Assembly: GCA_018399635.1 (NCBI GenBank)
Contig: JAGYOH010000001.1
Span: 124,001 to 188,000, forward strand
Length of the DNA: 64,000 bases
Reading direction: 5' to 3'
DNA from: Clostridia bacterium
GTDB taxonomy: Bacteria > Bacillota > Clostridia > Peptostreptococcales > Acidaminobacteraceae
Shown: positions 1 to 64,000 of the stretch, piece after piece
Position numbering within the stretch: the stretch's first letter is position 1
How the letters are laid out: the number at the start of each line of letters is the position of its first letter
Translations under genes and position numbers: made by a program
Notes under the pieces: generated by a model
Database searches by the model: none
Seen by the model: only the letters and a program-made list of their open reading frames with translations
What the model was told of the DNA's origin: nothing

Positions 1-477
1 AATGAAATAAGTCTTCATGCCGCTGATGTAGTGCTCCACTTTTTCCACGATCTCTTCAAAACTGTGGTTCTTGTCCATGAGTTCCTTGATCTTCAGAGCA
101 ATCAAAGCCTCACCGCCACCGGCGGTCTTGGAATCGAAAATATGAATCCTGCTGTCAGGATGCTCCTCCAGATACATGGATTTCGCCAGAATGGCACTGT
201 TGTAGGTGCCGCTGAGCTTGGAGGAGATCGTGATGGCGAAAACATCCCCCAGGGCCTTGAATCTGGCTATGAAATCATTCGGCGAAGGGCAGGCGGACCC
301 CGCCTTCTGGCTGGCCTTCATGTTCTTTCTGAACATGGCCAGATCGAGTTTCGGATCATCCACATACTCCACGCCATCGAGGAGCAGTTTGAAAGGGATG
401 ATATCGATCCCTAATCGTTCCTTCAGACTCTCGTTGAGATCAAGAGCACTATCGGCAATAATGTCGATGCGGATCAC
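1..477 (-). CDS. DegV family lipid-binding protein (5' part; 3' end outside the window)
   Basis: The visible N-terminal portion begins near IRIDIIADSALDL and carries the DegV signature ITISSKLSGTYNSA plus FDSKTAGGGEAL. DegV proteins bind fatty acids (FakB relatives) and usually work in the cytoplasm with a fatty acid kinase, which is not in this window. The start is unclear. GTG at 477 is chosen because homologues begin close to it, but the GGAGG motif (481-477) runs into that GTG. An in-frame ATG at 519 lies between the -35 and -10 boxes of a good promoter, so it would not be in that transcript. The gene reads away from hutI on the same strand. The family call is firm, the start is not. Confidence 0.85.
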   Translation of the reverse strand, partial: MIRIDIIADSALDLNESLKERLGIDIIPFKLLLDGVEYVDDPKLDLAMFRKNMKASQKAGSACPSPNDFIARFKALGDVFAITISSKLSGTYNSAILAKSMYLEEHPDSRIHIFDSKTAGGGEALIALKIKELMDKNHSFEEIVEKVEHYISGMKTYFI

Positions 478-498
478 CTCCAGGGTTTTATTGTATCT

Positions 499-527
499 AT
501 TATAAGGGATTTTCACCATTTGCACAA
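499..527 (-). promoter_or_regulatory. Putative sigma-A promoter of degV
   Basis: On the minus strand TTGTGC (527-522) and a perfect TATAAT (504-499) are separated by 17 bases. The predicted transcript would start about 15 bases before the GTG at 477, giving a very short leader. Confidence 0.55.
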
Positions 528-576
528 ACACGGATTGTCCCCCGGACGGGAGACTTCTCTCAAAATTCCTTCCCGG

Positions 577-1839
577 TCAGCGCTGATAGATGATCCTGCC
601 CTTTTTGATGACGGTTTCCACGGTACTGACCCCGAAGTGGTAGGGAATGAATTCATAGGAGTCGAACTCGTGGATCAGTAGGTCCCCCTGCTTTCCGGGA
701 TCGATGCTGCCGATGATATGACTCCGGTCCAGGGCGGCGGCCCCGTTCAAGGTGAGGGCGGTCAGGGTCTCTTCGGGGGTCATCCCCATGTAAAGGGTGC
801 TCAAGGCGATGATGAGGGGGATCGATTCGGAGAAACAGCTGCCGGGGTTCATGTCCGTTGCCAGGGCCACGGCCAGTCCGCCGTCGATCATGTCCCTGGC
901 CCGGGCGTAGTCCGCCTTGAGACTGAAGGCGGTGAGGGGCAGCAGGGTCGCCACCACCTTGTTTTCCCTCATTTTCGCGATGCCTTCATCCGACACCTTG
1001 AGGAGATGGTCGGCGCTGACGGCACCGAATTCAGCGGCGAGTTCGGCCCCGCCCAGGGGATGGATCTCGTCGGCATGCATCTTGATCTTGAAGCCCAGGG
1101 CCCTGGCCGCCTCCAGGTAGATTCTCGAGGATGCCAGCTCGAAGATATTCTTTTCCGTGAAAATATCGGCAAATTCCGCAAGGTTTTCCTTTTTGATGAC
1201 CGGAAGGACCTCCTCCGCCATATAACGGATAAAGGCCATTTCCCCGCCTTCAAAGTCCTTCGGTACCGCATGGGGTCCCAGGAAGGTGGCCACCACCTCC
1301 AGGGGATGACGGTCCCCCAGGGCCCGGGTGGCTCTGAGCTGCTTCATCTCGGTCTCGAGGTCCAGGCCGTAGCCGCTTTTCCCCTCCACCGTGGTGACCC
1401 CGAAGCGCATCATGGAATCCAGCCGCCTCAGGCCCGCAGCCACCAGGTCCTCATACCCGGCTTCCCGGGTCTGGGTCACGGACTTGATGATGCCGCCTCC
1501 CCGGGCCATGATCTGTACATAGGAATCCCCCCGAAGCCGCCAGTTGTATTCATCCGCCCGGTATCCGCCAAAAATCACATGGGTGTGGGAATCCACAAAG
1601 CCCGGCGTCACGGTTTTTCCCCCGGCTTCGATGATGTCATAGTCCTCGAGCCTCAGCCCCCTGGTGATGTCGTCAAAATCCCCGACTCCGGCAATGGTCT
1701 CTCCTTCAACAAGGACCGAACCCCCGGGAATGACCCCGATTTCCTGCATTTCAGCGCCCTTTTTGCTTTCAAAGCCGCTGACCGTGACCACCTGGGACGC
1801 TTCTTTGATAATCAAACCTTTTTTATTCATAGTGACCAT
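577..1839 (-). CDS. hutI: Imidazolonepropionase
   Basis: 420 residues, full length for HutI. This cytoplasmic amidohydrolase converts imidazolone-5-propionate to N-formimino-L-glutamate in histidine breakdown. The metal site is visible as DSHTHVIFGG, then HADEIHPLGG and ATDMNPGS. The ATG at 1839 follows GGAG by five bases. It lies two bases downstream of ftcD, so the product of HutI is handed to the next enzyme of the same transcript. hutH and hutU are not in the window. Confidence 0.95.
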   Translation of the reverse strand: MVTMNKKGLIIKEASQVVTVSGFESKKGAEMQEIGVIPGGSVLVEGETIAGVGDFDDITRGLRLEDYDIIEAGGKTVTPGFVDSHTHVIFGGYRADEYNWRLRGDSYVQIMARGGGIIKSVTQTREAGYEDLVAAGLRRLDSMMRFGVTTVEGKSGYGLDLETEMKQLRATRALGDRHPLEVVATFLGPHAVPKDFEGGEMAFIRYMAEEVLPVIKKENLAEFADIFTEKNIFELASSRIYLEAARALGFKIKMHADEIHPLGGAELAAEFGAVSADHLLKVSDEGIAKMRENKVVATLLPLTAFSLKADYARARDMIDGGLAVALATDMNPGSCFSESIPLIIALSTLYMGMTPEETLTALTLNGAAALDRSHIIGSIDPGKQGDLLIHEFDSYEFIPYHFGVSTVETVIKKGRIIYQR

Positions 1840-1841
1840 CC

Positions 1842-2738
1842 CTACTCCATCAATCTTTTTTCCAGGACCTGGTCCACGCAGAAATCCTCAAGTCCCATGT
1901 AATATTCAGCAGAATGAATCAAGGCGTCCATGGGGACGAGTCCCACAATTTCGGAACCCACCACCGTCACGCCGTAGCGCCTGGCTTCGACCCGGATCAG
2001 TTCGAGAGCCCGGTAAAGGGGAGTCTTGGTGTAATCCGTGAGGTTCATGGAAACCTGACTGATTCCCCGGTCCCTGAGGGCGATGCCGATGGCCTTGACG
2101 AACCTGAGTCCTCCCGAGAGATTTCTCACATTGTGGGCGATCTTGTTGGCGACCTCGAAACTCGGCGTATCCAGATTCACATTGAAGGCGATCAGGGGCA
2201 TCCGGCAACCGATGGCCACGATGCCGCCGGTGGGATGGAGCTCCGTGCCGTAATCCGGTCGGAAGGCTTCGTCTTTGATTTTTTCGGCCATGCCCTCGAA
2301 CTGGCCCTTGCGAAGCCTGCCCAGATCCTCCCGGTGAGGGGCGGTGGCGCTCTTTTCATAGAGGAAGCTCGGCATCCCGTAATTTTCGTAGATCTCCTGG
2401 GCCAGGTCCCTGGAAAGGGCCACGGTCTCCTCCACGGTAATGTTCCTGATGGGAATCAGGGGAATCACATCCACCGCCCCCATCCGGGGATGCTGCCCCT
2501 GATGCTGTCTCAGGTCGATTTTTTCAAGAGCAATGCCGACGGCGGCGATGACGGCCTCCTTGATGGCCCCGGGTTCGCCGACAAGACTCACCACCATGCG
2601 GTTGTGGTCCTCATCATTGCTGTAATCAAGCATCTTGAGACCCTTTTTTCCCCTGAAGACATCGACGATGGCCTCAATCACTTCCTGGTCTCTTCCTTCG
2701 CTGAAATTCGGTACGCACTCCACCAATTGCTTATACAC
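1842..2738 (-). CDS. ftcD: Glutamate formimidoyltransferase, stand-alone transferase domain
   Basis: About 298 residues, matching only the formiminotransferase half of the bifunctional animal enzyme; no cyclodeaminase domain follows. It transfers the formimino group of formiminoglutamate to tetrahydrofolate, feeding one-carbon metabolism. Visible landmarks are VECVPNFSEGR at the N-terminus, the conserved HQGQHPRMGAVDVIP stretch and HPTGGIVAIG. The GTG at 2738 is chosen because GGGAGGG sits eight bases upstream. The start overlaps the end of the upstream dehydrogenase by eight bases, and hutI follows directly. Confidence 0.93.
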   Translation of the reverse strand: MYKQLVECVPNFSEGRDQEVIEAIVDVFRGKKGLKMLDYSNDEDHNRMVVSLVGEPGAIKEAVIAAVGIALEKIDLRQHQGQHPRMGAVDVIPLIPIRNITVEETVALSRDLAQEIYENYGMPSFLYEKSATAPHREDLGRLRKGQFEGMAEKIKDEAFRPDYGTELHPTGGIVAIGCRMPLIAFNVNLDTPSFEVANKIAHNVRNLSGGLRFVKAIGIALRDRGISQVSMNLTDYTKTPLYRALELIRVEARRYGVTVVGSEIVGLVPMDALIHSAEYYMGLEDFCVDQVLEKRLME

Positions 2739-3705
2739 CAAAAAATCCCTCCCCTTCACTCATTTTTTTATTTTTCAGAAATTCCAACATGTCCCCGGTC
2801 ATCTCATCCAGACCGAACTTCGGATTCCAGCCCCATTCCTCCCTGGCCACGGAATCGTCCAGGGAATCCGGCCAGCTGTCGGCGATGGCCTGTCTCACGG
2901 GATCCACTTCATAGGTGATTTCAAAGCCCTCGATCCGCTTGCGGATGGCGGCGGCGATCTCCTCCGGAGACAGACTCATGGCGGTGATATTGTAGGCGTT
3001 GCGGTGATGCAGACGATCCGGATCCGTTTCCATCAACTGCACCACCCCCTGGATGGCGTCGGGCATATACAGCATGTCCATTCTGGTGCCCCTGGCGATA
3101 TAACTGGTATAGGCTCCCCGGCTCACGGCTTCATGATAGATATGCACGGCATAGTCCGTGGTGCCGCCACCGGGCATGGCCTCCTTGGAGATGAGACCCG
3201 GGAAGCGGACGCCCCGGGTATCCACCCCGAAACGGGTGTGGTAGTAGTCACAGAGCAGTTCCCCCGACACCTTGCTCACCCCGTAAATGGTGCCGGGCCT
3301 CTGAAGGGTCACCTGGGGGGTCATGGTCCTGGGGGTCTGGGCGCCGAAAACGGCGATGGAGCTGGGAAAGAATACCTTGAGCTCTTCCTGCCGGCTGACC
3401 TCAAGGACATTGTAGAGGCCCTGCATGTTCACTTCCCAGAGTTTCTGCGGCATCTCCTCCCCCTTGGCCGAGAGAATCGAGGCCAGGTGAATCACCGTGT
3501 CCACCCGATGGCGCTTCACCATCCTGTGGAGGGCCGCGCCGTCAAGGACATCAAGGTTCTCATAGAGGCCCTCTTTGGCCACCGCCCCTGCTTTTTCAGT
3601 GCGATTGCTGGCAATGACCTTGTCAATGCCGTAGTCTTTTCGGAGGCGTTGGGTCAGCTCGGTTCCAATCTGGCCTAGAGCGCCGGTGATCAGTATTCTT
3701 TTCAC
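2731..3705 (-). CDS. SDR-type L-threonine 3-dehydrogenase
   Basis: About 324 residues of the extended short-chain dehydrogenase fold. NAD-binding GALGQIGTEL is at the N-terminus and the catalytic Tyr-x3-Lys appears as YGVSK. The RFPGLIS, GGGTTDYAV, MDMLYMPDAI and SWPDSLDD blocks match the epimerase-like threonine dehydrogenases (human TDH-like) rather than sugar epimerases. The reaction would be L-threonine to 2-amino-3-ketobutyrate. GTG at 3705 is preferred: GGAGG lies nine bases upstream. It is first in a three-gene operon with ftcD and hutI; the usual partner kbl is absent here. A UDP-sugar epimerase is the less likely alternative. Confidence 0.8.
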   Translation of the reverse strand: MKRILITGALGQIGTELTQRLRKDYGIDKVIASNRTEKAGAVAKEGLYENLDVLDGAALHRMVKRHRVDTVIHLASILSAKGEEMPQKLWEVNMQGLYNVLEVSRQEELKVFFPSSIAVFGAQTPRTMTPQVTLQRPGTIYGVSKVSGELLCDYYHTRFGVDTRGVRFPGLISKEAMPGGGTTDYAVHIYHEAVSRGAYTSYIARGTRMDMLYMPDAIQGVVQLMETDPDRLHHRNAYNITAMSLSPEEIAAAIRKRIEGFEITYEVDPVRQAIADSWPDSLDDSVAREEWGWNPKFGLDEMTGDMLEFLKNKKMSEGEGFFGV

Positions 3706-3744
3706 GATTTCCAACCTCCAAAATTCTTTTTCCACTCCTATTTT

Positions 3745-3773
3745 ATCATATCCCCCCTCACCTATTCAGACAA
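3745..3773 (-). promoter_or_regulatory. Promoter of the threonine dehydrogenase-ftcD-hutI operon
   Basis: Minus-strand TTGTCT (3773-3768), 17-base spacer, TATGAT (3750-3745), about 40 bases before the GTG start. It is back to back with the rightward mgtC promoter. Confidence 0.5.
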
Positions 3774-3787
3774 ATACCCGAAAAATA

Positions 3788-3816
3788 TTTCATCCGCTTC
3801 CTAAAGCCTATATAAT
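3788..3816 (+). promoter_or_regulatory. Putative promoter of mgtC-yczE
   Basis: TATAAT at 3811-3816 with TTTCAT 17 bases upstream (weak -35). The mgtC ATG follows 22 bases after the -10 box with AAGGAGG in between. Confidence 0.45.
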
Positions 3817-3837
3817 GGAAGCAAGGAGGACTTTCCC

Positions 3838-4497
3838 ATGGACATGCTAACAAGTTCCAGCGAAATGATTTTCAAACTGGTCGTCGCCATTCTCCTGGGG
3901 AGCATTGTCGGCATCGACCGGGAGTATTCAAGACGGCCTGCCGGACTGCGGACCCATATTCTGGTCATCGTGGGGGCGACGGTGGTCATGCACGCCAATC
4001 TCGCCCTGGTCCGCTTGTATCCTCATATCGATCCCGGCCGGTTCGGAGCCCAGGTCATCAGCGGCATCGGTTTTCTGGGTGCCGGCACCATCATCAAGGA
4101 AGGACCCACCATCCACGGCCTCACCACCGCCGCCAGTCTCTGGACCATCGCCGCCATCGGCCTGGCCATCGGCAGCGGCCAGTACGCTCTGGGAATCCTG
4201 GCCACCCTCATCACCCTGGTGGTGCTGAGGATCTTTTCCGGGCTGGAAAACCACTTCAAGGCCCGGTCCAAGGTCACCACCCTCTATCTCGAAACCAATG
4301 ATGAAACCGATGTCATCGACTACGTCCACCGGACCATCGATGAAAAGAACCTGGTCATCGTGGATCTTTCCAGCGATTATACCCAGGGCTATGGACACAG
4401 CCTGGTTATTAAGTTAAAATGTGAAGAAAAGCATTGCAAGGACTTGATCCAGGAACTGGCCAATTCAAAAAGGATCCTGAAAATCCGCATGCGTTAG
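3838..4497 (+). CDS. MgtC/SapB family membrane protein
   Basis: 219 residues. The N-terminal hydrophobic half holds the family blocks GSIVGIDREYSRRPAGLRTH and ISGIGFLGAGTIIKEG with four to five membrane helices. The C-terminal about 80 residues form a soluble ACT-like tail. MgtC proteins are linked to growth at low magnesium and to F-type ATPase inhibition in pathogens; that role is not shown here. The start ATG has AAGGAGG at good distance. yczE follows after nine bases, so the two are co-transcribed. Confidence 0.85.
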   Translation: MDMLTSSSEMIFKLVVAILLGSIVGIDREYSRRPAGLRTHILVIVGATVVMHANLALVRLYPHIDPGRFGAQVISGIGFLGAGTIIKEGPTIHGLTTAASLWTIAAIGLAIGSGQYALGILATLITLVVLRIFSGLENHFKARSKVTTLYLETNDETDVIDYVHRTIDEKNLVIVDLSSDYTQGYGHSLVIKLKCEEKHCKDLIQELANSKRILKIRMR

Positions 4498-4506
4498 GAG
4501 ATTTCA

Positions 4507-5184
4507 ATGAAAGCCTATATCCTCAGTCTCATGAAACCCCTTCCCCGTTTGATGTTCGGCTTTCTGGTCATCGCCATCGGGACCAACCTCATGGTGAATT
4601 CCGGTATCGGCCTCATGCCCTGGGGCGTTTTCCACTGGGGCCTCACCAACCTGCTTCCCCTGACCTTCGGTCAGGCCCAGCAGATCACCGGTCTGGTGAT
4701 CATCCTGGTGGCGACCTTCAATCGATTCTACCCCGGAATCGGCACCATCGGCAACATGATTTTCGTGGGCCTTTTCATCGATCTGGTGGCCTCCTTGAAG
4801 ATTCTCCCGGTGCCCGAGGGCTTTCTCCTGCAACTCCTGGTCCTGATGCTGGGGGTCACCCTCTTCGACCTGGGGGTCTATTACTACCTGAGCGCCGATC
4901 TTGGCGGCGGTCCGAGGGATTCCATCATGATTCTCTTTTCCGAGAAATCCATCTTCACCCCCGGTCAGGTGAAAATCATCATGGAAGTCACCGTGGCCGT
5001 CATCGGATTTTTCATGGGAGGTCTCCTCGGCATCGGCACCCTCATATCCGCCATCACCGGCGGGCTGATCCTGGACCTGATTTTCAAGTGGTTCAAGTAC
5101 AAGCCCGACAAGCGAAAAACCAACAATCTGGTCCTGAATTATCAAACCCTGGTTTCCCTGAAGGAGGCCGAACAGGACGCCTGA
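4507..5184 (+). CDS. YczE/YitT-like integral membrane protein
   Basis: 225 residues with about five predicted membrane helices and the family pattern GIGLMPWGVFHWGL near the N-terminus, then DLGGGPRDSIMI and a glycine-rich GLLGIGTLISAITGG. This matches the YczE/YyaS/YitT membrane family, whose biochemical function is unknown. An RBS (AGGAG) sits in the nine-base gap after mgtC. A terminator follows, shared with the convergent asnS. Confidence 0.75.
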   Translation: MKAYILSLMKPLPRLMFGFLVIAIGTNLMVNSGIGLMPWGVFHWGLTNLLPLTFGQAQQITGLVIILVATFNRFYPGIGTIGNMIFVGLFIDLVASLKILPVPEGFLLQLLVLMLGVTLFDLGVYYYLSADLGGGPRDSIMILFSEKSIFTPGQVKIIMEVTVAVIGFFMGGLLGIGTLISAITGGLILDLIFKWFKYKPDKRKTNNLVLNYQTLVSLKEAEQDA

Positions 5185-5186
5185 AA

Positions 5187-5247
5187 AAAAACTCCCCCTG
5201 ACCCGGGTCAAAGCCGTCCAGGCTTCACCAGGGACAAGGGGAGTTTT
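5187..5247. terminator. Bidirectional terminator between yczE and asnS
   Basis: AAAACTCCCC (5187-5197) pairs with GGGGAGTTTT (5238-5247), with a further small CCTG/CAGG pairing inside. A- and T-rich arms on both sides allow it to act for both convergent transcripts. Confidence 0.7.
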
Positions 5248-5251
5248 CAAT

Positions 5252-6640
5252 TTAAAATTCCGCTGATTTCGGGGTCCTTGGATAAGGAATCACGTCCCGG
5301 ATATTGCTCATGCCGGTGAGATACATCACCATCCGCTCAAAACCGAGACCGAATCCGGAGTGGACCGCTGTCCCGTACTTTCTCAGATCCAGGTACCACC
5401 AGTAGTCCTCCTCCTTCAATCCCATGGCCTTGATCTTGGCCATCAGCTCATCATAACGTTCCTCTCTTTGGGAACCGCCGATGATTTCACCGACACCCGG
5501 CACCAGAAGGTCCATGGCCGCGACGGTCCTGCCGTCATCGTTCATCCGCATGTAGAAGGCCTTGATTTCCTTGGGATAATCCGTGACGAAGACCGGCTTG
5601 CGGTAAACCTCCTCCGTGAGATAGCGTTCGTGCTCCGATTGAAGATCCGTCCCCCATTTCACAGGGTACTCGAAGGTCTTGTCCGCCGCCATGAGAATCG
5701 CCACGGCCTCGGTGTAGGTGATGTGGGCGAATTCAGCCTTGACCACCCGGTCGAGCCTCTCGAGAAGGCCCTTGTCGATGCGGCTGTTGAAAAATTCCAG
5801 TTCTTCCCTGGCGTGGTCCATGACGTAGCTGATGATGTATTTGATCATGTCCTCCGCCACCTGCATGTTGTCCTTGAGGTCCGCAAAGGCCATTTCCGGT
5901 TCGATCATCCAGAATTCCGCCGCATGCCGCGCCGTATTGGAATTTTCCGCCCGGAAGGTGGGGCCGAAGGTGTAGACATTGCGATAGGCCATGGCAAAGG
6001 CCTCCACCGCCAGCTGTCCACTCACCGTAAGATTGGTTTCCTTGCCGAAGAAGTCCCTGCTGTCATCCACCCGCCCCTCCTCGTCCAAGGGGGGATTCTT
6101 GAGATCGAGGGTGGTGACCCGGAACATTTCCCCTGCCCCTTCCGCGTCACTGCCGGTGATGATGGGGGTGTGGATATAGACGAAGCCTCTCTCGTTGAAG
6201 AATTGATGGATGGCAAAGGCGACCAGGGACCTCACCCTGAAGACGGCGCTGAAGGTATTGCTACGGGGTCTCAGATGAGCGATGGTTCTCAGGTATTCAA
6301 AGGTATGGCGCTTCTTCTGCAGGGGATAATCCTTGTCTGCTTCTCCGAGCATCTCAAGGGCCGTGGCCTGAATCTCAAAGGGTTGCTTGGCTTCAGGGGT
6401 CTCGACCAGGATTCCCGTCACCTGGATGGCTGAAGCAATCCCCCATTTTCCCGCCGCCTCGAAATTATCGATTCCCGAATCGTACACCACTTGGATGTTG
6501 TTGTAAAAACTGCCGTCATTGAGCTCGATGAACCCGAAGGCCTTCGACGAGCGATTGGTTCTGATCCAACCCCTCAGGACGACTTCTTTGCCAGAATAGG
6601 CCCTGCTGTCACTGACTATTTCCTTCACCAGAACTTCCAC
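5252..6640 (-). CDS. asnS: Asparaginyl-tRNA synthetase
   Basis: 462 residues, the usual bacterial AsnRS length. An N-terminal OB-fold anticodon-binding domain ([11 protein letters not shown]) is followed by the class II catalytic core, with motif 2 around [11 protein letters not shown] and motif 3 [15 protein letters not shown], ending in IPYPRTP. The open frame extends upstream, but GTG at 6640 is preferred because GGGAGG lies seven bases before it and the encoded protein then starts as in homologues. The gene is monocistronic between a promoter (6732-6760) and the 5187-5247 terminator. Its presence beside GatCAB (61-63 kb) means two routes to Asn-tRNA may coexist. Confidence 0.96.
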
Positions 6641-6731
6641 TTCGATCCCTCCCGAAAAATCACATTTAGAATCCTCAGACCCGGATCGGGGTCTTGAAAT
6701 CCATTTCACACAGGCAAAAACCACAGCCTTA

Positions 6732-6760
6732 ATTATAGTACACTCCCTCCGGAAAGTAAA
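6732..6760 (-). promoter_or_regulatory. Promoter of asnS
   Basis: Minus-strand TTTACT (6760-6755), 17-base spacer, perfect TATAAT (6737-6732). The long 5' leader (about 85 bases) holds no recognised T-box sequence. Confidence 0.5.
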
Positions 6761-6780
6761 CCGGGGGCCCGGGCCGGCGT

Positions 6781-7356
6781 CTAGAGCCTGCTTTGGGGCA
6801 ATTCCCCCTTGAGAAGAGACTCTTCGAGGCTTCTCCTGGTCCCGGGCTGCTCTCTGAGGCGGTAAGCCTCAGGGAGCTTGGAGGGATCCCCGTATTCGCC
6901 CACCGCCACCAGGGCGATGAGCTCCAGGTTGTCGGGAATCGCCAGGGCCTCGGCCAGAGCCGACCTTGAAAATCCGGCCATGGCATGGGTCACCAGGCCC
7001 CGACGATGGGCTTCAAGTGAAAAATAACCCCAGGCCGTTCCAGTGTCAAAGGCGGCCCACCGGTTGTCCTTGCCCTTGTGCTGGAACTGTTTGTGGTAAA
7101 GGAAAAGGACGTAGGCCGGCACCTCCTGATTCCACTCCCGATTGGCGGTGGCCAGATAGCTTTTGAGCCGGGTCACCTGACCGGCCTCATGAAAAAGAAC
7201 AAAGCGCCAGGGCTGTTCGTTGAAACAGCTCGGCGCATAGCCGGCCGCCTCGACGAGGGCCCTGAGGTCCTCCTCCTTGACAGGGGTCGACTTGAAGGCG
7301 CGCGGTGACCATCTTTCCTTGATACTGTCCATAATGTCGTAATTGAATGTTCTCAC
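6781..7356 (-). CDS. Nitroreductase family flavoprotein
   Basis: 191 residues with the FMN-binding start of the family ([12 protein letters not shown], then [18 protein letters not shown]) and the later [11 protein letters not shown] block. Such enzymes reduce nitro or quinone-like compounds with NAD(P)H, and the natural substrate is unknown. The GTG start at 7356 is supported by GGAGG six bases upstream. It lies 30 bases downstream of the SRAP gene on the same strand and probably ends that transcript. Confidence 0.88.
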
Positions 7357-7386
7357 TGTATTCCTCCCATGGTCCGTGTTCCGCCT

Positions 7387-7962
7387 CTACCCCTCTGCCA
7401 TCGAGAGATTTTCGTGACGGCAGGTTCCAAGTCCCTCGAGGAGACCCCCGGGATCCTCCTGATTCAGCCAGGCGGCAAGATCTTCTCTTCTAAGAATGAC
7501 CGGCATGCGGTGATGGATTCCGGCGATATCCGGCTGGGCCTCCCGGGTCAGGATCACCGCCGCGGGAAGCCGTTCCTGGCCCACCCTGAACCAGTTGTAG
7601 ACCCCCGCCATGAAAAAAATTTCCCCGGCCAGGTGAATCCTCCGTTTGATCTTCTTCGACCCCGACTTTTCCCATTCGAAATAGGCGGTGGCGGGAATCG
7701 CCACCCTTCTGCGAACCACGGCCTCGGCAAAAGTTCTTTTATCCTCGATGCCCTCGATACGGCCGTTGATCAGGAGTCTTTTTGAAAAATCATAGGCCAT
7801 CCCCCAGGTCATCGCCCTGAAACCCTCCGCCTGCAGGACCAGCATCCTGTCGGAGGGGTAGATCTCCCCCCTCTTGAAGTCAAGGGGGCTTTCATCAAAA
7901 TCAGTCCCCAGAAGCCTGTTGACGGCAGGGGGATCCTGATCGAAAAAATACCGGCCGCACAT
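7387..7962 (-). CDS. SRAP/HMCES-type abasic-site processing protein
   Basis: 191 residues, slightly shorter than YedK. The invariant N-terminus MCGRY is present, so Cys2 is available to crosslink to abasic sites in single-stranded DNA. The catalytic Glu appears in AYFEW, and the active-site His in HHRMPVIL. The family shields abasic sites and was once called SOS-associated peptidase. ATG at 7962 has AGGAGG at eight to nine bases. It lies 16 bases after the NapH-like gene in the leftward cluster. Confidence 0.92.
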   Translation of the reverse strand: MCGRYFFDQDPPAVNRLLGTDFDESPLDFKRGEIYPSDRMLVLQAEGFRAMTWGMAYDFSKRLLINGRIEGIEDKRTFAEAVVRRRVAIPATAYFEWEKSGSKKIKRRIHLAGEIFFMAGVYNWFRVGQERLPAAVILTREAQPDIAGIHHRMPVILRREDLAAWLNQEDPGGLLEGLGTCRHENLSMAEG

Positions 7963-7978
7963 GGGCGTGTCCTCCTTT

Positions 7979-8470
7979 TCAGCGGTCCTTCAAGTCTGAC
8001 TGCCTCGCCAGGCCGACGCTGAAATCCAGCAACCGGCTCAAGGGACAGAAATAGCGGCACCAGATTCTCTTGCCGTAGAGTTCCTGGATCAAAAGAGATC
8101 CCAGAAGACTCCCCCACATCAGAATCAGAATCCTGAACCAGAGGGTAGCGGTGGTTCCCTCAGCCACATGAAAGCCGCTGAGTCCCAGCAGCAAGCCCCA
8201 AAAGACCATGACCACGCCCAGACCGACCCTTCTCATGATTCCGGGATCAAAGGATTTCACCGGGTTTTTTTGTGAATAGCCCGTATCCTGGGCCAGGGCG
8301 ATGGGGCACATGTGGCGGCAATAGCTCCTTTTTTTGTGAAAAAAGGTCAGAATCACCGCCAGACCGAAGACCAGATAGAGGGTGAACCAGAGTCTCAGGA
8401 CGCACATCATCAAAAAAACCCAGACAAAAAAAGCCACGCCCACGGTCTTTTCGTAAAGCAGTTTATTCAT
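7979..8470 (-). CDS. NapH/polyferredoxin-like membrane Fe-S protein
   Basis: 163 residues with four predicted membrane helices and two cysteine clusters of the CxxxCP type, CRHMCP (about residue 50) and CRYFCP (near residue 140), as in the NapH/NosR/CcoG group. No classical CxxCxxCxxxCP ferredoxin motif follows, so this is a short version. It overlaps the thioredoxin gene by eight bases, implying translational coupling and a shared redox job at the membrane. The electron donor and acceptor are unknown. Confidence 0.65.
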   Translation of the reverse strand: MNKLLYEKTVGVAFFVWVFLMMCVLRLWFTLYLVFGLAVILTFFHKKRSYCRHMCPIALAQDTGYSQKNPVKSFDPGIMRRVGLGVVMVFWGLLLGLSGFHVAEGTTATLWFRILILMWGSLLGSLLIQELYGKRIWCRYFCPLSRLLDFSVGLARQSDLKDR

Positions 8471-8789
8471 AGATCATCCCGTAGTAGCGGCCGATGGCCT
8501 CAGCCACCTCCGGTACGCTGATGGTTCTCGCCCGTCTGAGGGTTTCCTTGCCCTCGACGAAGAGGATCAGGGTGGGTACCACGAAGACGCCGTATTCCCC
8601 CACCAGGGCGGGTTCGACATCCGCCTCGGCCCGGACGCCCTGAATTTTCGGGTAGTTCTGCATCATCTTCTCCACCTTCGGGAAAAGGTCCTTGCAGACA
8701 TTGCAGTCGGTGGTGGTGAAATAGGCCAGGGTCATGGCGTTCCCGGCGATCATCGCCCTGATGGGCTCCAATTGGTTCACGGTTTGCAT
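8463..8789 (-). CDS. Thioredoxin-like protein with CNVC active site
   Basis: 108 residues with the thioredoxin fold: TTTDCNVCKDLFPKVEKMM supplies a CxxC redox site (CNVC rather than CGPC), and VPTLILFVEGKE carries the cis-proline. No signal peptide is seen, so it is cytoplasmic. RBS AAGGTG precedes the ATG. It is 51 bases after the Gx transporter gene and overlaps the NapH-like gene, so all belong to one leftward unit. Confidence 0.82.
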   Translation of the reverse strand: MQTVNQLEPIRAMIAGNAMTLAYFTTTDCNVCKDLFPKVEKMMQNYPKIQGVRAEADVEPALVGEYGVFVVPTLILFVEGKETLRRARTISVPEVAEAIGRYYGMIYE

Positions 8790-8840
8790 AAGTCACCTTC
8801 TTTTAAAATTTTCTTTCAAGGGTATCCTTCATCAAGCCCT

Positions 8841-9344
8841 TCACATTCTGACATGGTGCTGCAGGTATTTCAACAAAAGCCTCGAGGTGGTCCCCACCAC
8901 GATCCCCGTGGGGACGGCGAAAGCCAGCAGCAGGGGAAGATAATAAAAAATATTGAAATTTTCAATCACCAGGGCCGCCATGAGGAGCTGGCCGACATTG
9001 TGGCATACCGCCCCCATGATGCTGACACTGATCATGCTGATGGCCTTCCATCTGACCAGGATTCCCATCACCAGCAAGGCCAGAAGCCCCCCGGACAAAC
9101 TGTAGAGGAGACTTGAAAGGCTGCCGAACAAGAAGGCCAGAAGCAGGATCCTGCCCACCAGCACCAGCACTGTTTCCTTGTCACTGAGCAGATAGAGGGA
9201 GACCAGGGTGACGATATTGGCGAGGCCGAGCTTGGCCCCCGGTACCATGAAATTCAAAGGAATCAGCCGCTCGATGAAGCCCAGAATCATGGCCTGGGCG
9301 ATCAATACCCCGATCAGGGCGATTTTTTTAGTGTTGATTCTCAT
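8841..9344 (-). CDS. Gx transporter family / HepT_I-like membrane protein
   Basis: 167 residues, very hydrophobic with about five helices. The PGAKLGLANIVTL stretch is typical of the family annotated as heptaprenyl diphosphate synthase component I or Gx transporter, related to ECF S-components. In Gram-positives it is found next to NusG-domain II proteins and flavinylated electron-transfer loci, which is the arrangement here. The transported substrate is unknown. It starts nine bases after the NusG-domain gene. Confidence 0.82.
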   Translation of the reverse strand: MRINTKKIALIGVLIAQAMILGFIERLIPLNFMVPGAKLGLANIVTLVSLYLLSDKETVLVLVGRILLLAFLFGSLSSLLYSLSGGLLALLVMGILVRWKAISMISVSIMGAVCHNVGQLLMAALVIENFNIFYYLPLLLAFAVPTGIVVGTTSRLLLKYLQHHVRM

Positions 9345-9353
9345 AGGCTCCCC

Positions 9354-9728
9354 CTAATCGGCAATGGCATCCACCTCAGGGGATGCCCCGCCCTCTATTT
9401 TCACCACCACTTTATGGGGCAGGCAGATGATGGACTCCCCCGGTTCCCGGATCGGCCGGGACAAGACGCACACCTGGTCCGGACAGTCCGCCTCCAGCAT
9501 GGTGACGACCCCCTCCCGGACCACGATCCGATTGTATCCCAGGTGGTTGTCGATGAGCCATTCCTCCGTCAGGTCCTCCGTCAGCACCCTTTGAGCCACC
9601 AGCTCCCCGTCGGAGGTGATGGTGAGTATCTTCTGGTCATATTTCTGGTTGATCCATTGATTCCCCAGATAAAAGGCCAGGGCGGCCAGGAGCACCAGCA
9701 GAATCAGAATCAGATCGTTTTTTTTCAT
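9354..9728 (-). CDS. NusG domain II-containing exported protein
   Basis: 124 residues. An N-terminal membrane anchor (residues 5-23) is followed by a small extracytoplasmic beta domain, ending in the hallmark DCPDQVCV and ICLPHKVVVKIEG of NusG domain II proteins. The two cysteines and the CLPH motif suggest a redox or metal role outside the membrane. It is not the transcription factor NusG. It is the first gene of the cluster and has a 200-base leader carrying a structured RNA and terminator (9800-9935). RBS AAGGAAGG is before the ATG. Confidence 0.85.
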   Translation of the reverse strand: MKKNDLILILLVLLAALAFYLGNQWINQKYDQKILTITSDGELVAQRVLTEDLTEEWLIDNHLGYNRIVVREGVVTMLEADCPDQVCVLSRPIREPGESIICLPHKVVVKIEGGASPEVDAIAD

Positions 9729-9799
9729 GGCCGGGTGTCCTTCCTTTGGATGTTAATCCAGTCTTTGCCTGTGGAAAAGGCAAAAATATTATATCATGA

Positions 9800-9837
9800 A
9801 AACAAGAAAAATCCTTCCTTAAAAGCAAGGGAAGGAT
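9800..9837 (-). terminator. Intrinsic terminator of the leader RNA upstream of the NusG-domain gene
   Basis: On the minus strand ATCCTTCC (9837-9830) pairs with GGAAGGAT (9818-9811) and is followed by TTTTTCTTGTTTT. It ends the structured RNA starting near 9932 and lies 72 bases or more before the NusG-domain start codon. Confidence 0.7.
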
Positions 9838-9932
9838 CAATCAAAACAGATATTCTCTGCGGGAAACAGAGATGAGGTATCTGCCATGCCCGATTTTGAA
9901 TAAGAAGCACTCTCACAAGGCTGTTTCTTATT
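9838..9932 (-). ncRNA. Structured leader RNA or small RNA upstream of the NusG/Gx cluster, family unknown
   Basis: Downstream of a promoter, the minus-strand RNA can form a stem AATAAGAA (9932-9925) with TTCTTATT (9906-9899). A long two-part hairpin follows in which CAGATA (9883-9878) pairs with TATCTG (9852-9847), stacked on TCTCTG/CAGAGA with loop TTTCCCG. An alternative long-range pairing (ATCAAT and AAACAG with CTGTTT and ATTGAT) competes with the first stem. Then comes the terminator. This is the layout of a transcription attenuator or a short sRNA. I cannot match it to FMN, TPP, cobalamin, moco, c-di-GMP or fluoride riboswitches. Confidence 0.5.
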
Positions 9933-9938
9933 GATAAC

Positions 9939-9967
9939 ATTTTACATTATGTTAATCATCAAATCAA
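9939..9967 (-). promoter_or_regulatory. Promoter of the structured leader RNA
   Basis: Minus-strand TTGATT (9967-9962), 17-base spacer, TAAAAT (9944-9939). Transcription would begin near 9932, exactly at the first predicted stem. Confidence 0.6.
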
Positions 9968-10010
9968 GGACATTTTTGATTTTTTTCCAAGTCAAAACCC
10001 ATTATTGAAA

Positions 10011-10814
10011 TTATTTTCTCAGGATGCTCAGTTTCACCAGATAGGTCCTGGTGGCATTGAAGGGCCAGATGAGATAAGCCGCCTTTTCCACCCTGCCGAT
10101 GGACTCCAGAAGTCCGTGCCCGTAGGTCACCGGACTCATCCCGTATTGCCGGACATAGTCCTCAAGATACGCCTCGGCCCTGTCTCGTGAAAAAGCCTGG
10201 ACAAAGGAATCTCCTGGCTTGAATTCCAGAAAATCGTTCCAGAGCATCAAAACGCCGCCCTTTTTCAGTCGGTCATCCAGAAAGACCTTCAACCCCTGGA
10301 CAATCAGTACGGTCTTGTCGAGGAGGGCCCTTTGAAGACCTTGTCCCGGTGTGATCCCCGCCTGGTCGAGGGCATAGAAAACCCGGGGCAGAAACAGCTG
10401 GGTCAGGACCGGCGTCAGCACAATGGTGTCAAAGTTCCCCAGATCCGGCAGGGGATGGACGGCGGTCTCCTCGACGATTTTCACCATGAGGGACTGGTTC
10501 GAACCTGCCCTGATGAGCCCGGCGATGACGGCTTCCTCGTCAAAACCCAGGAGATTCAGTTTTCTGATGGGATGGGGGCCTGCGCCCTGGCGCTGCAACC
10601 CCAGGGCGACCCCCTCTTCATCGAGGTCCACAAGGGTCAGGGTCCTGAGTTTTTCCTCCAGGAGGGGGTACTCCAGGTCGTTGCCGTTGCCGGGTCCCAG
10701 GACCAGGCCATCCCCCCCGAGATAGGGTGCCATGAGACCGGCGATCTCCCTGCGGTAGGATGACCAGGCTTCACGGCTGCCCCGGGTCTCCTGGTTAAGG
10801 GTCTCTTGCTTCAC
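10011..10814 (-). CDS. SAM-dependent methyltransferase-like protein of unknown substrate
   Basis: 267 residues. The glycine-rich VLGPGNGNDL and the following LTLVDLDEEGV look like motif I and motif II of class I methyltransferases, with LLDEKTV-like strands later. I do not recognise a specific family. The GTG start (10814) is nine bases after the ferritin-like gene, with AAGG seven bases upstream, so the two form one operon. Cytoplasmic. A non-enzymatic Rossmann protein is possible. Confidence 0.55.
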   Translation of the reverse strand: MKQETLNQETRGSREAWSSYRREIAGLMAPYLGGDGLVLGPGNGNDLEYPLLEEKLRTLTLVDLDEEGVALGLQRQGAGPHPIRKLNLLGFDEEAVIAGLIRAGSNQSLMVKIVEETAVHPLPDLGNFDTIVLTPVLTQLFLPRVFYALDQAGITPGQGLQRALLDKTVLIVQGLKVFLDDRLKKGGVLMLWNDFLEFKPGDSFVQAFSRDRAEAYLEDYVRQYGMSPVTYGHGLLESIGRVEKAAYLIWPFNATRTYLVKLSILRK

Positions 10815-10823
10815 AATGGGGCC

Positions 10824-11291
10824 TTAGTTTTGAAACTCCGCGGTTTCCAGGGAGGTTTCCAGGTAGGTGGTGTACTCGATGAGGCGGTTGAGCACCTCAT
10901 AGTGCTTTTTCTCTTCAAAGTAGAGTCTGAAAAAAATCAAACGCTCTGTAGCGGTGGCGGCCGTTTCCGACTTTTCCTTGTAAAAGGCCATGGACTCGTC
11001 CTCGAAGGTCAGGGCCTTGTTGAGGGCGATCAGCTTGGTCAGGTACTGGGGAGTGACCTCCTTGCCCAGCAATTCATAGAAGAAATCATTGGCCTCTCCC
11101 AGATTCTTGGAGGTGAAGGCCACCTTCGACCCCTCCTTCATGTCCCGGATCACCTCGATATGGCGCAGTTCATCCTCGGCGAGGGAATTGAAAAGATTTT
11201 TAAGTTCCTGGATCTGCACTTCATTGGCCAGTTCTTGGTAGAACTCTCGACTCTTTGCTTCAAACTCCAGGGCGAAATCTAATATTTTCAT
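10824..11291 (-). CDS. Ferritin-like di-iron protein (rubrerythrin fold, no rubredoxin domain)
   Basis: 155 residues forming a four-helix bundle. The di-iron ligands are seen as EAKSREFY, EDELRHIEV, FEDESMAFY and EEKKHYEVL, i.e. the Glu/ExxH pairs in all four helices. There is no C-terminal rubredoxin CxxC, so it resembles ferritin-family proteins linked to oxygen or peroxide tolerance in anaerobes. ATG has AGGAGG close upstream. Its own promoter lies at 11312-11339, and the methyltransferase-like gene follows. Confidence 0.85.
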   Translation of the reverse strand: MKILDFALEFEAKSREFYQELANEVQIQELKNLFNSLAEDELRHIEVIRDMKEGSKVAFTSKNLGEANDFFYELLGKEVTPQYLTKLIALNKALTFEDESMAFYKEKSETAATATERLIFFRLYFEEKKHYEVLNRLIEYTTYLETSLETAEFQN

Positions 11292-11311
11292 GTTGACCTC
11301 CTAATGATATT

Positions 11312-11339
11312 TTTATATCCTTACCCTTAATCCCTTCAA
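11312..11339 (-). promoter_or_regulatory. Promoter of the ferritin-like gene
   Basis: Minus-strand TTGAAG (11339-11334), 16-base spacer, TATAAA (11317-11312), close before the AGGAGG and ATG. Confidence 0.5.
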
Positions 11340-11411
11340 GATAACAGATTTATGCCCGCCACCCTCCTGACAGATGATCCCCCGGTCTGAAAACCCCTTC
11401 ACAATTTTTTG

Positions 11412-11440
11412 TTGAAAAATGAAAATTCTTGAGATAACAT
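11412..11440 (+). promoter_or_regulatory. Promoter of the cold-shock gene
   Basis: TTGAAA (11412-11417), 17-base spacer, TAACAT (11435-11440). It predicts a leader of about 50 bases before the csp ATG. Confidence 0.5.
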
Positions 11441-11499
11441 TAGAGTAGCACTGTTGAAGGCTGACAGTGGCAAAAAATTGATTTTGGAGGTCGTTTTCA

Positions 11500-11700
11500 A
11501 TGGAAACAGGTACAGTCAAGTGGTTCAATGCAGACAAGGGCTACGGTTTCATCACCGTGGACGGCGGCGAGGATGTCTTTGTACATTTTTCCGCGATTCA
11601 AGGGGAAGGTTTCAAAACCCTCGATGAGGGACAGCGGGTGGAATTCGAAGTCGTTGAAGGCGAAAAGGGACCACAGGCCGCTTATGTGGTGAAACTATAG
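11500..11700 (+). CDS. cspA: Cold-shock domain protein
   Basis: 66 residues, the full length of the CspA/CspB family. RNP1 is GYGFITV and RNP2 is VFVHFSAI, after the typical [11 protein letters not shown] opening. It binds single-stranded RNA and DNA as an RNA chaperone. GGAGG lies nine bases before the ATG, and a strong terminator follows. The gene is monocistronic, between divergent ferritin and convergent lysA. The symbol is used in the family sense. Confidence 0.96.
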
Positions 11701-11725
11701 GGTTGACATCTCACAAACGCGTACC

Positions 11726-11760
11726 AAAAAGGCTGCTGAAGACATTCAGCAGCCTTTTTT
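11726..11760. terminator. Bidirectional terminator between csp and lysA
   Basis: AAAAAGGCTGCTGAA (11726-11740) pairs with TTCAGCAGCCTTTTT (11745-11759) around a GACA loop. T-runs stand on both strands. The lysA stop codon lies inside the T-run side. Confidence 0.88.
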
Positions 11761-13033
11761 AGAGGGGAAGGTCCCGGGAGACGAGATCCTCATAGGTCTG
11801 ACCCTTGACCATCAACTGGCTTTTCCCCTCCCTGACCAGCACGACGGGAGGCATGGGGAAGCGATTGTAGTTGTTGGCCATGGCGTAGTTGTAGGCCCCG
11901 GTATGGTAGACCACCAGCAGGTCACCGCTTTCGACCCGGGGGAGGAGGACGTCCCAGATGAGGATGTCACCGCTTTCACAGGCCCTGCCGGCAATGGTGT
12001 AGACCTGGGATTTTTCCTGACCCATTTTGTTGGCCACATCCGCGGCGTACTCGGCCTTGTAGAGGGCCGGCCGGATGTTGTCGGCCATGCCGCCGTCGAC
12101 GGCCACGTAGGTTCTGGTGTTCTTGATGGTCTTGATGGCCCCCAGGGTGTAGAGGGTGATTCCCGCCGGCCCGGCAATCCATCGGCCCGGCTCGATGATG
12201 ATCTGGGGCCGGGGGGCCTGGATCGCTTCGAATTCATCACTGATGACCTTCATGATCTCCTTGAAGAGCTTTTCAAGATCCAGGGGCTCTGTCTTGTCAT
12301 CATAGGGAATACCGAAGCCTCCTCCGAGGTTCAGAACCCCGGGGAGATAATCATAGGTCTCCTTGAGCTCCTTGATGAGCTTCATGATCACCTCAAAGGC
12401 CTTGATATAGCTCTGGCCGTCGAAGAGCTGGGACCCGATGTGAAAATGAAATCCCTCCAGGGACAGATGGGGATTCTCAAGAATCCCGGGGATGGTCTTT
12501 TCAAAAAGAATCTCGTCGATCTGGAAACCGAACTTGGTGTCCCGCTGTCCCGTGACGATGTAGGCGTGGGTGTTGATGGCCTTGAGTCCCGGTGAAAGCC
12601 TCAGTAGAATCTTTTGTCGCATGCCCCTGGCGGCGGCCAGCTCCTTGAGATGGGACAATTCATTGAGATTGTCCACCACGATGGTGCCGACCCGGTGCTC
12701 AAGGGCGAATTCAAGCTCCTCAGGAGACTTGTTGTTGCCGTGGAAAAAGATGTTTTCCGGATCCATCCCCCCCTTGAGGCCGGTATAGAGTTCTCCGCCT
12801 GAAACCACATCCATCCCGAGACCTTCACTTTTAATGATTTCCACCATCCCGATGGTCAAAAAAGCCTTGGAGGCATAGAGAATCCTGGTATGGTCATAGG
12901 CTTCGGTGAATACCTTTTTGAGGAGTCTGATCCGCTCCACCAGAATCTCATAACTCATGACATAAAGGGGTGTGGCATATTCCTTGGCGATGTCCGTCAC
13001 ATCCACACCGCTGAAAACAAAGTGATTTTTCAC
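11759..13033 (-). CDS. lysA: Diaminopimelate decarboxylase
   Basis: 424 residues, full length. This PLP enzyme makes L-lysine from meso-diaminopimelate. The PLP lysine is in LYASKAFL, the alanine-racemase-like barrel shows GFHFHIGSQ and NLGGGFG, and the C-terminal CESGDIL block supplies the Cys of the active site. The start is a GTG with AAGGAGG 11 bases upstream, longer spacing than usual. I see no lysine riboswitch in the 131-base gap before it. Confidence 0.95.
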   Translation of the reverse strand: MKNHFVFSGVDVTDIAKEYATPLYVMSYEILVERIRLLKKVFTEAYDHTRILYASKAFLTIGMVEIIKSEGLGMDVVSGGELYTGLKGGMDPENIFFHGNNKSPEELEFALEHRVGTIVVDNLNELSHLKELAAARGMRQKILLRLSPGLKAINTHAYIVTGQRDTKFGFQIDEILFEKTIPGILENPHLSLEGFHFHIGSQLFDGQSYIKAFEVIMKLIKELKETYDYLPGVLNLGGGFGIPYDDKTEPLDLEKLFKEIMKVISDEFEAIQAPRPQIIIEPGRWIAGPAGITLYTLGAIKTIKNTRTYVAVDGGMADNIRPALYKAEYAADVANKMGQEKSQVYTIAGRACESGDILIWDVLLPRVESGDLLVVYHTGAYNYAMANNYNRFPMPPVVLVREGKSQLMVKGQTYEDLVSRDLPL

Positions 13034-13164
13034 TCTTTGGGTCGCCTCCTTCTGATTGATGTCTTTATATTATGCAAGGATGATACCAGATTCCAGGATG
13101 AATTCCCCGGGCATTCGGGGCTTTTCTTCCGATTTTTCGGGAAAACCTCCGTTTTTCAGGAAAG

Positions 13165-13680
13165 TCAAACATCAATGCCCTTTCTTGAGAGGACTCCCTG
13201 TTGATAGTAGTGTTTGATCTCCTTCATCTCCGTCACCAGGTCCGCCAGTTCGTAGAGTTCCTCGGGGCAGTACCTCCCCGTCATGATGACCTCCACCTCC
13301 GGATGCTTTTCAGTAATGAGGGTTTTCAGATCCGCCAGATCAAGCATCTTGTAATGATGGGCGATGAAGATTTCATCCAGAATCACCAGATGGTATTTGC
13401 CGCTCTTGAGGATTTCCAGAGCCTTCCTGAAGCCCTCCGCCACCTTTTCATGGTCCTCTGGTGTGGGATCTCTTTCGATGAAGCACTCCAGACCGTACTG
13501 CTCCACCCTGAGATTGTCCACCAGGGCCTCAAGGCCCACCTCGGAATACTTCATGCCCTTGATGAACTGCCCCACGTAGACCTGCCTGCCCGTCATGACG
13601 GACCTCAGGGCGACCCCGAAGGCCGCCGTGGTCTTGCCCTTGCCGTTTCCAGTATAGATGTGAACATAGCCTTTATTCAA
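13165..13680 (-). CDS. cobO: Cob(I)yrinic acid a,c-diamide adenosyltransferase (CobA/BtuR type)
   Basis: 171 residues. The P-loop GNGKGKTTA at the N-terminus, VGQFIKGM and the VILDEIFIAHHY strand are typical of the CobA/CobO/BtuR adenosyltransferases, which make adenosyl-corrinoids from ATP and Co(I) corrinoid. The TTG start at 13680 has GGGAG nine bases upstream and overlaps the end of the sirtuin gene by eight bases, indicating coupled translation. No other cobalamin genes are present in the window. Confidence 0.9.
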   Translation of the reverse strand: MNKGYVHIYTGNGKGKTTAAFGVALRSVMTGRQVYVGQFIKGMKYSEVGLEALVDNLRVEQYGLECFIERDPTPEDHEKVAEGFRKALEILKSGKYHLVILDEIFIAHHYKMLDLADLKTLITEKHPEVEVIMTGRYCPEELYELADLVTEMKEIKHYYQQGVLSRKGIDV

Positions 13681-14410
13681 TGTCTGCCACTCCCTTCGTC
13701 ATGACCTCTGAAATCTTCTCCCTGAAGATCAAAGAAGCCCTGTCATCAAAGGGCGTCGGCGTCTCATTGATGATTACCAGACGCCCGCCCTTGAAATAAT
13801 CGACCAGCCCCGCCGCCGGATAAACCACCAGGGAGGTCCCGCCGACGATCATCAGATCCGCCTGGCTCACCGCCTCGACGGAGGCCTCAAGAACGCCTTC
13901 ATCCAGCATTTCCCCGTAGAGCACCACGTCCGGACGGATGATCCCGCCGCAGGCGCACCGGGGAACCCCCTCCTGGTCCAGAACCGCCTCCAGGGACCAG
14001 GCCCTGTGACACTTCATGCAATAGTTGCGATGGGCGGAGCCGTGGATCTCCAGGACCCGCCTGCTTCCCGCCATCTGATGGAGGCCATCGATGTTCTGGG
14101 TGATGATGGTGACGGTCTTCCCCGATTTCTCCAGTCCGGCCAGGGCGTGGTGAAGGCCGTTGGGCCTGGCCTCGGGATGAATCAGCAGCCCGCGGTAATG
14201 CTCAAAAAAGTCCCGGGGCTGATGGATGAAATGATTGTAGCTCAAGGCCTCCTCCGGAGCAGGACCCTTGAGCTCCTGTTCGTAGAGGCCGTCTTTTGAG
14301 CGAAAATCCGGAATGCCGCTTTCCGTGGAGGTCCCGGCACCCCCGAGAAAAACCAGGGATCCGCTCTCTTTGATCCACCGGGACAGGGTCGCCAGGGCCC
14401 GGGCATCCAC
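13673..14410 (-). CDS. Sirtuin NAD-dependent protein deacylase
   Basis: 245 residues. Sirtuin signatures in order: GAGTSTESGIPDFRS, TQNIDGLH, HGS with the catalytic His, a zinc ribbon CMKC with CACG, and GTSLVVYPAA. It removes acyl groups from lysines using NAD. The start is a GTG directly after the TAA stop of the S1-domain gene, and the 3' end overlaps the adenosyltransferase gene. All three are one operon. Confidence 0.94.
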   Translation of the reverse strand: MDARALATLSRWIKESGSLVFLGGAGTSTESGIPDFRSKDGLYEQELKGPAPEEALSYNHFIHQPRDFFEHYRGLLIHPEARPNGLHHALAGLEKSGKTVTIITQNIDGLHQMAGSRRVLEIHGSAHRNYCMKCHRAWSLEAVLDQEGVPRCACGGIIRPDVVLYGEMLDEGVLEASVEAVSQADLMIVGGTSLVVYPAAGLVDYFKGGRLVIINETPTPFDDRASLIFREKISEVMTKGVADIE

Positions 14411-15526
14411 TTACCGCTCTCCTTGATCGATGCGGTCGAAGAGGTCTCCGAAAAGATCCCCCAGGGTGGTCTCCTCCCGCTCCTCGGCCTCGTAGTCCTC
14501 CACCATTTCCCCCGGATCCCTGTACCTCAGCCGGATCCTTTTCTCTTCAGGGTCGATGGCCTCGATGGCGACGTTCACCTCGTCCCCTTCCTTGTGACGA
14601 TTGGGGGCCTCGGAGTGGTGAAGAAATCCCACGACACCGCTGTGGAGCTCCACCAGGCAGCCGCTGCCCAGGACTTTGAGGATTTTCCCCAGAGTCACCT
14701 GGTCCTCCTGAAAGTCCTCATGAATCCTGTCCCAGGGATCCCGGGTGAGGTCTTTCAGAGACAGACTGATTTTTTTCGCCTCAGGATCGAAGGACTTGAT
14801 CTGGACCTCGATGGTATCCCCCACCTGGATCACCGCCTCCAGATCCTTGATCCGGGTCCAGGCCGCATCATTGATATGAAGGTAACCCATGGCATCCCCC
14901 AGATCCACCAGGGCGCCGGCTTTGAAAATCATGTGGACCCTGCCCTTCATGATCTGGTCCACCTGTAGCCGCCGGTAGAAGGCCTCTTCCCTTTCCTTGA
15001 TTGCGATTTCCTTCGGCGCCCTGGATGACAGCACCAGATTCTGGTCCTCCTCGCTGTATGCCATCACCGCGGCCAGGAGGACTTCCCCCAGAAGAGCCTC
15101 GGCGTTTTCCACGTACCGGGTGTCGATTTGTGAAAAGGGAATGAAGCCCCTCATCCCGAGACAGTCCACCCTGAGACCTCCCTTGATCACCTCTTTGACC
15201 GTCACCTCCAGGGTGGTTCCGTCCCTATGGGCCCTTCTGACCTCTTCCACCGCCTCAAGGACCCTGGCCTCTTTTCTTGAGAGCACCACCTGCCCCGACT
15301 GATCGTCCACCTTGAGGATCATGAAAGTGAGACTTTTGCCGACCTCCCGCTCCTCATAGGGGATTTCATTGATTCTGGCGATACCGTCAAAGATATTGCC
15401 AAGATCGATGACCGCCTCTTCATCTCCGATGGCGTAAATCTTCCCCTTGATCAGGGTCCCTTCTTCCAAATCCTCCATCTGCTCCTCGTACTCTGACAGG
15501 AGTTCCTCCATGCTTTTTTCTTCCAC
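14411..15526 (-). CDS. S1 RNA-binding domain protein (ribosomal protein S1-like)
   Basis: 371 residues with four S1 domains: about residues 20-85 (GTLIKGKIYAIGDEEAVIDLG), 100-165, 185-250 (GRVHMIFKAGALVDLG) and 270-335, then an acidic tail. Firmicute S1 homologues of this size may aid mRNA binding at the ribosome, but their role differs from the six-domain E. coli S1. GTG at 15526 with GAGGTG six bases upstream is used. First gene of the operon with the sirtuin and adenosyltransferase. Confidence 0.88.
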   Translation of the reverse strand: MEEKSMEELLSEYEEQMEDLEEGTLIKGKIYAIGDEEAVIDLGNIFDGIARINEIPYEEREVGKSLTFMILKVDDQSGQVVLSRKEARVLEAVEEVRRAHRDGTTLEVTVKEVIKGGLRVDCLGMRGFIPFSQIDTRYVENAEALLGEVLLAAVMAYSEEDQNLVLSSRAPKEIAIKEREEAFYRRLQVDQIMKGRVHMIFKAGALVDLGDAMGYLHINDAAWTRIKDLEAVIQVGDTIEVQIKSFDPEAKKISLSLKDLTRDPWDRIHEDFQEDQVTLGKILKVLGSGCLVELHSGVVGFLHHSEAPNRHKEGDEVNVAIEAIDPEEKRIRLRYRDPGEMVEDYEAEEREETTLGDLFGDLFDRIDQGER

Positions 15527-15584
15527 TCATACCACCTCTCCCTTATTATAACAACTGCATTTGAATTGTGAACCGTGAATTGAC

Positions 15585-15609
15585 AAAAAAGAAGACCCTC
15601 AGGGTCTTC
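15585..15609 (-). terminator. Terminator of the BTAD-regulator operon
   Basis: Minus-strand GAAGACC (15609-15603) pairs with GGTCTTC (15597-15591), followed by TTTTTT. The TGA stop of the upstream gene sits in the hairpin loop. Confidence 0.75.
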
Positions 15610-16813
15610 CGTCAATCAGGGTGAAGACCCTGGACGCCAGGTTGTCGAGGTCCTTGAACCAGGGCCTGGTAAACACGATCCTCAGTCCCGCAGACCCTTC
15701 GAACTCTTCGATGACGTAAAGCAGGAACACCCTTGACACCTCGTCCATCTCCGAGGTGTCATGAAGGGTCAGACTGATGGGTCTGATCCCGGTCAGGGAG
15801 CGAAGCAGTCCCAGGGAAAGACTGAACAGGTAGTGGTCGTAGGCCTCGGGCCGGCCCGGAAAATCCGTGTCCTTTCCCCTCTCGAAGACCTGGGGCAGGA
15901 GGAAGTGGAGCCCGGAATAAGCGGTCTTGTGCTGTCTGAGGAAATCCTCATATTCCCGTGATGACAGCAGGGCCTTGAGAAGCTTTGCCATGAAACCGTA
16001 GGGCCTCCTGGCATATTTCGAGGCTCCCAAGGTGATTTCCAGTCGGGGGTCCTGGGGATTTTCTGCTTCTTGAGAAGAGTGGATCAGGTCGTAGAGGGCC
16101 TTGGTTGAGTCCAGGGGGGCGATATTGAGTTCCTCCCTGAGGACGTTGATGCACTGGTTGTAGCGGTTGAGGGCGCCGACCCGGTCCCCCTTTTCCAGGA
16201 GAATCCTGATGAGGAGGCCGTAGACCTGCTCGTCGTAGGGATTGAGAGCAAGCATCTCCTCAAGGACCTCGATTCCCCGGTCGTGGTCCCTGTTCTCGCT
16301 GTACAGGACCCTGAGCCTTTCCAGAACCAGGCTGTAGTTCTTCTGAAGCCGCTCTCTCTGGAAAAACACCCAGTCGTTGAAATAGTTGCAATCCTTGATA
16401 TAGAAGCCTTCGAGGTAATTGATGCCGCAGCTGTCCTTGATGCTCACGAGAACCGCTTCACCCTGGGCCTTGGACAGGTTGACCAGGTCGTCGCAATCCG
16501 ATGAAAGCGCGAAGGAGGCACTGAAGGCCAGGCTGCTGCGGTCCGTCTCGATGAAGCGTTCTTCTTTGGACCGGTCCGCCATCACCTTGTTGATGGTCCA
16601 GATATTGTACCTGAGATTGTATCTGGCCGCCTTGTCATCACTGGTCTCCCAGAGAATGGCCGCCATTTTTTCCCTGGGTATCTTCTGGTGCCGGGCCTCG
16701 TAGAGCAGGTAGAGGATCCCCAGGGATTTCAGACTGAAAAGCTCGGTGATGTCGGCGCCGTTGAGGTGGATTCTCGGCGCTCCGGAGTAAAAAAGCTTCA
16801 CGTGGTTTTTCAC
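15599..16813 (-). CDS. BTAD-domain (SARP-like) transcriptional regulator
   Basis: 404 residues. The N-terminal about 100 residues form an OmpR-like winged helix (LKSLGILYLLYEA, ILWETSDDKAARYNLRYNI). Residues about 110-245 are the helical bacterial transcriptional activation domain with TPR-like repeats (EVLEEMLALNPYDEQVYGLLI). The last about 140 residues look like a remnant of a STAND-type module without a Walker A motif. It overlaps the amidohydrolase gene by four bases (GTGA) and is last in the nhaC operon, so it probably controls that pathway. Confidence 0.78.
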   Translation of the reverse strand: MKNHVKLFYSGAPRIHLNGADITELFSLKSLGILYLLYEARHQKIPREKMAAILWETSDDKAARYNLRYNIWTINKVMADRSKEERFIETDRSSLAFSASFALSSDCDDLVNLSKAQGEAVLVSIKDSCGINYLEGFYIKDCNYFNDWVFFQRERLQKNYSLVLERLRVLYSENRDHDRGIEVLEEMLALNPYDEQVYGLLIRILLEKGDRVGALNRYNQCINVLREELNIAPLDSTKALYDLIHSSQEAENPQDPRLEITLGASKYARRPYGFMAKLLKALLSSREYEDFLRQHKTAYSGLHFLLPQVFERGKDTDFPGRPEAYDHYLFSLSLGLLRSLTGIRPISLTLHDTSEMDEVSRVFLLYVIEEFEGSAGLRIVFTRPWFKDLDNLASRVFTLIDGRP

Positions 16814-18375
16814 TTGAAATCACCCCGCAGCGACAAAGCCTCGTCGAGATAAAGAGAATGACCCTCCTTGAAGGTCCCCAGGACCTGGATATTCTTGATT
16901 TCAGCCGGATCCACCTGGAGGGGATTCCCGCTCAGGACACAGAAATCTCCCAGTTTCCCCTTCTCCAGAGTCCCCTTGATGGCCTCTTCAAAGGAGGCGT
17001 AGGCCGGATTGACGGTGAAGATTTTCAAGGCCTCCAAGGGACTGAGGGCAAACTGCGCCTTGGGGTGGTTCACCGCCGCATGGATTCCCAGAATCGGATC
17101 GATGTCCGTCACATCGGAATCCGACCCCCCGATGAGGAGGAGACCCTCATCCACCATGGCTCTGAAATTGTTGGTGATGGCCGACAGGGAAGGATCCAGC
17201 CGCTTGTCGTACATGCCACCGGGATAGCCCCAGAAGTACTCGAAGGAGGGCTGCACGGAAATGACCAGACCCAGTTTCCCGGCCCGCCGGATATGCTCGA
17301 GAGAGGCCAGTTCGAAATGCTCGATCCGACAGCGGCGGTTGAGCTGGCTGCCGGCCTTGAAAACCCTTTCGTAGGCGGTGAGGGTTTGTTCGATGGCCCG
17401 GTCTCCGATGGCATGAAGGGCCAGCTGCCAGCCTTCGGACACGGTCTTTTCAACGAAATAATCCAGTTCCTCCTGATTGAAATAGAGATTGCCGCAGGTG
17501 TCCATGTCCAGATATTTCCTGGACACGGCGGCGGTTCTTGAATTGAAGGCCCCGTCAATGAAAATATCCCCTCCGATGGCATCCACCCCCAGACTCCTGG
17601 CCTTTTCCAGATCGAAGGACTGGTAATACAGGTGAATGTCAATGGGATATTTGTTGCGGTGGGTGGCAATGAACCGGGCATCCTCTTCGTGAAAGGTGAA
17701 GCCCCCCTCCATGGCATCGATGGTGGTGATGCCCTGTCGGACGGCCTGGTCGATTTTGATTCGAACCCCTTCCTCCCGGGTGGTGGCATCGATCTGGGCC
17801 AGGAGCCGGTTGCGGATGTAGGCGCTGGCCTTGCCGGTGAAATAGCCCAGGGGAAGACTCCTTTCATCCCGTTTGATGCCGTCGATGTTGTAGGGCAGGT
17901 TCACGCTGTTCAGGGCGAGGGTGTTCACCGCACTGGTATGGTACTCGATGGAGTTGATCCAGACCGGATGCTCCGGGCTCACCTGGTCGATTTCATAGCG
18001 GGTGGGAAAGCGTTTTTCCTCTATTTTCGCCACATCGAGATGATAGCCCCTGATCAGCTTGCCCTTGGGCAGGGTGCGGGTCTTCTCCTTGATGAGTTCA
18101 AGGATTCTATGGATGGTGGTGACTTCCCTCAGATCGATGCCGAAGGTATTGAGCCCCGATTGCACCAGATGGACATGGGAATCGTGAAAACCGGGTATCA
18201 CCGTGCAGCCCTTGAGGTCCATGAAATCGGTGTTCTCGCCGACATGGGCTTCAAAGGACTCCCCGCAGCCCAGGGCCTCTATCCTGCCGTCCTTGACGGC
18301 CATCCACCCAAGGGCTTCCTCCCGGCGGACGAGGGGGAGAATATTGCCGTTGTATATGATCAGATCCGCTCCCAA
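16810..18375 (-). CDS. YtcJ-type metal-dependent amidohydrolase
   Basis: 521 residues, typical for YtcJ-like enzymes. Metal ligands appear as HDSHVHLVQSG, LHAIGDRAIEQ and IGGSDSDVTDIDP; the beta-sandwich ends contain DLIIYNGNI and KLGDFCVLSGNP. It would hydrolyse an N-acyl or cyclic amide substrate, identity unknown. The TTG start has GGAGG eight bases upstream. It lies between an M20 peptidase and the BTAD regulator, pointing to stepwise hydrolysis of an imported amide. Cytoplasmic. Confidence 0.85.
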   Translation of the reverse strand: MGADLIIYNGNILPLVRREEALGWMAVKDGRIEALGCGESFEAHVGENTDFMDLKGCTVIPGFHDSHVHLVQSGLNTFGIDLREVTTIHRILELIKEKTRTLPKGKLIRGYHLDVAKIEEKRFPTRYEIDQVSPEHPVWINSIEYHTSAVNTLALNSVNLPYNIDGIKRDERSLPLGYFTGKASAYIRNRLLAQIDATTREEGVRIKIDQAVRQGITTIDAMEGGFTFHEEDARFIATHRNKYPIDIHLYYQSFDLEKARSLGVDAIGGDIFIDGAFNSRTAAVSRKYLDMDTCGNLYFNQEELDYFVEKTVSEGWQLALHAIGDRAIEQTLTAYERVFKAGSQLNRRCRIEHFELASLEHIRRAGKLGLVISVQPSFEYFWGYPGGMYDKRLDPSLSAITNNFRAMVDEGLLLIGGSDSDVTDIDPILGIHAAVNHPKAQFALSPLEALKIFTVNPAYASFEEAIKGTLEKGKLGDFCVLSGNPLQVDPAEIKNIQVLGTFKEGHSLYLDEALSLRGDFK

Positions 18376-18412
18376 AAAGACACCTCCTCTTCTTTCTTAC
18401 AAGTATAACAAA

Positions 18413-18455
18413 AAAACCAGGGGCCGGCGAATTCCTCACCGACCCGGATCTGGCC
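18413..18455 (-). terminator. Probable terminator or attenuator between the M20 and amidohydrolase genes
   Basis: The minus strand has CCAG and CCGG elements paired with CCGG and CTGG, then TTTTTTTG just upstream of the amidohydrolase RBS. The stem is interrupted, so full termination is uncertain. Confidence 0.4.
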
Positions 18456-19648
18456 TAAAGCATTTTTTCGAGATAGTGATAAACCACCTCGGTCATTTTA
18501 AGGGCGGTGGGAATGTCCACCCATTCATCGGCACTGTGGAAGTTGCCTCCCTCGGGACCGAAGACCACCACCGGCTGATCCAGTCGCGATCCCAGATAAT
18601 TGAAATCTCCGATGCTGTCGAAGTAGCCGTAGTTCACCTGGTCCCCCGTCACCTCGGTGACGGCCTCCGAGAAGGCCTGCATCAGGGGATCCTCCCGGTC
18701 GCTGACGTAGGGCAGGAAAAGATCCGATCCCGGGGTCGGCCCCTTTCTGAAGGTGATCTTGTAATCACAAGCCAGGTTCAGACTCTTGATCAGGTCGTCG
18801 ATCTCCTGATAGACGGTTTCCCGGCTTTCCCCCGTGACCATGTGGCGAAAGACCTCGATGAAGGCGTGCTCGGCCACACTGCAGGCGTCGCCGCCCCCCT
18901 GGATGTTGATGATGCACTGGTCCCCCCGGCCCAGAATGCCGTCGTCGGGCAGGGTGATCCGGTCCAGGGCGCCCACCACCCTGGCGGCATCCTTGATAGC
19001 GCTGATGCCCAGATGGGGATGGGCCCCGTGGGCGCTTTTCCCGTAGAAGTCAACCCGGTAGGAGGTCCCCCCCCTGGCCCCCAGGCAGACGTTGGGGAAG
19101 GGGACCCGGGTAAAGGCGGAGCTCGGTTCTGTCACAATGGCGATATCCCCGTCATTGATGAGCTGGTCATGGATCAGGTAATTGGTGCCCAGTCCGAAGG
19201 GTCCCTCTTCATCGGAAACAAAACTGAAAATGATTTCCCCTTTGAGGTCCTTTTTCTTTTGATGGATTCTTTCGAGGGCCAGGAGGATCGCCGCGGCCCC
19301 GCTTTTCATGTCACAACTGCCCAGTCCGTAGGCCTTGTCACCCTCCACCGTCAGGGCGAAGGGCTCGTAGGTCCAGGAGTCCAGGGGATTCACCGTGTCC
19401 AGGTGGGCGTTGAGGAGGATCTTCGGACCCCTTTCCCCGTCCCCCATCCGGCCGATGACGTTCTTGCCTTTGAAACCGGTGACCTGCTCATCCTCGTATT
19501 CATGGAGGACGGCTTCGATTCCCTGATCCCTGAGCCGGTGATAGACATAGTCCATGATGGCTTCCTCGTGGAAATAGTTGCTTTTGATGGCCACCAGGGC
19601 TTCAAGGGTCTGCAGGTATTCTTCTCTGGTAAATTCCTGAGATGTCAT
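18455..19648 (-). CDS. M20 family metallopeptidase (ArgE/DapE-like)
   Basis: About 397 residues. The di-zinc site is visible: NAHLDTV, GSCDMKSG, SDEEGPFG with the catalytic Glu, and GNFHSADE. The insert dimerisation domain lies in the middle. It deacylates N-acyl amino acids or cleaves dipeptides; the exact substrate cannot be read. ATG at 19648 is used, but the TTG four codons upstream is possible since GGAG is 12 bases from the ATG. It follows nhaC closely on the same strand. Confidence 0.85.
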   Translation of the reverse strand: MTSQEFTREEYLQTLEALVAIKSNYFHEEAIMDYVYHRLRDQGIEAVLHEYEDEQVTGFKGKNVIGRMGDGERGPKILLNAHLDTVNPLDSWTYEPFALTVEGDKAYGLGSCDMKSGAAAILLALERIHQKKKDLKGEIIFSFVSDEEGPFGLGTNYLIHDQLINDGDIAIVTEPSSAFTRVPFPNVCLGARGGTSYRVDFYGKSAHGAHPHLGISAIKDAARVVGALDRITLPDDGILGRGDQCIINIQGGGDACSVAEHAFIEVFRHMVTGESRETVYQEIDDLIKSLNLACDYKITFRKGPTPGSDLFLPYVSDREDPLMQAFSEAVTEVTGDQVNYGYFDSIGDFNYLGSRLDQPVVVFGPEGGNFHSADEWVDIPTALKMTEVVYHYLEKML

Positions 19649-19668
19649 TGTATTCTTCAACTCCTATC

Positions 19669-21108
19669 CTAACCCGATATCTTGTCGGAATCCGAGTAGG
19701 TCCTCACTGATTGGATACTGCCTTCAACAAACATGAACTTGTTGGTATAGCCGTAGATGATGGTGATGATGGGGGCCAGGAAGGACAAGAACACGTAGGG
19801 GAAGTAGTCCATGGTGGCGACGCCCAGGGCACCGGTGAAGAAAACTCCGCAGAGTCCCCAGGGAACCAGGGGTGAGGTCACCGTGCCGGAATCCTCTGCA
19901 ACCCGGGAACAGACCTGGGGCAGCAGTTTCTTTTCCTTGTAGGCCGGCACCAGCATCCTGCCGGGAATGATGATGGCCATGTACTGGCTGGCCGAGAAAA
20001 TGTTGACCAGAATACTCGAGACCACGTGGGTGGTGACGAGACCGCCGGTGGTTTTCACCAGGCCCTTGATGCTGCCCAGGAGCACTTCCAGCATGTGGGT
20101 CTTTTCAAGGAGTCCGCCATAGCTGAGGGCGATGAATCCCAGGGAAACCGTCCACATCATGCTCTGCAGTCCGCCCCGGCTCAGCAGGGCGTCGATTTCA
20201 GCCACACCGGTATCCGAAACAAAGCCGTAGTTCATGAAATCCATGACGGATGCCAGAGAGTAGCCTTGGAAGATCATGGCGAAGGCGGCTCCGATGAGGG
20301 AAGCGATCACCATGACCATGAGGCCGCCGTACTTCTTCACCGCCAGATAGACCACGATGGCGGGGGGAATGACGGTCACAGGACTGATGTAATAGTTGGC
20401 CTTGAGGCCCTCCAGAATCACGTTGATGGAGGAGATGTCGACCTCCGCCGCACTGAAGCGCATGCCCAGGACCAGATAGAGGACCAGGGAGATGACCAGG
20501 GCGGGGCCGGTGCTGTACATCATGGACCGGATATGGTCGAAGAGGTCCGCCTCGGCGACGCCGGCGGCCAGGTTGGTGCTGTCAGACAAGGGTGACATCT
20601 TGTCTCCGAAAATGGAACCTGAAATCACGGCACCGGCTGTCATGGCTGCAGGGATGCCCAGACCGAAGCCGATTCCCATGAAGGCCACCCCGAAGGTGGC
20701 ACCTGTGGTCCAGGAGCTTCCCGTCGCCAGGGAGGCGATGCTGCACACCAGGGCCACGGAGAAAAGGAACATGGAAGGTGAAATGAATTTCAGCCCGTAG
20801 AAGATCAGGGATGGAATCACACCGGCCGGAATCCAGGTGGCGATGAGAACTCCCACCATCATCAGGATCAGCATGGGGAGCATGGCGAGATTCGAGCCAT
20901 AGAGAATCCCCTCCTGGATGTCGTCCCAGGTATAGCCGTAGTACATGGCCACCGCCGCCGCAACCACTGTTGCGAAAATCAGGGTGATATGGGTGGCCCA
21001 ATCCGCGTGGAGGACAAAGATCTGCACTGACATGGCGACAATGAGAAAGATAAAGACGATCAGGACGCCGATCATGCCCGGTTTGCGTTTTTCTTTTGCT
21101 GCTTTCAA
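19669..21108 (-). CDS. NhaC-type Na+/H+ antiporter family transporter
   Basis: 479 residues with about 11-12 helices. The region GSIFGDKMSPLSDSTNLAAG is the signature of NhaC-family antiporters, which in clostridia also exchange organic acids for Na+ or H+. It heads an operon with an M20 peptidase and amidohydrolase, so solute uptake is plausible. The start is TTG at 21108. Its only RBS-like sequence, AAAAGGGGG, forms the 3' arm of a terminator-like hairpin (21111-21145). An in-frame ATG 11 codons later lacks an RBS. Confidence 0.9.
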   Translation of the reverse strand: MKAAKEKRKPGMIGVLIVFIFLIVAMSVQIFVLHADWATHITLIFATVVAAAVAMYYGYTWDDIQEGILYGSNLAMLPMLILMMVGVLIATWIPAGVIPSLIFYGLKFISPSMFLFSVALVCSIASLATGSSWTTGATFGVAFMGIGFGLGIPAAMTAGAVISGSIFGDKMSPLSDSTNLAAGVAEADLFDHIRSMMYSTGPALVISLVLYLVLGMRFSAAEVDISSINVILEGLKANYYISPVTVIPPAIVVYLAVKKYGGLMVMVIASLIGAAFAMIFQGYSLASVMDFMNYGFVSDTGVAEIDALLSRGGLQSMMWTVSLGFIALSYGGLLEKTHMLEVLLGSIKGLVKTTGGLVTTHVVSSILVNIFSASQYMAIIIPGRMLVPAYKEKKLLPQVCSRVAEDSGTVTSPLVPWGLCGVFFTGALGVATMDYFPYVFLSFLAPIITIIYGYTNKFMFVEGSIQSVRTYSDSDKISG

Positions 21109-21110
21109 AA

Positions 21111-21145
21111 TAAAAACCCCCTTTTACCTGATTGTAAAACGGGGG
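21111..21145 (-). terminator. Terminator-like hairpin overlapping the nhaC ribosome binding site
   Basis: Minus-strand CCCCC (21145-21141), one bulged G, TTTTAC pair with GTAAAA and GGGGG (21127-21117) around the loop AATCAG, followed by TTTTTATTTT. It may end cupin transcription, or regulate nhaC, because the GGGGG arm is the only candidate Shine-Dalgarno for the TTG at 21108. Confidence 0.75.
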
Positions 21146-21209
21146 TGGTTTATGAAGTGTTTTTTTGAAGGTTTAATGATTGAATTTTCTGATTACACCA
21201 TTACTTCCT

Positions 21210-21551
21210 TTAAACACTTGTCCCTGGGGATTTCGGATACTGGTCGGGATGGGGGGCCTTGATCACCAGGAGCTCGAGGACGGCCTCCGAGAGGTTTCTG
21301 ACATTCATTTTGAGATTGTAGGGAATCTCGATGAGATGACCGACGACGTAGTCCCGGGACTCCTCCTCCTCGAGGGTCAGATTCAGCCTCCCCTTGAGCA
21401 CCACCATGTAGACATTGGCATTGGCATAATGCTCCGGCAGGGCCTGCCCCTTGTAAAGAATCATGTGGTTGATCTGCACATGGTCACGACTCAGGACATT
21501 CTCGATGACCTTGTCCTCGGACCGGGTGAGATTGAAAACGGTTTCAAGCAT
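21210..21551 (-). CDS. Small cupin-domain protein
   Basis: 113 residues forming a single cupin barrel: LYKGQALPEHYANANVYMVV carries a His-containing first motif, and LNLTLEEEE, VGHLIEIP complete the fold. The usual second metal His is not obvious. ATG at 21551 is chosen because GGAAGGAG lies seven to eight bases upstream, dropping a nine-residue extension. It precedes the nhaC operon, separated by the hairpin, and may sense or bind a small ligand. Confidence 0.75.
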   Translation of the reverse strand: MLETVFNLTRSEDKVIENVLSRDHVQINHMILYKGQALPEHYANANVYMVVLKGRLNLTLEEEESRDYVVGHLIEIPYNLKMNVRNLSEAVLELLVIKAPHPDQYPKSPGTSV

Positions 21552-21690
21552 TGAAATTTCTCCTTCCGCCTCCAGCAATCGGAGTGCAAATGATTATCTT
21601 TTAGAATATTCTTATTCTAAAGTCATCTCAATATTATCAGATAGCCTCCGGCAAAACTGTAACAACCGTTACTAGAAAAGATTTTCGGGT

Positions 21691-21755
21691 TTGACATAAT
21701 TATTTTTATGTATTTGTTATTTAAGTGTTTCATTTCGGGTATTAAATGTTATAAT
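21691..21755 (+). promoter_or_regulatory. Promoter region of the c-di-GMP-controlled adhesin
   Basis: Two candidates: TTGACA (21691-21696) with TGTTAT 18 bases later, and a perfect TATAAT (21750-21755) with a weak TTTCAT upstream. Both would place the aptamer (21806-21893) in the 5' leader. A small inverted repeat GTAAC-AACC-GTTAC lies just upstream near 21658-21671. Confidence 0.5.
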
Positions 21756-21805
21756 GAAGTACTAAACACTGGGGAGTCGACACTTACTCAAGGAAAAAAA
21801 GAAAA

Positions 21806-21893
21806 CAACCGATTGAAAAAGAGCAAACCCGCTGAAAAACGGGGACGCAAAGCTCGAAGTCTAAAATATTCCTTCTGGATATCATGACGGTTC
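21806..21893 (+). promoter_or_regulatory. c-di-GMP-I riboswitch aptamer upstream of the adhesin
   Basis: The aptamer core GCAAACC (21823-21829) and GGGGACGCAAAGC (21841-21853) match the GEMM-I consensus. The GAGC/GCTC pairing next to the ligand site is complete. The 3' part TGAC followed by GGTT pairs with AACC near 21807-21810 as stem P1 and supplies the conserved ligand-contacting C. G precedes CAAACC, the state expected for c-di-GMP rather than cGAMP. An intrinsic terminator begins at the next base (21894). Confidence 0.85.
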
Positions 21894-21925
21894 GGCTGCC
21901 AATCATCTGTGATGGCAGCCTTTTT
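21894..21925 (+). terminator. Riboswitch-controlled intrinsic terminator
   Basis: GGCTGCC (21894-21900) pairs with GGCAGCC (21914-21920), extended by ATCA/TGAT, followed by TTTTT. It abuts the aptamer and lies 40 bases before the adhesin start, so c-di-GMP binding probably sets read-through. ON or OFF direction cannot be decided by eye. Confidence 0.85.
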
Positions 21926-21964
21926 ATATGCCGTCAAAAAAAGATGATGAAAAGAGGGATTTCA

Positions 21965-24900
21965 ATGATCAAGTACAAAGGAAGAAGGTTATTAGGCTTA
22001 TTGCTGGTCTTTACCCTGGTCTTGTCAACCGTGATGCCCGCCATGGCATTTGCTGAAATCGAGACCTTGAAAAAGGATTCAGAAACCACCAACTTCATCA
22101 GAGTCCATATCGGTAATCTGCTGCTCTCGGCATCAGTCATCGGAGTGGATTATACCGAATCGGACTCTCCCGATGAATCAGATTGGATTCCCATGAGTCT
22201 TCAAGGACAACACTATGATTCAGATGATGACAAGTTGTTCGTTTCATCGGATATCAAGGCCTTCCGGGTTCATTACCAGAACCCCGCTCAGACGGTTATT
22301 TATGAACCTGCCAGTGATTACGCCGGTGTGGAAGGCGAAGGCACCATCAACTACTGGCTCTACGACGGCGATCCTGAGGGACTGGTCATTCATAAGATGG
22401 TGGTCGGCGATTCTGAGGATGACACTGAATTTTCAATCACCGTTACTGGTCCAAAGGGTTTCTCAGAACAGGAGACCATCTCTCAGGAGTCTTCAGTCTG
22501 GTTGCCCATTGATGACAATGGTGAATACACGATAGTTGAAACCCCCGCGGCCGGCTATGTGCCTATAGACCCCTACGTCGTCCAAGTGAACAAGAACAAA
22601 CTGACTATCGTGACCATCATCAACATGAAAGAGGAAGACCCTGACCCGGCCTCCATCACCATCAACAAGGAGATTCTCGACTGGCCGGACTTCGGTGGAG
22701 ATATCCCCTCATGGTGGGTTTCACCACCGACAGCATTCAACGTCAACTACACCGGCCCGGATACCACAGGTTCCGTGATCATCACTGAAGCTGCCCCAGT
22801 GGTTTTGAGTGATATGACCACCGGCGCCTATATCTTTACTGAAGCATTCAGCCCCTACTACACCACCTCCCCCGCCACCATCAATGTCACCCTGGATGAG
22901 GGCGGATCTGAAACCATCACCTTCACCAACCGTCTCGACCGCTATGAATTCACAGGGGTCAAGTCCATTACCGGTGAAGCCATCGCTGTCTCCATGGACC
23001 TCTCAGGCTATGAATTCTATGTCGACTATGACGGGGACGGCCATCACGACGCCATGGAACCCGGCGCGACAAGCGATATTTCGGGCAACTTCACCATCAG
23101 CGGGATTCTACCCGGCACCTATGAAATCAAGGAAGTCGCAAATCCCGGCGTGTACACCCTGGTTTATCCGGCCACCGGCAGTCATGTGGTGACCTTCCCC
23201 AGCGATGCACAGGTTGAAGAGTACCGTTTCATCAATGAACTGAATGAAGACGGCGCCATCACCCTCTACAAGAATCTGACAGGTTACCCTGAGTGGGAGG
23301 GAGCAGCCCCCGACTGGTGGCTCTTTGACGAACCGGGTTTCACCGTCAACTACTCCGGCCCCACCACGGGCTCCGTGATCATCAGTGAAACCACCCCCGC
23401 CGTGATCACCGACCTGGCAGAAGGGACTTATACCTTCACAGAGGTGGACAATCCCCTTTACACCACCTCCCAGGCCAGTTTCACCCTGGACTTTGAACCG
23501 GGAGAAATCAGGTCACTCACCTTTGAGAACAGCCTCGACCGCTACAGTCTCGCCGGCACCAAGTACGAGGATGAGGAGGGTTATTTCAACGATGCCAGCA
23601 GTCTGGTCCTCCCCACGGGCCCGGCCCTTGAAGGATGGGTCTTCTATGTAGACTACAACGACAACGGCCTCCTGGATGAGGGAGAGCCCTCCGACACCAG
23701 CGGCAGTGACGGCAACTACGGCATTGAAAACATTCTCCCCGGCACCTACAAGCTCAGAGAAGTTTCCAAGCCCGGCTGGATCGCCACCTATCCCTCGGAG
23801 GGTCATTACGAACTCGCCTTTGGCGAAGAAGAAATCTACTTCTATCCCTTCTACAACTACTTCGATGAAAACCTGCCCGAGACCTGGGATATCCAGGGCT
23901 ACGTCTTCTACGACGAGGACACGGACAACGACTATGACACCGAGGACATCCCGGTAGAGGGCGTCACCATGGACCTCTTCCTGGGAGTGGATGAAGACGA
24001 CTACAACGCCAACATCCTGCCCAATTACGGCACCTATCCCAAGGATGGCACCACCGTCACCGATGCCGACGGCTACTACCAGTTTACGGGCATTCCCACC
24101 ACCACCACCCAGGCCCTGGTGGTCCGCTACAGCAACGTGGAGGGCCCCGTCGTCTCCGAATATGACGGCACCCTGACCGGTACCAACGAAGTCAACTACG
24201 TCTACGGGCAATATGACGATCCCTACGTGAACTTCGGTCATTGGGACCATCACCTGCAGATTGAAAAGAGTGTCGACGACAGTTCCGTCGAACCCGGAGA
24301 TACCGTCACCTACACGGTAATCGTGAGAAACCTGGGCAACATGCCCTTCTACTCTCTGAATGTCACGGATGAACTCGAAGACGAGGATCCGGTGGTACTG
24401 GGAACCGACGACACCTTCGAACCAGGGGAAACCCACACCTACACCTACACCACCTCCTTCTCATCCGAGGGAACCTATGACAATATCGCCAGAGCCGTAG
24501 GCTACTTCTGGGATGAAACTCCCATGAATGTTGCCGATGATGCCACGGTGGTGGTCTCTGAAGACGACGACCCGCCACGAACCACCCGCTACACCCTGAG
24601 CGGCTACCTCTTCAGCGACCTCGACGGGGACAACGTGGTGGATGCCGGTGAAGCCGGATATGAAGGTGTCACCGTCAATCTCTACCAGGGGGATTCCCTC
24701 TATCGAACCACCACCACCAATGCCGACGGCCGCTACTCCTTCAGCAGTCTGAGGGGCACCTACACCGTCGTGGCCAATCCCGATGACGAAATCCTGGATG
24801 CTCAGATTTCCGAGGCGGACGGCACCCTTGACCAGGAAGTCACGGAGTCGGTTTACTCCACCACTTCAAATGTCAACTTCGGTTACCTCCCTGCTCCCTT

Positions 24901-25351
24901 GGATGTGACGACCCTGATTTCAGGCTTCGTCTTCAACGACCTCGACAGTGACAATGTCATGGATGCCGGAGAAACCGGTTACTCCAACGTCGAAGTGACC
25001 CTGTGGTATGACGGTGAAGCAGTCACCACGACCCTCACCGCCGCCAACGGCCTCTACGTCTTCGACTTCCTGACCAATCCCGAGCTCAACGGTATGGATC
25101 CAGGAGATTACACCGTTACCATCGGCACGGCACCAACCGGTGTTTACCAGGTTTCAGAATACGACGGGACTCCCATGGACAGCACCGTGGTTCTGACCCT
25201 CACTGAAGAAACCGAAGCAATCACCGATGTCAATTTCGGGTTTAAGTCTTCTGTCACCCCCAGTGGCGAAACTTATTACTATCAATGGACCCTCTTGGGT
25301 TGTCTGATCCTGCTGGCCGGTGCATTTTTAAGAAAAAAACCGAGCTTCTAG
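21965..25351 (+). CDS. Multidomain surface adhesin (SpaA/SdrD-like, DUF11) with C-terminal sorting region
   Basis: 1128 residues. A signal peptide (about 1-32, ending AMAFA) is followed by an N-terminal region. Two related units of about 200 residues come next (226-425 and 429-640), each with an IPSWW/APDWW motif, GSVII and YTFTE. An SdrD-B-like domain (640-760), a DUF11-type domain (762-865, VEPGDTVTYTV) and two more SdrD-B-like domains (876-1092) follow. Five acidic DxDxD loops such as DLDGDNVVDAGE should bind calcium. The tail is TPSGE, a hydrophobic helix and RKK, a sorting signal without LPxTG. ATG at 21965 has GAGGG six bases upstream. The sortase gene is next. Confidence 0.88.
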   Translation: MIKYKGRRLLGLLLVFTLVLSTVMPAMAFAEIETLKKDSETTNFIRVHIGNLLLSASVIGVDYTESDSPDESDWIPMSLQGQHYDSDDDKLFVSSDIKAFRVHYQNPAQTVIYEPASDYAGVEGEGTINYWLYDGDPEGLVIHKMVVGDSEDDTEFSITVTGPKGFSEQETISQESSVWLPIDDNGEYTIVETPAAGYVPIDPYVVQVNKNKLTIVTIINMKEEDPDPASITINKEILDWPDFGGDIPSWWVSPPTAFNVNYTGPDTTGSVIITEAAPVVLSDMTTGAYIFTEAFSPYYTTSPATINVTLDEGGSETITFTNRLDRYEFTGVKSITGEAIAVSMDLSGYEFYVDYDGDGHHDAMEPGATSDISGNFTISGILPGTYEIKEVANPGVYTLVYPATGSHVVTFPSDAQVEEYRFINELNEDGAITLYKNLTGYPEWEGAAPDWWLFDEPGFTVNYSGPTTGSVIISETTPAVITDLAEGTYTFTEVDNPLYTTSQASFTLDFEPGEIRSLTFENSLDRYSLAGTKYEDEEGYFNDASSLVLPTGPALEGWVFYVDYNDNGLLDEGEPSDTSGSDGNYGIENILPGTYKLREVSKPGWIATYPSEGHYELAFGEEEIYFYPFYNYFDENLPETWDIQGYVFYDEDTDNDYDTEDIPVEGVTMDLFLGVDEDDYNANILPNYGTYPKDGTTVTDADGYYQFTGIPTTTTQALVVRYSNVEGPVVSEYDGTLTGTNEVNYVYGQYDDPYVNFGHWDHHLQIEKSVDDSSVEPGDTVTYTVIVRNLGNMPFYSLNVTDELEDEDPVVLGTDDTFEPGETHTYTYTTSFSSEGTYDNIARAVGYFWDETPMNVADDATVVVSEDDDPPRTTRYTLSGYLFSDLDGDNVVDAGEAGYEGVTVNLYQGDSLYRTTTTNADGRYSFSSLRGTYTVVANPDDEILDAQISEADGTLDQEVTESVYSTTSNVNFGYLPAPLDVTTLISGFVFNDLDSDNVMDAGETGYSNVEVTLWYDGEAVTTTLTAANGLYVFDFLTNPELNGMDPGDYTVTIGTAPTGVYQVSEYDGTPMDSTVVLTLTEETEAITDVNFGFKSSVTPSGETYYYQWTLLGCLILLAGAFLRKKPSF

Positions 25352-25362
25352 ATCAAGGCAAT

Positions 25363-25386
25363 GGGAGCAGGTAAATGCCTGCTCCC
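25363..25386 (+). other. Intergenic mRNA hairpin between adhesin and sortase
   Basis: GGGAGCAGG and CCTGCTCCC form a nine-base-pair stem with loop TAAATG. No T-run follows, so it is more likely a processing or stability element than a terminator. Confidence 0.5.
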
Positions 25387-25406
25387 ACCCTTAAGGGGGA
25401 ATCATC

Positions 25407-26108
25407 ATGAGAAAATTCCTGTCCTGGGCGATGATATCATTCGGCCTGGGTCTTATATTATTCTTTCCTCTCAGGGAGAAGGTTTATGATTACCAGCAGC
25501 AGCAGTTGCTGGAATCAGCCACTTCCCACCCGGAGGAAGCGCCCACCCCATCACCCGGGAATACACCCGGGAAAGCCCCGGTCACACCAGTCAGCAAGGG
25601 GGGTCCCTCCCAGGCGGAGGAACCCGACCTCATGGAGGAATTGGAATCCTCAGCGGAAACCATTGAAATGCCCGATGCCCTGGCCGGCCTGGTGGAAGAA
25701 TCAGAGCCGGATCAACCCAAGGTGGTCGACGGCACCATGATCATCGACGCCATCGATCTCGAACTTCCCATTATTCGAGGCGCCTCGGCGGAGAACATGC
25801 TGGTCTCCATCGCCAGCTTCAAGAACACCATTTCCCCCGGTGACGAGGGCAATTACGCCGTCATCGGTCATCGCAACATCACCTACGGCCGCAACTTCAA
25901 CCGCCTCGACGAGGTGGCCCTGGGGGATGCAATCAAGGTCAAAAAAGACGGCACCACCTACGTGTATACGGTCAAGGAGATTTTCAGAGTCCTGCCCGAG
26001 GACGTGGGCGTTCTTTTCGGCACCTCGGGGAAGAGACAGATCACCCTGATCACCTGTGATCCCATGGGGGATCCCACCCACCGATTGATTGTGCGCGGCG
26101 TCTTATAA
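25407..26108 (+). CDS. Class D sortase
   Basis: 233 residues. An N-terminal membrane anchor (residues 5-22) is followed by a Pro/Glu-rich linker, then the sortase barrel from about residue 105. The catalytic triad is visible: His in IGHRN, Cys in LITCDP and Arg in HRLIVRG. The HRNITYGRNFNRLDEV pattern suits class D. It cleaves sorting signals on exported proteins and links them to peptidoglycan. It lies 55 bases after the adhesin, its evident substrate. GGGGG precedes the ATG by seven bases. Confidence 0.92.
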   Translation: MRKFLSWAMISFGLGLILFFPLREKVYDYQQQQLLESATSHPEEAPTPSPGNTPGKAPVTPVSKGGPSQAEEPDLMEELESSAETIEMPDALAGLVEESEPDQPKVVDGTMIIDAIDLELPIIRGASAENMLVSIASFKNTISPGDEGNYAVIGHRNITYGRNFNRLDEVALGDAIKVKKDGTTYVYTVKEIFRVLPEDVGVLFGTSGKRQITLITCDPMGDPTHRLIVRGVL

Positions 26109-26138
26109 AGAGTCTTTTAAGCATTTCGCATATTTTAT

Positions 26139-26167
26139 TTGACATTTTAGATACTACATGCTATGCT
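26139..26167 (+). promoter_or_regulatory. Promoter of the tandem-riboswitch transcript
   Basis: TTGACA (26139-26144), 17-base spacer, TATGCT (26162-26167). The predicted transcript opens with a small GTTGG/CCAAC hairpin, then the first aptamer. Confidence 0.7.
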
Positions 26168-26204
26168 TTAAGCACGAATAGAAAACCACCAATGTTGGTC
26201 TTTC

Positions 26205-26292
26205 CAACGATAAAGGCAAACCAGCCTAAAGGCTGGGACGCAAAACTACAGGGCCTTCCCCTCATTCAGAGGACAGGCAGCCAGTTACCGAA
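26205..26292 (+). promoter_or_regulatory. c-di-GMP-I riboswitch aptamer 1 of a tandem pair
   Basis: GGCAAACC, a CCAGCC/GGCTGG stem with TAAA loop, GGGACGCAAAAC, and GGCAGCCAGTTACCG follow the GEMM-I pattern. The usual GCAAAGC reads GCAAAAC, which turns the pair next to the ligand site into a C-A mismatch. The ligand-contacting G, A and C positions are otherwise kept. It may bind more weakly than aptamer 2. Confidence 0.88.
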
Positions 26293-26347
26293 CTAGAGAG
26301 ACTTTTTATTTGCCCGAAAAATCAATTCATACTTCGCCAATCTCAAT

Positions 26348-26435
26348 AGCGATAAAGGCAAACCAGCTAAAAGGCTGGGACGCAAAGCTACAGGGCCTTC
26401 CCCTCATTCAGCAGGAAAGGCAGCCAGCTACCGAA
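26348..26435 (+). promoter_or_regulatory. c-di-GMP-I riboswitch aptamer 2 of a tandem pair
   Basis: Nearly a copy of aptamer 1, with the canonical GGGACGCAAAGC and GGCAGCCAGCTACCG. It ends directly at the ribosome binding site GGGAG (26436-26440) of the transglutaminase-like gene, so control of translation start is likely. No terminator is seen between aptamer and start codon. Confidence 0.92.
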
Positions 26436-26449
26436 GGGAGATTATTTCA

Positions 26450-27229
26450 ATGTTCAAACGCACCCTCATGTCATTGCTGACCGCCGCCATGCTTTTCACC
26501 CCCGCCGCCCTCAGTTTCGCAGACACCGTCGATTACAGCCTCGATGTGCTGGATAACGGTTCTTTCAAAATTCAGACCGCCACCAGCAACGATGTCCGGG
26601 TTTTCGTTTCCAAGGGCGATGAAAAAGCCCTCTACACCCTGAAGGAAGACGCCCAGCTGCCCCTTCAGTTCGGCAACGGGATTTACAATGTCACGGTCTA
26701 CGAAAAAATCAACGGCCGGTTCAAACTCATCGATGAAGAAACCATCCCCCTTGATCTTGAAGATTCAAAAACCGTTTACCTGAACCCGGTTCAAAACGTC
26801 AACTTCAATGAGGATATGGCCGCCATCAAAAAAGCCAGGGAACTCACGGAAAACCTCACCAGCCAGGCTGAAAAAATAGAAGCCATCCATCAGTTCGTCA
26901 TCAGCCATGTCGCCTACGACTATCAAAAGGCCCGCACCGTCACCGGCGCCTACGTGCCCAGTGTTGAAGGCACCTTTGAAATCGGCTCGGGAATCTGTTA
27001 CGACTACGCTTCCCTGATGGCCGGCATGCTCAGAAGCGTCGGCGTTCCCACCAAAGTGAGCGTCGGTTATGTCGGCACCGTCTATCACGCCTGGAACGAA
27101 ATCCACCTCGAAGCGACTGACGAGTGGATCACCGTGGACGCCACCCAGGACGCCATCTATCACAAGTACGGTCTCCCGGTGAGCCTGTCCAAGACCTCCG
27201 ACATGTACCAGGTAAAGGTCACCTATTAA
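26450..27229 (+). CDS. Secreted transglutaminase-like (papain-fold) protein
   Basis: 259 residues. A signal peptide (1-24, cleaved near LSFA-DTV) is followed by a beta-rich N-terminal region. A transglutaminase core from about residue 130 has its catalytic triad in GICYDYAS (Cys), VYHAWNEI (His) and ITVDAT (Asp). Such secreted proteins are peptidases or crosslinkers at the cell surface; the substrate is not known. There is no anchor, so it is released or wall-associated. It is under two c-di-GMP-I aptamers and next to the adhesin-sortase pair. GGGAG is nine bases before the ATG. Confidence 0.88.
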   Translation: MFKRTLMSLLTAAMLFTPAALSFADTVDYSLDVLDNGSFKIQTATSNDVRVFVSKGDEKALYTLKEDAQLPLQFGNGIYNVTVYEKINGRFKLIDEETIPLDLEDSKTVYLNPVQNVNFNEDMAAIKKARELTENLTSQAEKIEAIHQFVISHVAYDYQKARTVTGAYVPSVEGTFEIGSGICYDYASLMAGMLRSVGVPTKVSVGYVGTVYHAWNEIHLEATDEWITVDATQDAIYHKYGLPVSLSKTSDMYQVKVTY

Positions 27230-27259
27230 CCGCCATTGAATAGTTTTTCATAGATTCTT

Positions 27260-27295
27260 GATCCCCGGCTCTTCCCCCTCGGGGATCCTCTTTTT
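27260..27295 (+). terminator. Terminator of the transglutaminase-like gene
   Basis: GATCCCCG (27260-27267) pairs with CGGGGATC (27280-27287), followed after three bases by TTTTT. Confidence 0.75.
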
Positions 27296-27318
27296 GCAGT
27301 TGTTTGTCAGATGGGCAC

Positions 27319-27356
27319 AAGAAAACCCCCCGGGAATTTCCCCAGGGGGTTTTCTT
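27319..27356. terminator. Second terminator, shared with the convergent aminopeptidase gene
   Basis: AAGAAAACCCCC (27319-27330) pairs with GGGGGTTTTCTT (27345-27356). The symmetric A/T-rich outer arm suits both strands. Confidence 0.7.
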
Positions 27357-27362
27357 GCTTCA

Positions 27363-28601
27363 TCATCTTTTCATCAGGGCTTCGATTTCCTGAACCCCCT
27401 TGGGAATATCCGCGGTCAGAACCACGGGACCTTCAGGAGTAATCAGGACATCGTCCTCGATCCTGATGCCGATGGCCTCTTCGGCCACATAAATGCCGGG
27501 CTCCAGGGTGATGACCATTCCCGGTGCCAGGGGGACGTCCCTGGCGCCGATATCATGGGTGTCGAGACCCAGATAATGGCCCACGCCGTGGTAATAGTAA
27601 CGGCCGACCTCTTCAGGTTTTTCGATCATCCCCATCTTCTCAAGCTCCCGGGTGAACACCTCGATGGCCTTGAGATTCAGCTGTGGAAAGGGCGTCCCCG
27701 GCACCATGATCTTCAATACCTCCTCCTGGACCGTCAAAACCATTTCATACAGGGCCCGCTGACGGGGGGTGAAGGTGCCGCCGACGGGAAAGGTGCGGGA
27801 AACATCGGCGTTGTATCCCCCGAACCTGGCTCCCAGATCGAAAAGCACGAGCTCTCCCTTTTTCATTTTTTTGCGGTTCTCGATGTAATGCAGGATGACG
27901 GCATTTTCACCGCTGGCGGCGATGGTCTTGAAGGCATTGCCCTCGGCCCCGTTGTTCATGATGGTGTAATTGAAGAGGGCCTCCATCTGGTACTCGTATA
28001 GCCCCGGTCTGAGGCTTTTGAGGATTTCATCGATTCCCAGCCTGGTGAGAGCCACGGCCCCCCTGAGCTGTTCAAGTTCCACCGCCTGTTTGATCATCCT
28101 CAAGTCCCTCAGGATATAGTGCAGGGAATGGAGGGCCATTTGAGGAAATTTCTCTTTGAAGTCCCCGGCAAACCGGTGCACCTCATTGGGAGCCTCCTCG
28201 TAGGCGTGGCGCTCCAGATCGAAGCAGGCGCCGCTGAGTCCCTTGTCATGGATGGCCTTGTTCAGGACCGATTTGAAATCCTTGCCATAAAAAACCGTGG
28301 TGATGCCGCTGACCGCCGTGGCCTCCTCCCGGGTCATCCGTTTCCCCACCCATTTTTCAACCTCAGGCCGGGGTTCCTCGATGAAGAGGATTTCCTCGAC
28401 TTCGGATCCGGTCTTCACCATCATCAGCCAGAAATTTTCTCTTTGGATCCCCGTCAGATAGTAGAAATTACGATCCGGCTTGAAAGAATAGAAGTCGTCA
28501 GCGGTGGCCCGCGGCGCCCTGCCGCTGTAGATCAGGGCCAGGCTTGACGCCGGCAACCACTCTCCCAGTCTGGTGCGATTCAAGCGGTAAAAGTCCCTCA
28601 C
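27363..28601 (-). CDS. Aminopeptidase P family (Xaa-Pro aminopeptidase)
   Basis: About 412 residues. An N-terminal creatinase-like domain (to about 165) precedes the pita-bread catalytic domain. Metal ligands appear as FDLGARFGGYNADVSRTF (two Asp), GVGHYLGLDTHD (His) and TLEPGIYV plus GIRIEDDVL (two Glu). It removes N-terminal residues before proline, in the cytoplasm. GTG at 28601 is preferred because GGGAG is eight bases upstream; an earlier GTG at 28610 abuts the RBS. It follows the RidA gene directly. Confidence 0.92.
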   Translation of the reverse strand: MRDFYRLNRTRLGEWLPASSLALIYSGRAPRATADDFYSFKPDRNFYYLTGIQRENFWLMMVKTGSEVEEILFIEEPRPEVEKWVGKRMTREEATAVSGITTVFYGKDFKSVLNKAIHDKGLSGACFDLERHAYEEAPNEVHRFAGDFKEKFPQMALHSLHYILRDLRMIKQAVELEQLRGAVALTRLGIDEILKSLRPGLYEYQMEALFNYTIMNNGAEGNAFKTIAASGENAVILHYIENRKKMKKGELVLFDLGARFGGYNADVSRTFPVGGTFTPRQRALYEMVLTVQEEVLKIMVPGTPFPQLNLKAIEVFTRELEKMGMIEKPEEVGRYYYHGVGHYLGLDTHDIGARDVPLAPGMVITLEPGIYVAEEAIGIRIEDDVLITPEGPVVLTADIPKGVQEIEALMKR

Positions 28602-28614
28602 TGTGTCCACTCCC

Positions 28615-29067
28615 TTAAACCTCCACGATCATTTCGATTTCTACGGCGGCGTTTCCCGGCAGGGCGTTGGTCCCCACCGCCACCCGGGCATGCAGCCCGA
28701 TTTCCCCAAAGATGACCTCCAAAAGCTCGCTGGCGCCGTCGATGACCTTGGACTGCCTGGTGAAATCCGGCGCGCTGTTGACATAACCCGTCAATTTCAC
28801 GATTCTCTTGATCCGGTCCAGCTCCCCGATTTCACTTTTGAGGACACTGAGCATTCTGAGGGCACAGATTTTTGCCGCCTCATAGCCTTCGGCTGCCGAG
28901 AGATCGAGTCCCAGTTTCCCGGCATAAAGCAGCTTGTCCCCGACCTTGGGCGTCTGTCCGGAGACAAAAATCAGATTCCCGGTCCTCACCGCGGGAACAT
29001 ACCTGGCCGCCGGCTTGGGCATGGGCGGCAGATGATAGCCCATGGATTCGATGCGTTTTTCAAACAT
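28615..29067 (-). CDS. RidA/YjgF-family protein
   Basis: 150 residues, the longer RidA-like subgroup. Blocks LIFVSGQTP, KICALRMLSVLKSEIG and RIVKLTGYVNS fit the chorismate-mutase-like trimer fold; the C-terminus carries the ARVAVG...LPGNAAVEIE pattern. RidA hydrolyses reactive enamine/imine intermediates, but the Arg needed for that is present only in the ARVAVG position, so activity is an inference. AAGGAGG precedes the ATG. It is co-transcribed with the aminopeptidase. Confidence 0.88.
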   Translation of the reverse strand: MFEKRIESMGYHLPPMPKPAARYVPAVRTGNLIFVSGQTPKVGDKLLYAGKLGLDLSAAEGYEAAKICALRMLSVLKSEIGELDRIKRIVKLTGYVNSAPDFTRQSKVIDGASELLEVIFGEIGLHARVAVGTNALPGNAAVEIEMIVEV

Positions 29068-29139
29068 ATTTTTCCTCCTTGAACAGGTTTCTACTGTTCT
29101 TGTAGCGTATTTTTTGATATGCTGTTTTCAGGTGATTTC

Positions 29140-29820
29140 ATGGAAAAAGAAAAACTTGAAACCCTGGTTTTCACCGGGGTGCTTGCTGTCATCATACTCT
29201 TCATATTGAACTTCGTCCTGATGGGGGATTATATTTTTGTCAGCGCCATCAAATGGTTCCTTTTTTTAGGCATGCCTGTGATCTATGCCATCCACTATGC
29301 CGACTATGACGTTTTCAAGGGAACCATCCACATGGAACCCGTCAATTTCAACCGGGATACCAATATCCTGGTCATCACTTTCCTGCCCCTGCTCGGCGTG
29401 GTGCTGGCCTTTCTGGGTACCGAACACCTGATCGATCTGAAGCTCATCGAAGTCGACCTCATCAGCTACTACCGCCTGACCAGGGAAAACTTCATCCTCT
29501 ACGGTCTCTATATCGTATTTGTGAACTCCCTTCTGGAGGAAGTCTTCTTTCGAGGCTTCATTTTCCTCAATCTCAAGAAGCTGGGCCATCCCCGCCTCGC
29601 CTATCTTCTCAGCGCCGGTCTCTTCTCCCTCTACCATCTCGACCTCATCATCCACTGGTTTCCTCCGGGAATCCTGGTCCTCTCCCTGGGGGGAATCTTT
29701 ATCGGCGGGCTGATCTTCGCCTACCTCGACACCCTCACCCATGGGTTGATGGAGGGCTATGCGGCCCATGTGATGGCGGACCTCGCCCTGATGGTCATCG
29801 CCGGACTCAATTTCTTTTAA
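29140..29820 (+). CDS. CPBP-family intramembrane metalloprotease
   Basis: 226 residues with six to eight helices. The Abi/CPBP motif 1 is LEEVFFRGF (EExxxR) and motif 2 is FSLYHLD (FxxxH); a third conserved block lies near YAAHVMADL. The family includes Rce1-like proteases and bacterial maturation or immunity proteins; the substrate is unknown. ATG at 29140 is used because AGGTGA sits just upstream. It stands alone on the plus strand, ended by its own terminator. Confidence 0.85.
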   Translation: MEKEKLETLVFTGVLAVIILFILNFVLMGDYIFVSAIKWFLFLGMPVIYAIHYADYDVFKGTIHMEPVNFNRDTNILVITFLPLLGVVLAFLGTEHLIDLKLIEVDLISYYRLTRENFILYGLYIVFVNSLLEEVFFRGFIFLNLKKLGHPRLAYLLSAGLFSLYHLDLIIHWFPPGILVLSLGGIFIGGLIFAYLDTLTHGLMEGYAAHVMADLALMVIAGLNFF

Positions 29821-29824
29821 AAGC

Positions 29825-29860
29825 AGAACATCAGCAGTATCCATCCGATGTTCTTTTTTT
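29825..29860 (+). terminator. Terminator of the CPBP gene
   Basis: AGAACATC (29825-29832) pairs with GATGTTCT (29847-29854), followed by a run of T. The convergent nitroreductase stop codon lies in the T-run. Confidence 0.78.
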
Positions 29861-30369
29861 TAGATTTTTTCCCAATGAACCCGCCGGGAATCATAGCGGT
29901 CGACGGCTTCCTTTTCACGGACAGGCTCCCCAAGGGCGATGAGACCGACGGGCACGAGCCGGTCCGGTAGATTGAAGAGGTCCCTCACCACCTGGATATA
30001 TTCCGCGACCGGATAGACCCCGATCCACACGCCGCCGTAACCCCCCGCGTGGATGCCCAGCAGGATGTTTTGAATCGCCGCCGAGGTGTCCGCCACATAG
30101 AAGCCGGGTTCTGGCTGTTTTTTCGTATCCGCCATGACCAGAATACCCGCCCCGGAGGTCTTGAGCCCCTTGGCGTATTTGAGATTCCTTGCCAGGGCCT
30201 CGAGGGTCCCGGGGTCCTTGAAGATGATGAACTCCTGGGGCTGGAAATTGTGGGCGGTAGGTGCCCAGAATCCCAGCTTGACGATTTCCAGCAGGGTTTC
30301 ATCATCCAGTACTTTGCCCGTAAATTCCCGGACACTCCGCCGGGTTTTGATGCCTTCAATGATTTCCAT
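29860..30369 (-). CDS. Nitroreductase family flavoprotein
   Basis: 169 residues with the family opening IKTRRSVREFTG, then WAPTAHNFQPQEFI and the late GGVWIGVYP block. It is distinct from the longer copy at 6.8 kb. FMN-dependent reduction by NAD(P)H is expected, substrate unknown. ATG at 30369 has AAAGGA seven bases upstream, which overlaps the end of the ROK gene. It is the last gene of a pgi-ROK-nitroreductase operon. Confidence 0.88.
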   Translation of the reverse strand: MEIIEGIKTRRSVREFTGKVLDDETLLEIVKLGFWAPTAHNFQPQEFIIFKDPGTLEALARNLKYAKGLKTSGAGILVMADTKKQPEPGFYVADTSAAIQNILLGIHAGGYGGVWIGVYPVAEYIQVVRDLFNLPDRLVPVGLIALGEPVREKEAVDRYDSRRVHWEKI

Positions 30370-30373
30370 CAAC

Positions 30374-31267
30374 TCATCCTTTCATCAACTCCCTGGCCAG
30401 CAGGCCACCGCCCAGAATCCCCGCCTCATTATTGAGGGCGGAAATACTCAGCCGGGCCCTGGGCAGGGCGTCGGTAAATTTTATCAGTTCAATCCGCTCT
30501 TCCAGGTCCTCAAGAACCGCATCGAGGCCCTGGGCAACCCCTCCGGCGAAAACGATCCGCTCGGGATCGAAGAGGTTGATGAGATTCACCACCCCGTCAG
30601 CCAGATGATCCAGATACCAGTTCATGGTCCGGATACCGACGGACTCCCTTCTCCCGAAGCTGGCAAAAACCTCCCTGGCCTGATCCACCGGAAGTGCAGC
30701 CTGGTGGTTGTAGTGCCTCAGAAGTCCCGTGGCGGAGGAATACACCTCAAAGCAGTCCTCCCGGCCGCAGCTGCACCGGATGCCTTCATAACCGATTCTC
30801 ATGTGACCCACTTCAAAACCAAGGCCGTGACTGCCCCGGTAGAGGTCGCCGCCCAGAACCACGCCGCCCCCCACCCCGGTACCCAGGGTCAGAAGAATGC
30901 CGTTTTGAACCCCCCTCAAGTCACCCGACTGCTGCTCAGCCAGGGTGGCCAGGTTGGCATCGTTGTCCAGGACCACGGGTATCCCGGTTCTCTGTTCCAG
31001 GATTTCTGCCAGGGGGATCTCCTTCCAGTACAGGTTCTTGCATTCGTAGATGAATCTCCGTGTCCCGTCCACGATTCCCGGGACGCCGATCCCCACCCCG
31101 GCGATGTCCCCTGCCGAAACCACGATTCCGGCAAGCTTGTCAATCAGCTGCACGGTTCCTTTTTCAATTTCAGTAGGCACCGTTTCCCCCGACAGGATGT
31201 CCTCTCCCTGGAGAATCCCGTACTTGATTGAGGTGCCTCCCAGATCGATTCCCAGAACCCTACTCAT
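30374..31267 (-). CDS. ROK family sugar kinase, probable glucokinase
   Basis: 297 residues. The ATP loop LGIDLGGTSIKYG, GVGIGVPGIVDG, VLDNDANL (catalytic Asp), GTGVGGGVVLGG and the zinc motif CSCGREDCFE identify a ROK protein. It would phosphorylate glucose or a related sugar. ATG at 31267 has GAGGAG seven bases upstream and overlaps the end of pgi by eight bases, so glucose-6-phosphate made here can go straight to Pgi. Confidence 0.9.
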   Translation of the reverse strand: MSRVLGIDLGGTSIKYGILQGEDILSGETVPTEIEKGTVQLIDKLAGIVVSAGDIAGVGIGVPGIVDGTRRFIYECKNLYWKEIPLAEILEQRTGIPVVLDNDANLATLAEQQSGDLRGVQNGILLTLGTGVGGGVVLGGDLYRGSHGLGFEVGHMRIGYEGIRCSCGREDCFEVYSSATGLLRHYNHQAALPVDQAREVFASFGRRESVGIRTMNWYLDHLADGVVNLINLFDPERIVFAGGVAQGLDAVLEDLEERIELIKFTDALPRARLSISALNNEAGILGGGLLARELMKG

Positions 31268-32582
31268 GGATTTTCTCCTCAAGGGTTTTTTTCAAGGCTT
31301 CATGGCCCGGCTTGCCCAGGAGGGCGAACATGTTGTTCTTGTAGGACTCCACCCCGGGCTGGTTGAAGGGATTGACCCCGATGAGATAACCGCTCATGGC
31401 GCAGCTGAACATGAAGAAGGTGAGGAGCCTGGCCAGATGGAAGGCGTCCATGCTCTCAATGGTGAAGATGATATTGGGGACCTCCCCGGCCACATGGGCC
31501 AGCAGGGTGCCCTGGAAGGCCTTGTGGTTCACCTCGTTGAGACTGTAGCCCGTCAGATAGTTGAGACCGTCGAGATCCTCCTCTTCAAGGGGAATGGCCA
31601 CGTCAAGGGGCAGCCGGTCGAAGGTGATGACGGTTTCAAAAAGATTCCGCTGGCCCTCCTGGATGTACTGGCCCAGGGAGTGGAGGTCCGTGGAGAAGAG
31701 GGCCGAGGAGGGATAGATCCCTTTGAGCTCCTTGCCCTCAGACTCGCCGAAAAGCTGCTTGAACCATTCGGCGATGTAATTCATCTTGGGCTCGTAGTTG
31801 ACCAGGATTTCGATGTTTTTTCCCCGGCTCAGGAGGATTTTTCTCAGCACCGCATACTGGTGGGCCAGATTGTCTTCGAGTCCCTGGTGACGGTAGGCCC
31901 GGTTGCCCGCCTCGATGCCCCTGAGGATCTCCCCGATATCGATTCCCGCCGCCGCCATGGGCACAAGACCCACCGGGGTGAACACCGAATACCTGCCGCC
32001 GATATCCTCCGGAATCACATAAGTCCGGTATCCTTCATTCCTGGCCAGGGTCAGAAGAGCCCCCCTGGAAGCATCGGTGGTGGCGATGATCCGGTCCCTG
32101 GCCTGGTCGCCGTACTTGTCCGCCATGATTCTGCGAATCAGACGAAAGGCGATGGCGGGTTCCGTCGTGGTCCCGGATTTGCTGATGACATTGACATAGA
32201 TGTCCTTTTCCTTGACGACTCTTAAAAGCTCCTCGAGATAAACCCCGCTGAGGGTGTTGCCGGCGAAGTATACCGGGACACCGGGATTGTCTTCCGGATC
32301 AAAGGGGTTGGTGAGGGCTTCGATCATGGCCCTGGCTCCGAGATAGGAGCCGCCGATGCCGATGACCACCAGGGCCTCGGCCCTTTGCCTGATTTCCTCC
32401 CCGAGGGCCATGATGCTCTGAAAAACCCCGGGATCCTCCCTGTCGTGATAATCCATCCACCCCAGAAACTCCGATCCCTTGGCGGTTTTGTCCACCATGG
32501 CGGCGTAGAGCCCCGCGACCTCCTCCCGGTAGGCCATGATTTCTTCCTCTGCAACACCGGCATGCCGATCTATCAGTTTCAT
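31260..32582 (-). CDS. pgi: Glucose-6-phosphate isomerase
   Basis: 440 residues, typical of Firmicute Pgi. Signatures are VVIGIGGSYLGARA, NVISKSGTTTEPA and, near the C-terminus, PFNQPGVESYKNNMF with the catalytic Lys region. It interconverts glucose-6-phosphate and fructose-6-phosphate. ATG at 32582 is used because AAGGAG is eight bases upstream, removing a 17-residue extension. A TATAAT box is seen near 32636-32631 on the minus strand. First gene of the operon with the ROK kinase. Confidence 0.95.
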   Translation of the reverse strand: MKLIDRHAGVAEEEIMAYREEVAGLYAAMVDKTAKGSEFLGWMDYHDREDPGVFQSIMALGEEIRQRAEALVVIGIGGSYLGARAMIEALTNPFDPEDNPGVPVYFAGNTLSGVYLEELLRVVKEKDIYVNVISKSGTTTEPAIAFRLIRRIMADKYGDQARDRIIATTDASRGALLTLARNEGYRTYVIPEDIGGRYSVFTPVGLVPMAAAGIDIGEILRGIEAGNRAYRHQGLEDNLAHQYAVLRKILLSRGKNIEILVNYEPKMNYIAEWFKQLFGESEGKELKGIYPSSALFSTDLHSLGQYIQEGQRNLFETVITFDRLPLDVAIPLEEEDLDGLNYLTGYSLNEVNHKAFQGTLLAHVAGEVPNIIFTIESMDAFHLARLLTFFMFSCAMSGYLIGVNPFNQPGVESYKNNMFALLGKPGHEALKKTLEEKIHE

Positions 32583-32694
32583 CCCATTCACTCCTTGTGA
32601 AATCATTTCAAGTCCCTTCCTGTTCCTCTTCATTATACTAGAATTTTCAATATTTCTCAGGATGCCTGAGGATTTTTTTAAAGATCATGACGCC

Positions 32695-32735
32695 AAAACA
32701 CCCGAAACCCTTCCATCAGAAAGGTTCGGGTGTTT
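32695..32735 (-). terminator. Terminator of the tungsten/molybdenum cofactor operon
   Basis: AAACACCCGAA and TTCGGGTGTTT arms (32697-32707 with 32725-32735) form a long stem. On the minus strand the 3' arm ends GTGTTTTGG. It lies 20 bases after the stop of the ThiF-like gene. Confidence 0.7.
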
Positions 32736-32754
32736 CCGAGTCGGTTGAGGCCGT

Positions 32755-33477
32755 CTATCTTCCCTCACCCAGGGGAATGATTTCAAAATCATTTTCCAGG
32801 AGGTCGATGACCAGCAGTCTGTTTCTTAGAAGGTCGCCCCTGCCCAGCAGAAGCTTGAGCCCCTCGCTCACCTGGAGTGAAGCCACCAGGGCCGGCGTGA
32901 AGGAAGGGTTCCCCAGAAGACTTTCCTCCCCCTTGTCCTGTTCCCGGGGATAGATTCTCTCCAGGGTGTTTTCCCCGGGAAATATGGTGGCCACCTGTCC
33001 GTACCAGCCGGCAATGGCCCCGTAGACCAGGGGAATCCCCAGGTCCTTAAGGACCCTGGCCACCAGTTTCCTCGTCCGGATGCTGTCCAGGGCGTCAAAA
33101 ACCAGGTCATGCCCTTGAAGAAGGGCCCTGGCATTCTCCGCCACCAGGTACGTTTCATGGGCGGTGACCTTGACCCGGGGATTCACCGCGGTCATCCGCC
33201 AGGCCGCCACTCTGGCCTTGGGCACTCCGACAAGGTCGTCCGTGGCCAGGAGCTGCCGGTTCAGATTGCTTTCACTGAAGGTGTCGCCGTCAATCACCGT
33301 GATGTGTTCGACCCCCAGTCGGCCCAGCAATTCCAGAAGGTACCCTCCCAGGCCGCCGCAACCGATGATGCACACCTTTTTCTGGTTCAGCAGGAGGATC
33401 TCCTCCTCCGTCAACATCTGTCTGTTTTTGGCATATCGCCCTGCAACAGGGCTCTTTTTCAACCGGGAATCCTTCAA
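32755..33477 (-). CDS. ThiF/MoeB-type E1-like adenylyltransferase
   Basis: About 240 residues. The nucleotide-binding VCIIGCGGLGGYLLELL, the DGDTFSESNLNRQLL block (catalytic Asp/Arg) and HDLVFDALDS match MoeB/HesA/ThiF. It activates the C-terminal Gly-Gly of the adjacent MoaD-like protein for thiocarboxylation. No zinc CxxC pair is seen, unlike E. coli MoeB. The start is uncertain: TTG at 33477 has GAGGTG six bases upstream; GTG at 33486 is an alternative. Last gene of the nine-gene cofactor operon. Confidence 0.85.
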   Translation of the reverse strand: MKDSRLKKSPVAGRYAKNRQMLTEEEILLLNQKKVCIIGCGGLGGYLLELLGRLGVEHITVIDGDTFSESNLNRQLLATDDLVGVPKARVAAWRMTAVNPRVKVTAHETYLVAENARALLQGHDLVFDALDSIRTRKLVARVLKDLGIPLVYGAIAGWYGQVATIFPGENTLERIYPREQDKGEESLLGNPSFTPALVASLQVSEGLKLLLGRGDLLRNRLLVIDLLENDFEIIPLGEGR

Positions 33478-33514
33478 CAAACTCACCTCGTTTTCCAGAC
33501 CTGACTCCTGCCCA

Positions 33515-33739
33515 TCAACCGCCGCCCACCGGCGGAAAGATGGACACCGTGTCCCCTTCTTCAAGCACCTGGTCCAGGCGGCCGTCCCTGCCGTTGACCA
33601 GCAGGATGGCCACCTCTTCTTCGGGAATTTCGAGATCCTGGATGACGCCCCCCGGGGAAATCCCCTCAGGATAATCCTTTGACAGCTCCTTGCCTCTTCC
33701 CTCTCTCAGGGTGGCGAAGAGTCGAACCTTGATCTGCAC
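33515..33739 (-). CDS. moaD: MoaD/ThiS-like sulfur carrier
   Basis: 74 residues of a ubiquitin-like fold, from VQIKVRLFATLREGRG to IFPPVGGG, so the required C-terminal Gly-Gly is present. It carries sulfur for molybdopterin synthase. GTG at 33739 has GGAGGAG eight bases upstream; the open frame extends further but without an RBS. It sits between the radical-SAM maturase and the E1-like enzyme. The partner MoaE is not in this window. Confidence 0.88.
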   Translation of the reverse strand: MQIKVRLFATLREGRGKELSKDYPEGISPGGVIQDLEIPEEEVAILLVNGRDGRLDQVLEEGDTVSIFPPVGGG

Positions 33740-33756
33740 CTGAAAATCTCCTCCTT

Positions 33757-34797
33757 CTATACACAGTAGATGATATTGCGGGACCACAGACAATCCGCAC
33801 AGGAGGGGGTATTGCCGTGGCAGTCCGCCGCCGTGGATCGTACAAAGTCACAGCCCTCCACAAGATCACAGTCCATGCAGGAGGGGTATCGGTTGCCCTT
33901 GACCATGTTTCTGAAGGTCACGTAGGCCGGTTCCTCCCAGAGTGCCAGGAGGGATTTCTCCATGACCCTGCCGTAGACCGCCTTTTCTATTTTTTTGAGC
34001 CGGCCGAAGACCACCTCTTCGCCGTCGTGCATCAACCGATAGCAGGGGGTGACCTCACCCAGGGAATTGATCACCATGGCCTCGAAGTCAATGAACCGGC
34101 AGACCCGGTCGGTTTTGACCCGGGATTCCGTGATTCTCAGTTCCAGACCCCTTCTGTAGGCCAGGGGTCTGATCCCCTGAAAATACCGGTGGATCTCCTG
34201 GTTGTCATACCGGGTATAGAGAATTTTTCCGGCATCTTCCTGTGTGACAGGAATCATGTTGGAAAGGATCAACTCGGAAGCCTTCAGCTTTGAAGCGACC
34301 TCGATCACCGAGGGAATGTCCTCCTGGTTGTCCTCGGCGATCACCATCTGGATCTGAAGCTCCGGGGTATGGGACCGGTCGCTTTTTTTGATCCGGTTGA
34401 TGGTTTGAAGATTCTTCATCAGTTCATGATAGCCAAAGCCCCGTATCCGGTCATAGGCACTGGCCGAACCGTCGATGGAGACCACCAGCTTGTCAACGTA
34501 CCGGATCATGAGCCGGGCCATGGCTTCGTCTATGGTGGTGCCGTTGGTGGTCACGGTCACTTTGTAATCCTTGAGCCGGGGAAGGATTTCCTTGAAATCC
34601 GGGTGAACCGTCGGCTCCCCGATGCCACCAAGAACAATTTCCTTGAGGGAGGGATTGTCCCCGAGTTCCCCGATGATCTTGTCCACCATTGCCGTGGACA
34701 TATGGCCTCCGAGATCCGGCCAGTTATGACGGTAGCACATCACGCAATTGAGATTGCAGGCATCCGTCAACTCGATATACAGTTTTTCAAAGGACAT
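33757..34797 (-). CDS. Tungsten-cofactor oxidoreductase radical SAM maturase
   Basis: 346 residues. The radical-SAM site is CNLNCVMC (CxxxCxxC) near residue 14. A SPASM-like C-terminal region has many cysteines (CRFIDF, CYRLM, CMDCDLVEGC, CADC), suggesting auxiliary Fe-S clusters. Placed directly behind an AOR gene, it fits the family of W-oxidoreductase radical SAM maturases, whose exact reaction is not established. ATG at 34797 has GGAGG six bases upstream. A strong hairpin separates it from the AOR gene. Confidence 0.85.
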   Translation of the reverse strand: MSFEKLYIELTDACNLNCVMCYRHNWPDLGGHMSTAMVDKIIGELGDNPSLKEIVLGGIGEPTVHPDFKEILPRLKDYKVTVTTNGTTIDEAMARLMIRYVDKLVVSIDGSASAYDRIRGFGYHELMKNLQTINRIKKSDRSHTPELQIQMVIAEDNQEDIPSVIEVASKLKASELILSNMIPVTQEDAGKILYTRYDNQEIHRYFQGIRPLAYRRGLELRITESRVKTDRVCRFIDFEAMVINSLGEVTPCYRLMHDGEEVVFGRLKKIEKAVYGRVMEKSLLALWEEPAYVTFRNMVKGNRYPSCMDCDLVEGCDFVRSTAADCHGNTPSCADCLWSRNIIYCV

Positions 34798-34814
34798 GCA
34801 CTGCCTCCATTCAA

Positions 34815-34850
34815 GAAAAGCTTCCGGGAGCAGTACCGGCTCCCGGAAGC
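34815..34850 (-). terminator. Attenuator-like hairpin between AOR and its maturase
   Basis: On the minus strand GCTTCCGGGAGC (34850-34839) pairs with GCTCCCGGAAGC (34831-34820) and is followed by TTTTCTTG. The 12-bp stem should lower transcription of the maturase, moaD and E1 genes relative to the AOR. Confidence 0.72.
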
Positions 34851-34880
34851 ATTGAACTTTAGAGTAGAAATCGCTACCTC

Positions 34881-36671
34881 TTAAACTCCCAGCTGGTCTT
34901 TTCTTTCCTTGCTGGGCACGCCGTCGGTTCCCCAACCCCTGAGTTGGTAGTACTCAGGCAGCATCTTGCTGAGTTCGTTCACGAAGCCCTTTGAGGGTCC
35001 TTCGGCAATGGCATCTTCCAGGAGCCGCTTGGGCAGCGTGTCCTCGGAGGGGGTGATGCCGGCTTCCAGATTGAAGACTCTTTCAAGGTTGTAGATTCTT
35101 TCACCGGCTTCGAGAACGCCGTTGCCGTCGAGGTCAGTGCCGACGATGGCATTGAAGAGGGCCGCATAATCCGGTGCTCCCATGGCAAAAGAAGTGAACA
35201 GACACAGGCCTGATGAGTCGATGAAGGCTGTGAAATCCTGGAATATCTTGGTCCAGGGAGCCTTGTCCTCAAGGGCGAACCGGTCCAGTTTCTCCGGCAG
35301 ACCCAGGATTTCGGGTGAAATCATGTAGCCGCGAACGTGACAGCCGCCACGGTTGGAGGTGGCGTAGGAGAGACCCTGTCCCTGGATTCCCCGGGGATCA
35401 TAGGCCGGCAGCTCCTGCTTTTTGACTGACATGGAAAGCTCAGGCACGCCAAAGGCGTCACAGAGTCTGTAGGAACCATCCGCCATCTTGTCCCCCAGGC
35501 CTTCTCTCATGCCGATTTTCTTGGTCCATTCCACGATGGCTTCGGCACTGCCGAATTCCAGGGGAAGCCCGCCGAGATCTTCTCCATCAAGGAGACCCTT
35601 CTGCTTGAGTTCCATGGCGGCGGCAATGGTGGTGCCAGTGGAAATGGTGTCAAGACCCATTTCATTGCACCAGTAGTTGGCTTTGATGATAGCGCCCATG
35701 TCGTCCACGCCGCAGTCGCCACCAAAGGCCCAGATGGTTTCGTACTCCGGTCCGCCACCCTCGATATCATCCACCTTGGTGTATCGACCGCAGGCAATGG
35801 GACATCGGTAGCAGGGGTCTTTTTTGACCAGATATTTTTCCGCCATCAACTCGCCACTGATTTGTTCCGCCGTGGCGAATTGTGAAGACTGGAAGTTGTT
35901 GGTGGGGAAGGCCCCGTTTTCATTGATGATGTTTACCAGAACCGCCGTCCCGTAGGCGGGAAGCCCCTGGCCGGTGACGCCGTTTTCCCTGATCTTGGTG
36001 TTGCAGGTCTTGATGACCTCTTTGAGTCCGGCTTCATCCGATACGGCAACCTTCTGGGTGCCTCGAACCGTCACCGCCTTGAGATTCTTCGAGCCCATCA
36101 CGGCACCGACGCCGGATCTGCCGGCTGCCCGGGATTCCTCGTTCATCACCGCCGCCATCAGGGACTGCTTCTCTCCGGCCGGTCCGATGGTCATTACCCG
36201 GGATTTCTCCGGTACTTCCTTCATGAGGGTCCTTGTGGCATCGGAGGTCACCTTGCCCCAGACATGGGAGGCGTCTCTGATTTCCACCTTGTCATCCTCG
36301 ATCATCACGTAAACCGGTTTTTCACTCCTGCCCTCTACGATGATCATGTCATAGCCGGCGAACTTGAGCTCGGCACCCCAGTAGCCGCCTGAATTCGACG
36401 AAGCGATGGTGCCGGTAAGGGGTGATTTCGTCACCACCATGTATCGGCCCCCTGTAGGTGCCGTGGTGCCGGTCATGGGACCCGTGACGGCGATCAGTTT
36501 GTTTTCAGGGCTCAGGGCATCCACCTTGGGATCCACTTCATCCACGAAAAACTTGGTGCCGAGACCTCGGCCGCCGATCCACTTCTTGGCCAGGTCCAGG
36601 TCGAGCTTCTCCACCTTCACCGTGCCCTCCGTCAGGTTGATTCTGAGATACTTGCCATGGTAACCGTACAT
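34881..36671 (-). CDS. aor: Tungsten-type aldehyde:ferredoxin oxidoreductase
   Basis: 596 residues, close to the 600-605 of archaeal AORs. It opens with YHGKYLRINLTEG and GGRGLGTKFF. The [4Fe-4S] ligands are CYRCPIAC (about residue 287) and the distant Cys in SGLCLFTSF (about 488). The bis-pterin tungsten site is expected around AAGRSGVGAVMGSKNLKAV. It oxidises aldehydes to acids with ferredoxin as acceptor, or runs in reverse in acid-reducing clostridia. ATG at 36671 has GGAGG seven bases upstream. It lies inside the pterin cofactor operon. Confidence 0.94.
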   Translation of the reverse strand: MYGYHGKYLRINLTEGTVKVEKLDLDLAKKWIGGRGLGTKFFVDEVDPKVDALSPENKLIAVTGPMTGTTAPTGGRYMVVTKSPLTGTIASSNSGGYWGAELKFAGYDMIIVEGRSEKPVYVMIEDDKVEIRDASHVWGKVTSDATRTLMKEVPEKSRVMTIGPAGEKQSLMAAVMNEESRAAGRSGVGAVMGSKNLKAVTVRGTQKVAVSDEAGLKEVIKTCNTKIRENGVTGQGLPAYGTAVLVNIINENGAFPTNNFQSSQFATAEQISGELMAEKYLVKKDPCYRCPIACGRYTKVDDIEGGGPEYETIWAFGGDCGVDDMGAIIKANYWCNEMGLDTISTGTTIAAAMELKQKGLLDGEDLGGLPLEFGSAEAIVEWTKKIGMREGLGDKMADGSYRLCDAFGVPELSMSVKKQELPAYDPRGIQGQGLSYATSNRGGCHVRGYMISPEILGLPEKLDRFALEDKAPWTKIFQDFTAFIDSSGLCLFTSFAMGAPDYAALFNAIVGTDLDGNGVLEAGERIYNLERVFNLEAGITPSEDTLPKRLLEDAIAEGPSKGFVNELSKMLPEYYQLRGWGTDGVPSKERKDQLGV

Positions 36672-36868
36672 AGAACATCCTCCTTTTTTTGGGCGCTCAC
36701 CTGAGGTGAGTCGCAAGAAATAATTAACCGTGGTGCATTAATCTATTCCAATTCCTTTCCAAAAGGGAGGCAATACAGTTTCCTACATCACCCATTGGTC
36801 AGTCCTCATAGAGATGGCATCCCCTTAGAGAAAGCTGACTCGGAATTTGGTAACGTCTGGCAATGATC
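36672..36868 (-). other. 197-base gap between moaC and AOR with a palindrome
   Basis: It contains a perfect inverted repeat CTCACCT-G-AGGTGAG (36696-36710), extendable by GCG/CGC, close before the AOR ribosome binding site. This could be an operator or an mRNA hairpin. I see no convincing moco/tuco riboswitch or terminator here. The remaining sequence shows no open frame I trust. Confidence 0.4.
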
Positions 36869-37363
36869 CTATTCGATGTTTTCTCCCCGGCGGCGGTAGG
36901 TCCCGGATTTTCCCCCGGACTTGTACACCAGGCGGATCTCCCCCATGACCATGTCCTTGTCTACGGCCTTGCACATGTCGTAGATGGTGAGACCCGCGAT
37001 GCTCACCGCCGTCAAGGCCTCCATCTCCACCCCGGTCTTGCCGGTCAGGGCCACCCGGGACTCCATCAGAATCCGGTTGCCGTCGATTTCAAAGGCAAGG
37101 TCGACACTGGTCAGCATCAAGGGATGGCACATGGGTATGAGGTCGCTGGTTTTTTTCGCCCCCAGGATGCCGGCAATCTGGGCCACCCCGAGGACATCCC
37201 CTTTTTTGAAGCCGCCCTCGGCCACCAGTCTGATGGTCTCGTCTCCCATGGTGATGACGCCCCGGGCGACAGCCACCCTCAGGGTGTCCTCCTTGTCCGT
37301 CACCGAGACCATCCTCGCCCTGCCGTCAGGGTTGAAATGGGTCAGTGGATTTTCTTCCTTCAT
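36869..37363 (-). CDS. moaC: Cyclic pyranopterin monophosphate synthase
   Basis: 164 residues, full length. MoaC signatures: FNPDGRARMVSVTDKEDT at the start, MCHPLMLTSVD and TGVEMEALTAVSIAGLTIYDMCKAVDKDM. It acts after MoaA to form cyclic pyranopterin monophosphate. ATG at 37363 has AAGGGGG eight bases upstream, and moaA ends 13 bases before. Same operon. Confidence 0.96.
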   Translation of the reverse strand: MKEENPLTHFNPDGRARMVSVTDKEDTLRVAVARGVITMGDETIRLVAEGGFKKGDVLGVAQIAGILGAKKTSDLIPMCHPLMLTSVDLAFEIDGNRILMESRVALTGKTGVEMEALTAVSIAGLTIYDMCKAVDKDMVMGEIRLVYKSGGKSGTYRRRGENIE

Positions 37364-37376
37364 GGGACTGTCCCCC

Positions 37377-38333
37377 TTAACCGCCGATTTTGAACATTTC
37401 CCGGCTGATGATGTTTCCTTCTTCAAGATGATGCTCCTGGGGCTTGTTGAAGACCGTTCGTCTGAGGGTCGCCTCGAGGAGATCCGGCGAATCAACCAGG
37501 GGTCTCAGGGGGATCTCTTCATTGGAGTGCAGACAGGGCTTCAGGTAGCCTTCGGAGGTCATGCGGATGCGATTGCACAGGCTGCAGAACTTGCAGGAAA
37601 TGGGACTGATGAGCCCCACCTTTCCCCGGCCCCCCGGCAGCTGGTAATAGGTCGCCGGCGAACTCGGATCCTCCGCCTTCACGGGAAGGAGCCCGGGAAC
37701 CCGCTTGAGGACCTCTTCATTGGTGATGAAGTGGGACTTTGACCAGGTGGCCACCTCGCCGATGGGCATGAGTTCGATGAATCTGACATCGACGGCCTCA
37801 TCCCGGGTCATCCCGACAAAATCCTCGATTTCGTCATCATTGAAACCGTTGATGAGGACCACGTTGATCTTGATCGGAGTGAGGCCGGCCCGCTTGGCCG
37901 CCGCGATACCGGCCAGGGCCTTTTTGAGGTCCCCGCCCCGGGTCATGGCGTGATAGCCCTCGGGCTTCATGGTGTCCAGACTGATATTGACCCGGTCGAG
38001 GCCCGCTTCCTTGAGACTCTGGGCCATTTCTTCAAGATAAACCCCGTTGGTGGTCATGGTGATTTCCTTGATCTGGGGGTGGGCCCGGATTTTTTTCACC
38101 AGGGTCACGATATCCGGTCTCACCAGGGGCTCCCCCCCGGTCAGTCTGATTTTCGTGACACCGAGCCCGGCCATGACCCCGACGATCCGATCGATCTCCT
38201 CGTAACTGAGAATGTCCTCACAGGGGATCTTTTCCACCCCGTCGGCGGGCATGCAGTACTTGCATCTGAGATTGCAGCGGTCCGTGACGGAAATTCTGAG
38301 ATAATTGATGTTTCTGCCATATCGATCAAACAT
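37377..38333 (-). CDS. moaA: GTP 3',8-cyclase
   Basis: 318 residues. The radical-SAM cluster is CNLRCKYC near the N-terminus after the typical YGRNINYLRISVTDR. The second [4Fe-4S] site is CKFCSLC with a later Cys in LKPCL. It converts GTP to the first pterin intermediate. The C-terminal Gly-Gly (KIGG) needed for activity is present. ATG at 38333 overlaps the MoeA-fusion stop by eight bases. Confidence 0.95.
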   Translation of the reverse strand: MFDRYGRNINYLRISVTDRCNLRCKYCMPADGVEKIPCEDILSYEEIDRIVGVMAGLGVTKIRLTGGEPLVRPDIVTLVKKIRAHPQIKEITMTTNGVYLEEMAQSLKEAGLDRVNISLDTMKPEGYHAMTRGGDLKKALAGIAAAKRAGLTPIKINVVLINGFNDDEIEDFVGMTRDEAVDVRFIELMPIGEVATWSKSHFITNEEVLKRVPGLLPVKAEDPSSPATYYQLPGGRGKVGLISPISCKFCSLCNRIRMTSEGYLKPCLHSNEEIPLRPLVDSPDLLEATLRRTVFNKPQEHHLEEGNIISREMFKIGG

Positions 38334-40272
38334 TTTGCACCGCCTTATAAATCCTTCCCGGCTGGTGGACCTCATAGCCGCCCATGGCCCCGAGCTTGTC
38401 ATGGAACCACTCCGAGACGAGGCAGGCCTTGAAGGTCTTCACCCGGGGATCCTCGAGATATTTTTCAGGGATCAGAAAATCGTAGTTTTCATAGCCTATG
38501 GGGATGAAGTCCAGGTCCATCTCCCTGGCGGCGGAATAGATGCCGATGCCGGCGTCAGCCCCCCCGTCAAAGACTGAAACCGCCACCGCCAGATGGGTGG
38601 TGACCTCCCGGGTGTATCCCAAAATGGCCTCCGGACTGATTTTCAGGTCCCTGAGTTTGAAATCCAGAAGCTGCCGGGTGCCGGCCCCCCGCTGGCGGTT
38701 GACAAAGGAAACGTCCTCCCGCACCAGGTCCTCGATACCGGCAATCCCCTTGGGATTGCCCTTTTTGACCATGATGCCCTGCTGCCGTCGGACCCCCTCC
38801 ATCAGGACCACCGCCTGGTCCTTGAAGTATCTCTCCAGGAGGTACTGGTTGTAGATCCCCGTGGTCTCATCAATGAGATGCACCGGAGCCAGATGGGTCT
38901 GTCCCCGTTTGACGGACAGGATGCCCCCCATGCTGCCCACATGGGCCGAGGACAGGGGCATCTCGTCGGCAATGAAATCCAGAATCAAGTCATGACTCCC
39001 GGTGATCACCAGGCGTTTTTTAATATCAGCGGCGTTCTTGGTCAAGAGGACCTTGACCCTGGCCCCCGCCTCCAGGCCCTCGATATCCTGAGGCACCTTG
39101 AGGATGCCGTCGGCCCTGACCAGACTCATGGTGGAGCCGGCGCTGCGGTCGAGGGGGGTTGCGATGAATCCCTCCTCGATATGACCCAGGAGCATCCGGA
39201 TATGTTCTTCGTGCTTCAGGGAGGAAACCACCCGTTGGGCCAGGGTGACCTCAAGCAGGGAATCCGTCGTCTCCCGGGCCTCCACCCTGGAAAAATCCCC
39301 TTGGAGTCCCTGCAGCAGATTCACGCTGTAGCCGGGATTCATGTGAGTCAGGAGGGGCTTGACGAAGACCTCGAAGGTAAAGAAGGAAGAAACGGGATAA
39401 CCCGGCAGACCGATCACCGGTTTTCCCTTGATTTCACCGAGAATCGTCGGTTTGCCAGGCTTCATGGCAATGCCGTGGACCAGAACCCTGCCCAGGGCGG
39501 TGATCACGTCCTTGGAATAGTCCTTGCTGCCGGCGGAGGTGCCGGCAATGGTGACCAGGATGTCGTTTTCTTCCACGGCCCGCTCCACCGCATCCTTCAG
39601 TTCCTCGAAGACATCCCTGGCCGGGGGGTACACCGTCGCCAGGGCGCCGTAGGCCTTTGCGTAGCTTCGAAACACCTTGGCGCTGGAATCCAGGATCTTG
39701 CCCTTTTCAAGTTCTCCCAGAGTTTGGACGATTTCGTTGCCGGTGGGCAGGATGCCCAGCTTCAACCGCCGGTGGACCAGCACCTGTTCCACCCCTGCGT
39801 TGATCAGGGCCCCAAGATCCAGGGGCCTGATGACATGGTCACCGGGTAGAATCATTTCTCCTTGTAGAATATCCTCCCCCACCTGTCTGACATCCTGCCA
39901 GGGGTAGGAGGGAACCATGATTTCTATGACCCCCGGCTCAAGGGGAAAGACCTCTTCAATCATGATGACGCTGTCCGCCCCGGCAGGCATGAGATTTCCC
40001 GTGTTGACATAGGTGAAATCCACCTTTTCTCTGAGCCGCAGGGGGGTCCTTTCACTGGCTCCCCTGGTCCGGGCGGCTTCGACGGCAATCCCGTCCATGG
40101 CCGCCATATGGGCGTCCGGAGAGGACTTCCTGGCCATCACCGCCCGATAGGTTTTTCGAAAAGCCGCCTCTGAAACCTCCACCCACTCGGAGGATCCGGC
40201 AATGGCGACTTCACTCAAATAACTTTCAACCGCCTCCGAGACGGGGGTATTGCCGATATAGACATCCTTCAT
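38326..40272 (-). CDS. MoeA-like protein fused to a periplasmic-binding-protein-like domain
   Basis: 648 residues. The first about 410 residues are MoeA: MAAMDGIAVEA, LPTGNEIV, TIAGTSAGSKDY and LPGYPVSSFFTFE. Residues about 420-648 form a PBP-like domain (RLVITGSHDLILDFIADEM, then FVNRQRGAGTRQLLD) related to ModA-type or LysR-effector folds, with no signal peptide. MoeA inserts the metal; the PBP-like part may sense molybdate, tungstate or the pterin. Such fusions occur in other clostridia and archaea. It overlaps the next moeA by four bases. Confidence 0.9.
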   Translation of the reverse strand: MKDVYIGNTPVSEAVESYLSEVAIAGSSEWVEVSEAAFRKTYRAVMARKSSPDAHMAAMDGIAVEAARTRGASERTPLRLREKVDFTYVNTGNLMPAGADSVIMIEEVFPLEPGVIEIMVPSYPWQDVRQVGEDILQGEMILPGDHVIRPLDLGALINAGVEQVLVHRRLKLGILPTGNEIVQTLGELEKGKILDSSAKVFRSYAKAYGALATVYPPARDVFEELKDAVERAVEENDILVTIAGTSAGSKDYSKDVITALGRVLVHGIAMKPGKPTILGEIKGKPVIGLPGYPVSSFFTFEVFVKPLLTHMNPGYSVNLLQGLQGDFSRVEARETTDSLLEVTLAQRVVSSLKHEEHIRMLLGHIEEGFIATPLDRSAGSTMSLVRADGILKVPQDIEGLEAGARVKVLLTKNAADIKKRLVITGSHDLILDFIADEMPLSSAHVGSMGGILSVKRGQTHLAPVHLIDETTGIYNQYLLERYFKDQAVVLMEGVRRQQGIMVKKGNPKGIAGIEDLVREDVSFVNRQRGAGTRQLLDFKLRDLKISPEAILGYTREVTTHLAVAVSVFDGGADAGIGIYSAAREMDLDFIPIGYENYDFLIPEKYLEDPRVKTFKACLVSEWFHDKLGAMGGYEVHQPGRIYKAVQNV

Positions 40273-41540
40273 CGCTTCTCATCTCCCGGATGGAGGGTGT
40301 TTCTGAGGCGGGTCACCATGACCACTCTGCCCTCCCTGAATCCTTCATCATCCCTTGAAAGGCGGATGAACCCTGAAGCCTTGGACAAAAGGGTGATCAT
40401 CCCTGATTTCGCGTGGATGGGGGTCGCTTCCAGATACCCGTCGGCATCCGGGGGACCCAGAGTCACCATGACGAAGGCGTCCCTTCCGGGTGCCCCGTGG
40501 ACCCGGCTTTTCAGCCTGGCGGCCACCCGGATCGGTTCAAGGCTGGTTTGATTCAATTGATCGAGATAGGGGACCACCACCAGATTGTAAAGCAGCAGGG
40601 CTGCAGAGGGATGTCCCGGCAGACCGAAAACCAGTTTTCTCCCCACCCGGCCCACGATGGTGGGCTTTCCGGGCTTGACGGCCAGGCCGTGGATCAGGAT
40701 TTCGCTGTCTTCACAGCTGGTGATGACCTCCTGGGTGAAATCCCTGACCCCCACGGAGCTGCCTCCGGAAAAAAGCACGCAGTCCGAATCCCTGAGGGTG
40801 CTTTTGAAGACCTCCCTAAGGGCTTCGTAGTCATCCTTGACCAGATGGTGCCCGGTCACCGTCACACCGTATTCCTTCAAGGCGGCGCTCAGGGCGTTGC
40901 CGTTGATGTCTCTGATTTTACCGAAGGTGTAGGGGTCCGTGGCGGCGATGATTTCATCCCCGGTGGAGATCACCCCCACCCTCAGTTTTTTCATCACCGG
41001 TACATCGCCGATGCCGAGGCCCGCCAGCAGACCGATGTCATAGGGGGACAACCGCCTTCCGGCCTCCATGACCTCTTCATCCCTGGCCACATCGTCCCCC
41101 TTGTAGGAGACGTTTTCTCCGGGATAGACCGGCCGCTTCACCAGTAGAATGGTGTCGTCCATCTTTTCGCAGTATTCGATCATCACCACCCCGTCGGCGC
41201 CATCGGGCAGGGGACCTCCCGTGGGAACGTACAGGGTTTCTCCCGGTCTGAGGGCCACGATTTCCTCCTGGCCCATGGTCATTTCTCCGGCCAGGGTCAT
41301 GAGGCTGGGAATCGCCTCAGAGGCCCCCTGGACCTCATGGGCGAAAACCGCGTACCCGTCCACCGTGGAACGATGAAAATCCGGCAGATCCACCGGGGAG
41401 ACGATATTCCTGCCTAGAACCCTCCCCACCGCTTCAGAGAGGGGGACTGTTTCAAACTGTTGAGAAACCTCCGCCCTGCGGCCGAAGGCTTCGATGATTT
41501 TCAAACCCTCATCCAGGGTCTTCACGTCAAAGAAATCCAA
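40269..41540 (-). CDS. moeA: Molybdopterin molybdenumtransferase (MoeA)
   Basis: 423 residues, normal MoeA length. Motifs: DLPDFHRSTVDGYAVFA, PTGGPLPDGADGVVMIEY, ISTGDEI, LFSGGSSVGVRDF and LPGHPSAALLLYN. It inserts the metal into adenylated molybdopterin. With the PBP-fused copy next to it, the operon encodes two MoeA proteins, which could divide between molybdenum and tungsten or act in sequence. ATGA-type overlap with the downstream gene. Confidence 0.95.
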   Translation of the reverse strand: MDFFDVKTLDEGLKIIEAFGRRAEVSQQFETVPLSEAVGRVLGRNIVSPVDLPDFHRSTVDGYAVFAHEVQGASEAIPSLMTLAGEMTMGQEEIVALRPGETLYVPTGGPLPDGADGVVMIEYCEKMDDTILLVKRPVYPGENVSYKGDDVARDEEVMEAGRRLSPYDIGLLAGLGIGDVPVMKKLRVGVISTGDEIIAATDPYTFGKIRDINGNALSAALKEYGVTVTGHHLVKDDYEALREVFKSTLRDSDCVLFSGGSSVGVRDFTQEVITSCEDSEILIHGLAVKPGKPTIVGRVGRKLVFGLPGHPSAALLLYNLVVVPYLDQLNQTSLEPIRVAARLKSRVHGAPGRDAFVMVTLGPPDADGYLEATPIHAKSGMITLLSKASGFIRLSRDDEGFREGRVVMVTRLRNTLHPGDEKR

Positions 41541-41562
41541 TGTCTAGCCTCCAAATAAAATG

Positions 41563-42075
41563 TCAATCCCCGCTCTTGGGGTTTTCGGGTGTTGCGCACT
41601 CCCCGTCATCACCGACGAGTATCTGGATTCCGTGAAACAGGGGCTCCAGGATATAGGCCAGGGACTCCCTGACGGCCTTGGGACTGCCCGGGAGATTGAT
41701 GATCAGGGTTCGCCCGCGGATTCCGGAGAAGCCCCGGGACAGCATCCCCTTGGGGGTGATGGACAGAGAGTTCAGCCGGATGGCCTCGGCAATCCCCGGG
41801 GCTTCTCTTTCAACGACCCTTCGGGTCGCCTCCGGTGTCACGTCCCGCTGACTGAATCCCGTCCCACCGGTGGTCAGAACCAATTCGACCCCCACCTGGT
41901 CACTGAGACGGATCATTTCCGAGGAAAGGGCGCCGATCTCATCGGGCAGCACCACCTTGCTCACCACTTCATACCCGGCAGACGCCATCATATCCACTAT
42001 CACCTGGCCGCTGACGTCGACCCGCTGACCTGCGGAGCCCTTGTCGCTGGCGGTGATGATTCCCACCCTGTACAT
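41563..42075 (-). CDS. MogA/MoaB family molybdopterin adenylyltransferase
   Basis: 170 residues. The family motif LVLTTGGTGFSQRDVTPEAT is intact, along with GIITASDKGSAGQRVD and IINLPGSPKAVRE. It adenylates molybdopterin before metal insertion. ATG at 42075 with GGAG nine bases upstream is chosen over a TTG two codons earlier. First gene of the leftward cofactor operon. Confidence 0.93.
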   Translation of the reverse strand: MYRVGIITASDKGSAGQRVDVSGQVIVDMMASAGYEVVSKVVLPDEIGALSSEMIRLSDQVGVELVLTTGGTGFSQRDVTPEATRRVVEREAPGIAEAIRLNSLSITPKGMLSRGFSGIRGRTLIINLPGSPKAVRESLAYILEPLFHGIQILVGDDGECATPENPKSGD

Positions 42076-42391
42076 CTTCAACCTCTCCTTATACGTCAGT
42101 CAGGAACTGATTGCAAATCCTCATCCTGTCCTCGAAAATTGTATAGATTATGTTCATTTTACCACTATCATTCTCTTGAATCTATCACAATATGAGGGAT
42201 TTTTTTTTATTTCGAATTTTCTGATAATATGTTAACCGCCATTTTATTCCCTAACCCTCCCATATTATCCCTTAATCTACCAATCCAAGGCCTAAAAACA
42301 CCCGGACCTGCCTCTCCCTTGTCAGAGACCCCCGGATTTTTTTTGATGTTTTTCTTCTTGCGCCCCCGGTTGGCGGTTTTTTTTTCCGGTG
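42076..42391. other. AT-rich intergenic region between mogA and lacI
   Basis: This stretch of over 300 bases has no gene I can support. It holds T-runs after short hairpins on the plus strand (CGCC/GGCG then nine T near 42371-42385; CCGG elements then eight T near 42330-42345). These resemble weak terminators but have no upstream plus-strand gene. A TAAAAT box on the minus strand could serve mogA. Confidence 0.35.
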
Positions 42392-42420
42392 TTGCCTTCT
42401 TTCTGGCGGGATGGTAGAAT
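42392..42420 (+). promoter_or_regulatory. Promoter of lacI-malQ-glgP
   Basis: TTGCCT (42392-42397), 17-base spacer, TAGAAT (42415-42420), directly followed by the palindromic operator. Confidence 0.6.
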
Positions 42421-42444
42421 GGAACCGTTACCGGTACCGTTTCC
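42421..42444 (+). promoter_or_regulatory. LacI-family operator (24-base palindrome)
   Basis: Arms GGAAnCGnTACC and GGTAnCGnTTCC are symmetric at 20 of 24 positions with a central CCGG. It covers the expected transcription start, right after the -10 box and before the lacI RBS, so autorepression of the operon is likely. Confidence 0.75.
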
Positions 42445-42463
42445 AGCATGGGAGGTTTTTCAA

Positions 42464-43489
42464 GTGAAAGTTCTCAATATCCGGGATATCGCCCGCTTGT
42501 CCAAGGTGAGTGTTTCAACGGTTTCAAGGGTGATCAACGACCATCCCGACGTGAGTCCCGAAACCAAGGCCCGGGTCAAGAAGCTCATCGCCGAGGAGGG
42601 CTATATTCCCAACACCAATGCCCGCCACCTCAAACTGATCCGGGAAAAACAGGTGGGCCTCATCGTCAAGGGACTTTTCAACCCCTTTTTCGCCCAGATC
42701 GTTGAAATCATGGAAAAGGAACTCACCCGCAGCGGCTTCTCCACCCTCCTCCACTATTCCCAGGAAACCAAAAATGACATTGATATTCTTTTGGAAAAAA
42801 CCCTGGAACAGCATCTCGGCGGCCTGGTCTATCTGGGCGGGGATTTCGACGCCCCCTCCCTCAGACGGTTGAAGACCCTCAATATCCCCGTGGTTCTCAC
42901 CTCGGCGGATTTCCCCTGGGAGGAAAGAAACGCCGATTTTTCCAGCGTCACCATCGACAATGTCCAGGTGGCCTTTGACGCCGTGAGCGCCCTCGGCCGA
43001 CGGGGCTTGAAGAAAATCGCCATGCTCTCCCCGAGACTCGATGAAGGCAATGTGGGAAGACGCCGCATCCAGGGCTATGAAAAAGCCCTGAGCGCCTTTC
43101 ATCTTCCCCTCGACCCCACTAAAATCGTCTACGGTGATTACACCATGGCTTCGGGCTACGCCGCCATGGGGCAGCTCATGAAAAGACATCCCGATGTGGA
43201 GGGGGTTTTCGCCGCCTCGGACCAGATCGCCCTGGGGGCTGCGAAATGTTGTCTGGACCTGGGAATCGCCATTCCCGGAGAAATCTCCATTATCGGTGTG
43301 GACGGCATCGACTGCACCCGCTACTATCATCCCAGACTCGCCACCATGGCCCAGCCCATGGCGGAATTCGCCGGATATTCCCTTGAGCTTCTCATGAAGC
43401 AGATGGAAGGCGTGGAGCCCCCCCGGCGCCACATACGGCTTGAAACCACCCTCATCGAGGGTGAATCCATGACAGGAGGCACACCATGA
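42464..43489 (+). CDS. LacI-family transcriptional regulator
   Basis: 341 residues. The helix-turn-helix NIRDIARLSKVSVSTVSRVIND opens the protein, with the hinge at NARHLKL. A periplasmic-binding-like sugar-sensing core follows (VGLIVKGLFNPFFAQ, GVFAASDQIALGA, IIGVDGID). GTG at 42464 has GGGAGG eight bases upstream. It shares ATGA with malQ and is first in the glycogen/maltodextrin operon, so it is the evident regulator of malQ and glgP, probably sensing a glucan-derived sugar. Confidence 0.93.
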   Translation: MKVLNIRDIARLSKVSVSTVSRVINDHPDVSPETKARVKKLIAEEGYIPNTNARHLKLIREKQVGLIVKGLFNPFFAQIVEIMEKELTRSGFSTLLHYSQETKNDIDILLEKTLEQHLGGLVYLGGDFDAPSLRRLKTLNIPVVLTSADFPWEERNADFSSVTIDNVQVAFDAVSALGRRGLKKIAMLSPRLDEGNVGRRRIQGYEKALSAFHLPLDPTKIVYGDYTMASGYAAMGQLMKRHPDVEGVFAASDQIALGAAKCCLDLGIAIPGEISIIGVDGIDCTRYYHPRLATMAQPMAEFAGYSLELLMKQMEGVEPPRRHIRLETTLIEGESMTGGTP

Positions 43490-44982
43490 AAGAAAGAAGC
43501 AGCGGCATCCTGCTGCATATCACCTCTTTGCCCGGCCCCTACGGCGTCGGCACTCTGGGACAGTCCGCCTATGATTTTGTCGACTTCCTCAAAGAAAGCG
43601 GACAGACCTACTGGCAGATTCTCCCCCTGGGAATCACCTCCTACGGCGACTCCCCCTACCAGTCCCCCTCTGCCTTCGCCGGCAATCCCTATCTCATCGA
43701 CCTGGACCGGCTGGTGGCCTGGGGGCACTTGAAACCCGAGGACCTGACCCATCTCCCCAAGGCCTCCCTGGATGATCCCGTGGACTTTCATGACTTGTTC
43801 CTGACCCGGGTCCCCCTGCTGAAAATCGCCTTTCACAACAGTTTTTCCCGTCTTCAGGATGAAATCGACGCCTTTCGCCGCCGCCATGAGGCATGGCTGC
43901 CCCCCTTCGCCCTCTTCATGGCGGTCAAGGCCCGCTTCGAGCTGGCCCCCTGGACTCATTGGCCGGAAGACTACAAGCACCGGGATCCGGAGACCCTGCA
44001 GGCCTTTCTCCGGGAAAATCAGGAGGAAGTGGACTTCTGGGTCTATGTCCAGTATCTTTTCTTCAAGCAGTGGGAAAACCTCAAGGCCTACGCCAAGGGG
44101 CAGGGCATCCGCTTCATCGGAGATCTTCCCATCTACGTGGCCCGGGACAGCGTGGACGTCTGGTACAACCCGGAGCTCTTCAAACTCGATGCCAAAAAAG
44201 ATCCCGCCCTGGTGGCCGGATGTCCCCCGGACGACTTTTCCCTCACGGGACAATTGTGGGGCAATCCCCTCTACGACTGGGACCAGATGAAAGCCACGGG
44301 CTATGAGTGGTGGATCAGAAGGATGGCCATGGCCGCCCATCTCTTCGACAAGGTGCGCATCGATCACTTCAGGGGCTTCGAAGCCTACTGGGAGATTCCC
44401 TCGGCCTCCGCCACCGCTGAAAACGGCGTGTGGACCCCCGGACCCGGCCTCCCCCTCTTCAAGGCCGTCGAAGAGGCCCTGGGGCCCGTGGATATCATTG
44501 CGGAGGATCTCGGCTATCTGACCCCCTCCTTTTATGCATTCAAGGAGGCCACCGGCTACCCCGGCATGAGGGTGATGCAGTTCTGCTTTGATGCCAGGGA
44601 CTCCAGCAATGCCCTCCCCCACGATTTCGAAATCAATGCCATCGTCTACACCGGCACCCACGACAACGCCACCACCCGGGGCTGGCTGGAGGAGGAAATC
44701 CAGGAGGAAGACTTCGCCCTGGCCAGGGATTACCTGGGGCTGACCGAGGAAGAGGGTCTTGTCGCCGGCATCATCCGGGGCGCCATGGCCACCGCCTGCG
44801 CCATCGCCGTCATTCCCATGCAGGACCATCTCAATCTCGGCAACGAGGCCAGGATGAACACCCCCTCCACCCTGGGCGGCAACTGGCGCTGGCGAATGAG
44901 TCAAAACGCCCTCACCGAAGATCTGGCCAGGAGAATCCACCACCAAACAGAAGTTTTTAGGAGGCTCAATCATGCCCTTTGA
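43486..44982 (+). CDS. malQ: 4-alpha-glucanotransferase (amylomaltase)
   Basis: 498 residues, standard GH77 length. It opens with SSGILLHITSLPGPYGVGTLG and shows the GH77 blocks RFIGDLPIYVARDSVDVW, RIDHFRGFEAYWEIP (nucleophile Asp in RIDH), IIAEDLG (acid/base Glu) and GTHDNATTRGW (third Asp). It transfers maltodextrin segments, supplying longer chains to the phosphorylase. AGGAGG precedes the ATG. It overlaps both neighbours. Confidence 0.96.
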   Translation: MKERSSGILLHITSLPGPYGVGTLGQSAYDFVDFLKESGQTYWQILPLGITSYGDSPYQSPSAFAGNPYLIDLDRLVAWGHLKPEDLTHLPKASLDDPVDFHDLFLTRVPLLKIAFHNSFSRLQDEIDAFRRRHEAWLPPFALFMAVKARFELAPWTHWPEDYKHRDPETLQAFLRENQEEVDFWVYVQYLFFKQWENLKAYAKGQGIRFIGDLPIYVARDSVDVWYNPELFKLDAKKDPALVAGCPPDDFSLTGQLWGNPLYDWDQMKATGYEWWIRRMAMAAHLFDKVRIDHFRGFEAYWEIPSASATAENGVWTPGPGLPLFKAVEEALGPVDIIAEDLGYLTPSFYAFKEATGYPGMRVMQFCFDARDSSNALPHDFEINAIVYTGTHDNATTRGWLEEEIQEEDFALARDYLGLTEEEGLVAGIIRGAMATACAIAVIPMQDHLNLGNEARMNTPSTLGGNWRWRMSQNALTEDLARRIHHQTEVFRRLNHAL

Positions 44983-47308
44983 TAAAAAAGAATTTCAATC
45001 ATCCGTCAAACGATACCTCTTGAACCACTACAAGGAGGATCTCCCGGCCGCCTCGCCGGAAGCGGTCTATACCGCCGTCTCCAAGGCCGCCATGGCCTGG
45101 GGGATGGAGAACTGGTTCAACAAGTCCAGATCCAGGTCTCCCAGAGCCTATTATTTCAGTGCGGAATTCCTCATGGGAAGAGCCCTGATCAACAACCTGA
45201 TCAACCTGGGCATCTACGACGAGGTCAGGGAGGCCCTGGCGGAACTGGGACTGGCTCTGGGGGACATCGAGTCCTTTGAAGCCGATCCGGGTCTGGGCAA
45301 CGGGGGCCTCGGTCGGCTGGCGGCCTGTTTCCTGGATTCCGCCGCCACCCACGACATTCCCCTTTACGGCTACGGCATCCGCTATGCCTACGGGCTTTTC
45401 AAACAGGAATTTTCGGATGGTTTTCAAACCGAAACCGCCGACGACTGGCTGGCACACGGGGATCCCTGGTCCCTGAGAATCCTCGAGGATGCCGTGACAG
45501 TCAACTTCGATGATTTCACCGTCAGGGCGGTCCCCTACGACATGCCGGTGATCGGCTACGAAACCGATACCGTCAACACCCTCCGTCTCTGGCAGTCGGA
45601 GCCATTGGTTCCCTTTGATTTCGACGCCTTCAACCGGCAGGAATACGACAAGGCCAATGTTCAAAAAAACAAGGCCCAGGACATTTCAAGGGTGCTCTAC
45701 CCCAATGACAACACCGAAGAGGGCAAGCTCCTGAGAATCCGGCAGGAGTACTTCTTCAGCAGCGCCTCCCTGAAGGACCTGGTCAACCGGCACAAGACCC
45801 ACCACGGCGATATCCGCAGCTTCGGCGCCTACAGCAAGATCCAGCTCAACGACACCCACCCCGCCGTCGCCATCCCTGAACTGATCCGCCTACTCATGGA
45901 TCAGGAGGGCCTGCCCTTCGAAGAGGCCCTGGCCATTGCCAGGGAGACCTTCTCCTATACCAACCACACCATTCTGTGGGAGGCCCTGGAAACCTGGCCG
46001 GTCCTCTATTACGAGAGAATTCTTCACCGGATCTATGAAATCATCCTTCTCCTGGATGAAGCCCTCCTGAGAGAACTCGACGCCCGGCGGATTCCCGGGG
46101 AAAACCATCACCATTACAAGATCCTCCACGAGGGCACCCTGAGAATGGCCAACCTCAGCATTTTCGTCTCCCATGCCGTCAACGGGGTGGCGGAGCTCCA
46201 CACCCATATCATCAAAACCTCCACCCTGAAACCCTGGGCGACCCTTTACCCCGGAAAATTCCAGAACAAGACCAACGGCATCACCCAGCGGCGCTGGCTG
46301 CTCAAATCCAACCCCCAGCTGTCGGACTACATCACGGACCTCCTCGGTCACAGGGACTGGGTCAAGGATCTCGACCACCTCAAGGCCCTGGAGGCCTTCG
46401 GGGATGATCCTGAGGTCCTCAGGGGCTTCATGGCGGTCAAGGCAATGAAAAAACAGGAGCTTGCCGACTACATTCTTGAAAAAGAAGGGATCCGTCTCGA
46501 TCCCGGAAGCATCTTCGATATCCAGATCAAGCGACTCCACGAATACAAGAGACAACTGCTCAACGCCTTCAACATCCTGGACCTCTACTACCGCATCAAG
46601 GAGGATCCCGGTCTCTTCATGCCTCCAAGAACCTTTATTTTCGGGGCAAAAGCGGCACCGGGCTACTACATCGCCAAGGGAATCATCAAGTACATCAATG
46701 AAATCGCAAAACTGATCAACGAAGATCCCGACATGCAGGACCGCCTCAAGGTGGTTTTTGTGGAAAACTACAATGTCTCCTACGGAGAAAAGCTTTTCCC
46801 CGCCGCCGACTTTTCCCATCAGATCTCCACTGCCGGCAAGGAGGCCTCGGGAACGGGCAATATGAAATTCATGCTCAACGGGACCCCCACCATCGGCACC
46901 TACGACGGCGCCAACATCGAAATCTTCCAGCAGGGCGGGGAGGCCAACAACTTCGTCTTCGGCGCCCGGGTGGAGGAATTGGAGGCCCTTGCCGGCTCCT
47001 ATGATCCTGCAGGCTGTCTGGCAAGGGTCCCCGGACTCAGGCGGGTGGTGGACTCCCTGGTGGACGGCACCCTCTCCGACGGCGGCACCGGCATGTTCCG
47101 GGCCATCTACGAAAGTCTGGTTCATGAGGACACCTACTTCCTCCTCAAGGATTTCGAATCCTACCGGGAAACCGTGGACCGGTCCGGCAGGGTTTATGAA
47201 GATTCCATGGCCTTTGCAAAAATGGCCTGGTTGAACCTGGCCAACTCCGGAAAGTTCAGCTCAGACCGCACCATCAAGGAATACGCCAGGGAAATCTGGC
47301 AGCTTTAA
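44972..47308 (+). CDS. glgP: Glycogen/starch/alpha-glucan phosphorylase
   Basis: 778 residues, slightly shorter than E. coli MalP/GlgP. Conserved blocks are DPGLGNGGLGRLAACFLDS, NDTHPAVAIPEL, KTNGITQRRWL and the PLP-lysine segment EASGTGNMKFMLNG. It releases glucose-1-phosphate from glucans. The start overlaps malQ by 11 bases and has TAGGAGG upstream. Last gene of the operon; a strong hairpin follows. Confidence 0.96.
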   Translation: MPFDKKEFQSSVKRYLLNHYKEDLPAASPEAVYTAVSKAAMAWGMENWFNKSRSRSPRAYYFSAEFLMGRALINNLINLGIYDEVREALAELGLALGDIESFEADPGLGNGGLGRLAACFLDSAATHDIPLYGYGIRYAYGLFKQEFSDGFQTETADDWLAHGDPWSLRILEDAVTVNFDDFTVRAVPYDMPVIGYETDTVNTLRLWQSEPLVPFDFDAFNRQEYDKANVQKNKAQDISRVLYPNDNTEEGKLLRIRQEYFFSSASLKDLVNRHKTHHGDIRSFGAYSKIQLNDTHPAVAIPELIRLLMDQEGLPFEEALAIARETFSYTNHTILWEALETWPVLYYERILHRIYEIILLLDEALLRELDARRIPGENHHHYKILHEGTLRMANLSIFVSHAVNGVAELHTHIIKTSTLKPWATLYPGKFQNKTNGITQRRWLLKSNPQLSDYITDLLGHRDWVKDLDHLKALEAFGDDPEVLRGFMAVKAMKKQELADYILEKEGIRLDPGSIFDIQIKRLHEYKRQLLNAFNILDLYYRIKEDPGLFMPPRTFIFGAKAAPGYYIAKGIIKYINEIAKLINEDPDMQDRLKVVFVENYNVSYGEKLFPAADFSHQISTAGKEASGTGNMKFMLNGTPTIGTYDGANIEIFQQGGEANNFVFGARVEELEALAGSYDPAGCLARVPGLRRVVDSLVDGTLSDGGTGMFRAIYESLVHEDTYFLLKDFESYRETVDRSGRVYEDSMAFAKMAWLNLANSGKFSSDRTIKEYAREIWQL

Positions 47309-47311
47309 GAA

Positions 47312-47338
47312 AAGGCCCGGGGAAAATCCCCGGGCCTT
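47312..47338. terminator. Bidirectional terminator between glgP and the amylase gene
   Basis: AAGGCCCGGGGA pairs with TCCCCGGGCCTT around a short AAAA loop. Very stable, but the T-tracts are short on both sides. Confidence 0.65.
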
Positions 47339-47340
47339 GC

Positions 47341-48600
47341 TCATGCTCTTGTGAAAATCAGGTAGTCCTCGATGGTCCTCCGGTCAAGGGGCCCGGGCGC
47401 TTCCCCTCTTGTAAGCTCTCGGTAACTGCCCCCCAGGGCGAAATCGTGGGTCAGGGGTCCGGAGCCGAAGTTCACGGCGGCCACAAAGAGACTTTCGGGA
47501 TCCCGGATGATGAGGAGATTTTCACCCACCACCTCGTAGACGCGCTCATCCCCCGCCAGGGCCTTTTCCTTCATGAGGCCGTTGAGCTTCTTGACCAGGG
47601 CGACGTACTCCGGCACCTCCCGGCTGAAATCCACGGGATCCACCTCGAAAAGACTCGGGGTTTTTACCGTGTCGGTTTCCTGGCCCCCGTAAAAGAGGGT
47701 CGCCCCCTTGAGGAGATAGACCATCACCGTGAATTTCTCCTTTTCCTTCTGGGTCCTGCCATAGGCCAGAAATCTCGGCTGATCGTGATTTTCGATGAAT
47801 CTCAGCTTGACATACCCCTCGGGATAGAGGCGGTCCTGGTCCTCGACGGCATCAATATAAGTCCTCAAGGAGGCCCTGCCCTTGACGAAGTCTTCAAAGA
47901 CGGGATGGATATCGTAATCATACAGGATATCGAAGACCTCGAAGAGGGTGGCGTCATCAGCCCCCTCATAGCCTCTTTGACGCAGGGCGTGTAAAAACTC
48001 CGTATGGACGGATTCCCCCAGCCAGAGGACCCCGGCTTTCACCTCGGCCACCGCCGCCTTCGCCGCCCGCCAGAAGTCCATGGGCACCAGGGAGGCCACG
48101 TCACAGCGAAAACCGTCCACGCCGAGGGTGACCCAGCTTTTCAGGTAGCCCATCAGCAGGGGCCACAGGTCCCGGTTGGAAAAATCCAGATCGATGACAT
48201 CCGCCCACTCCGGCTCCTTGGTCACGGGATTGCCGGCGGCGTCCCTGAGGTAGAAGCGGGGGTCCCGGCGGTAGAGATCGGCATCATGGGCGGTGTGATT
48301 GTAGACCACGTCCATGATCACCTTCAAGCCCTTTTCATGGGCCCTGCGGATGAAGGCGGCAAAATCATCCTTTGTCCCGTATTCTGGATTGATGGCGCCG
48401 TAGTCGGCGATGGCGTAGGGACAACCCAGGGGGCCCTTTTTATTGACCTGGCCGATGGGATGGACGGGGAGCAGCCAGAGGGCGTCGAAGCCCAGGTCCC
48501 GGATCCGGTCAAGATCCCGGACCAGACTGTTGAAAGTATTGCATTCACCGTGGTTTCTCAAGTAGATTGAATAGATGGTCCATTGATTCTTGCCGGTCAT
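47341..48600 (-). CDS. Cytoplasmic GH13 alpha-amylase-family glycosidase
   Basis: 419 residues. GH13 regions: DVVYNH, GFRCDVASL (nucleophile Asp), WLGESVH (acid/base Glu) and FIENHDQPR (third Asp). There is no signal peptide, so it works on internal or imported glucans. It opens with YSIYLRNHGE, a pattern of maltodextrin-degrading enzymes. GAGGTG precedes the ATG. It converges with glgP and lies just after the PucR-type regulator on the same strand. Confidence 0.92.
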   Translation of the reverse strand: MTGKNQWTIYSIYLRNHGECNTFNSLVRDLDRIRDLGFDALWLLPVHPIGQVNKKGPLGCPYAIADYGAINPEYGTKDDFAAFIRRAHEKGLKVIMDVVYNHTAHDADLYRRDPRFYLRDAAGNPVTKEPEWADVIDLDFSNRDLWPLLMGYLKSWVTLGVDGFRCDVASLVPMDFWRAAKAAVAEVKAGVLWLGESVHTEFLHALRQRGYEGADDATLFEVFDILYDYDIHPVFEDFVKGRASLRTYIDAVEDQDRLYPEGYVKLRFIENHDQPRFLAYGRTQKEKEKFTVMVYLLKGATLFYGGQETDTVKTPSLFEVDPVDFSREVPEYVALVKKLNGLMKEKALAGDERVYEVVGENLLIIRDPESLFVAAVNFGSGPLTHDFALGGSYRELTRGEAPGPLDRRTIEDYLIFTRA

Positions 48601-48633
48601 GAAATCACCTCAATAAAAAACCCACAGATCTGG

Positions 48634-49536
48634 CTATGGGTTTTGCTTGAATTCCTGGTACAGGGACAGGCTGTAAAAGTTCACCGCCTCTAGAAAATTA
48701 CGGATATCATACCCCGTCAGGCTCTTGATTCTGCCCAGACGGTAAATCAGGGTATTGCGGTGAATGAACAATTTGTTCGCCGTATCGGTGACATTGAGAT
48801 TGCAGAACAAGAATTCTCTCGCGGTATGCATGAGTTCCTCCTCCAGGGAGAGGGGGGGTGCCAGACTGAGGACCTTCTTCACGGAACCGCCTTCCTCCGA
48901 CCCCAGACTGTGATGAAAAATCCCGCTGAGGAGCATCTTGTCGAATTCATAGATTTTCGGAGTCCGGTTCAATATCCCGTGGATGGCCCTGAGGCTCCGG
49001 ATCACTTCAAGCCCCGCGGGCATTTCCTCCTGACTCGTCAGGGGCTGGGAAACGAAAACAGCGATATCTTCAAACACCGTCGCCTCGAGATCGCTGTGGA
49101 TGTCCGTCACCGAGTATTCCTGGGGATCCTGGACGGCCTTGAGCACCACCAGGGTCCGGGAATCCTTTTTCAAGAGGGAATCCTCCGGAAACATGGTCCT
49201 GAAAAACGCCATGGCGTCCTCGATCCCCTCCTCAGACTCCAGCCACCAGATTTTCAAGGGGAATTCAAGGGATTGTCTGATTTTTCCCGGCAGGCGGCCC
49301 CCGCTGAAAAAGACTTCAAGAGACAAGTCCTCCTCGAAAAGGGGGGGCATCAGCGCCTCTAGAAGCGCACGCTCCCGTGGTGTCAGGGCCTTGTCCTTGA
49401 AAAGAAGGACGCCCTCCCCCAGGCGGATGCTTTCCGGGTATTCGCCGGATATTCCCTGTTCATCGCCGCCTGCAAAAACCACCTTGGTTCCCAGGATGGC
49501 TTCAATTTTCCGGATCAGTTGCTCATGCAAGGACAT
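48634..49536 (-). CDS. PucR/CdaR-type transcriptional regulator
   Basis: About 300 residues. The C-terminal PucR helix-turn-helix is clear (LNVTDTANKLFIHRNTLIYRLGRIKSLTG). The N-terminal 220 residues have no sensor domain that I recognise. The start is uncertain: ATG at 49536 or TTG at 49530, the latter having AAGGTG six bases upstream; an earlier TTG overlaps the ATPase stop. It lies between an ABC ATPase gene and the amylase, so control of sugar use is plausible. Confidence 0.85.
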   Translation of the reverse strand: MSLHEQLIRKIEAILGTKVVFAGGDEQGISGEYPESIRLGEGVLLFKDKALTPRERALLEALMPPLFEEDLSLEVFFSGGRLPGKIRQSLEFPLKIWWLESEEGIEDAMAFFRTMFPEDSLLKKDSRTLVVLKAVQDPQEYSVTDIHSDLEATVFEDIAVFVSQPLTSQEEMPAGLEVIRSLRAIHGILNRTPKIYEFDKMLLSGIFHHSLGSEEGGSVKKVLSLAPPLSLEEELMHTAREFLFCNLNVTDTANKLFIHRNTLIYRLGRIKSLTGYDIRNFLEAVNFYSLSLYQEFKQNP

Positions 49537-49544
49537 CACCTTAA

Positions 49545-50630
49545 TCAAAGAATTCTGTTTTCAGTCTCCGCATCGAAGAGATGGAGTTTCTCACTGTCGT
49601 AGGTGATGAAAATCTCATCTCCCATGGTCACGTCGTTTTCACTCGTGGCCCGGGCGATGTACTGGGTGCCGTCGAGCCTGTAGTAGATATAGATTTCGCT
49701 GCCCAGGAGCTCCACCACTTCAACCTTGACCTTGATGCCCTTTTCACCGATAAAGGTATCCTCCGGCCGGACTCCCAGAATGATTTTCTGGGAAACGTAG
49801 CCCTTGTCCCTGAGAATCTCCTGGGTGGCCGCCGGCAGCTCCACCAGATCATCCTTGACCTGAAGAAAAATCCTGCCCTCCGACTCCGTCACCGAAGCCC
49901 CCATGATGTTCATCTGGGGTGCGCCGATAAAGCCGGCCACGAAGACGTTGCCTGGATTCTGGTAGATGGTCTTGGGGGGACCCACCTGCTGGATGACGCC
50001 GTTGTTCATGACGCAGATCCTGGTCCCCATGGTCATGGCTTCGGTCTGGTCGTGGGTCACGTAAATGAAGGTGGAGTCGATCTCCTTGTGGAGTCTGATC
50101 AGTTCGGCCCGCATCTGGACCCGGAGCTTGGCATCGAGATTGGACAAGGGCTCGTCCATCAGAAAAACCTCGGGCTCCCGGACAATGGCGCGACCCAGAG
50201 CGACCCGCTGCCGCTGTCCTCCGGAGAGTTCCTTGGGCTTTCGGTCCAGGAGCTGGTCGATGCCCAGGACCTCGGCCACGGCAGTCACCTTCTTCTTGAT
50301 CTGGTCCTTGGGCACCTTTCTGAGCTTCAGACCGAAGGCCATGTTGTCAAAAATCGTCATGTGGGGATAAAGGGCATAGTTCTGGAACACCATGGCGATG
50401 TTCCGGTCCTTGGGAACCACATCGTTGACCCGGCGTTCTCCGATATAGAGGTCGCCCTCGGTCACCTCTTCGAGACCCGCGATCATTCTGAGCGTGGTGG
50501 TCTTGCCACAGCCCGAAGGACCGACCAGGACCATGAACTCCTTGTCCCCGATATCGAGATCGATCCCTTTGACCGCTTGAAAGCCGTTGGGATAGGTTTT
50601 TACGAGACCATTCATTCGAACGTCTGACAT
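49545..50630 (-). CDS. Sugar ABC transporter ATPase (MalK/MsmX/UgpC type)
   Basis: 361 residues. Walker A GPSGCGKTTT, Q-loop FQNYALYPHM, signature LSGGQRQRVALGRA, Walker B VFLMDEP and H-loop VTHDQ, then a C-terminal OB/TOBE regulatory region. ATG at 50630 has GGAGG six bases upstream. No permease or binding-protein genes adjoin, as for the multitask ATPase MsmX of Bacillus that serves several sugar importers. The regulator gene follows closely. Confidence 0.94.
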   Translation of the reverse strand: MSDVRMNGLVKTYPNGFQAVKGIDLDIGDKEFMVLVGPSGCGKTTTLRMIAGLEEVTEGDLYIGERRVNDVVPKDRNIAMVFQNYALYPHMTIFDNMAFGLKLRKVPKDQIKKKVTAVAEVLGIDQLLDRKPKELSGGQRQRVALGRAIVREPEVFLMDEPLSNLDAKLRVQMRAELIRLHKEIDSTFIYVTHDQTEAMTMGTRICVMNNGVIQQVGPPKTIYQNPGNVFVAGFIGAPQMNIMGASVTESEGRIFLQVKDDLVELPAATQEILRDKGYVSQKIILGVRPEDTFIGEKGIKVKVEVVELLGSEIYIYYRLDGTQYIARATSENDVTMGDEIFITYDSEKLHLFDAETENRIL

Positions 50631-50741
50631 ATGTATCCTCCTTTGTGTACGGTTTGTTTCAATTATACCGGAAGAAAACCCCGGAACCCATTGGAACATC
50701 CTCCAAATTTCCCCCGGGGTTTCTTGTAGCTTCATACAAGG

Positions 50742-51488
50742 CTATTTTTTCGCTTTAGCGATAAAGGCTTCGAAAATCCTGAATTGTTCCTCCACGGACT
50801 CCGCCATCATTTCAGGATGCCATTGAACCCCGAAAACATCAGGATGCTTCAGATGCACCAGGCCCTCAACGATACCGTCTTCACTCGTGGCGATGGCCGT
50901 GAGTTCCTCTGAAAGCTCGTCGATGATCTGATGGTGGTAGCTGTTCACATGGAGGGTTTCCTTGAGGAAGATATTGTGGAGCATGGAATCTCCCAGAAGA
51001 AAGACCTTGTGGGCGGTGTCCTGCTTCATCAGACCCAGGCCCACATGCTGGATCTGGGTTTTATGATAGGTATTAATGTCCTGGATCAGGGTGCCGCCGA
51101 AGGCCACATTGATCAGTTGGAAGCCCCTGCAGATTCCGAGGACCGGAATCCCCTTTTCCACGGCCTTCTTCAAGAGGGCGATTTCAAAATCATCCCTTAT
51201 CCCTCCCACGGTACCCAGTCCCCTTTTGATGCTCTGTCCATAGTGCTTGGGGTGGATGTCGGCGCCGCCGCTGAGCAGCAGGCCGTCTAGTCTTTCAACC
51301 ACACCCTCGATATAGGCTTCATCCAGAATCGGCGGGATACTCAGGGGAATGCCGCCGGCCCTTTCAATATTTCTCGCGTAATCCATCGAGGTGGCATGGG
51401 TGTCCCGACCCAGAATATCCCGGTTGAAATCCTTTCCCGGCGTTCTTGCATCATTGAGATTGCTGGTGATACCGATCAATGGTCTCAT
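50742..51488 (-). CDS. Gamma-glutamyl-gamma-aminobutyrate hydrolase family (peptidase C26, PuuD-like)
   Basis: 248 residues of a class I glutamine-amidotransferase fold. The nucleophile Cys is in GICRGFQ, the His/Glu pair in FGVQWHPE, with LLLSGGADIHP upstream. Family members cut gamma-glutamyl amides such as gamma-glutamyl-GABA; the substrate here is unknown. GGAGG precedes the ATG. It is a single gene between the ATPase and a terminator. Confidence 0.88.
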   Translation of the reverse strand: MRPLIGITSNLNDARTPGKDFNRDILGRDTHATSMDYARNIERAGGIPLSIPPILDEAYIEGVVERLDGLLLSGGADIHPKHYGQSIKRGLGTVGGIRDDFEIALLKKAVEKGIPVLGICRGFQLINVAFGGTLIQDINTYHKTQIQHVGLGLMKQDTAHKVFLLGDSMLHNIFLKETLHVNSYHHQIIDELSEELTAIATSEDGIVEGLVHLKHPDVFGVQWHPEMMAESVEEQFRIFEAFIAKAKK

Positions 51489-51549
51489 GTTTTTCCTCCA
51501 AATTGTTTGATTTATTCCAGTTAATCATTTTTTCAAATCCTTGTCCATC

Positions 51550-51575
51550 AAAAAACGATGGGGAGTGGCTCCCCA
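51550..51575 (-). terminator. Terminator of the tetR-small membrane protein operon
   Basis: Minus-strand TGGGGAG and CTCCCCA (51575-51559) form a hairpin with a short loop, followed by CGTTTTTT. Confidence 0.75.
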
Positions 51576-51587
51576 CCGCTGCTTCAT

Positions 51588-51794
51588 CTAGCCCACGATC
51601 AGCCAGATGCCAAGGCCGATTGCCGCCACACCCCAGACGTCGAAAAACACCACCGTGCCCTTTTCACCCAGAACCCTGATGAAAAACATGATTTTTTTCA
51701 TACGCCAGATACTTTGTGGCTTTCGGTAAGCAATGCCGAGCACCAGAATACCGTAGATGATGAGGATGATTCCTAAAGCCGCCATGCCATCCAT
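51588..51794 (-). CDS. Small two-helix membrane protein of unknown function
   Basis: 68 residues. Two hydrophobic segments, about 5-21 (LGIILIIYGILVLGIAY) and 46-66 (VVFFDVWGVAAIGLGIWLI), flank a basic stretch with RKPQ and RMKK. I recognise no family. It has AGGAGG seven bases before the ATG and follows the TetR gene after 16 bases, ending in a terminator, which supports it as a real gene controlled by TetR. Confidence 0.65.
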   Translation of the reverse strand: MDGMAALGIILIIYGILVLGIAYRKPQSIWRMKKIMFFIRVLGEKGTVVFFDVWGVAAIGLGIWLIVG

Positions 51795-51810
51795 TCGATT
51801 GCCTCCTTCT

Positions 51811-52443
51811 TCAAATTGTAACCCGGGGGACCCCGATACCCTCCTTCAAGTACTTGAGGAGTCTGCCCACCAGATTCATCAACTGGTCGTCGAGAATATC
51901 CCCTCCCATTTTTTTGGTGTAATCCACCACGGAATAATTCATGTCCGTGATCAGATGCGCCAGAAAATCCACGTCAACGTCCTCCCGGATCTCGCCTCTT
52001 CGGATCCCCAGATCGATGAGGTGCCTGAAGATCTCCTGATTCCTGGGGAGATGTTCCTTCACCATCTCCCTGTAGAGGGGGGAGGCGGTGTCGGCCAGAT
52101 GAATCCTGGCGATGTCCACATACCGGGGATGCTCTCTGGCAAACTGGATGCCGGACTTGAAAAGCTCCTCGATGACGGCGAAAAATCCATGGCTGTCGGG
52201 ATCACTCAAAAGGGGGGAGAGGTATTTGAGTTTTTCCTCGACAATGAGGTGGATGACGTAGCGATACAGGTCTTTTTTGTCCTCGAAATACTGGTAGAAA
52301 CTGCCCTTGGCGATGCCGGATTCCTTGACGATGCGGTTGACGCTGGCCTTGTCATAGGGGAGATGCTCGAATTCGCCGATGGCCAGATCGATGATTTTGT
52401 TCCGTTTGTCCAGGGGCAGATTGAAAAAGGTGCTGGTCGGCAA
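51811..52443 (-). CDS. TetR/AcrR-family regulator
   Basis: 210 residues. The N-terminal HTH is KASVNRIVKESGIAKGSFYQYFEDKKDLY, and the C-terminal ligand domain is helical. The TTG start has GGGAGG seven bases upstream. It is divergent from the acyltransferase gene, and a 24-base palindrome (52462-52485) overlaps its own -10 box, so it likely represses itself and the acyltransferase, responding to an acyl or choline/carnitine-like ligand (inferred). Confidence 0.9.
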   Translation of the reverse strand: MPTSTFFNLPLDKRNKIIDLAIGEFEHLPYDKASVNRIVKESGIAKGSFYQYFEDKKDLYRYVIHLIVEEKLKYLSPLLSDPDSHGFFAVIEELFKSGIQFAREHPRYVDIARIHLADTASPLYREMVKEHLPRNQEIFRHLIDLGIRRGEIREDVDVDFLAHLITDMNYSVVDYTKKMGGDILDDQLMNLVGRLLKYLKEGIGVPRVTI

Positions 52444-52461
52444 TTTCCCACCTCCCTGTCG

Positions 52462-52485
52462 GAATGTGACCTGTCAGTCATATTC
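52462..52485. promoter_or_regulatory. Probable TetR operator
   Basis: Inverted repeat GAATnTGAC-N6-GTCAnATTC in the gap between the divergent tetR and acyltransferase genes. It overlaps the tetR -10 box (52488-52483). Confidence 0.7.
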
Positions 52486-52511
52486 ATAGATACCCCCTCT
52501 GGAAAAATCAA
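52483..52511 (-). promoter_or_regulatory. Promoter of tetR
   Basis: Minus-strand TTGATT (52511-52506), 17-base spacer, TATGAA (52488-52483). Confidence 0.55.
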
Positions 52512-52519
52512 TCAGAATT

Positions 52520-52548
52520 TTGTCCTTTCCGGATTTTTGAAGTATAAT
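52520..52548 (+). promoter_or_regulatory. Promoter of the acyltransferase gene
   Basis: TTGTCC (52520-52525), 17-base spacer, perfect TATAAT (52543-52548), then AGGAGG and ATG at 52574. Confidence 0.65.
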
Positions 52549-52573
52549 GGAAAAAACCCAGGAGGTGGTTCCC

Positions 52574-54289
52574 ATGACCATGTATGTCCATCAGGATCAA
52601 CTTGAAAAACTGCCCCTCCCTCCCTTGAGGGATACCGGCGACAAGCTCCTTGAATGGAGCCGGGTATTCCTTGGGGACGACCTCTTCGATGAAACCCGTC
52701 ATGCCGTGGGGCGTTTCATCGACGACCCCGCCCTCGGCCCGGCCTGCCAGGAAGTCCTGGCCCGGCTCGATCGGGATGAGCGGCATCCAAGCTGGCTCGA
52801 ACCCCTCTGGAAGGCGGCCTATCTGGGAAATCCGGAACCCCTGCCCATCGGCAGCAATGTCACCTTCATCGCCAGAAAAAATCCCGCCACCGAGACCCTG
52901 GATCTGCCGGAATTCGTGGCGAGCCTGATCCAGGGCCTGGCCTCCTTCCATCAGATGATCCGGTCGGAGTCCCTGGAACCCGACTTTCAGGGGAAGGCCC
53001 CCCTTTGCATGGACCAGTACAAGACCCTCTTTGCGGCAACCCGGATTCCAGGCGAAAGGGAGGATTCCTACACCGTCAATCCGGAAGCCAGGCATGCCGT
53101 CCTGATCCACCGGGGCCATTACTATTCCCTTGAAGTCCTCGACAAAGAGGGTCTGCCCTCTTCACCGGCCTCCGTCGCCGCCGCAGTCAGAGCCATTCTG
53201 AAGACAGGGGAAAAAACCGATCCCCCGGCCATCGGCAGCCTCACCACCCTGCCTCGCAGACAGTGGGCCGGCCTCCGCGGGGCCCTCTTGAAAAGCAGCC
53301 CCCTCAACCGCCAGAATCTCGCAACCATTGAAGGCGCCCTTTGGGTCATCGTCCTGGATCACCGGTCCTACCCGGACGGCGACACCCTGTTCAAGCACCT
53401 TCTCGGCGGCGATGCCATGAACCGCTGGTACGACAAATCCCTTCAGTTCATCCTCGGCCACCGGCGGGATTACGCCATCAACTACGAGCATTCCGGCGTG
53501 GACGGCACCACCCTCGGCCGCCTGGTCGCCCACCTGTACGACCATCTCTCCGCTCCGGAAACGACCCCCTTCCCCCTGGAGGATCCCTTGGTCCGGCCCA
53601 TGGCATTCGAATTGGATGAGGACTTGAAGCAGGCCGTCCATGAAGCCTCCCTGAAAAGTGAAGCGGCCCTTTCGGACCTGTCAGTGACCCTGCTGGCTTT
53701 TGAGGATTTCGGCAAGGACCACATCAAAAAAATCGGGGTCAGTCCCGACGCTTTTCTTCAGCTCTCCCTGCAGCTCGCCCAGTTCAGGCTTTTCGGCCGG
53801 GTTCACAACGTCTACGAAGCGGTGATGACCAAAACCTTCCGGGGAGGCAGGACCGAAACCATGAGACCCGTCACCCCTGAGTCCCTGGCCTTCGTCAAGA
53901 CCCCTGACCTTGAACATCTCAAGGCCGCCGCTGAAAAACACATCAGCCGGATCCGGGAATGCCAGAAGGGCCTCGGCGTGGACCGCCACCTTTTCGGGCT
54001 CAGAGCGGCCTTCAATACCCTCCATCCTCAGGAAACCGAACCTGAAATTTTCAGGTCTCCCGGCTATCTGGCCCTGACCAGGAGCTCTTTTTCCACCAGC
54101 ACCAGCAGTGCCCGGGGCATGTGCTACGCTGGCTACGGTCCCCTGCTGGATGACGGCTATGCGGCGAGATATCTCATCTTCGAAGACAGACTGCACTTCG
54201 CCCTCACCTCGAAAAAGAGCAATGAAAAGAATCTCCAGGCCTTCAAATCACAATTGATCGATGCCCTCAGACGAATGGGCAACCTTTGA
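52574..54289 (+). CDS. Choline/carnitine O-acyltransferase family protein
   Basis: 571 residues, near the length of animal carnitine acetyltransferase. Family blocks in order: LPLPPLRDT, MDQYKTLFAATRIP, the catalytic-His region NYEHSGVDGTT (about residue 305), FRGGRTETMRPVT, VDRHLFGL and STSTSS near the C-terminus. It would move acyl groups between CoA and a hydroxylated quaternary amine such as carnitine or choline. ATG at 52574 has AGGAGG eight bases upstream. Family members are mainly eukaryotic and uncommon in bacteria. A transposon-like end overlaps the stop codon. Confidence 0.92.
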   Translation: MTMYVHQDQLEKLPLPPLRDTGDKLLEWSRVFLGDDLFDETRHAVGRFIDDPALGPACQEVLARLDRDERHPSWLEPLWKAAYLGNPEPLPIGSNVTFIARKNPATETLDLPEFVASLIQGLASFHQMIRSESLEPDFQGKAPLCMDQYKTLFAATRIPGEREDSYTVNPEARHAVLIHRGHYYSLEVLDKEGLPSSPASVAAAVRAILKTGEKTDPPAIGSLTTLPRRQWAGLRGALLKSSPLNRQNLATIEGALWVIVLDHRSYPDGDTLFKHLLGGDAMNRWYDKSLQFILGHRRDYAINYEHSGVDGTTLGRLVAHLYDHLSAPETTPFPLEDPLVRPMAFELDEDLKQAVHEASLKSEAALSDLSVTLLAFEDFGKDHIKKIGVSPDAFLQLSLQLAQFRLFGRVHNVYEAVMTKTFRGGRTETMRPVTPESLAFVKTPDLEHLKAAAEKHISRIRECQKGLGVDRHLFGLRAAFNTLHPQETEPEIFRSPGYLALTRSSFSTSTSSARGMCYAGYGPLLDDGYAARYLIFEDRLHFALTSKKSNEKNLQAFKSQLIDALRRMGNL

Positions 54290-54395
54290 CACTCCCCACG
54301 AATAAATCCGGGGGATTCTCAGGCGATTAAACCGAAGTGCATTTCTGCTATCGGAGTACGACCCTGAGTGAAGTAGCCTCATCCATCATGAAATC
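54286..54395 (-). mobile_element. IS200/IS605-family end or decayed remnant
   Basis: Read on the minus strand, GAATCCCCC-GGATTTATTC-GTGGGGAGTG ends in TCAA (54289-54286). This is the imperfect terminal hairpin plus TCAA cleavage site typical of IS200/IS605 right ends, where tnpB guide (omega) RNAs also finish. The preceding GC-rich 80 bases look like the non-coding tail found after tnpB. No TnpA or TnpB frame is left. The TCAA overlaps the acyltransferase stop codon. Confidence 0.45.
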
Positions 54396-54402
54396 CACCT
54401 TG

Positions 54403-54441
54403 CCGGCCCTCTTTTTTGACCAATGAGGGCCGGTTTTGTTT
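54403..54441 (+). terminator. Terminator upstream of korAB
   Basis: CCGGCCCTC (54403-54411) pairs with GAGGGCCGG (54425-54433), followed by TTTTGTTT. It ends acyltransferase transcription before korA. Confidence 0.75.
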
Positions 54442-54499
54442 CCACCTCCGGGATAAGGGGTAAAAATTGAAGAGCGCCTTAGCTAAAGGAGGAAAAAAG

Positions 54500-56182
54500 A
54501 TGCGAAACAGTTTTACCATTGTCTTGTCCGGAGAAGCCGGCCAGGGACTCCAGACCCTGGAGGACCTCATCATGGCTTCCGCCGGTGAGGAATATCACGT
54601 CTACAGCAGCAAGGAAATCATGAGTCGGGTCAGGGGGGGCAACAACACTGTTGAAATCCGTCTGGCCACCGAACCCGTTGCCGCCTATCAGGAAACCATC
54701 GACTATCTTTTCCTTTTGAATGACCATGCCTATGACCGTCTGGACTCCAGGGTCCAGGACAGCACCGTGATTTTTGCCGAGGAATCCTTCCTCAAGGGAC
54801 ACGAGGGCGGGCACAAACAGCTTCTCTCCCTGAGGGCCATGGCCAAGGCCCTGGGCAACCCCATTTACATCAACACCCTTCTCTTCGGCTATATCGCCGG
54901 CATACTGGATTTGAATCAAGGGACCTGCCACGACCTGATTTCAGACCGGTTCGCCGCCCTGAAACCGGCAATCATCGCCAGCAATCTCAAGGCCTTCGAT
55001 GAAGGCAGGCGGGCCTCCTCCGACCTCGACCTTCCCCCGACCATCAGGAAGACCAGCCACCCGGTCCCCCTGAAAATCCTCAACGGCACCACTGCAGTGG
55101 GTCTGGGCGCCCTGGCGGGAGGCTGCAACTACATCAGTTCCTACCCCATGTCCCCCTCCACCGCCCTGCTGGTTTTCCTCTCCAATCACGCCAGGGACTT
55201 CGATGTCCTGGTGGAGCAGGCCGAGGATGAAATCGCCGCCCTCAACATGACCCTCGGAGCCTGGTATGCCGGGGCCCGGGGAATCGTCACCACCTCGGGG
55301 GGAGGCTTCGCCCTGATGGAGGAGGCCCTGAGTCTCTCAGGAATCACCGAAACCCCCGCCGTCATCCACATCGCCCAGAGACCGGGTCCCGCAACGGGAC
55401 TGCCCACCCGGACGGAACAGGGGGACCTGAACCTGGCCGTCTATGCCGGCCACGGTGAATTCCCCCGGATCATCTTCGCCCCGGGCTATCCGGAGGATGC
55501 CGTGAGACTGACCCAGAAGGCCTTTTACCTGGCGGACAAATACCAGGTTCCGGTGATGATTCTCACAGACCAGTATTTCCTGGATGCCAACTTTCAAATG
55601 GCCCCCTTCCCCCTGGAGGAAGCCCCCCTGGAATCCTTCGTGGTCAAGACCGACAAGGCCTATCTTCGCTACAGGCTGGCGGACCACCCGGTTTCCCCCA
55701 GGGGCATCCCCGGTCATGGGGAGGGTCTGGTCAAGGTGGACTCAGACGAACACACGGAGGAGGGCCTCATCACGGAAGATTTTGATGTCCGGCAGCTGAT
55801 GAACGACAAGCGCCTGGACAAGGAATCCCTGATTCTGGAGGACTACCAGGCCGCCGAACTCATCGGCCCGGAGGATTATGACACCCTGATCATCGCCTGG
55901 GGATCCAACTACGGCCTGGTCAAGGAGTATGTAGAGACCACGGACCGGGACAAGGTGGCCTTTCTCTATATCAAACAGGTCTTTCCCCTGCATGACAGCA
56001 TCCGGGATTACGCCCTGGCGGCCAGGCAGGTCCTGGTGGTGGAAAACAACGCCACGGGACAACTGGCGGCCCTATTGAAGCTCCACCTCGATATCAAGGT
56101 CGACGACGCTGTTTTGAAATACAACGGCGAGCCCTTCAGTATCGAGGAATTCGAAGCCATCTTGAAGGAGGCCCTTTTATGA
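54500..56182 (+). CDS. 2-oxoacid:ferredoxin oxidoreductase, fused gamma-alpha subunit
   Basis: 560 residues. Residues 1-185 are the gamma-type domain (LSGEAGQGLQTLEDL, RVRGGNNTVEI). From about 195 the alpha subunit begins (NGTTAVGLGALAGGCNYISSYPMSPST, TSGGGFALMEEALSLSG), followed by the transketolase C-terminal-like domain. It decarboxylates 2-oxoacids, passing electrons to ferredoxin. The organisation matches KorA/2-oxoglutarate or branched 2-oxoacid enzymes; the substrate is not set by sequence alone. ATG at 54500 has GGAGG seven bases upstream. It overlaps korB by four bases. Confidence 0.93.
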   Translation: MRNSFTIVLSGEAGQGLQTLEDLIMASAGEEYHVYSSKEIMSRVRGGNNTVEIRLATEPVAAYQETIDYLFLLNDHAYDRLDSRVQDSTVIFAEESFLKGHEGGHKQLLSLRAMAKALGNPIYINTLLFGYIAGILDLNQGTCHDLISDRFAALKPAIIASNLKAFDEGRRASSDLDLPPTIRKTSHPVPLKILNGTTAVGLGALAGGCNYISSYPMSPSTALLVFLSNHARDFDVLVEQAEDEIAALNMTLGAWYAGARGIVTTSGGGFALMEEALSLSGITETPAVIHIAQRPGPATGLPTRTEQGDLNLAVYAGHGEFPRIIFAPGYPEDAVRLTQKAFYLADKYQVPVMILTDQYFLDANFQMAPFPLEEAPLESFVVKTDKAYLRYRLADHPVSPRGIPGHGEGLVKVDSDEHTEEGLITEDFDVRQLMNDKRLDKESLILEDYQAAELIGPEDYDTLIIAWGSNYGLVKEYVETTDRDKVAFLYIKQVFPLHDSIRDYALAARQVLVVENNATGQLAALLKLHLDIKVDDAVLKYNGEPFSIEEFEAILKEALL

Positions 56183-57030
56183 AGCCCTTTGAAATGCATC
56201 CCAACACGGATATCGCCTGGTGTCCGGGCTGTGGCGACTTCAGCATCCGAAAGGCCCTGATCCAGGCCCTGACCGAACTGGATCTCGATCCCACCCGGGT
56301 GGTCATGACCTCAGGCATCGGCCAGGCGGCAAAAATGCCCCAGTATGTCAACACCAACTTCTTCAACGGCCTCCACGGGCGGGGACTTCCCCTGGCCGTG
56401 GCCGTCAAGTCGGTCAACCCCTCGCTGACGGTGATTGCCGAAGGAGGCGACGGGGACATGTACGGTGAAGGAGGCAACCACTTCATCCACAACATCCGAC
56501 GAAATCCTGACATCGCCCACTTCGTCCACAACAACATGATCTACGGCCTTACCCAGGGACAGGGGTCTCCCACGAGCCCGGTGGGCCAGAAGACCACCGT
56601 CCAGGTGGAGGGGGTCATCAACGAGCCCTTCAATCCCCTGGCCGTAGCCATCTCCCTGGGGGCGACCTTTGTAGCCCGGGGGTTCTCCGGAGACATTCCC
56701 GCCCTGACCGTTCTCATGAAGGCGGCCATCACCCACAAGGGCTACGCCCTGCTGGATATCTTCCAGCCCTGTGTTTCCTTCAACAAGGTCAATACCTTCA
56801 AGTGGTACCAGGAAAACACCTATATTCTCCAGGAAAATCACGATTCCGGAGACCGGATGAAGGCCCTGGCCCTGGCCTTTGAAAAGGACCCCTACCCCCT
56901 GGGCATCCTCTATCAGGTAGAGAACCGGCCCACCTACGAGGAAAAGGCCCCGGTTTACCAGGCCGACAAAACCCCCTTGATTCATCGACAGCGCCGGCTC
57001 ACGGCCGTGGAAGCCTTGATGACCCCTTGA
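56179..57030 (+). CDS. 2-oxoacid:ferredoxin oxidoreductase, beta (TPP-binding) subunit
   Basis: 283 residues. CPGCGDFSIRKAL near the N-terminus is the usual Cys motif; the thiamine pyrophosphate loop is EGGDGDMYGEGGNHFIH. The later PCVSFNKVNTF block with another Cys completes the Fe-S ligands expected in two-subunit enzymes. It pairs with the upstream alpha subunit through an ATGA overlap. A terminator follows. Confidence 0.94.
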   Translation: MKPFEMHPNTDIAWCPGCGDFSIRKALIQALTELDLDPTRVVMTSGIGQAAKMPQYVNTNFFNGLHGRGLPLAVAVKSVNPSLTVIAEGGDGDMYGEGGNHFIHNIRRNPDIAHFVHNNMIYGLTQGQGSPTSPVGQKTTVQVEGVINEPFNPLAVAISLGATFVARGFSGDIPALTVLMKAAITHKGYALLDIFQPCVSFNKVNTFKWYQENTYILQENHDSGDRMKALALAFEKDPYPLGILYQVENRPTYEEKAPVYQADKTPLIHRQRRLTAVEALMTP

Positions 57031-57043
57031 TCCCAGCACAAAC

Positions 57044-57077
57044 AAAGAACACGCCAGGCACTTCGGCGTGTTCTTTT
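57044..57077. terminator. Bidirectional terminator after korB
   Basis: AAAGAACACGCC (57044-57055) pairs with GGCGTGTTCTTT (57065-57076). A- and T-rich outer arms serve korB and the convergent aminotransferase. Confidence 0.8.
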
Positions 57078-57101
57078 GATGTCTTCCACCCGGCTGACGC
57101 T

Positions 57102-58247
57102 TTAGTCCAGCATGGCCTTCATGAAACTGCCGACGCTGCTGCCCAGGGTCACGGGATAACCCACCCGGTGGAGGGAGCGCTCGATGGTGGCCAGGACCGA
57201 TACCAGATCGTGCATGTCGATGTTCCCCATGTGGCCCAGGCGGAACATTTTGCCGGCATAGGCCGCCAGGCCCCCCGCCACGATGATGCCTTCCTCCGCC
57301 AGGGTGCTTCTGAAGAGACCGTCGTCGATCCCCTCGGGATAGACCAGATTGGAAAGGGTCACGGCCCGGTGGCCGGGATCCGCCAGCACCTTGAAGCCCA
57401 GCCCCTCCAGGGCCTGCTGCATGGCCCTGGCCACCTTGAGGTGTCTTGCGTACCGGTTTTCAAGGCCCTCCTCCTTCATGATCCTCACGGATTCCTTCAT
57501 GGCCCAGACCAGATTCACCGCCGGGGTGGCGAAGTACTTCGAAGGGTCCTGCATGATGGGCAGCCACTTCTCGAAGTCCACGTAGAACTCCGGAATCGTC
57601 CCGAGGGCTTCCCGCCGCTTCAGGGCCTTGGGCCCCGCCCACAGGAGGGCGATTCCCGGTGAAACCCCGAAGGCCTTCTGGGATCCCGTAAAGAGGACGT
57701 CGATGCCCATGGCGTCCACCTTCTCCGGCTCCGCCCCCGTGGCGCAGACCCCGTCCACGATATAGACCGTCTCCTCGAACTGCTTCATCATCCGGCCGAT
57801 GGCCTCGATGGGGGCCGCGACTCCCGTGGAGGTGTCCACATGGGTCACGGTCACGGCCTGGTAGGTCTTCTCCTTGAGCTTCTGCTCGATGGCGGCCACC
57901 GGAACGATCTGTCCCCATTCGCTCTTTAAGACCTCCACCTCGAGGCCCTTGTTCTCGCAAAGGCCGACAAACCGGTCTCCGAAGTAGCCGTGGGACACCA
58001 CGAGGACCCGGTCTCCTCGTTTGGTGGTGTTGCTGATGGCCATTTCCATGGCCAGGGTGCCGGTTCCCGCCACCACGAAAACCTCACCCTGGGTTTCCCA
58101 CAGGTCCTTGAGGTCGCCTATGAGCTCCCGGTAGTCCTTGACAAAGTCCGGATCCCCGAAGGCCACGGTCTCCCGTCCCATCTGGTCCTGGATACTCCTG
58201 ACCACGGGGGTCGGTCCCGGTATCATCACTAATCGTTTGTTTTTCAT
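57102..58247 (-). CDS. Class V aminotransferase (alanine-glyoxylate / serine-pyruvate type)
   Basis: 381 residues. The PLP lysine is in LFTGSQKAFGVSPG, and the VDGVCATGAEP region supplies the ring-binding Asp. The opening RLVMIPGPTPV is typical of alanine-glyoxylate and serine-pyruvate aminotransferases, though 2-aminoethylphosphonate or hydrogenase-associated relatives are possible. GGAGG precedes the ATG. It follows the UroD-like gene by 57 bases under the same GntR regulator. Confidence 0.9.
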   Translation of the reverse strand: MKNKRLVMIPGPTPVVRSIQDQMGRETVAFGDPDFVKDYRELIGDLKDLWETQGEVFVVAGTGTLAMEMAISNTTKRGDRVLVVSHGYFGDRFVGLCENKGLEVEVLKSEWGQIVPVAAIEQKLKEKTYQAVTVTHVDTSTGVAAPIEAIGRMMKQFEETVYIVDGVCATGAEPEKVDAMGIDVLFTGSQKAFGVSPGIALLWAGPKALKRREALGTIPEFYVDFEKWLPIMQDPSKYFATPAVNLVWAMKESVRIMKEEGLENRYARHLKVARAMQQALEGLGFKVLADPGHRAVTLSNLVYPEGIDDGLFRSTLAEEGIIVAGGLAAYAGKMFRLGHMGNIDMHDLVSVLATIERSLHRVGYPVTLGSSVGSFMKAMLD

Positions 58248-58304
58248 GTTCCGCCTCCATTATTCTTTCAATACCAAACTGCCGGTGGCTTGCCGACTAA
58301 TGCC

Positions 58305-59297
58305 TTATTTCTTCGTTGTCATGACGGTATCCCGAATCAGTTCGAGATAGCTTTCGGGGGTATTGGGATTCACCACGCAACCCGGTCCCAGGATGACGCC
58401 GCGGTGGTTGTTTTGATTCCAGGCATCAAGAACGTGGGCTTTGATGGTTTCTTCGTTCCCTGAATCCACCATGACGTTGAGATGGCTCAAACCACCGATC
58501 AGGGTCTTGTCCGTCATGGCCAGGGCTTCCGAAATGGTCGGTCCGTCATCCCGGTCATGCCAGTTGATGGCCTGGACCGGATAATCCGCGATTTCCTTGA
58601 ACATGGTATTTGAACCGTGGAGATGGAGGACGTTGAACCAGGCGATCTTGTTCACAGCCCCGAGAATCTGTTCGTCATATCTTCGGACGAATCTTTCCTG
58701 TTCCTCCAGGGTCAGCTTGTCGTAGCAGGACATCTGGGTGGAATAGAAGACACCCTCGGCACCGCGTTTGATACTCTCAGTCATGTATCCGATGGTGGTA
58801 TCGGCAATCACCTGCAGGGCCGCCTCGAGTTTCTCGGGATGCTCTCTCATATGCCTGATCAACTGGTCCTCTCCCGCCATCTTCATGGCATTGGTGAGGG
58901 GGCTGAAGGCCGTCTGAATCAATGGCACATCCTTGGGTTTTTCAAGCATGGTGAGTCTGAGCCCCTCAAGGGCGTGGAGATATTCTCCGTCAGTGCCGCT
59001 GTAGGGGGTCAGCCGCAGCCAGTCCTCCGGCTTCTTGATGGCCGGTTCGGCGGCGATGGCGGCGGTGTCGAAGCCCGGGAAGAATTTGAGTTTTACGCCC
59101 CAGTCAATGGTTGAAATCATGCCGTAGGGTGTGAACTTGATGAAATCCAGTTGGAACTTTTTCTGATATGCCAGGGACAATTCCGCCAGCTTTCTGGGGT
59201 GCTGGTCCAGATTCGGGAAATGACGCCACAAACTGAAGGGTAAGCGGTCCGTCTCCTTTTTCTGGAGTGCTGCTTGAATCCTTTCTCTGCTGTTCAT
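58305..59297 (-). CDS. Uroporphyrinogen decarboxylase-like (URO-D/methyltransferase) protein
   Basis: 330 residues of the URO-D barrel, the branch that includes corrinoid methyltransferases: RLPFSLWRHFP, FFPGFDT, then FNVLHLHGSN (possible zinc ligands) and LGPGCVVNPNTP near the end. It lacks the full heme-pathway HemE Arg/Asp pattern, so methyl transfer or another role is more likely. It lies between the GntR regulator and the aminotransferase; no corrinoid protein gene is adjacent. Confidence 0.82.
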   Translation of the reverse strand: MNSRERIQAALQKKETDRLPFSLWRHFPNLDQHPRKLAELSLAYQKKFQLDFIKFTPYGMISTIDWGVKLKFFPGFDTAAIAAEPAIKKPEDWLRLTPYSGTDGEYLHALEGLRLTMLEKPKDVPLIQTAFSPLTNAMKMAGEDQLIRHMREHPEKLEAALQVIADTTIGYMTESIKRGAEGVFYSTQMSCYDKLTLEEQERFVRRYDEQILGAVNKIAWFNVLHLHGSNTMFKEIADYPVQAINWHDRDDGPTISEALAMTDKTLIGGLSHLNVMVDSGNEETIKAHVLDAWNQNNHRGVILGPGCVVNPNTPESYLELIRDTVMTTKK

Positions 59298-59409
59298 CGT
59301 GTTTCCTCCTCTTCCTATTGTTTTTTCTCATGGCTGCCTTACTATTTCAATGCCCTCGCCTTGGAGCCGGGAGAACAGAAAAATCCAGTATGATGACTTT
59401 AAAAACCGA

Positions 59410-60090
59410 CTATTCCGATAAAATGACATGTTCCTTGTCGACTTCGATTTCGTAGGTCACTTCCAGCTTGTCGATGTCCTTCTTCTGCAGGGCTTCGATG
59501 ATCAGTTCATGACCGATGATGCTTTTTTTCATCTGGGACTCCTTGAAGAACCAGCGGTCGAAGGTGCAGTAGATCTGGTAGTTCAGATTGGTGAGAATCT
59601 TGTTGGTCCACTTGCACTTCTTTCCAGTCATGTCCAGGAGCTGCTTGTGAAACTCCATTTCCTTGTCAATGAATCTCATGGCCTTGTGGTCCGACCCGGA
59701 TTCCGCTGCAATCTGCTTCAATTCACTGTTGAGGGCCATGAGCCGTTGGATTTCCCTCTCTCCGTAACGGCCCAGGGTGATGAGGCATTCCATCAGATTG
59801 TATTCCAACAGGGACCTCAGCCGGCTGATTTCTATGTAATCCGCCTCGTCGTATTCCGCCACGAACCAGCCCTTGTAGGAGATGGCCGAGACAATGCCCT
59901 GTTCCTGCAATTCCTTCAGGGCTTCCCTGATCGGCGCCCGGCTGATATTCAAACTCTCAGAGTATTTTCGTTCACTGATCCGGCTTCCCGGCAGCAGATT
60001 TTTTTCAACAAATATTTCTTCTTTCAGATGCCTGACCACAAAATCCTTCAGATTGCCGGTACGCACCTGTTTCAATTCACTTGATCCCAA
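59410..60090 (-). CDS. GntR-family (FadR-like) regulator
   Basis: 226 residues. The winged helix has PGSRISERKYSESLNISRAPIREALKELQEQGIV; the C-terminal all-helical FCD-type domain has Asp/His ligand positions (FHKQLL, GHELIIEAL). TTG at 60090 is chosen because GGAGG lies seven bases upstream. Its promoter is followed by a 24-base palindrome, so it is probably self-regulated and controls the UroD-like and aminotransferase genes downstream. Confidence 0.92.
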   Translation of the reverse strand: MGSSELKQVRTGNLKDFVVRHLKEEIFVEKNLLPGSRISERKYSESLNISRAPIREALKELQEQGIVSAISYKGWFVAEYDEADYIEISRLRSLLEYNLMECLITLGRYGEREIQRLMALNSELKQIAAESGSDHKAMRFIDKEMEFHKQLLDMTGKKCKWTNKILTNLNYQIYCTFDRWFFKESQMKKSIIGHELIIEALQKKDIDKLEVTYEIEVDKEHVILSE

Positions 60091-60114
60091 AAGAATCCCT
60101 CCCTCGCACCATTC

Positions 60115-60138
60115 AGTCGACTGGTCGACCGGTTGACT
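60115..60138. promoter_or_regulatory. GntR operator (24-base palindrome)
   Basis: Arms AGTCnACnGGTC and GACCnGTnGACT are symmetric at 20 of 24 positions and contain TGGTCGACC, the core style of FadR-type sites. It sits directly after the gntR -10 box. Confidence 0.8.
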
Positions 60139-60140
60139 AA

Positions 60141-60169
60141 AGTATAGCACCCTCCGATTGCAAAGTCAA
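60141..60169 (-). promoter_or_regulatory. Promoter of gntR
   Basis: Minus-strand TTGACT (60169-60164), 17-base spacer, TATACT (60146-60141). Confidence 0.72.
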
Positions 60170-60222
60170 TTCTTCAGAGGCTCTTTTCTCCTTCTCTGAC
60201 TGATCTTTTGCCCTCCCACCTG

Positions 60223-60259
60223 GAAGAACTCCCCCGGACCGGTTCCGGGGGAGTTCTTC
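60223..60259. terminator. Hairpin after gatB, probable terminator
   Basis: GAAGAACTCCCCCGGA (60223-60238) pairs with its full complement at 60244-60259. The stem is 16 bp; only short T-stretches follow, so it may also protect the mRNA end. Confidence 0.65.
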
Positions 60260-60294
60260 ATCATTCTTGCCATTCCAGCCCGGAAGACCAGGCC

Positions 60295-61722
60295 TCAAGA
60301 GCCCAGCTTGTCCTCAAGGACCTGTTTCACGATGCCGGGGTTTCCCTTGCCCTTCGAGGCCTTCATGCATCGGCCCATCAAAAAACCGAAGGACTGGGTT
60401 CTGCCGGCCCTGTAGTCCGCCACCGCCTGGGGATTTTCCTCAAGGACCCCCTGGATGATCCCCTCCAGGGCATCCGCCGAGCTGATCTGTTTGAGGCCCA
60501 TTTCTTCAATGATGGCCGCCGTCTCGTCCTCCCGGGTGAGGAGGACCTCGAAAACCTCCTTGGCCGCCGTCCGGCTGATGGTCCCCTTCCTGACTTCAAG
60601 GACGAGATCGGCTAGTTGTCGGGGACTCAGAGGAATCCTGGCTTCATGCTTCATCACCCTCAGAACCTCGGTGATGATCCAGTTGGCGGATTCCCTGGCT
60701 TCCCCGGATTCCACCACCGTGGCTTCAAAGAATTCGGCGATTTCCTTTTCTTCGATGAGAATATCCACCTCGGCCTCCTTGAGACCGTAGGTGGTCATCA
60801 TCCGCTGCTTTTTCTCATCGGGAAGTTCCGGGAGGGTGGCCCTGATGCTTTCCACCCACTCTCCGTCGATCTTCACCGGGGGCAGGTCCGGTTCGGGAAA
60901 ATACCGGTAATCGTGGGCATCCTCCTTGGACCGCATGGACAGGGTCCGTCCCTTGGCCTGGTCCCACCGTCGGGTCTCCTGGACCACCTTGTGACCCTCC
61001 CCGTAGGTGTAGAGCTGGAGCTGCCGGCTCTCTTCCTTCTTCACCGCCTTGAAGACCTCCTTCATGGAGTTCATGTTCTTGATTTCCACCTTGGTGTTGA
61101 GACCCTGGAATCCGACCTCTCTGAGTGAAATATTGACATCCGCCCGCATGGAACCCTGCTCCATGCGGCAGTCGGAGATTCCGGAATAGACCAGGATGGC
61201 CCTGAGTTTTTTCAGAAAGGCCACCGCCTCCGCAGCGCTGCGAATATCCGGTTCAGTGACGATTTCGATGAGGGGGACGCCACCCCGGTTGTAATCCACC
61301 AGGGTATAGGCCTCATCCTCGAGATGGATCAACTTGCCCGCATCCTCCTCGATGTGGATCCTGGTGAGATTCACCCGGGTCTTTTTCCCCTCTGCCAGGA
61401 CATCGACAAAGCCTCCGGTACAGACAGGCAGATCGAACTGGGAAATCTGATAGGCCTTGGGCAGATCCGGATAAAAGTAATTTTTGCGGTCCATCTTGTT
61501 GATCAGATTGATCTCGCATCCCAGGGCGTTGCCCGCCTTGACGGCCAGATTCACCACCTCCTGGTTGAGGACGGGCATCACGCCGGGCAGGCCGAGGCAG
61601 ACGGGGCAGGTGTTGACGTTGGGCGCCTCGCCAAAGGCGGTGGCACAGGAACAGAATATTTTTGACCGGGTGTTGAGCTCCACATGGATCTCCAGACCGA
61701 TGACGGTTTCATAGGTCGCCAT
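60295..61722 (-). CDS. gatB: Asp/Glu-tRNA amidotransferase subunit B
   Basis: 475 residues. Family blocks VIGLEIHVELNT, a zinc site from CSC and CPVCLGLPG, then NKMDRKNYFYPDLPKAYQ and the C-terminal YqeY-like tail domain. It phosphorylates the glutamyl/aspartyl-tRNA and amidates it with ammonia from GatA. ATG at 61722 has GGAGG seven bases upstream and overlaps the gatA stop. The C-terminal domain is complete. Confidence 0.97.
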   Translation of the reverse strand: MATYETVIGLEIHVELNTRSKIFCSCATAFGEAPNVNTCPVCLGLPGVMPVLNQEVVNLAVKAGNALGCEINLINKMDRKNYFYPDLPKAYQISQFDLPVCTGGFVDVLAEGKKTRVNLTRIHIEEDAGKLIHLEDEAYTLVDYNRGGVPLIEIVTEPDIRSAAEAVAFLKKLRAILVYSGISDCRMEQGSMRADVNISLREVGFQGLNTKVEIKNMNSMKEVFKAVKKEESRQLQLYTYGEGHKVVQETRRWDQAKGRTLSMRSKEDAHDYRYFPEPDLPPVKIDGEWVESIRATLPELPDEKKQRMMTTYGLKEAEVDILIEEKEIAEFFEATVVESGEARESANWIITEVLRVMKHEARIPLSPRQLADLVLEVRKGTISRTAAKEVFEVLLTREDETAAIIEEMGLKQISSADALEGIIQGVLEENPQAVADYRAGRTQSFGFLMGRCMKASKGKGNPGIVKQVLEDKLGS

Positions 61723-63194
61723 CATTTCACCTCCTTGAGTTCGGGCACCAGATTCAGGCCGAGATCCTGTTCAAGGGCGTAGGCGATCCGGAAGAGCTTG
61801 GTCTCCTCGAAATGGTCCCCCATGAACTGGATGCCGACGGGCAGTCCCCCTTCACTGAATCCCGCCGGCAGTGAAATGGCCGGAATCCCGGCAATATTCA
61901 CATTGACGGTGAAAAGGTCCGCCAGATACATGGCCAGGGGATCCTGGGTCTTTTCTCCCAGCTTGAAGGGCAGGACGGGCACGGTGGGGGATACGACAGC
62001 GTCATAAACCTCAAAGGCCTCCTTGAAAAGCCGCCTCACTTTTTGCCGGAAGAGCATGGCTTTTTTATAATAGGCATCGTAATATCCCGAGGAAAGCACG
62101 TAGGTGCCCAGCATGATCCGTCGTTTCACCTCCTGACCGAAGGCCTCGGTCCGGGACTTGACCACCATCTCTTCAAAGCCGTCGTAATCCCGGGTCCTGT
62201 AGCCGAAGCGCACCCCGTCATACCGACCGAGGTTCGAACTGGCCTCCGCTGATGAAATCATGTAGTAGGCGCTCAACCCGCTCTCCGTGATGGGCAGGCT
62301 GAATTCCTCCACCTCGGCCCCGAGGGCCTCCAGCCGCTTCACGGCCCTGAGGACCGTTTTCTTCACCTCAGGGTCCACCCCTTGGGCGAAGAATTCCCTG
62401 GGGACTCCGATTCGAATGCCCTTGACACCGGATAGCATGGAAGCAGTGTAACCTCCTCTGACCCTGCCCTCCACCGAGGTGGCGTCCTTGGGATCAAAGC
62501 CCTCGATGCCCTCCAGGGCAATGGCGGCATCCTCGACGGTCCTGGCAAAGGGACCGACCTGATCCAGAGAGGAGCCGAAGGCGATGAGGCCGTACCGGGA
62601 CACTGCACCGTAGGTAGGCTTGACTCCTACCAGACCGCAGAAGGAAGCCGGCATCCGGATGGAGCCTCCGGTGTCGGAGCCCAGGGCGTAGGGGGCGAAG
62701 CCCGCCGCCACCGCCGCCGCCGGACCCCCGGAAGACCCGCCTGAAACCCGGGTCATGTCCCAGGGATTTTTCACTGGATAAAAGGCTGAATTCTCATTCG
62801 ACGATCCCATGGCAAATTCATCCATGTTGGCTTTGCCCAGAATCACAGCCCCCCTTTCCCTCAGCCGGCCCACCACCGTGGCGTCATAGGGGGGGACGAA
62901 GTCCTCCAGCATCCTTGAAGCACAGGTGGTCTTGAGCCCCCTGGTGCACAGGTTGTCCTTGACCGCCAGGGGCACTCCGGTGAGAAGACCCGGGGCCTCT
63001 CCCCCCTGGATCTTCTCATCGATTCCGCGACTCATGGCAATCGCCCCGGCTTCATCGAGGCTGAGAAAGGCCCCGATACCCTGATCAAAGGCCTTGATTC
63101 TTGCCAGATAGGCCCTGGTGACTTCCTCAGCCTTGAAATCCTTGTTTTCAAGACCGGTATGGATGGCCTTGATGGTCATTTTTGCTATATCCAT
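61722..63194 (-). CDS. gatA: Asp/Glu-tRNA amidotransferase subunit A
   Basis: 490 residues. The amidase triad is present: Lys in AVKDNL, cis-Ser and nucleophile Ser in GGSSGGPAAAVAAG and GSDTGGSIRMPASFCG. It releases ammonia from glutamine or asparagine for tRNA amidation. GGAGGAG precedes the ATG. It is placed between gatC and gatB in the standard order, all on the minus strand. Confidence 0.97.
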   Translation of the reverse strand: MDIAKMTIKAIHTGLENKDFKAEEVTRAYLARIKAFDQGIGAFLSLDEAGAIAMSRGIDEKIQGGEAPGLLTGVPLAVKDNLCTRGLKTTCASRMLEDFVPPYDATVVGRLRERGAVILGKANMDEFAMGSSNENSAFYPVKNPWDMTRVSGGSSGGPAAAVAAGFAPYALGSDTGGSIRMPASFCGLVGVKPTYGAVSRYGLIAFGSSLDQVGPFARTVEDAAIALEGIEGFDPKDATSVEGRVRGGYTASMLSGVKGIRIGVPREFFAQGVDPEVKKTVLRAVKRLEALGAEVEEFSLPITESGLSAYYMISSAEASSNLGRYDGVRFGYRTRDYDGFEEMVVKSRTEAFGQEVKRRIMLGTYVLSSGYYDAYYKKAMLFRQKVRRLFKEAFEVYDAVVSPTVPVLPFKLGEKTQDPLAMYLADLFTVNVNIAGIPAISLPAGFSEGGLPVGIQFMGDHFEETKLFRIAYALEQDLGLNLVPELKEVK

Positions 63195-63203
63195 GTTCTC
63201 CTC

Positions 63204-63488
63204 CTAATCCACAACTCTTGGGATTTTCACAGCCGTCCCGGCCATGGACCGCGTATTCCTGTAGAGCTCCTCGAAGTGCTCGAAGGGGATCACCTGATCC
63301 TCCCTGAGTCTCATCCCCTCCTCCTCGAAGGGATAGAGGTCGATACCCTCGAGATCCTCCTGACTGAGGTTGTCAAAATGCGCCAGAATGTCACTGAACT
63401 CCCCGGCCATCTTGAGGGCCTCCTCCTCAGTGAAGCTGAGGTGGGCCAACCTGGCGATATAGGCTACTTCTTCCTTGGTCACTTTCAT
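63204..63488 (-). CDS. gatC: Asp/Glu-tRNA amidotransferase subunit C
   Basis: 94 residues. KEEVAYIARLAHLSFTEEEA and the helical hairpin followed by MRLREDQV match GatC, which holds GatA and GatB together. ATG at 63488 with GGAGG eight bases upstream is chosen over a TTG two codons earlier. It lies between aspS and gatA in the same operon. Confidence 0.94.
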   Translation of the reverse strand: MKVTKEEVAYIARLAHLSFTEEEALKMAGEFSDILAHFDNLSQEDLEGIDLYPFEEEGMRLREDQVIPFEHFEELYRNTRSMAGTAVKIPRVVD

Positions 63489-63506
63489 GGTCAAATCCTC
63501 CTTTGA

Positions 63507-64000
63507 TTAAGGTTTCAGCCGGTTCAGATCCCGGGGAACCAGGGTCGCCTGCCGGATGTTGTCCAGTCCCAGGAACATCATGGTGATCCGCTCGAGACCG
63601 ATGGCCAGGCCGCCGTGGGGCGGCATGCCGTACTTGAAGGACTCCAGGTAGAAATCGAAGTCCTCGGGTCTTCCTCCCGACTTCAGAATACTGGCGGTGA
63701 GCTGGTCGTAATCGTGGATCCGCTGCCCGCCGGTGGTGATTTCAAGACCCTTGAAAATCAGGTCGAAGGACCGGGTCATCCCCTCAAGATTCTCGTCGGG
63801 CATGGTATAGAGGGGACGCTTTGAAGCCGGGTACTTGGTCAGAAACACGAAATCCGAATCGTATTCTTTCTTGACGTGGCCGGCAAGAAGCTTCTCTCCC
63901 TCGGCATCGATATTGCCCACCGGAGATTTCTTGTCGAAAAGCTCGAGGAGGATTTCCTGGGCCCGGGAAAGGGGGATTCTGGGAATCCTTCCCACCTCGG
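63507..64000 (-). CDS. aspS: Aspartyl-tRNA synthetase, C-terminal part (5' end outside the window)
   Basis: The visible about 164 residues include the class II motif 3 region (GGLAIGLERITMMFLG) and the C-terminus RQATLVPRDLNRLKP, with FVFLTKYPASKRPLYTMP upstream. The length and pattern (short tail, no bacterial GAD-type insertion) suggest the archaeal-type AspRS, often non-discriminating, which charges tRNA-Asn with Asp for GatCAB. It is 18 bases upstream of gatC, supporting that link. The discriminating type cannot be ruled out from this part. Confidence 0.85.
   Translation of the reverse strand, partial: EVGRIPRIPLSRAQEILLELFDKKSPVGNIDAEGEKLLAGHVKKEYDSDFVFLTKYPASKRPLYTMPDENLEGMTRSFDLIFKGLEITTGGQRIHDYDQLTASILKSGGRPEDFDFYLESFKYGMPPHGGLAIGLERITMMFLGLDNIRQATLVPRDLNRLKP

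Follow-up and report, generated by a model that had tools for sequence, protein, structure and literature searches.

A c-di-GMP-I locus of a Clostridia bacterium with a putative adhesin, a sortase and a transglutaminase-fold enzyme behind leaders of predicted opposite response

Architecture of the locus

The window, a 64,000-nucleotide stretch of the genome of a Clostridia bacterium, contains a locus of three genes, which encode a putative adhesin, a sortase and a secreted transglutaminase-fold enzyme (Table 1). A first-pass annotation, made from the letters alone, had placed one c-di-GMP-I aptamer and a terminator before a 1128-residue adhesin and a sortase, and a separate promoter with two further aptamers before a secreted papain-fold, transglutaminase-like protein. 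These features are all recovered. The three aptamers score well above the RF01051 threshold of 35 bits, the terminator lies between the first aptamer and the adhesin gene, and the enzyme is identified by its PF01841 match and a catalytic triad that is invariant among 36 homologues. The promoter is weak evidence by itself, because six such sites occur in the region, against 4.1 expected.

Table 1 Features of the locus.
Feature	Position	Strand	Details
Adhesin-leader c-di-GMP-I aptamer	21812..21903	+	RF01051 68.2 bits; A where Vc2 has G20
Intrinsic terminator	21894..21925	+	8-bp stem GGCUGCCA/UGGCAGCC, -14.8 kcal/mol, U5 tail
Secreted wall-anchored surface protein, putative adhesin	21965..25351	+	1128 aa; ATG start at 21965; Pfam SdrD_B x3, SpaA x2, DUF11
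Sortase	25407..26108	+	Pfam PF04203 9e-29; His155, Cys217, Arg226 invariant in alignment
Promoter-like site of enzyme gene	26139..26167	+	TTGACA-17-TATGCT, consensus match only
Extended P1 5' strand, enzyme-leader aptamer 1	26198..26204	+	GUCUUUC; sequence reading
Enzyme-leader aptamer 1, first of tandem	26206..26293	+	RF01051 76.0, RF03167 65.6 bits; G20, A47
Extended P1 3' strand, aptamer 1	26296..26307	+	GAGAGAC, then directly UUUUU; predicted OFF
Extended P1 5' strand, enzyme-leader aptamer 2	26339..26344	+	AAUCUC; sequence reading
Enzyme-leader aptamer 2, second of tandem	26348..26436	+	RF01051 72.5, RF03167 64.3 bits; G20, A47
Shine-Dalgarno sequence overlapping extended P1 3' strand, aptamer 2	26436..26443	+	GGGAG (26436-26440), GAGAUU (26438-26443); predicted OFF
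Secreted transglutaminase-fold enzyme, proposed releasing protease	26450..27229	+	259 aa; PF01841 2.7e-19; Cys183-His213-Asp230

The C-terminus of the adhesin carries a TPSGE sorting signal, a hydrophobic stretch and an RKK tail, and the motif (T/V)PSGE is common to the C-termini of its orthologues. The sortase at the locus is the sole sortase of the genome. Its assignment to class D in the first-pass annotation is rejected: the NCBIfam models for class D and SrtD give 60.7 and 63.2 bits, under their curated cut-offs of 165 and 140 bits, and classes C and E score higher (88.6 and 84.7 bits), all four scores being below cut-off. The fold matches best at Z 21.8 and hardly separates the classes (Z 20-22 against structures of classes A, C and E, and 19.8 against class D), and the class cannot be assigned from the NCBIfam scores or the fold.

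Aptamers and their ligand

A cmscan search at the Rfam gathering thresholds finds three c-di-GMP-I aptamers at the locus and none besides these in the whole genome (2.36 Mb, 36 contigs, 95.6% complete). The pocket of this class is formed by G20, A47, and C92 (Vc2 numbering). Both aptamers of the tandem score higher with RF01051 than with RF03167 (c-di-GMP-I-GGC), whose mark of 59 bits they pass despite A47. The RF03167 consensus GACGCGAA reads GACGCAAA in both, with A, not G, at the equivalent of position 47. Since the consensus letters differ there, we reject the GGC label for the tandem aptamers. In the homologous loci described below, A47 is present in 94/94 enzyme-proximal aptamers, 25/25 distal aptamers, and 62/63 upstream-tandem aptamers (one unread).

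The adhesin aptamer has A20 together with A47, read from the sequence. Position 20 tunes specificity, and two of the three adhesin aptamers in the related genome G004 likewise have A20, as expected if this aptamer sensed 3',3'-cGAMP rather than c-di-GMP and the two halves of the locus followed different signals. We consider this highly improbable. Of the 21 GGDEF domains identified in the genome, not one has the Hypr serine (the canonical GD of GHxxGD is retained in 20, and the remaining domain is degenerate), so c-di-GMP is the expected ligand. Moreover, A20 is found in 13/94 enzyme leaders too, and position 20 is described as influencing selectivity without acting as a filter (PMC9262584).

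The adhesin leader shares a strand with a terminator

The 5' arm of the terminator (positions 21894-21901) doubles as the 3' strand of the adhesin aptamer, and four aptamer pairs fall inside the arm. Therefore, aptamer and terminator are predicted to be mutually exclusive, as in an ON switch. The same anatomy is found in 17 of the 25 distal, mostly adhesin-type, aptamers of the homologous loci, where the 5' arm of a terminator begins within the last 16 nucleotides of the aptamer (0.70 expected). At least 14 of these 17 lie ahead of a gene whose product bears a sorting signal, and one precedes a sortase gene. A terminator exclusive of the aptamer is also found in Geobacter pilM, for which the ON response has been measured, with cGAMP as the ligand sensed (PMC9262584). 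Judged by its anatomy, the adhesin leader is very probably an ON switch.

The enzyme leader carries extended P1 helices

Both aptamers of the enzyme leader are flanked by strands that could extend P1. In aptamer 1, the extended P1 runs directly into a U-tract and itself resembles a terminator stem; in aptamer 2, it is predicted to sequester the ribosome-binding site. The same pairing recurs in the homologous loci. The flanks of enzyme-proximal aptamers pair with a mean energy of -5.91 kcal/mol, compared with -4.54+-0.16 when flanks are swapped between loci (0/5000 swaps reach the real value) and -3.05 when their letters are shuffled (n=94). Upstream-tandem aptamers behave alike (-5.44 vs -3.61+-0.22 swapped, 0/5000, n=63), and distal aptamers show no flank pairing (-1.79 vs -2.03 kcal/mol shuffled, n=25).

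When the second enzyme leader is folded without constraints, its minimum-energy structure lacks the extended P1, so stabilization by the ligand must be assumed. This disfavoured helix would suit an extended P1 that serves as a structural clamp only, with no control of translation or termination, and two leaders that are switched alike. Such a reading is very unlikely, because at least three Shine-Dalgarno bases lie within the extended helix in 77/94 loci, the helix meets a U-tract in 41/63 upstream-tandem aptamers, far above the 1.5 expected, and strand-sharing terminators of the ON type are at chance level in the enzyme-proximal group (2/94 vs 3.75 expected). To judge from this anatomy, the enzyme leaders are very probably OFF switches. 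The opposite construction predicted for adhesin-type and enzyme-type leaders is the main new result of our analysis.

Homologous loci

An aptamer is present at 92/107 homologous loci of the enzyme gene. A covariance model of our own (R1), which has only 8 pairs, was checked against Rfam on ten loci and gave the same 20 aptamers. Similarity to the enzyme was the criterion for choosing the loci; 93 of them, with at least 3.5 kb upstream, are testable for gene neighbourhood. Among these, a sortase gene lies beside the enzyme gene at 43, a wall-anchored protein and a sortase at 24, and both of these with a further upstream aptamer at 15; given the choice by enzyme similarity and shared ancestry, these counts are not independent events. 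The expectation that the three genes stay together is thus borne out at a part of the loci, and at the rest of the testable set it is not. Whole or partial, the arrangement recurs across many Gram-positive bacteria; phage records hold two distant matches only.

At about half of the testable loci there is no sortase within 3.6 kb, including 40/82 of those with an enzyme-proximal aptamer. These loci are what would be expected if the enzyme were made at low c-di-GMP and acted on another target, for example peptidoglycan or further wall proteins of free-living cells, with the neighbourhood reflecting a shared regulon only. The pseudomurein endoisopeptidases PeiP and PeiW among the structural matches of the enzyme point the same way. 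However, sortase adjacency accompanies the aptamer (42/82 testable loci with it vs 1/11 without), and genomes that lack an adjacent sortase may have substrates elsewhere. We regard another target as unlikely.

The enzyme and its proposed substrate

PF01841 and DUF553 are the only Pfam matches of the enzyme above cut-off. Its AlphaFold model (pLDDT 92.8) is most similar to Streptococcus pyogenes TglA and to putative proteases. LapG structures match at Z 11.2-11.4, below the top match, and human transglutaminases reach scores similar to those of LapG; a structure named TGase (4xz7) is also among the matches. The fold comparison did not separate protease from transglutaminase.

The first-pass annotation had suggested that the enzyme may crosslink or trim the adhesin. 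A true transglutaminase that crosslinks surface protein or matrix would accord with the PF01841 core, the human transglutaminases and 4xz7 among the matches, and the adjoining surface-protein gene. However, if the enzyme crosslinked the adhesin, its production should coincide with that of the adhesin, but the two leaders are predicted to be regulated in opposition; moreover, small secreted enzymes of this type with a single core are often annotated as proteases. Crosslinking is therefore not favoured, and a true transglutaminase is quite unlikely. The predicted opposed regulation instead favours trimming or release. Considering this regulation, the neighbourhood and the LapG-like fold together, we rate cleavage of the neighbouring adhesin by the enzyme as an evenly balanced prospect.

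Discussion

The gene neighbourhood, the aptamers, the terminator overlap and the pairing of P1 with the ribosome-binding site are read from the sequence and its comparison across loci. On this basis, we slightly favour an attach/release module under the control of c-di-GMP. When the level of c-di-GMP is high, folding of the first aptamer would withhold its 3' strand from the terminator, which would thereby be prevented, and the adhesin and sortase genes would be transcribed. In the enzyme leader, ligand binding would close the extended P1 of aptamer 1, which would work as a terminator stem, and that of aptamer 2, which would hide the ribosome-binding site. With both helices closed, we propose, the enzyme would not be made. 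When c-di-GMP drops, synthesis of the adhesin would end, the secreted cysteine enzyme would appear, and it may free the cell by cutting the wall-anchored adhesin. The serial arrangement of two aptamers is expected to make the response sharper. The earlier proposal that the combination switches cells between attachment and free life is strengthened by the prediction that the adhesin and enzyme leaders answer c-di-GMP oppositely.

A comparable logic is known from Clostridioides difficile, in which riboswitches let c-di-GMP raise sortase-anchored adhesins and lower the secreted protease ZmpI (PMC6366702). As for CD2831/CD3246 and PPEP-1 (ZmpI), the adhesin at our locus is predicted to go up, and the releasing enzyme down, with c-di-GMP. 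C. difficile combines class II (ON) with class I (OFF) riboswitches and uses a zinc metalloprotease, whereas this locus has class I only, in two designs of expression platform, and a transglutaminase-fold cysteine enzyme beside its own sortase. In Pseudomonas, the secreted transglutaminase-like cysteine proteinase LapG removes the adhesin LapA at low c-di-GMP (PMC3032545). The enzyme at our locus shares the catalytic fold of LapG (Z about 11), although LapG belongs to a different Pfam family. LapD controls LapG once it has been synthesized, whereas the predicted control here is at the level of the mRNA and cleavage is putative. The module suggests that Bacillota have a third form of attach/release logic, beside those of Pseudomonas and C. 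difficile. A broader proposal, which we rate as somewhat less likely than not, is a widespread Gram-positive counterpart of the Lap system in Clostridia and Bacilli. In it, class I riboswitches that mask the ribosome-binding site and build terminators from their own P1 would restrict a transglutaminase-fold protease to low c-di-GMP, and this protease would release sortase-anchored adhesins that a further class I riboswitch induces at high c-di-GMP.

The first-pass annotation did not know the combination as a described unit. In part, the association has been published: tandem c-di-GMP-I riboswitches are enriched before COG1305 (yebA) genes in Bacillota (p 1.08e-34; 94% doublets, 6% triplets; PMC12452182). 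This table row is the same association as here, and the main text of that study is without adhesin, sortase, control direction, or function. Apart from the enrichment table, we did not find the module or the opposed switches described in a search of a library with few subscription journals, so that the absence is weak evidence. The adhesin and sortase context and the predicted direction of control are what our analysis adds, and they offer a testable reason for a link that was published unexplained. In Bacillus thuringiensis, a c-di-GMP riboswitch precedes the gene of a collagen-binding surface protein (cap / cbpA), as in the adhesin leader here; the titles and abstracts on it mention no paired transglutaminase-like enzyme.

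As predicted from the anatomy, one aptamer class would serve both directions at one locus. The OFF switch Cd1 of C. difficile has a separate terminator hairpin (PMC9262584), whereas P1 itself is the apparent terminator stem or mask in the enzyme leader. In this apparent OFF design, the closing helix of the aptamer would be the expression platform itself.

Composition of the locus

Rfam searches at gathering thresholds identify three c-di-GMP-I aptamers in the window, each at the place proposed in the first-pass annotation. Searches of the whole genome with RF01051 (c-di-GMP-I) and RF03167 (c-di-GMP-I-GGC) find no further c-di-GMP-I aptamer, and the sortase of the locus is the sole sortase of the genome. 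Therefore, every class I c-di-GMP riboswitch found in this assembly falls, together with the sole sortase, in one 5.4-kb locus.

The surface protein ends in TPSGE, followed by a hydrophobic stretch and a basic tail, and its orthologues carry VPSGE or TPSGE. The sortase had also been assigned to class D, which is unsupported; its predicted fold does not tell the sortase classes apart. The structure of the enzyme is predicted confidently, and residues Cys183, His213, and Asp230 are invariant. In this genus and its nearest relatives (homologous loci L077, L078, and L079), surface proteins ending in (T/V)PSGE, not LPXTG, adjoin a sortase matching no curated class; surface proteins of more distant modules have LPXTG.

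Features of the locus and of the remainder of the window
Feature	Position	Strand	Description
Adhesin aptamer	21812-21903		
Surface protein gene	21965 (start)		1128 aa; SdrD_B, SpaA, DUF11 domains
(T/V)PSGE region	25200-25351		
Enzyme aptamer 1	26206-26293		
Extended P1, aptamer 1	26198-26204 / 26296-26302		GUCUUUC / GAGAGAC, then U5
Enzyme aptamer 2	26348-26436		
Extended P1, aptamer 2	26339-26344 / 26438-26443		AAUCUC / GAGAUU, over Shine-Dalgarno 26436-26440
Enzyme gene			secreted, 259 aa; transglutaminase core
Moco (molybdenum/tungsten cofactor) riboswitch	36737-36857	-	61.2 bits
MoaC gene	36869-37495	-	adjoins Moco riboswitch, same strand

Opposed designs of the two leaders

In the enzyme leaders, the bases flanking the aptamer on its 5' and 3' sides pair together, lengthening P1. 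For both the last (n=94) and the upstream-tandem (n=63) aptamers, this pairing exceeds that of shuffled letters and of every one of 5000 between-locus flank swaps; it is absent from the distal group. At the level of sequence, the flank strands show covariation between loci, kinship of the sequences inflating the swap test. The extended P1 covers at least three Shine-Dalgarno bases in 77/94 last aptamers, and a U-tract directly follows it in 41/63 upstream aptamers (1.5 expected) and 37/94 last aptamers (3.9 expected). In the c-di-GMP-I class, P1 is closed by ligand binding, and the enzyme leaders are thus predicted to be OFF switches.

In the adhesin leader, the 3' end of the aptamer, GGCUGCCA, doubles as the 5' arm of an 8-pair terminator (-14.8 kcal/mol, U5). 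This arm contains four aptamer pairs and the C92-equivalent base, indicating that aptamer fold and terminator are mutually exclusive, the same layout as in the pilM ON switch (PMC9262584). An overlapping terminator occurs in 17/25 distal aptamers, compared with 0.70 expected from shuffled downstream sequence, and in most of the 17 the next gene encodes a wall-anchored protein. ON-type terminators in enzyme leaders (2/94, 3.75 expected) are not above chance. A comparison set of 24 other c-di-GMP-I aptamers of the same relatives shows neither feature (mean pairing -2.08; ON-type terminators 2/24).

Tandem c-di-GMP-I aptamers before COG1305 genes in Bacillota have been published as an enrichment row (PMC12452182). 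The searchable literature yielded no account of the adhesin-sortase-enzyme module and no description of opposed leaders or a P1-based OFF design.

Ligand

Both enzyme aptamers have G20 and A47. At position 20, the adhesin aptamer carries A, as do cGAMP-preferring relatives. Position 20 reportedly acts as a selectivity factor, not a filter (PMC9262584). The Hypr serine is found in none of the 21 GGDEF domains of the genome, one of which is too degenerate to read. Since this serine marks cGAMP-making GGDEF enzymes, its absence argues for c-di-GMP as the likely ligand of all three aptamers.

RF03167 scores the enzyme aptamers above threshold and RF01051 scores them higher. A c-di-GMP-I-GGC identity was rejected, as the RF03167 consensus has G47, which both lack. 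RF03167 likewise passes A47 aptamers of L169, L171, and L195 over its gathering threshold and, for these as for the two enzyme aptamers, wins over RF01051 by E-value in clan competition, so automatic annotation mislabels the A47 group. In triple tandems, the first aptamer of L101, L102, and L106 has C20, a base unexpected in the pocket (the second of L106 has T20); these first aptamers are possibly degenerate or differ in specificity.

Function of the enzyme

The structural matches of the enzyme include S. pyogenes TglA (Z 14.3), LapG (11.4), human transglutaminases (about 11), and the putative proteases 3isr and 3kd4. As both proteases and transglutaminases match, fold alone does not decide between protease and crosslinker. 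In C. difficile, adhesins and PPEP-1 are under opposed control (PMC6366702), resembling the opposed leaders predicted here, and Pseudomonas LapA is freed by a cysteine proteinase that is transglutaminase-like (PMC3032545), as is the fold of the enzyme. From predicted regulation and neighbourhood, we favour a putative role in adhesin release.

Distribution

An enzyme homologue (E 1e-25) is present in 61/291 genomes sampled from the class. We combined 35 loci (window and relatives) with 80 named genome loci, giving 107 once duplicates were dropped. An aptamer lies directly 5' of the enzyme gene in 92/107; 54 loci have at least two, and 9 have three. The last aptamer usually ends 12-18 nt before the start codon where this could be placed. 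Upstream sequence of at least 3.5 kb is available for 93 loci. In this subset, a sortase lies within 3.6 kb in 43 loci, a sorting-signal protein is encoded in 36, and both occur in 24, 15 of the latter with a further upstream aptamer. A sortase accompanies 42/82 loci with an enzyme-proximal aptamer versus 1/11 without. Among the genera with the fuller arrangement are Alkaliphilus, Anaerosolibacter, Anaerovirgula, Neobacillus, Bacillus, and Paenibacillus.

The closest genome, of the same genus, is the metagenome assembly 'delta proteobacterium ML8_F1' (enzyme identity 73%). Because Acidaminobacter (family of the window) and Alkaliphilus (its order) carry relatives of the locus, this label is probably wrong and the organism probably belongs to Clostridia.

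In L079 (G004:C66), the module of a relative, two adhesin genes are accompanied by five aptamers, a G20/A20 tandem preceding the first adhesin gene. In L159 and L177, the distal aptamer lies directly 5' of the sortase gene with no intervening adhesin gene.
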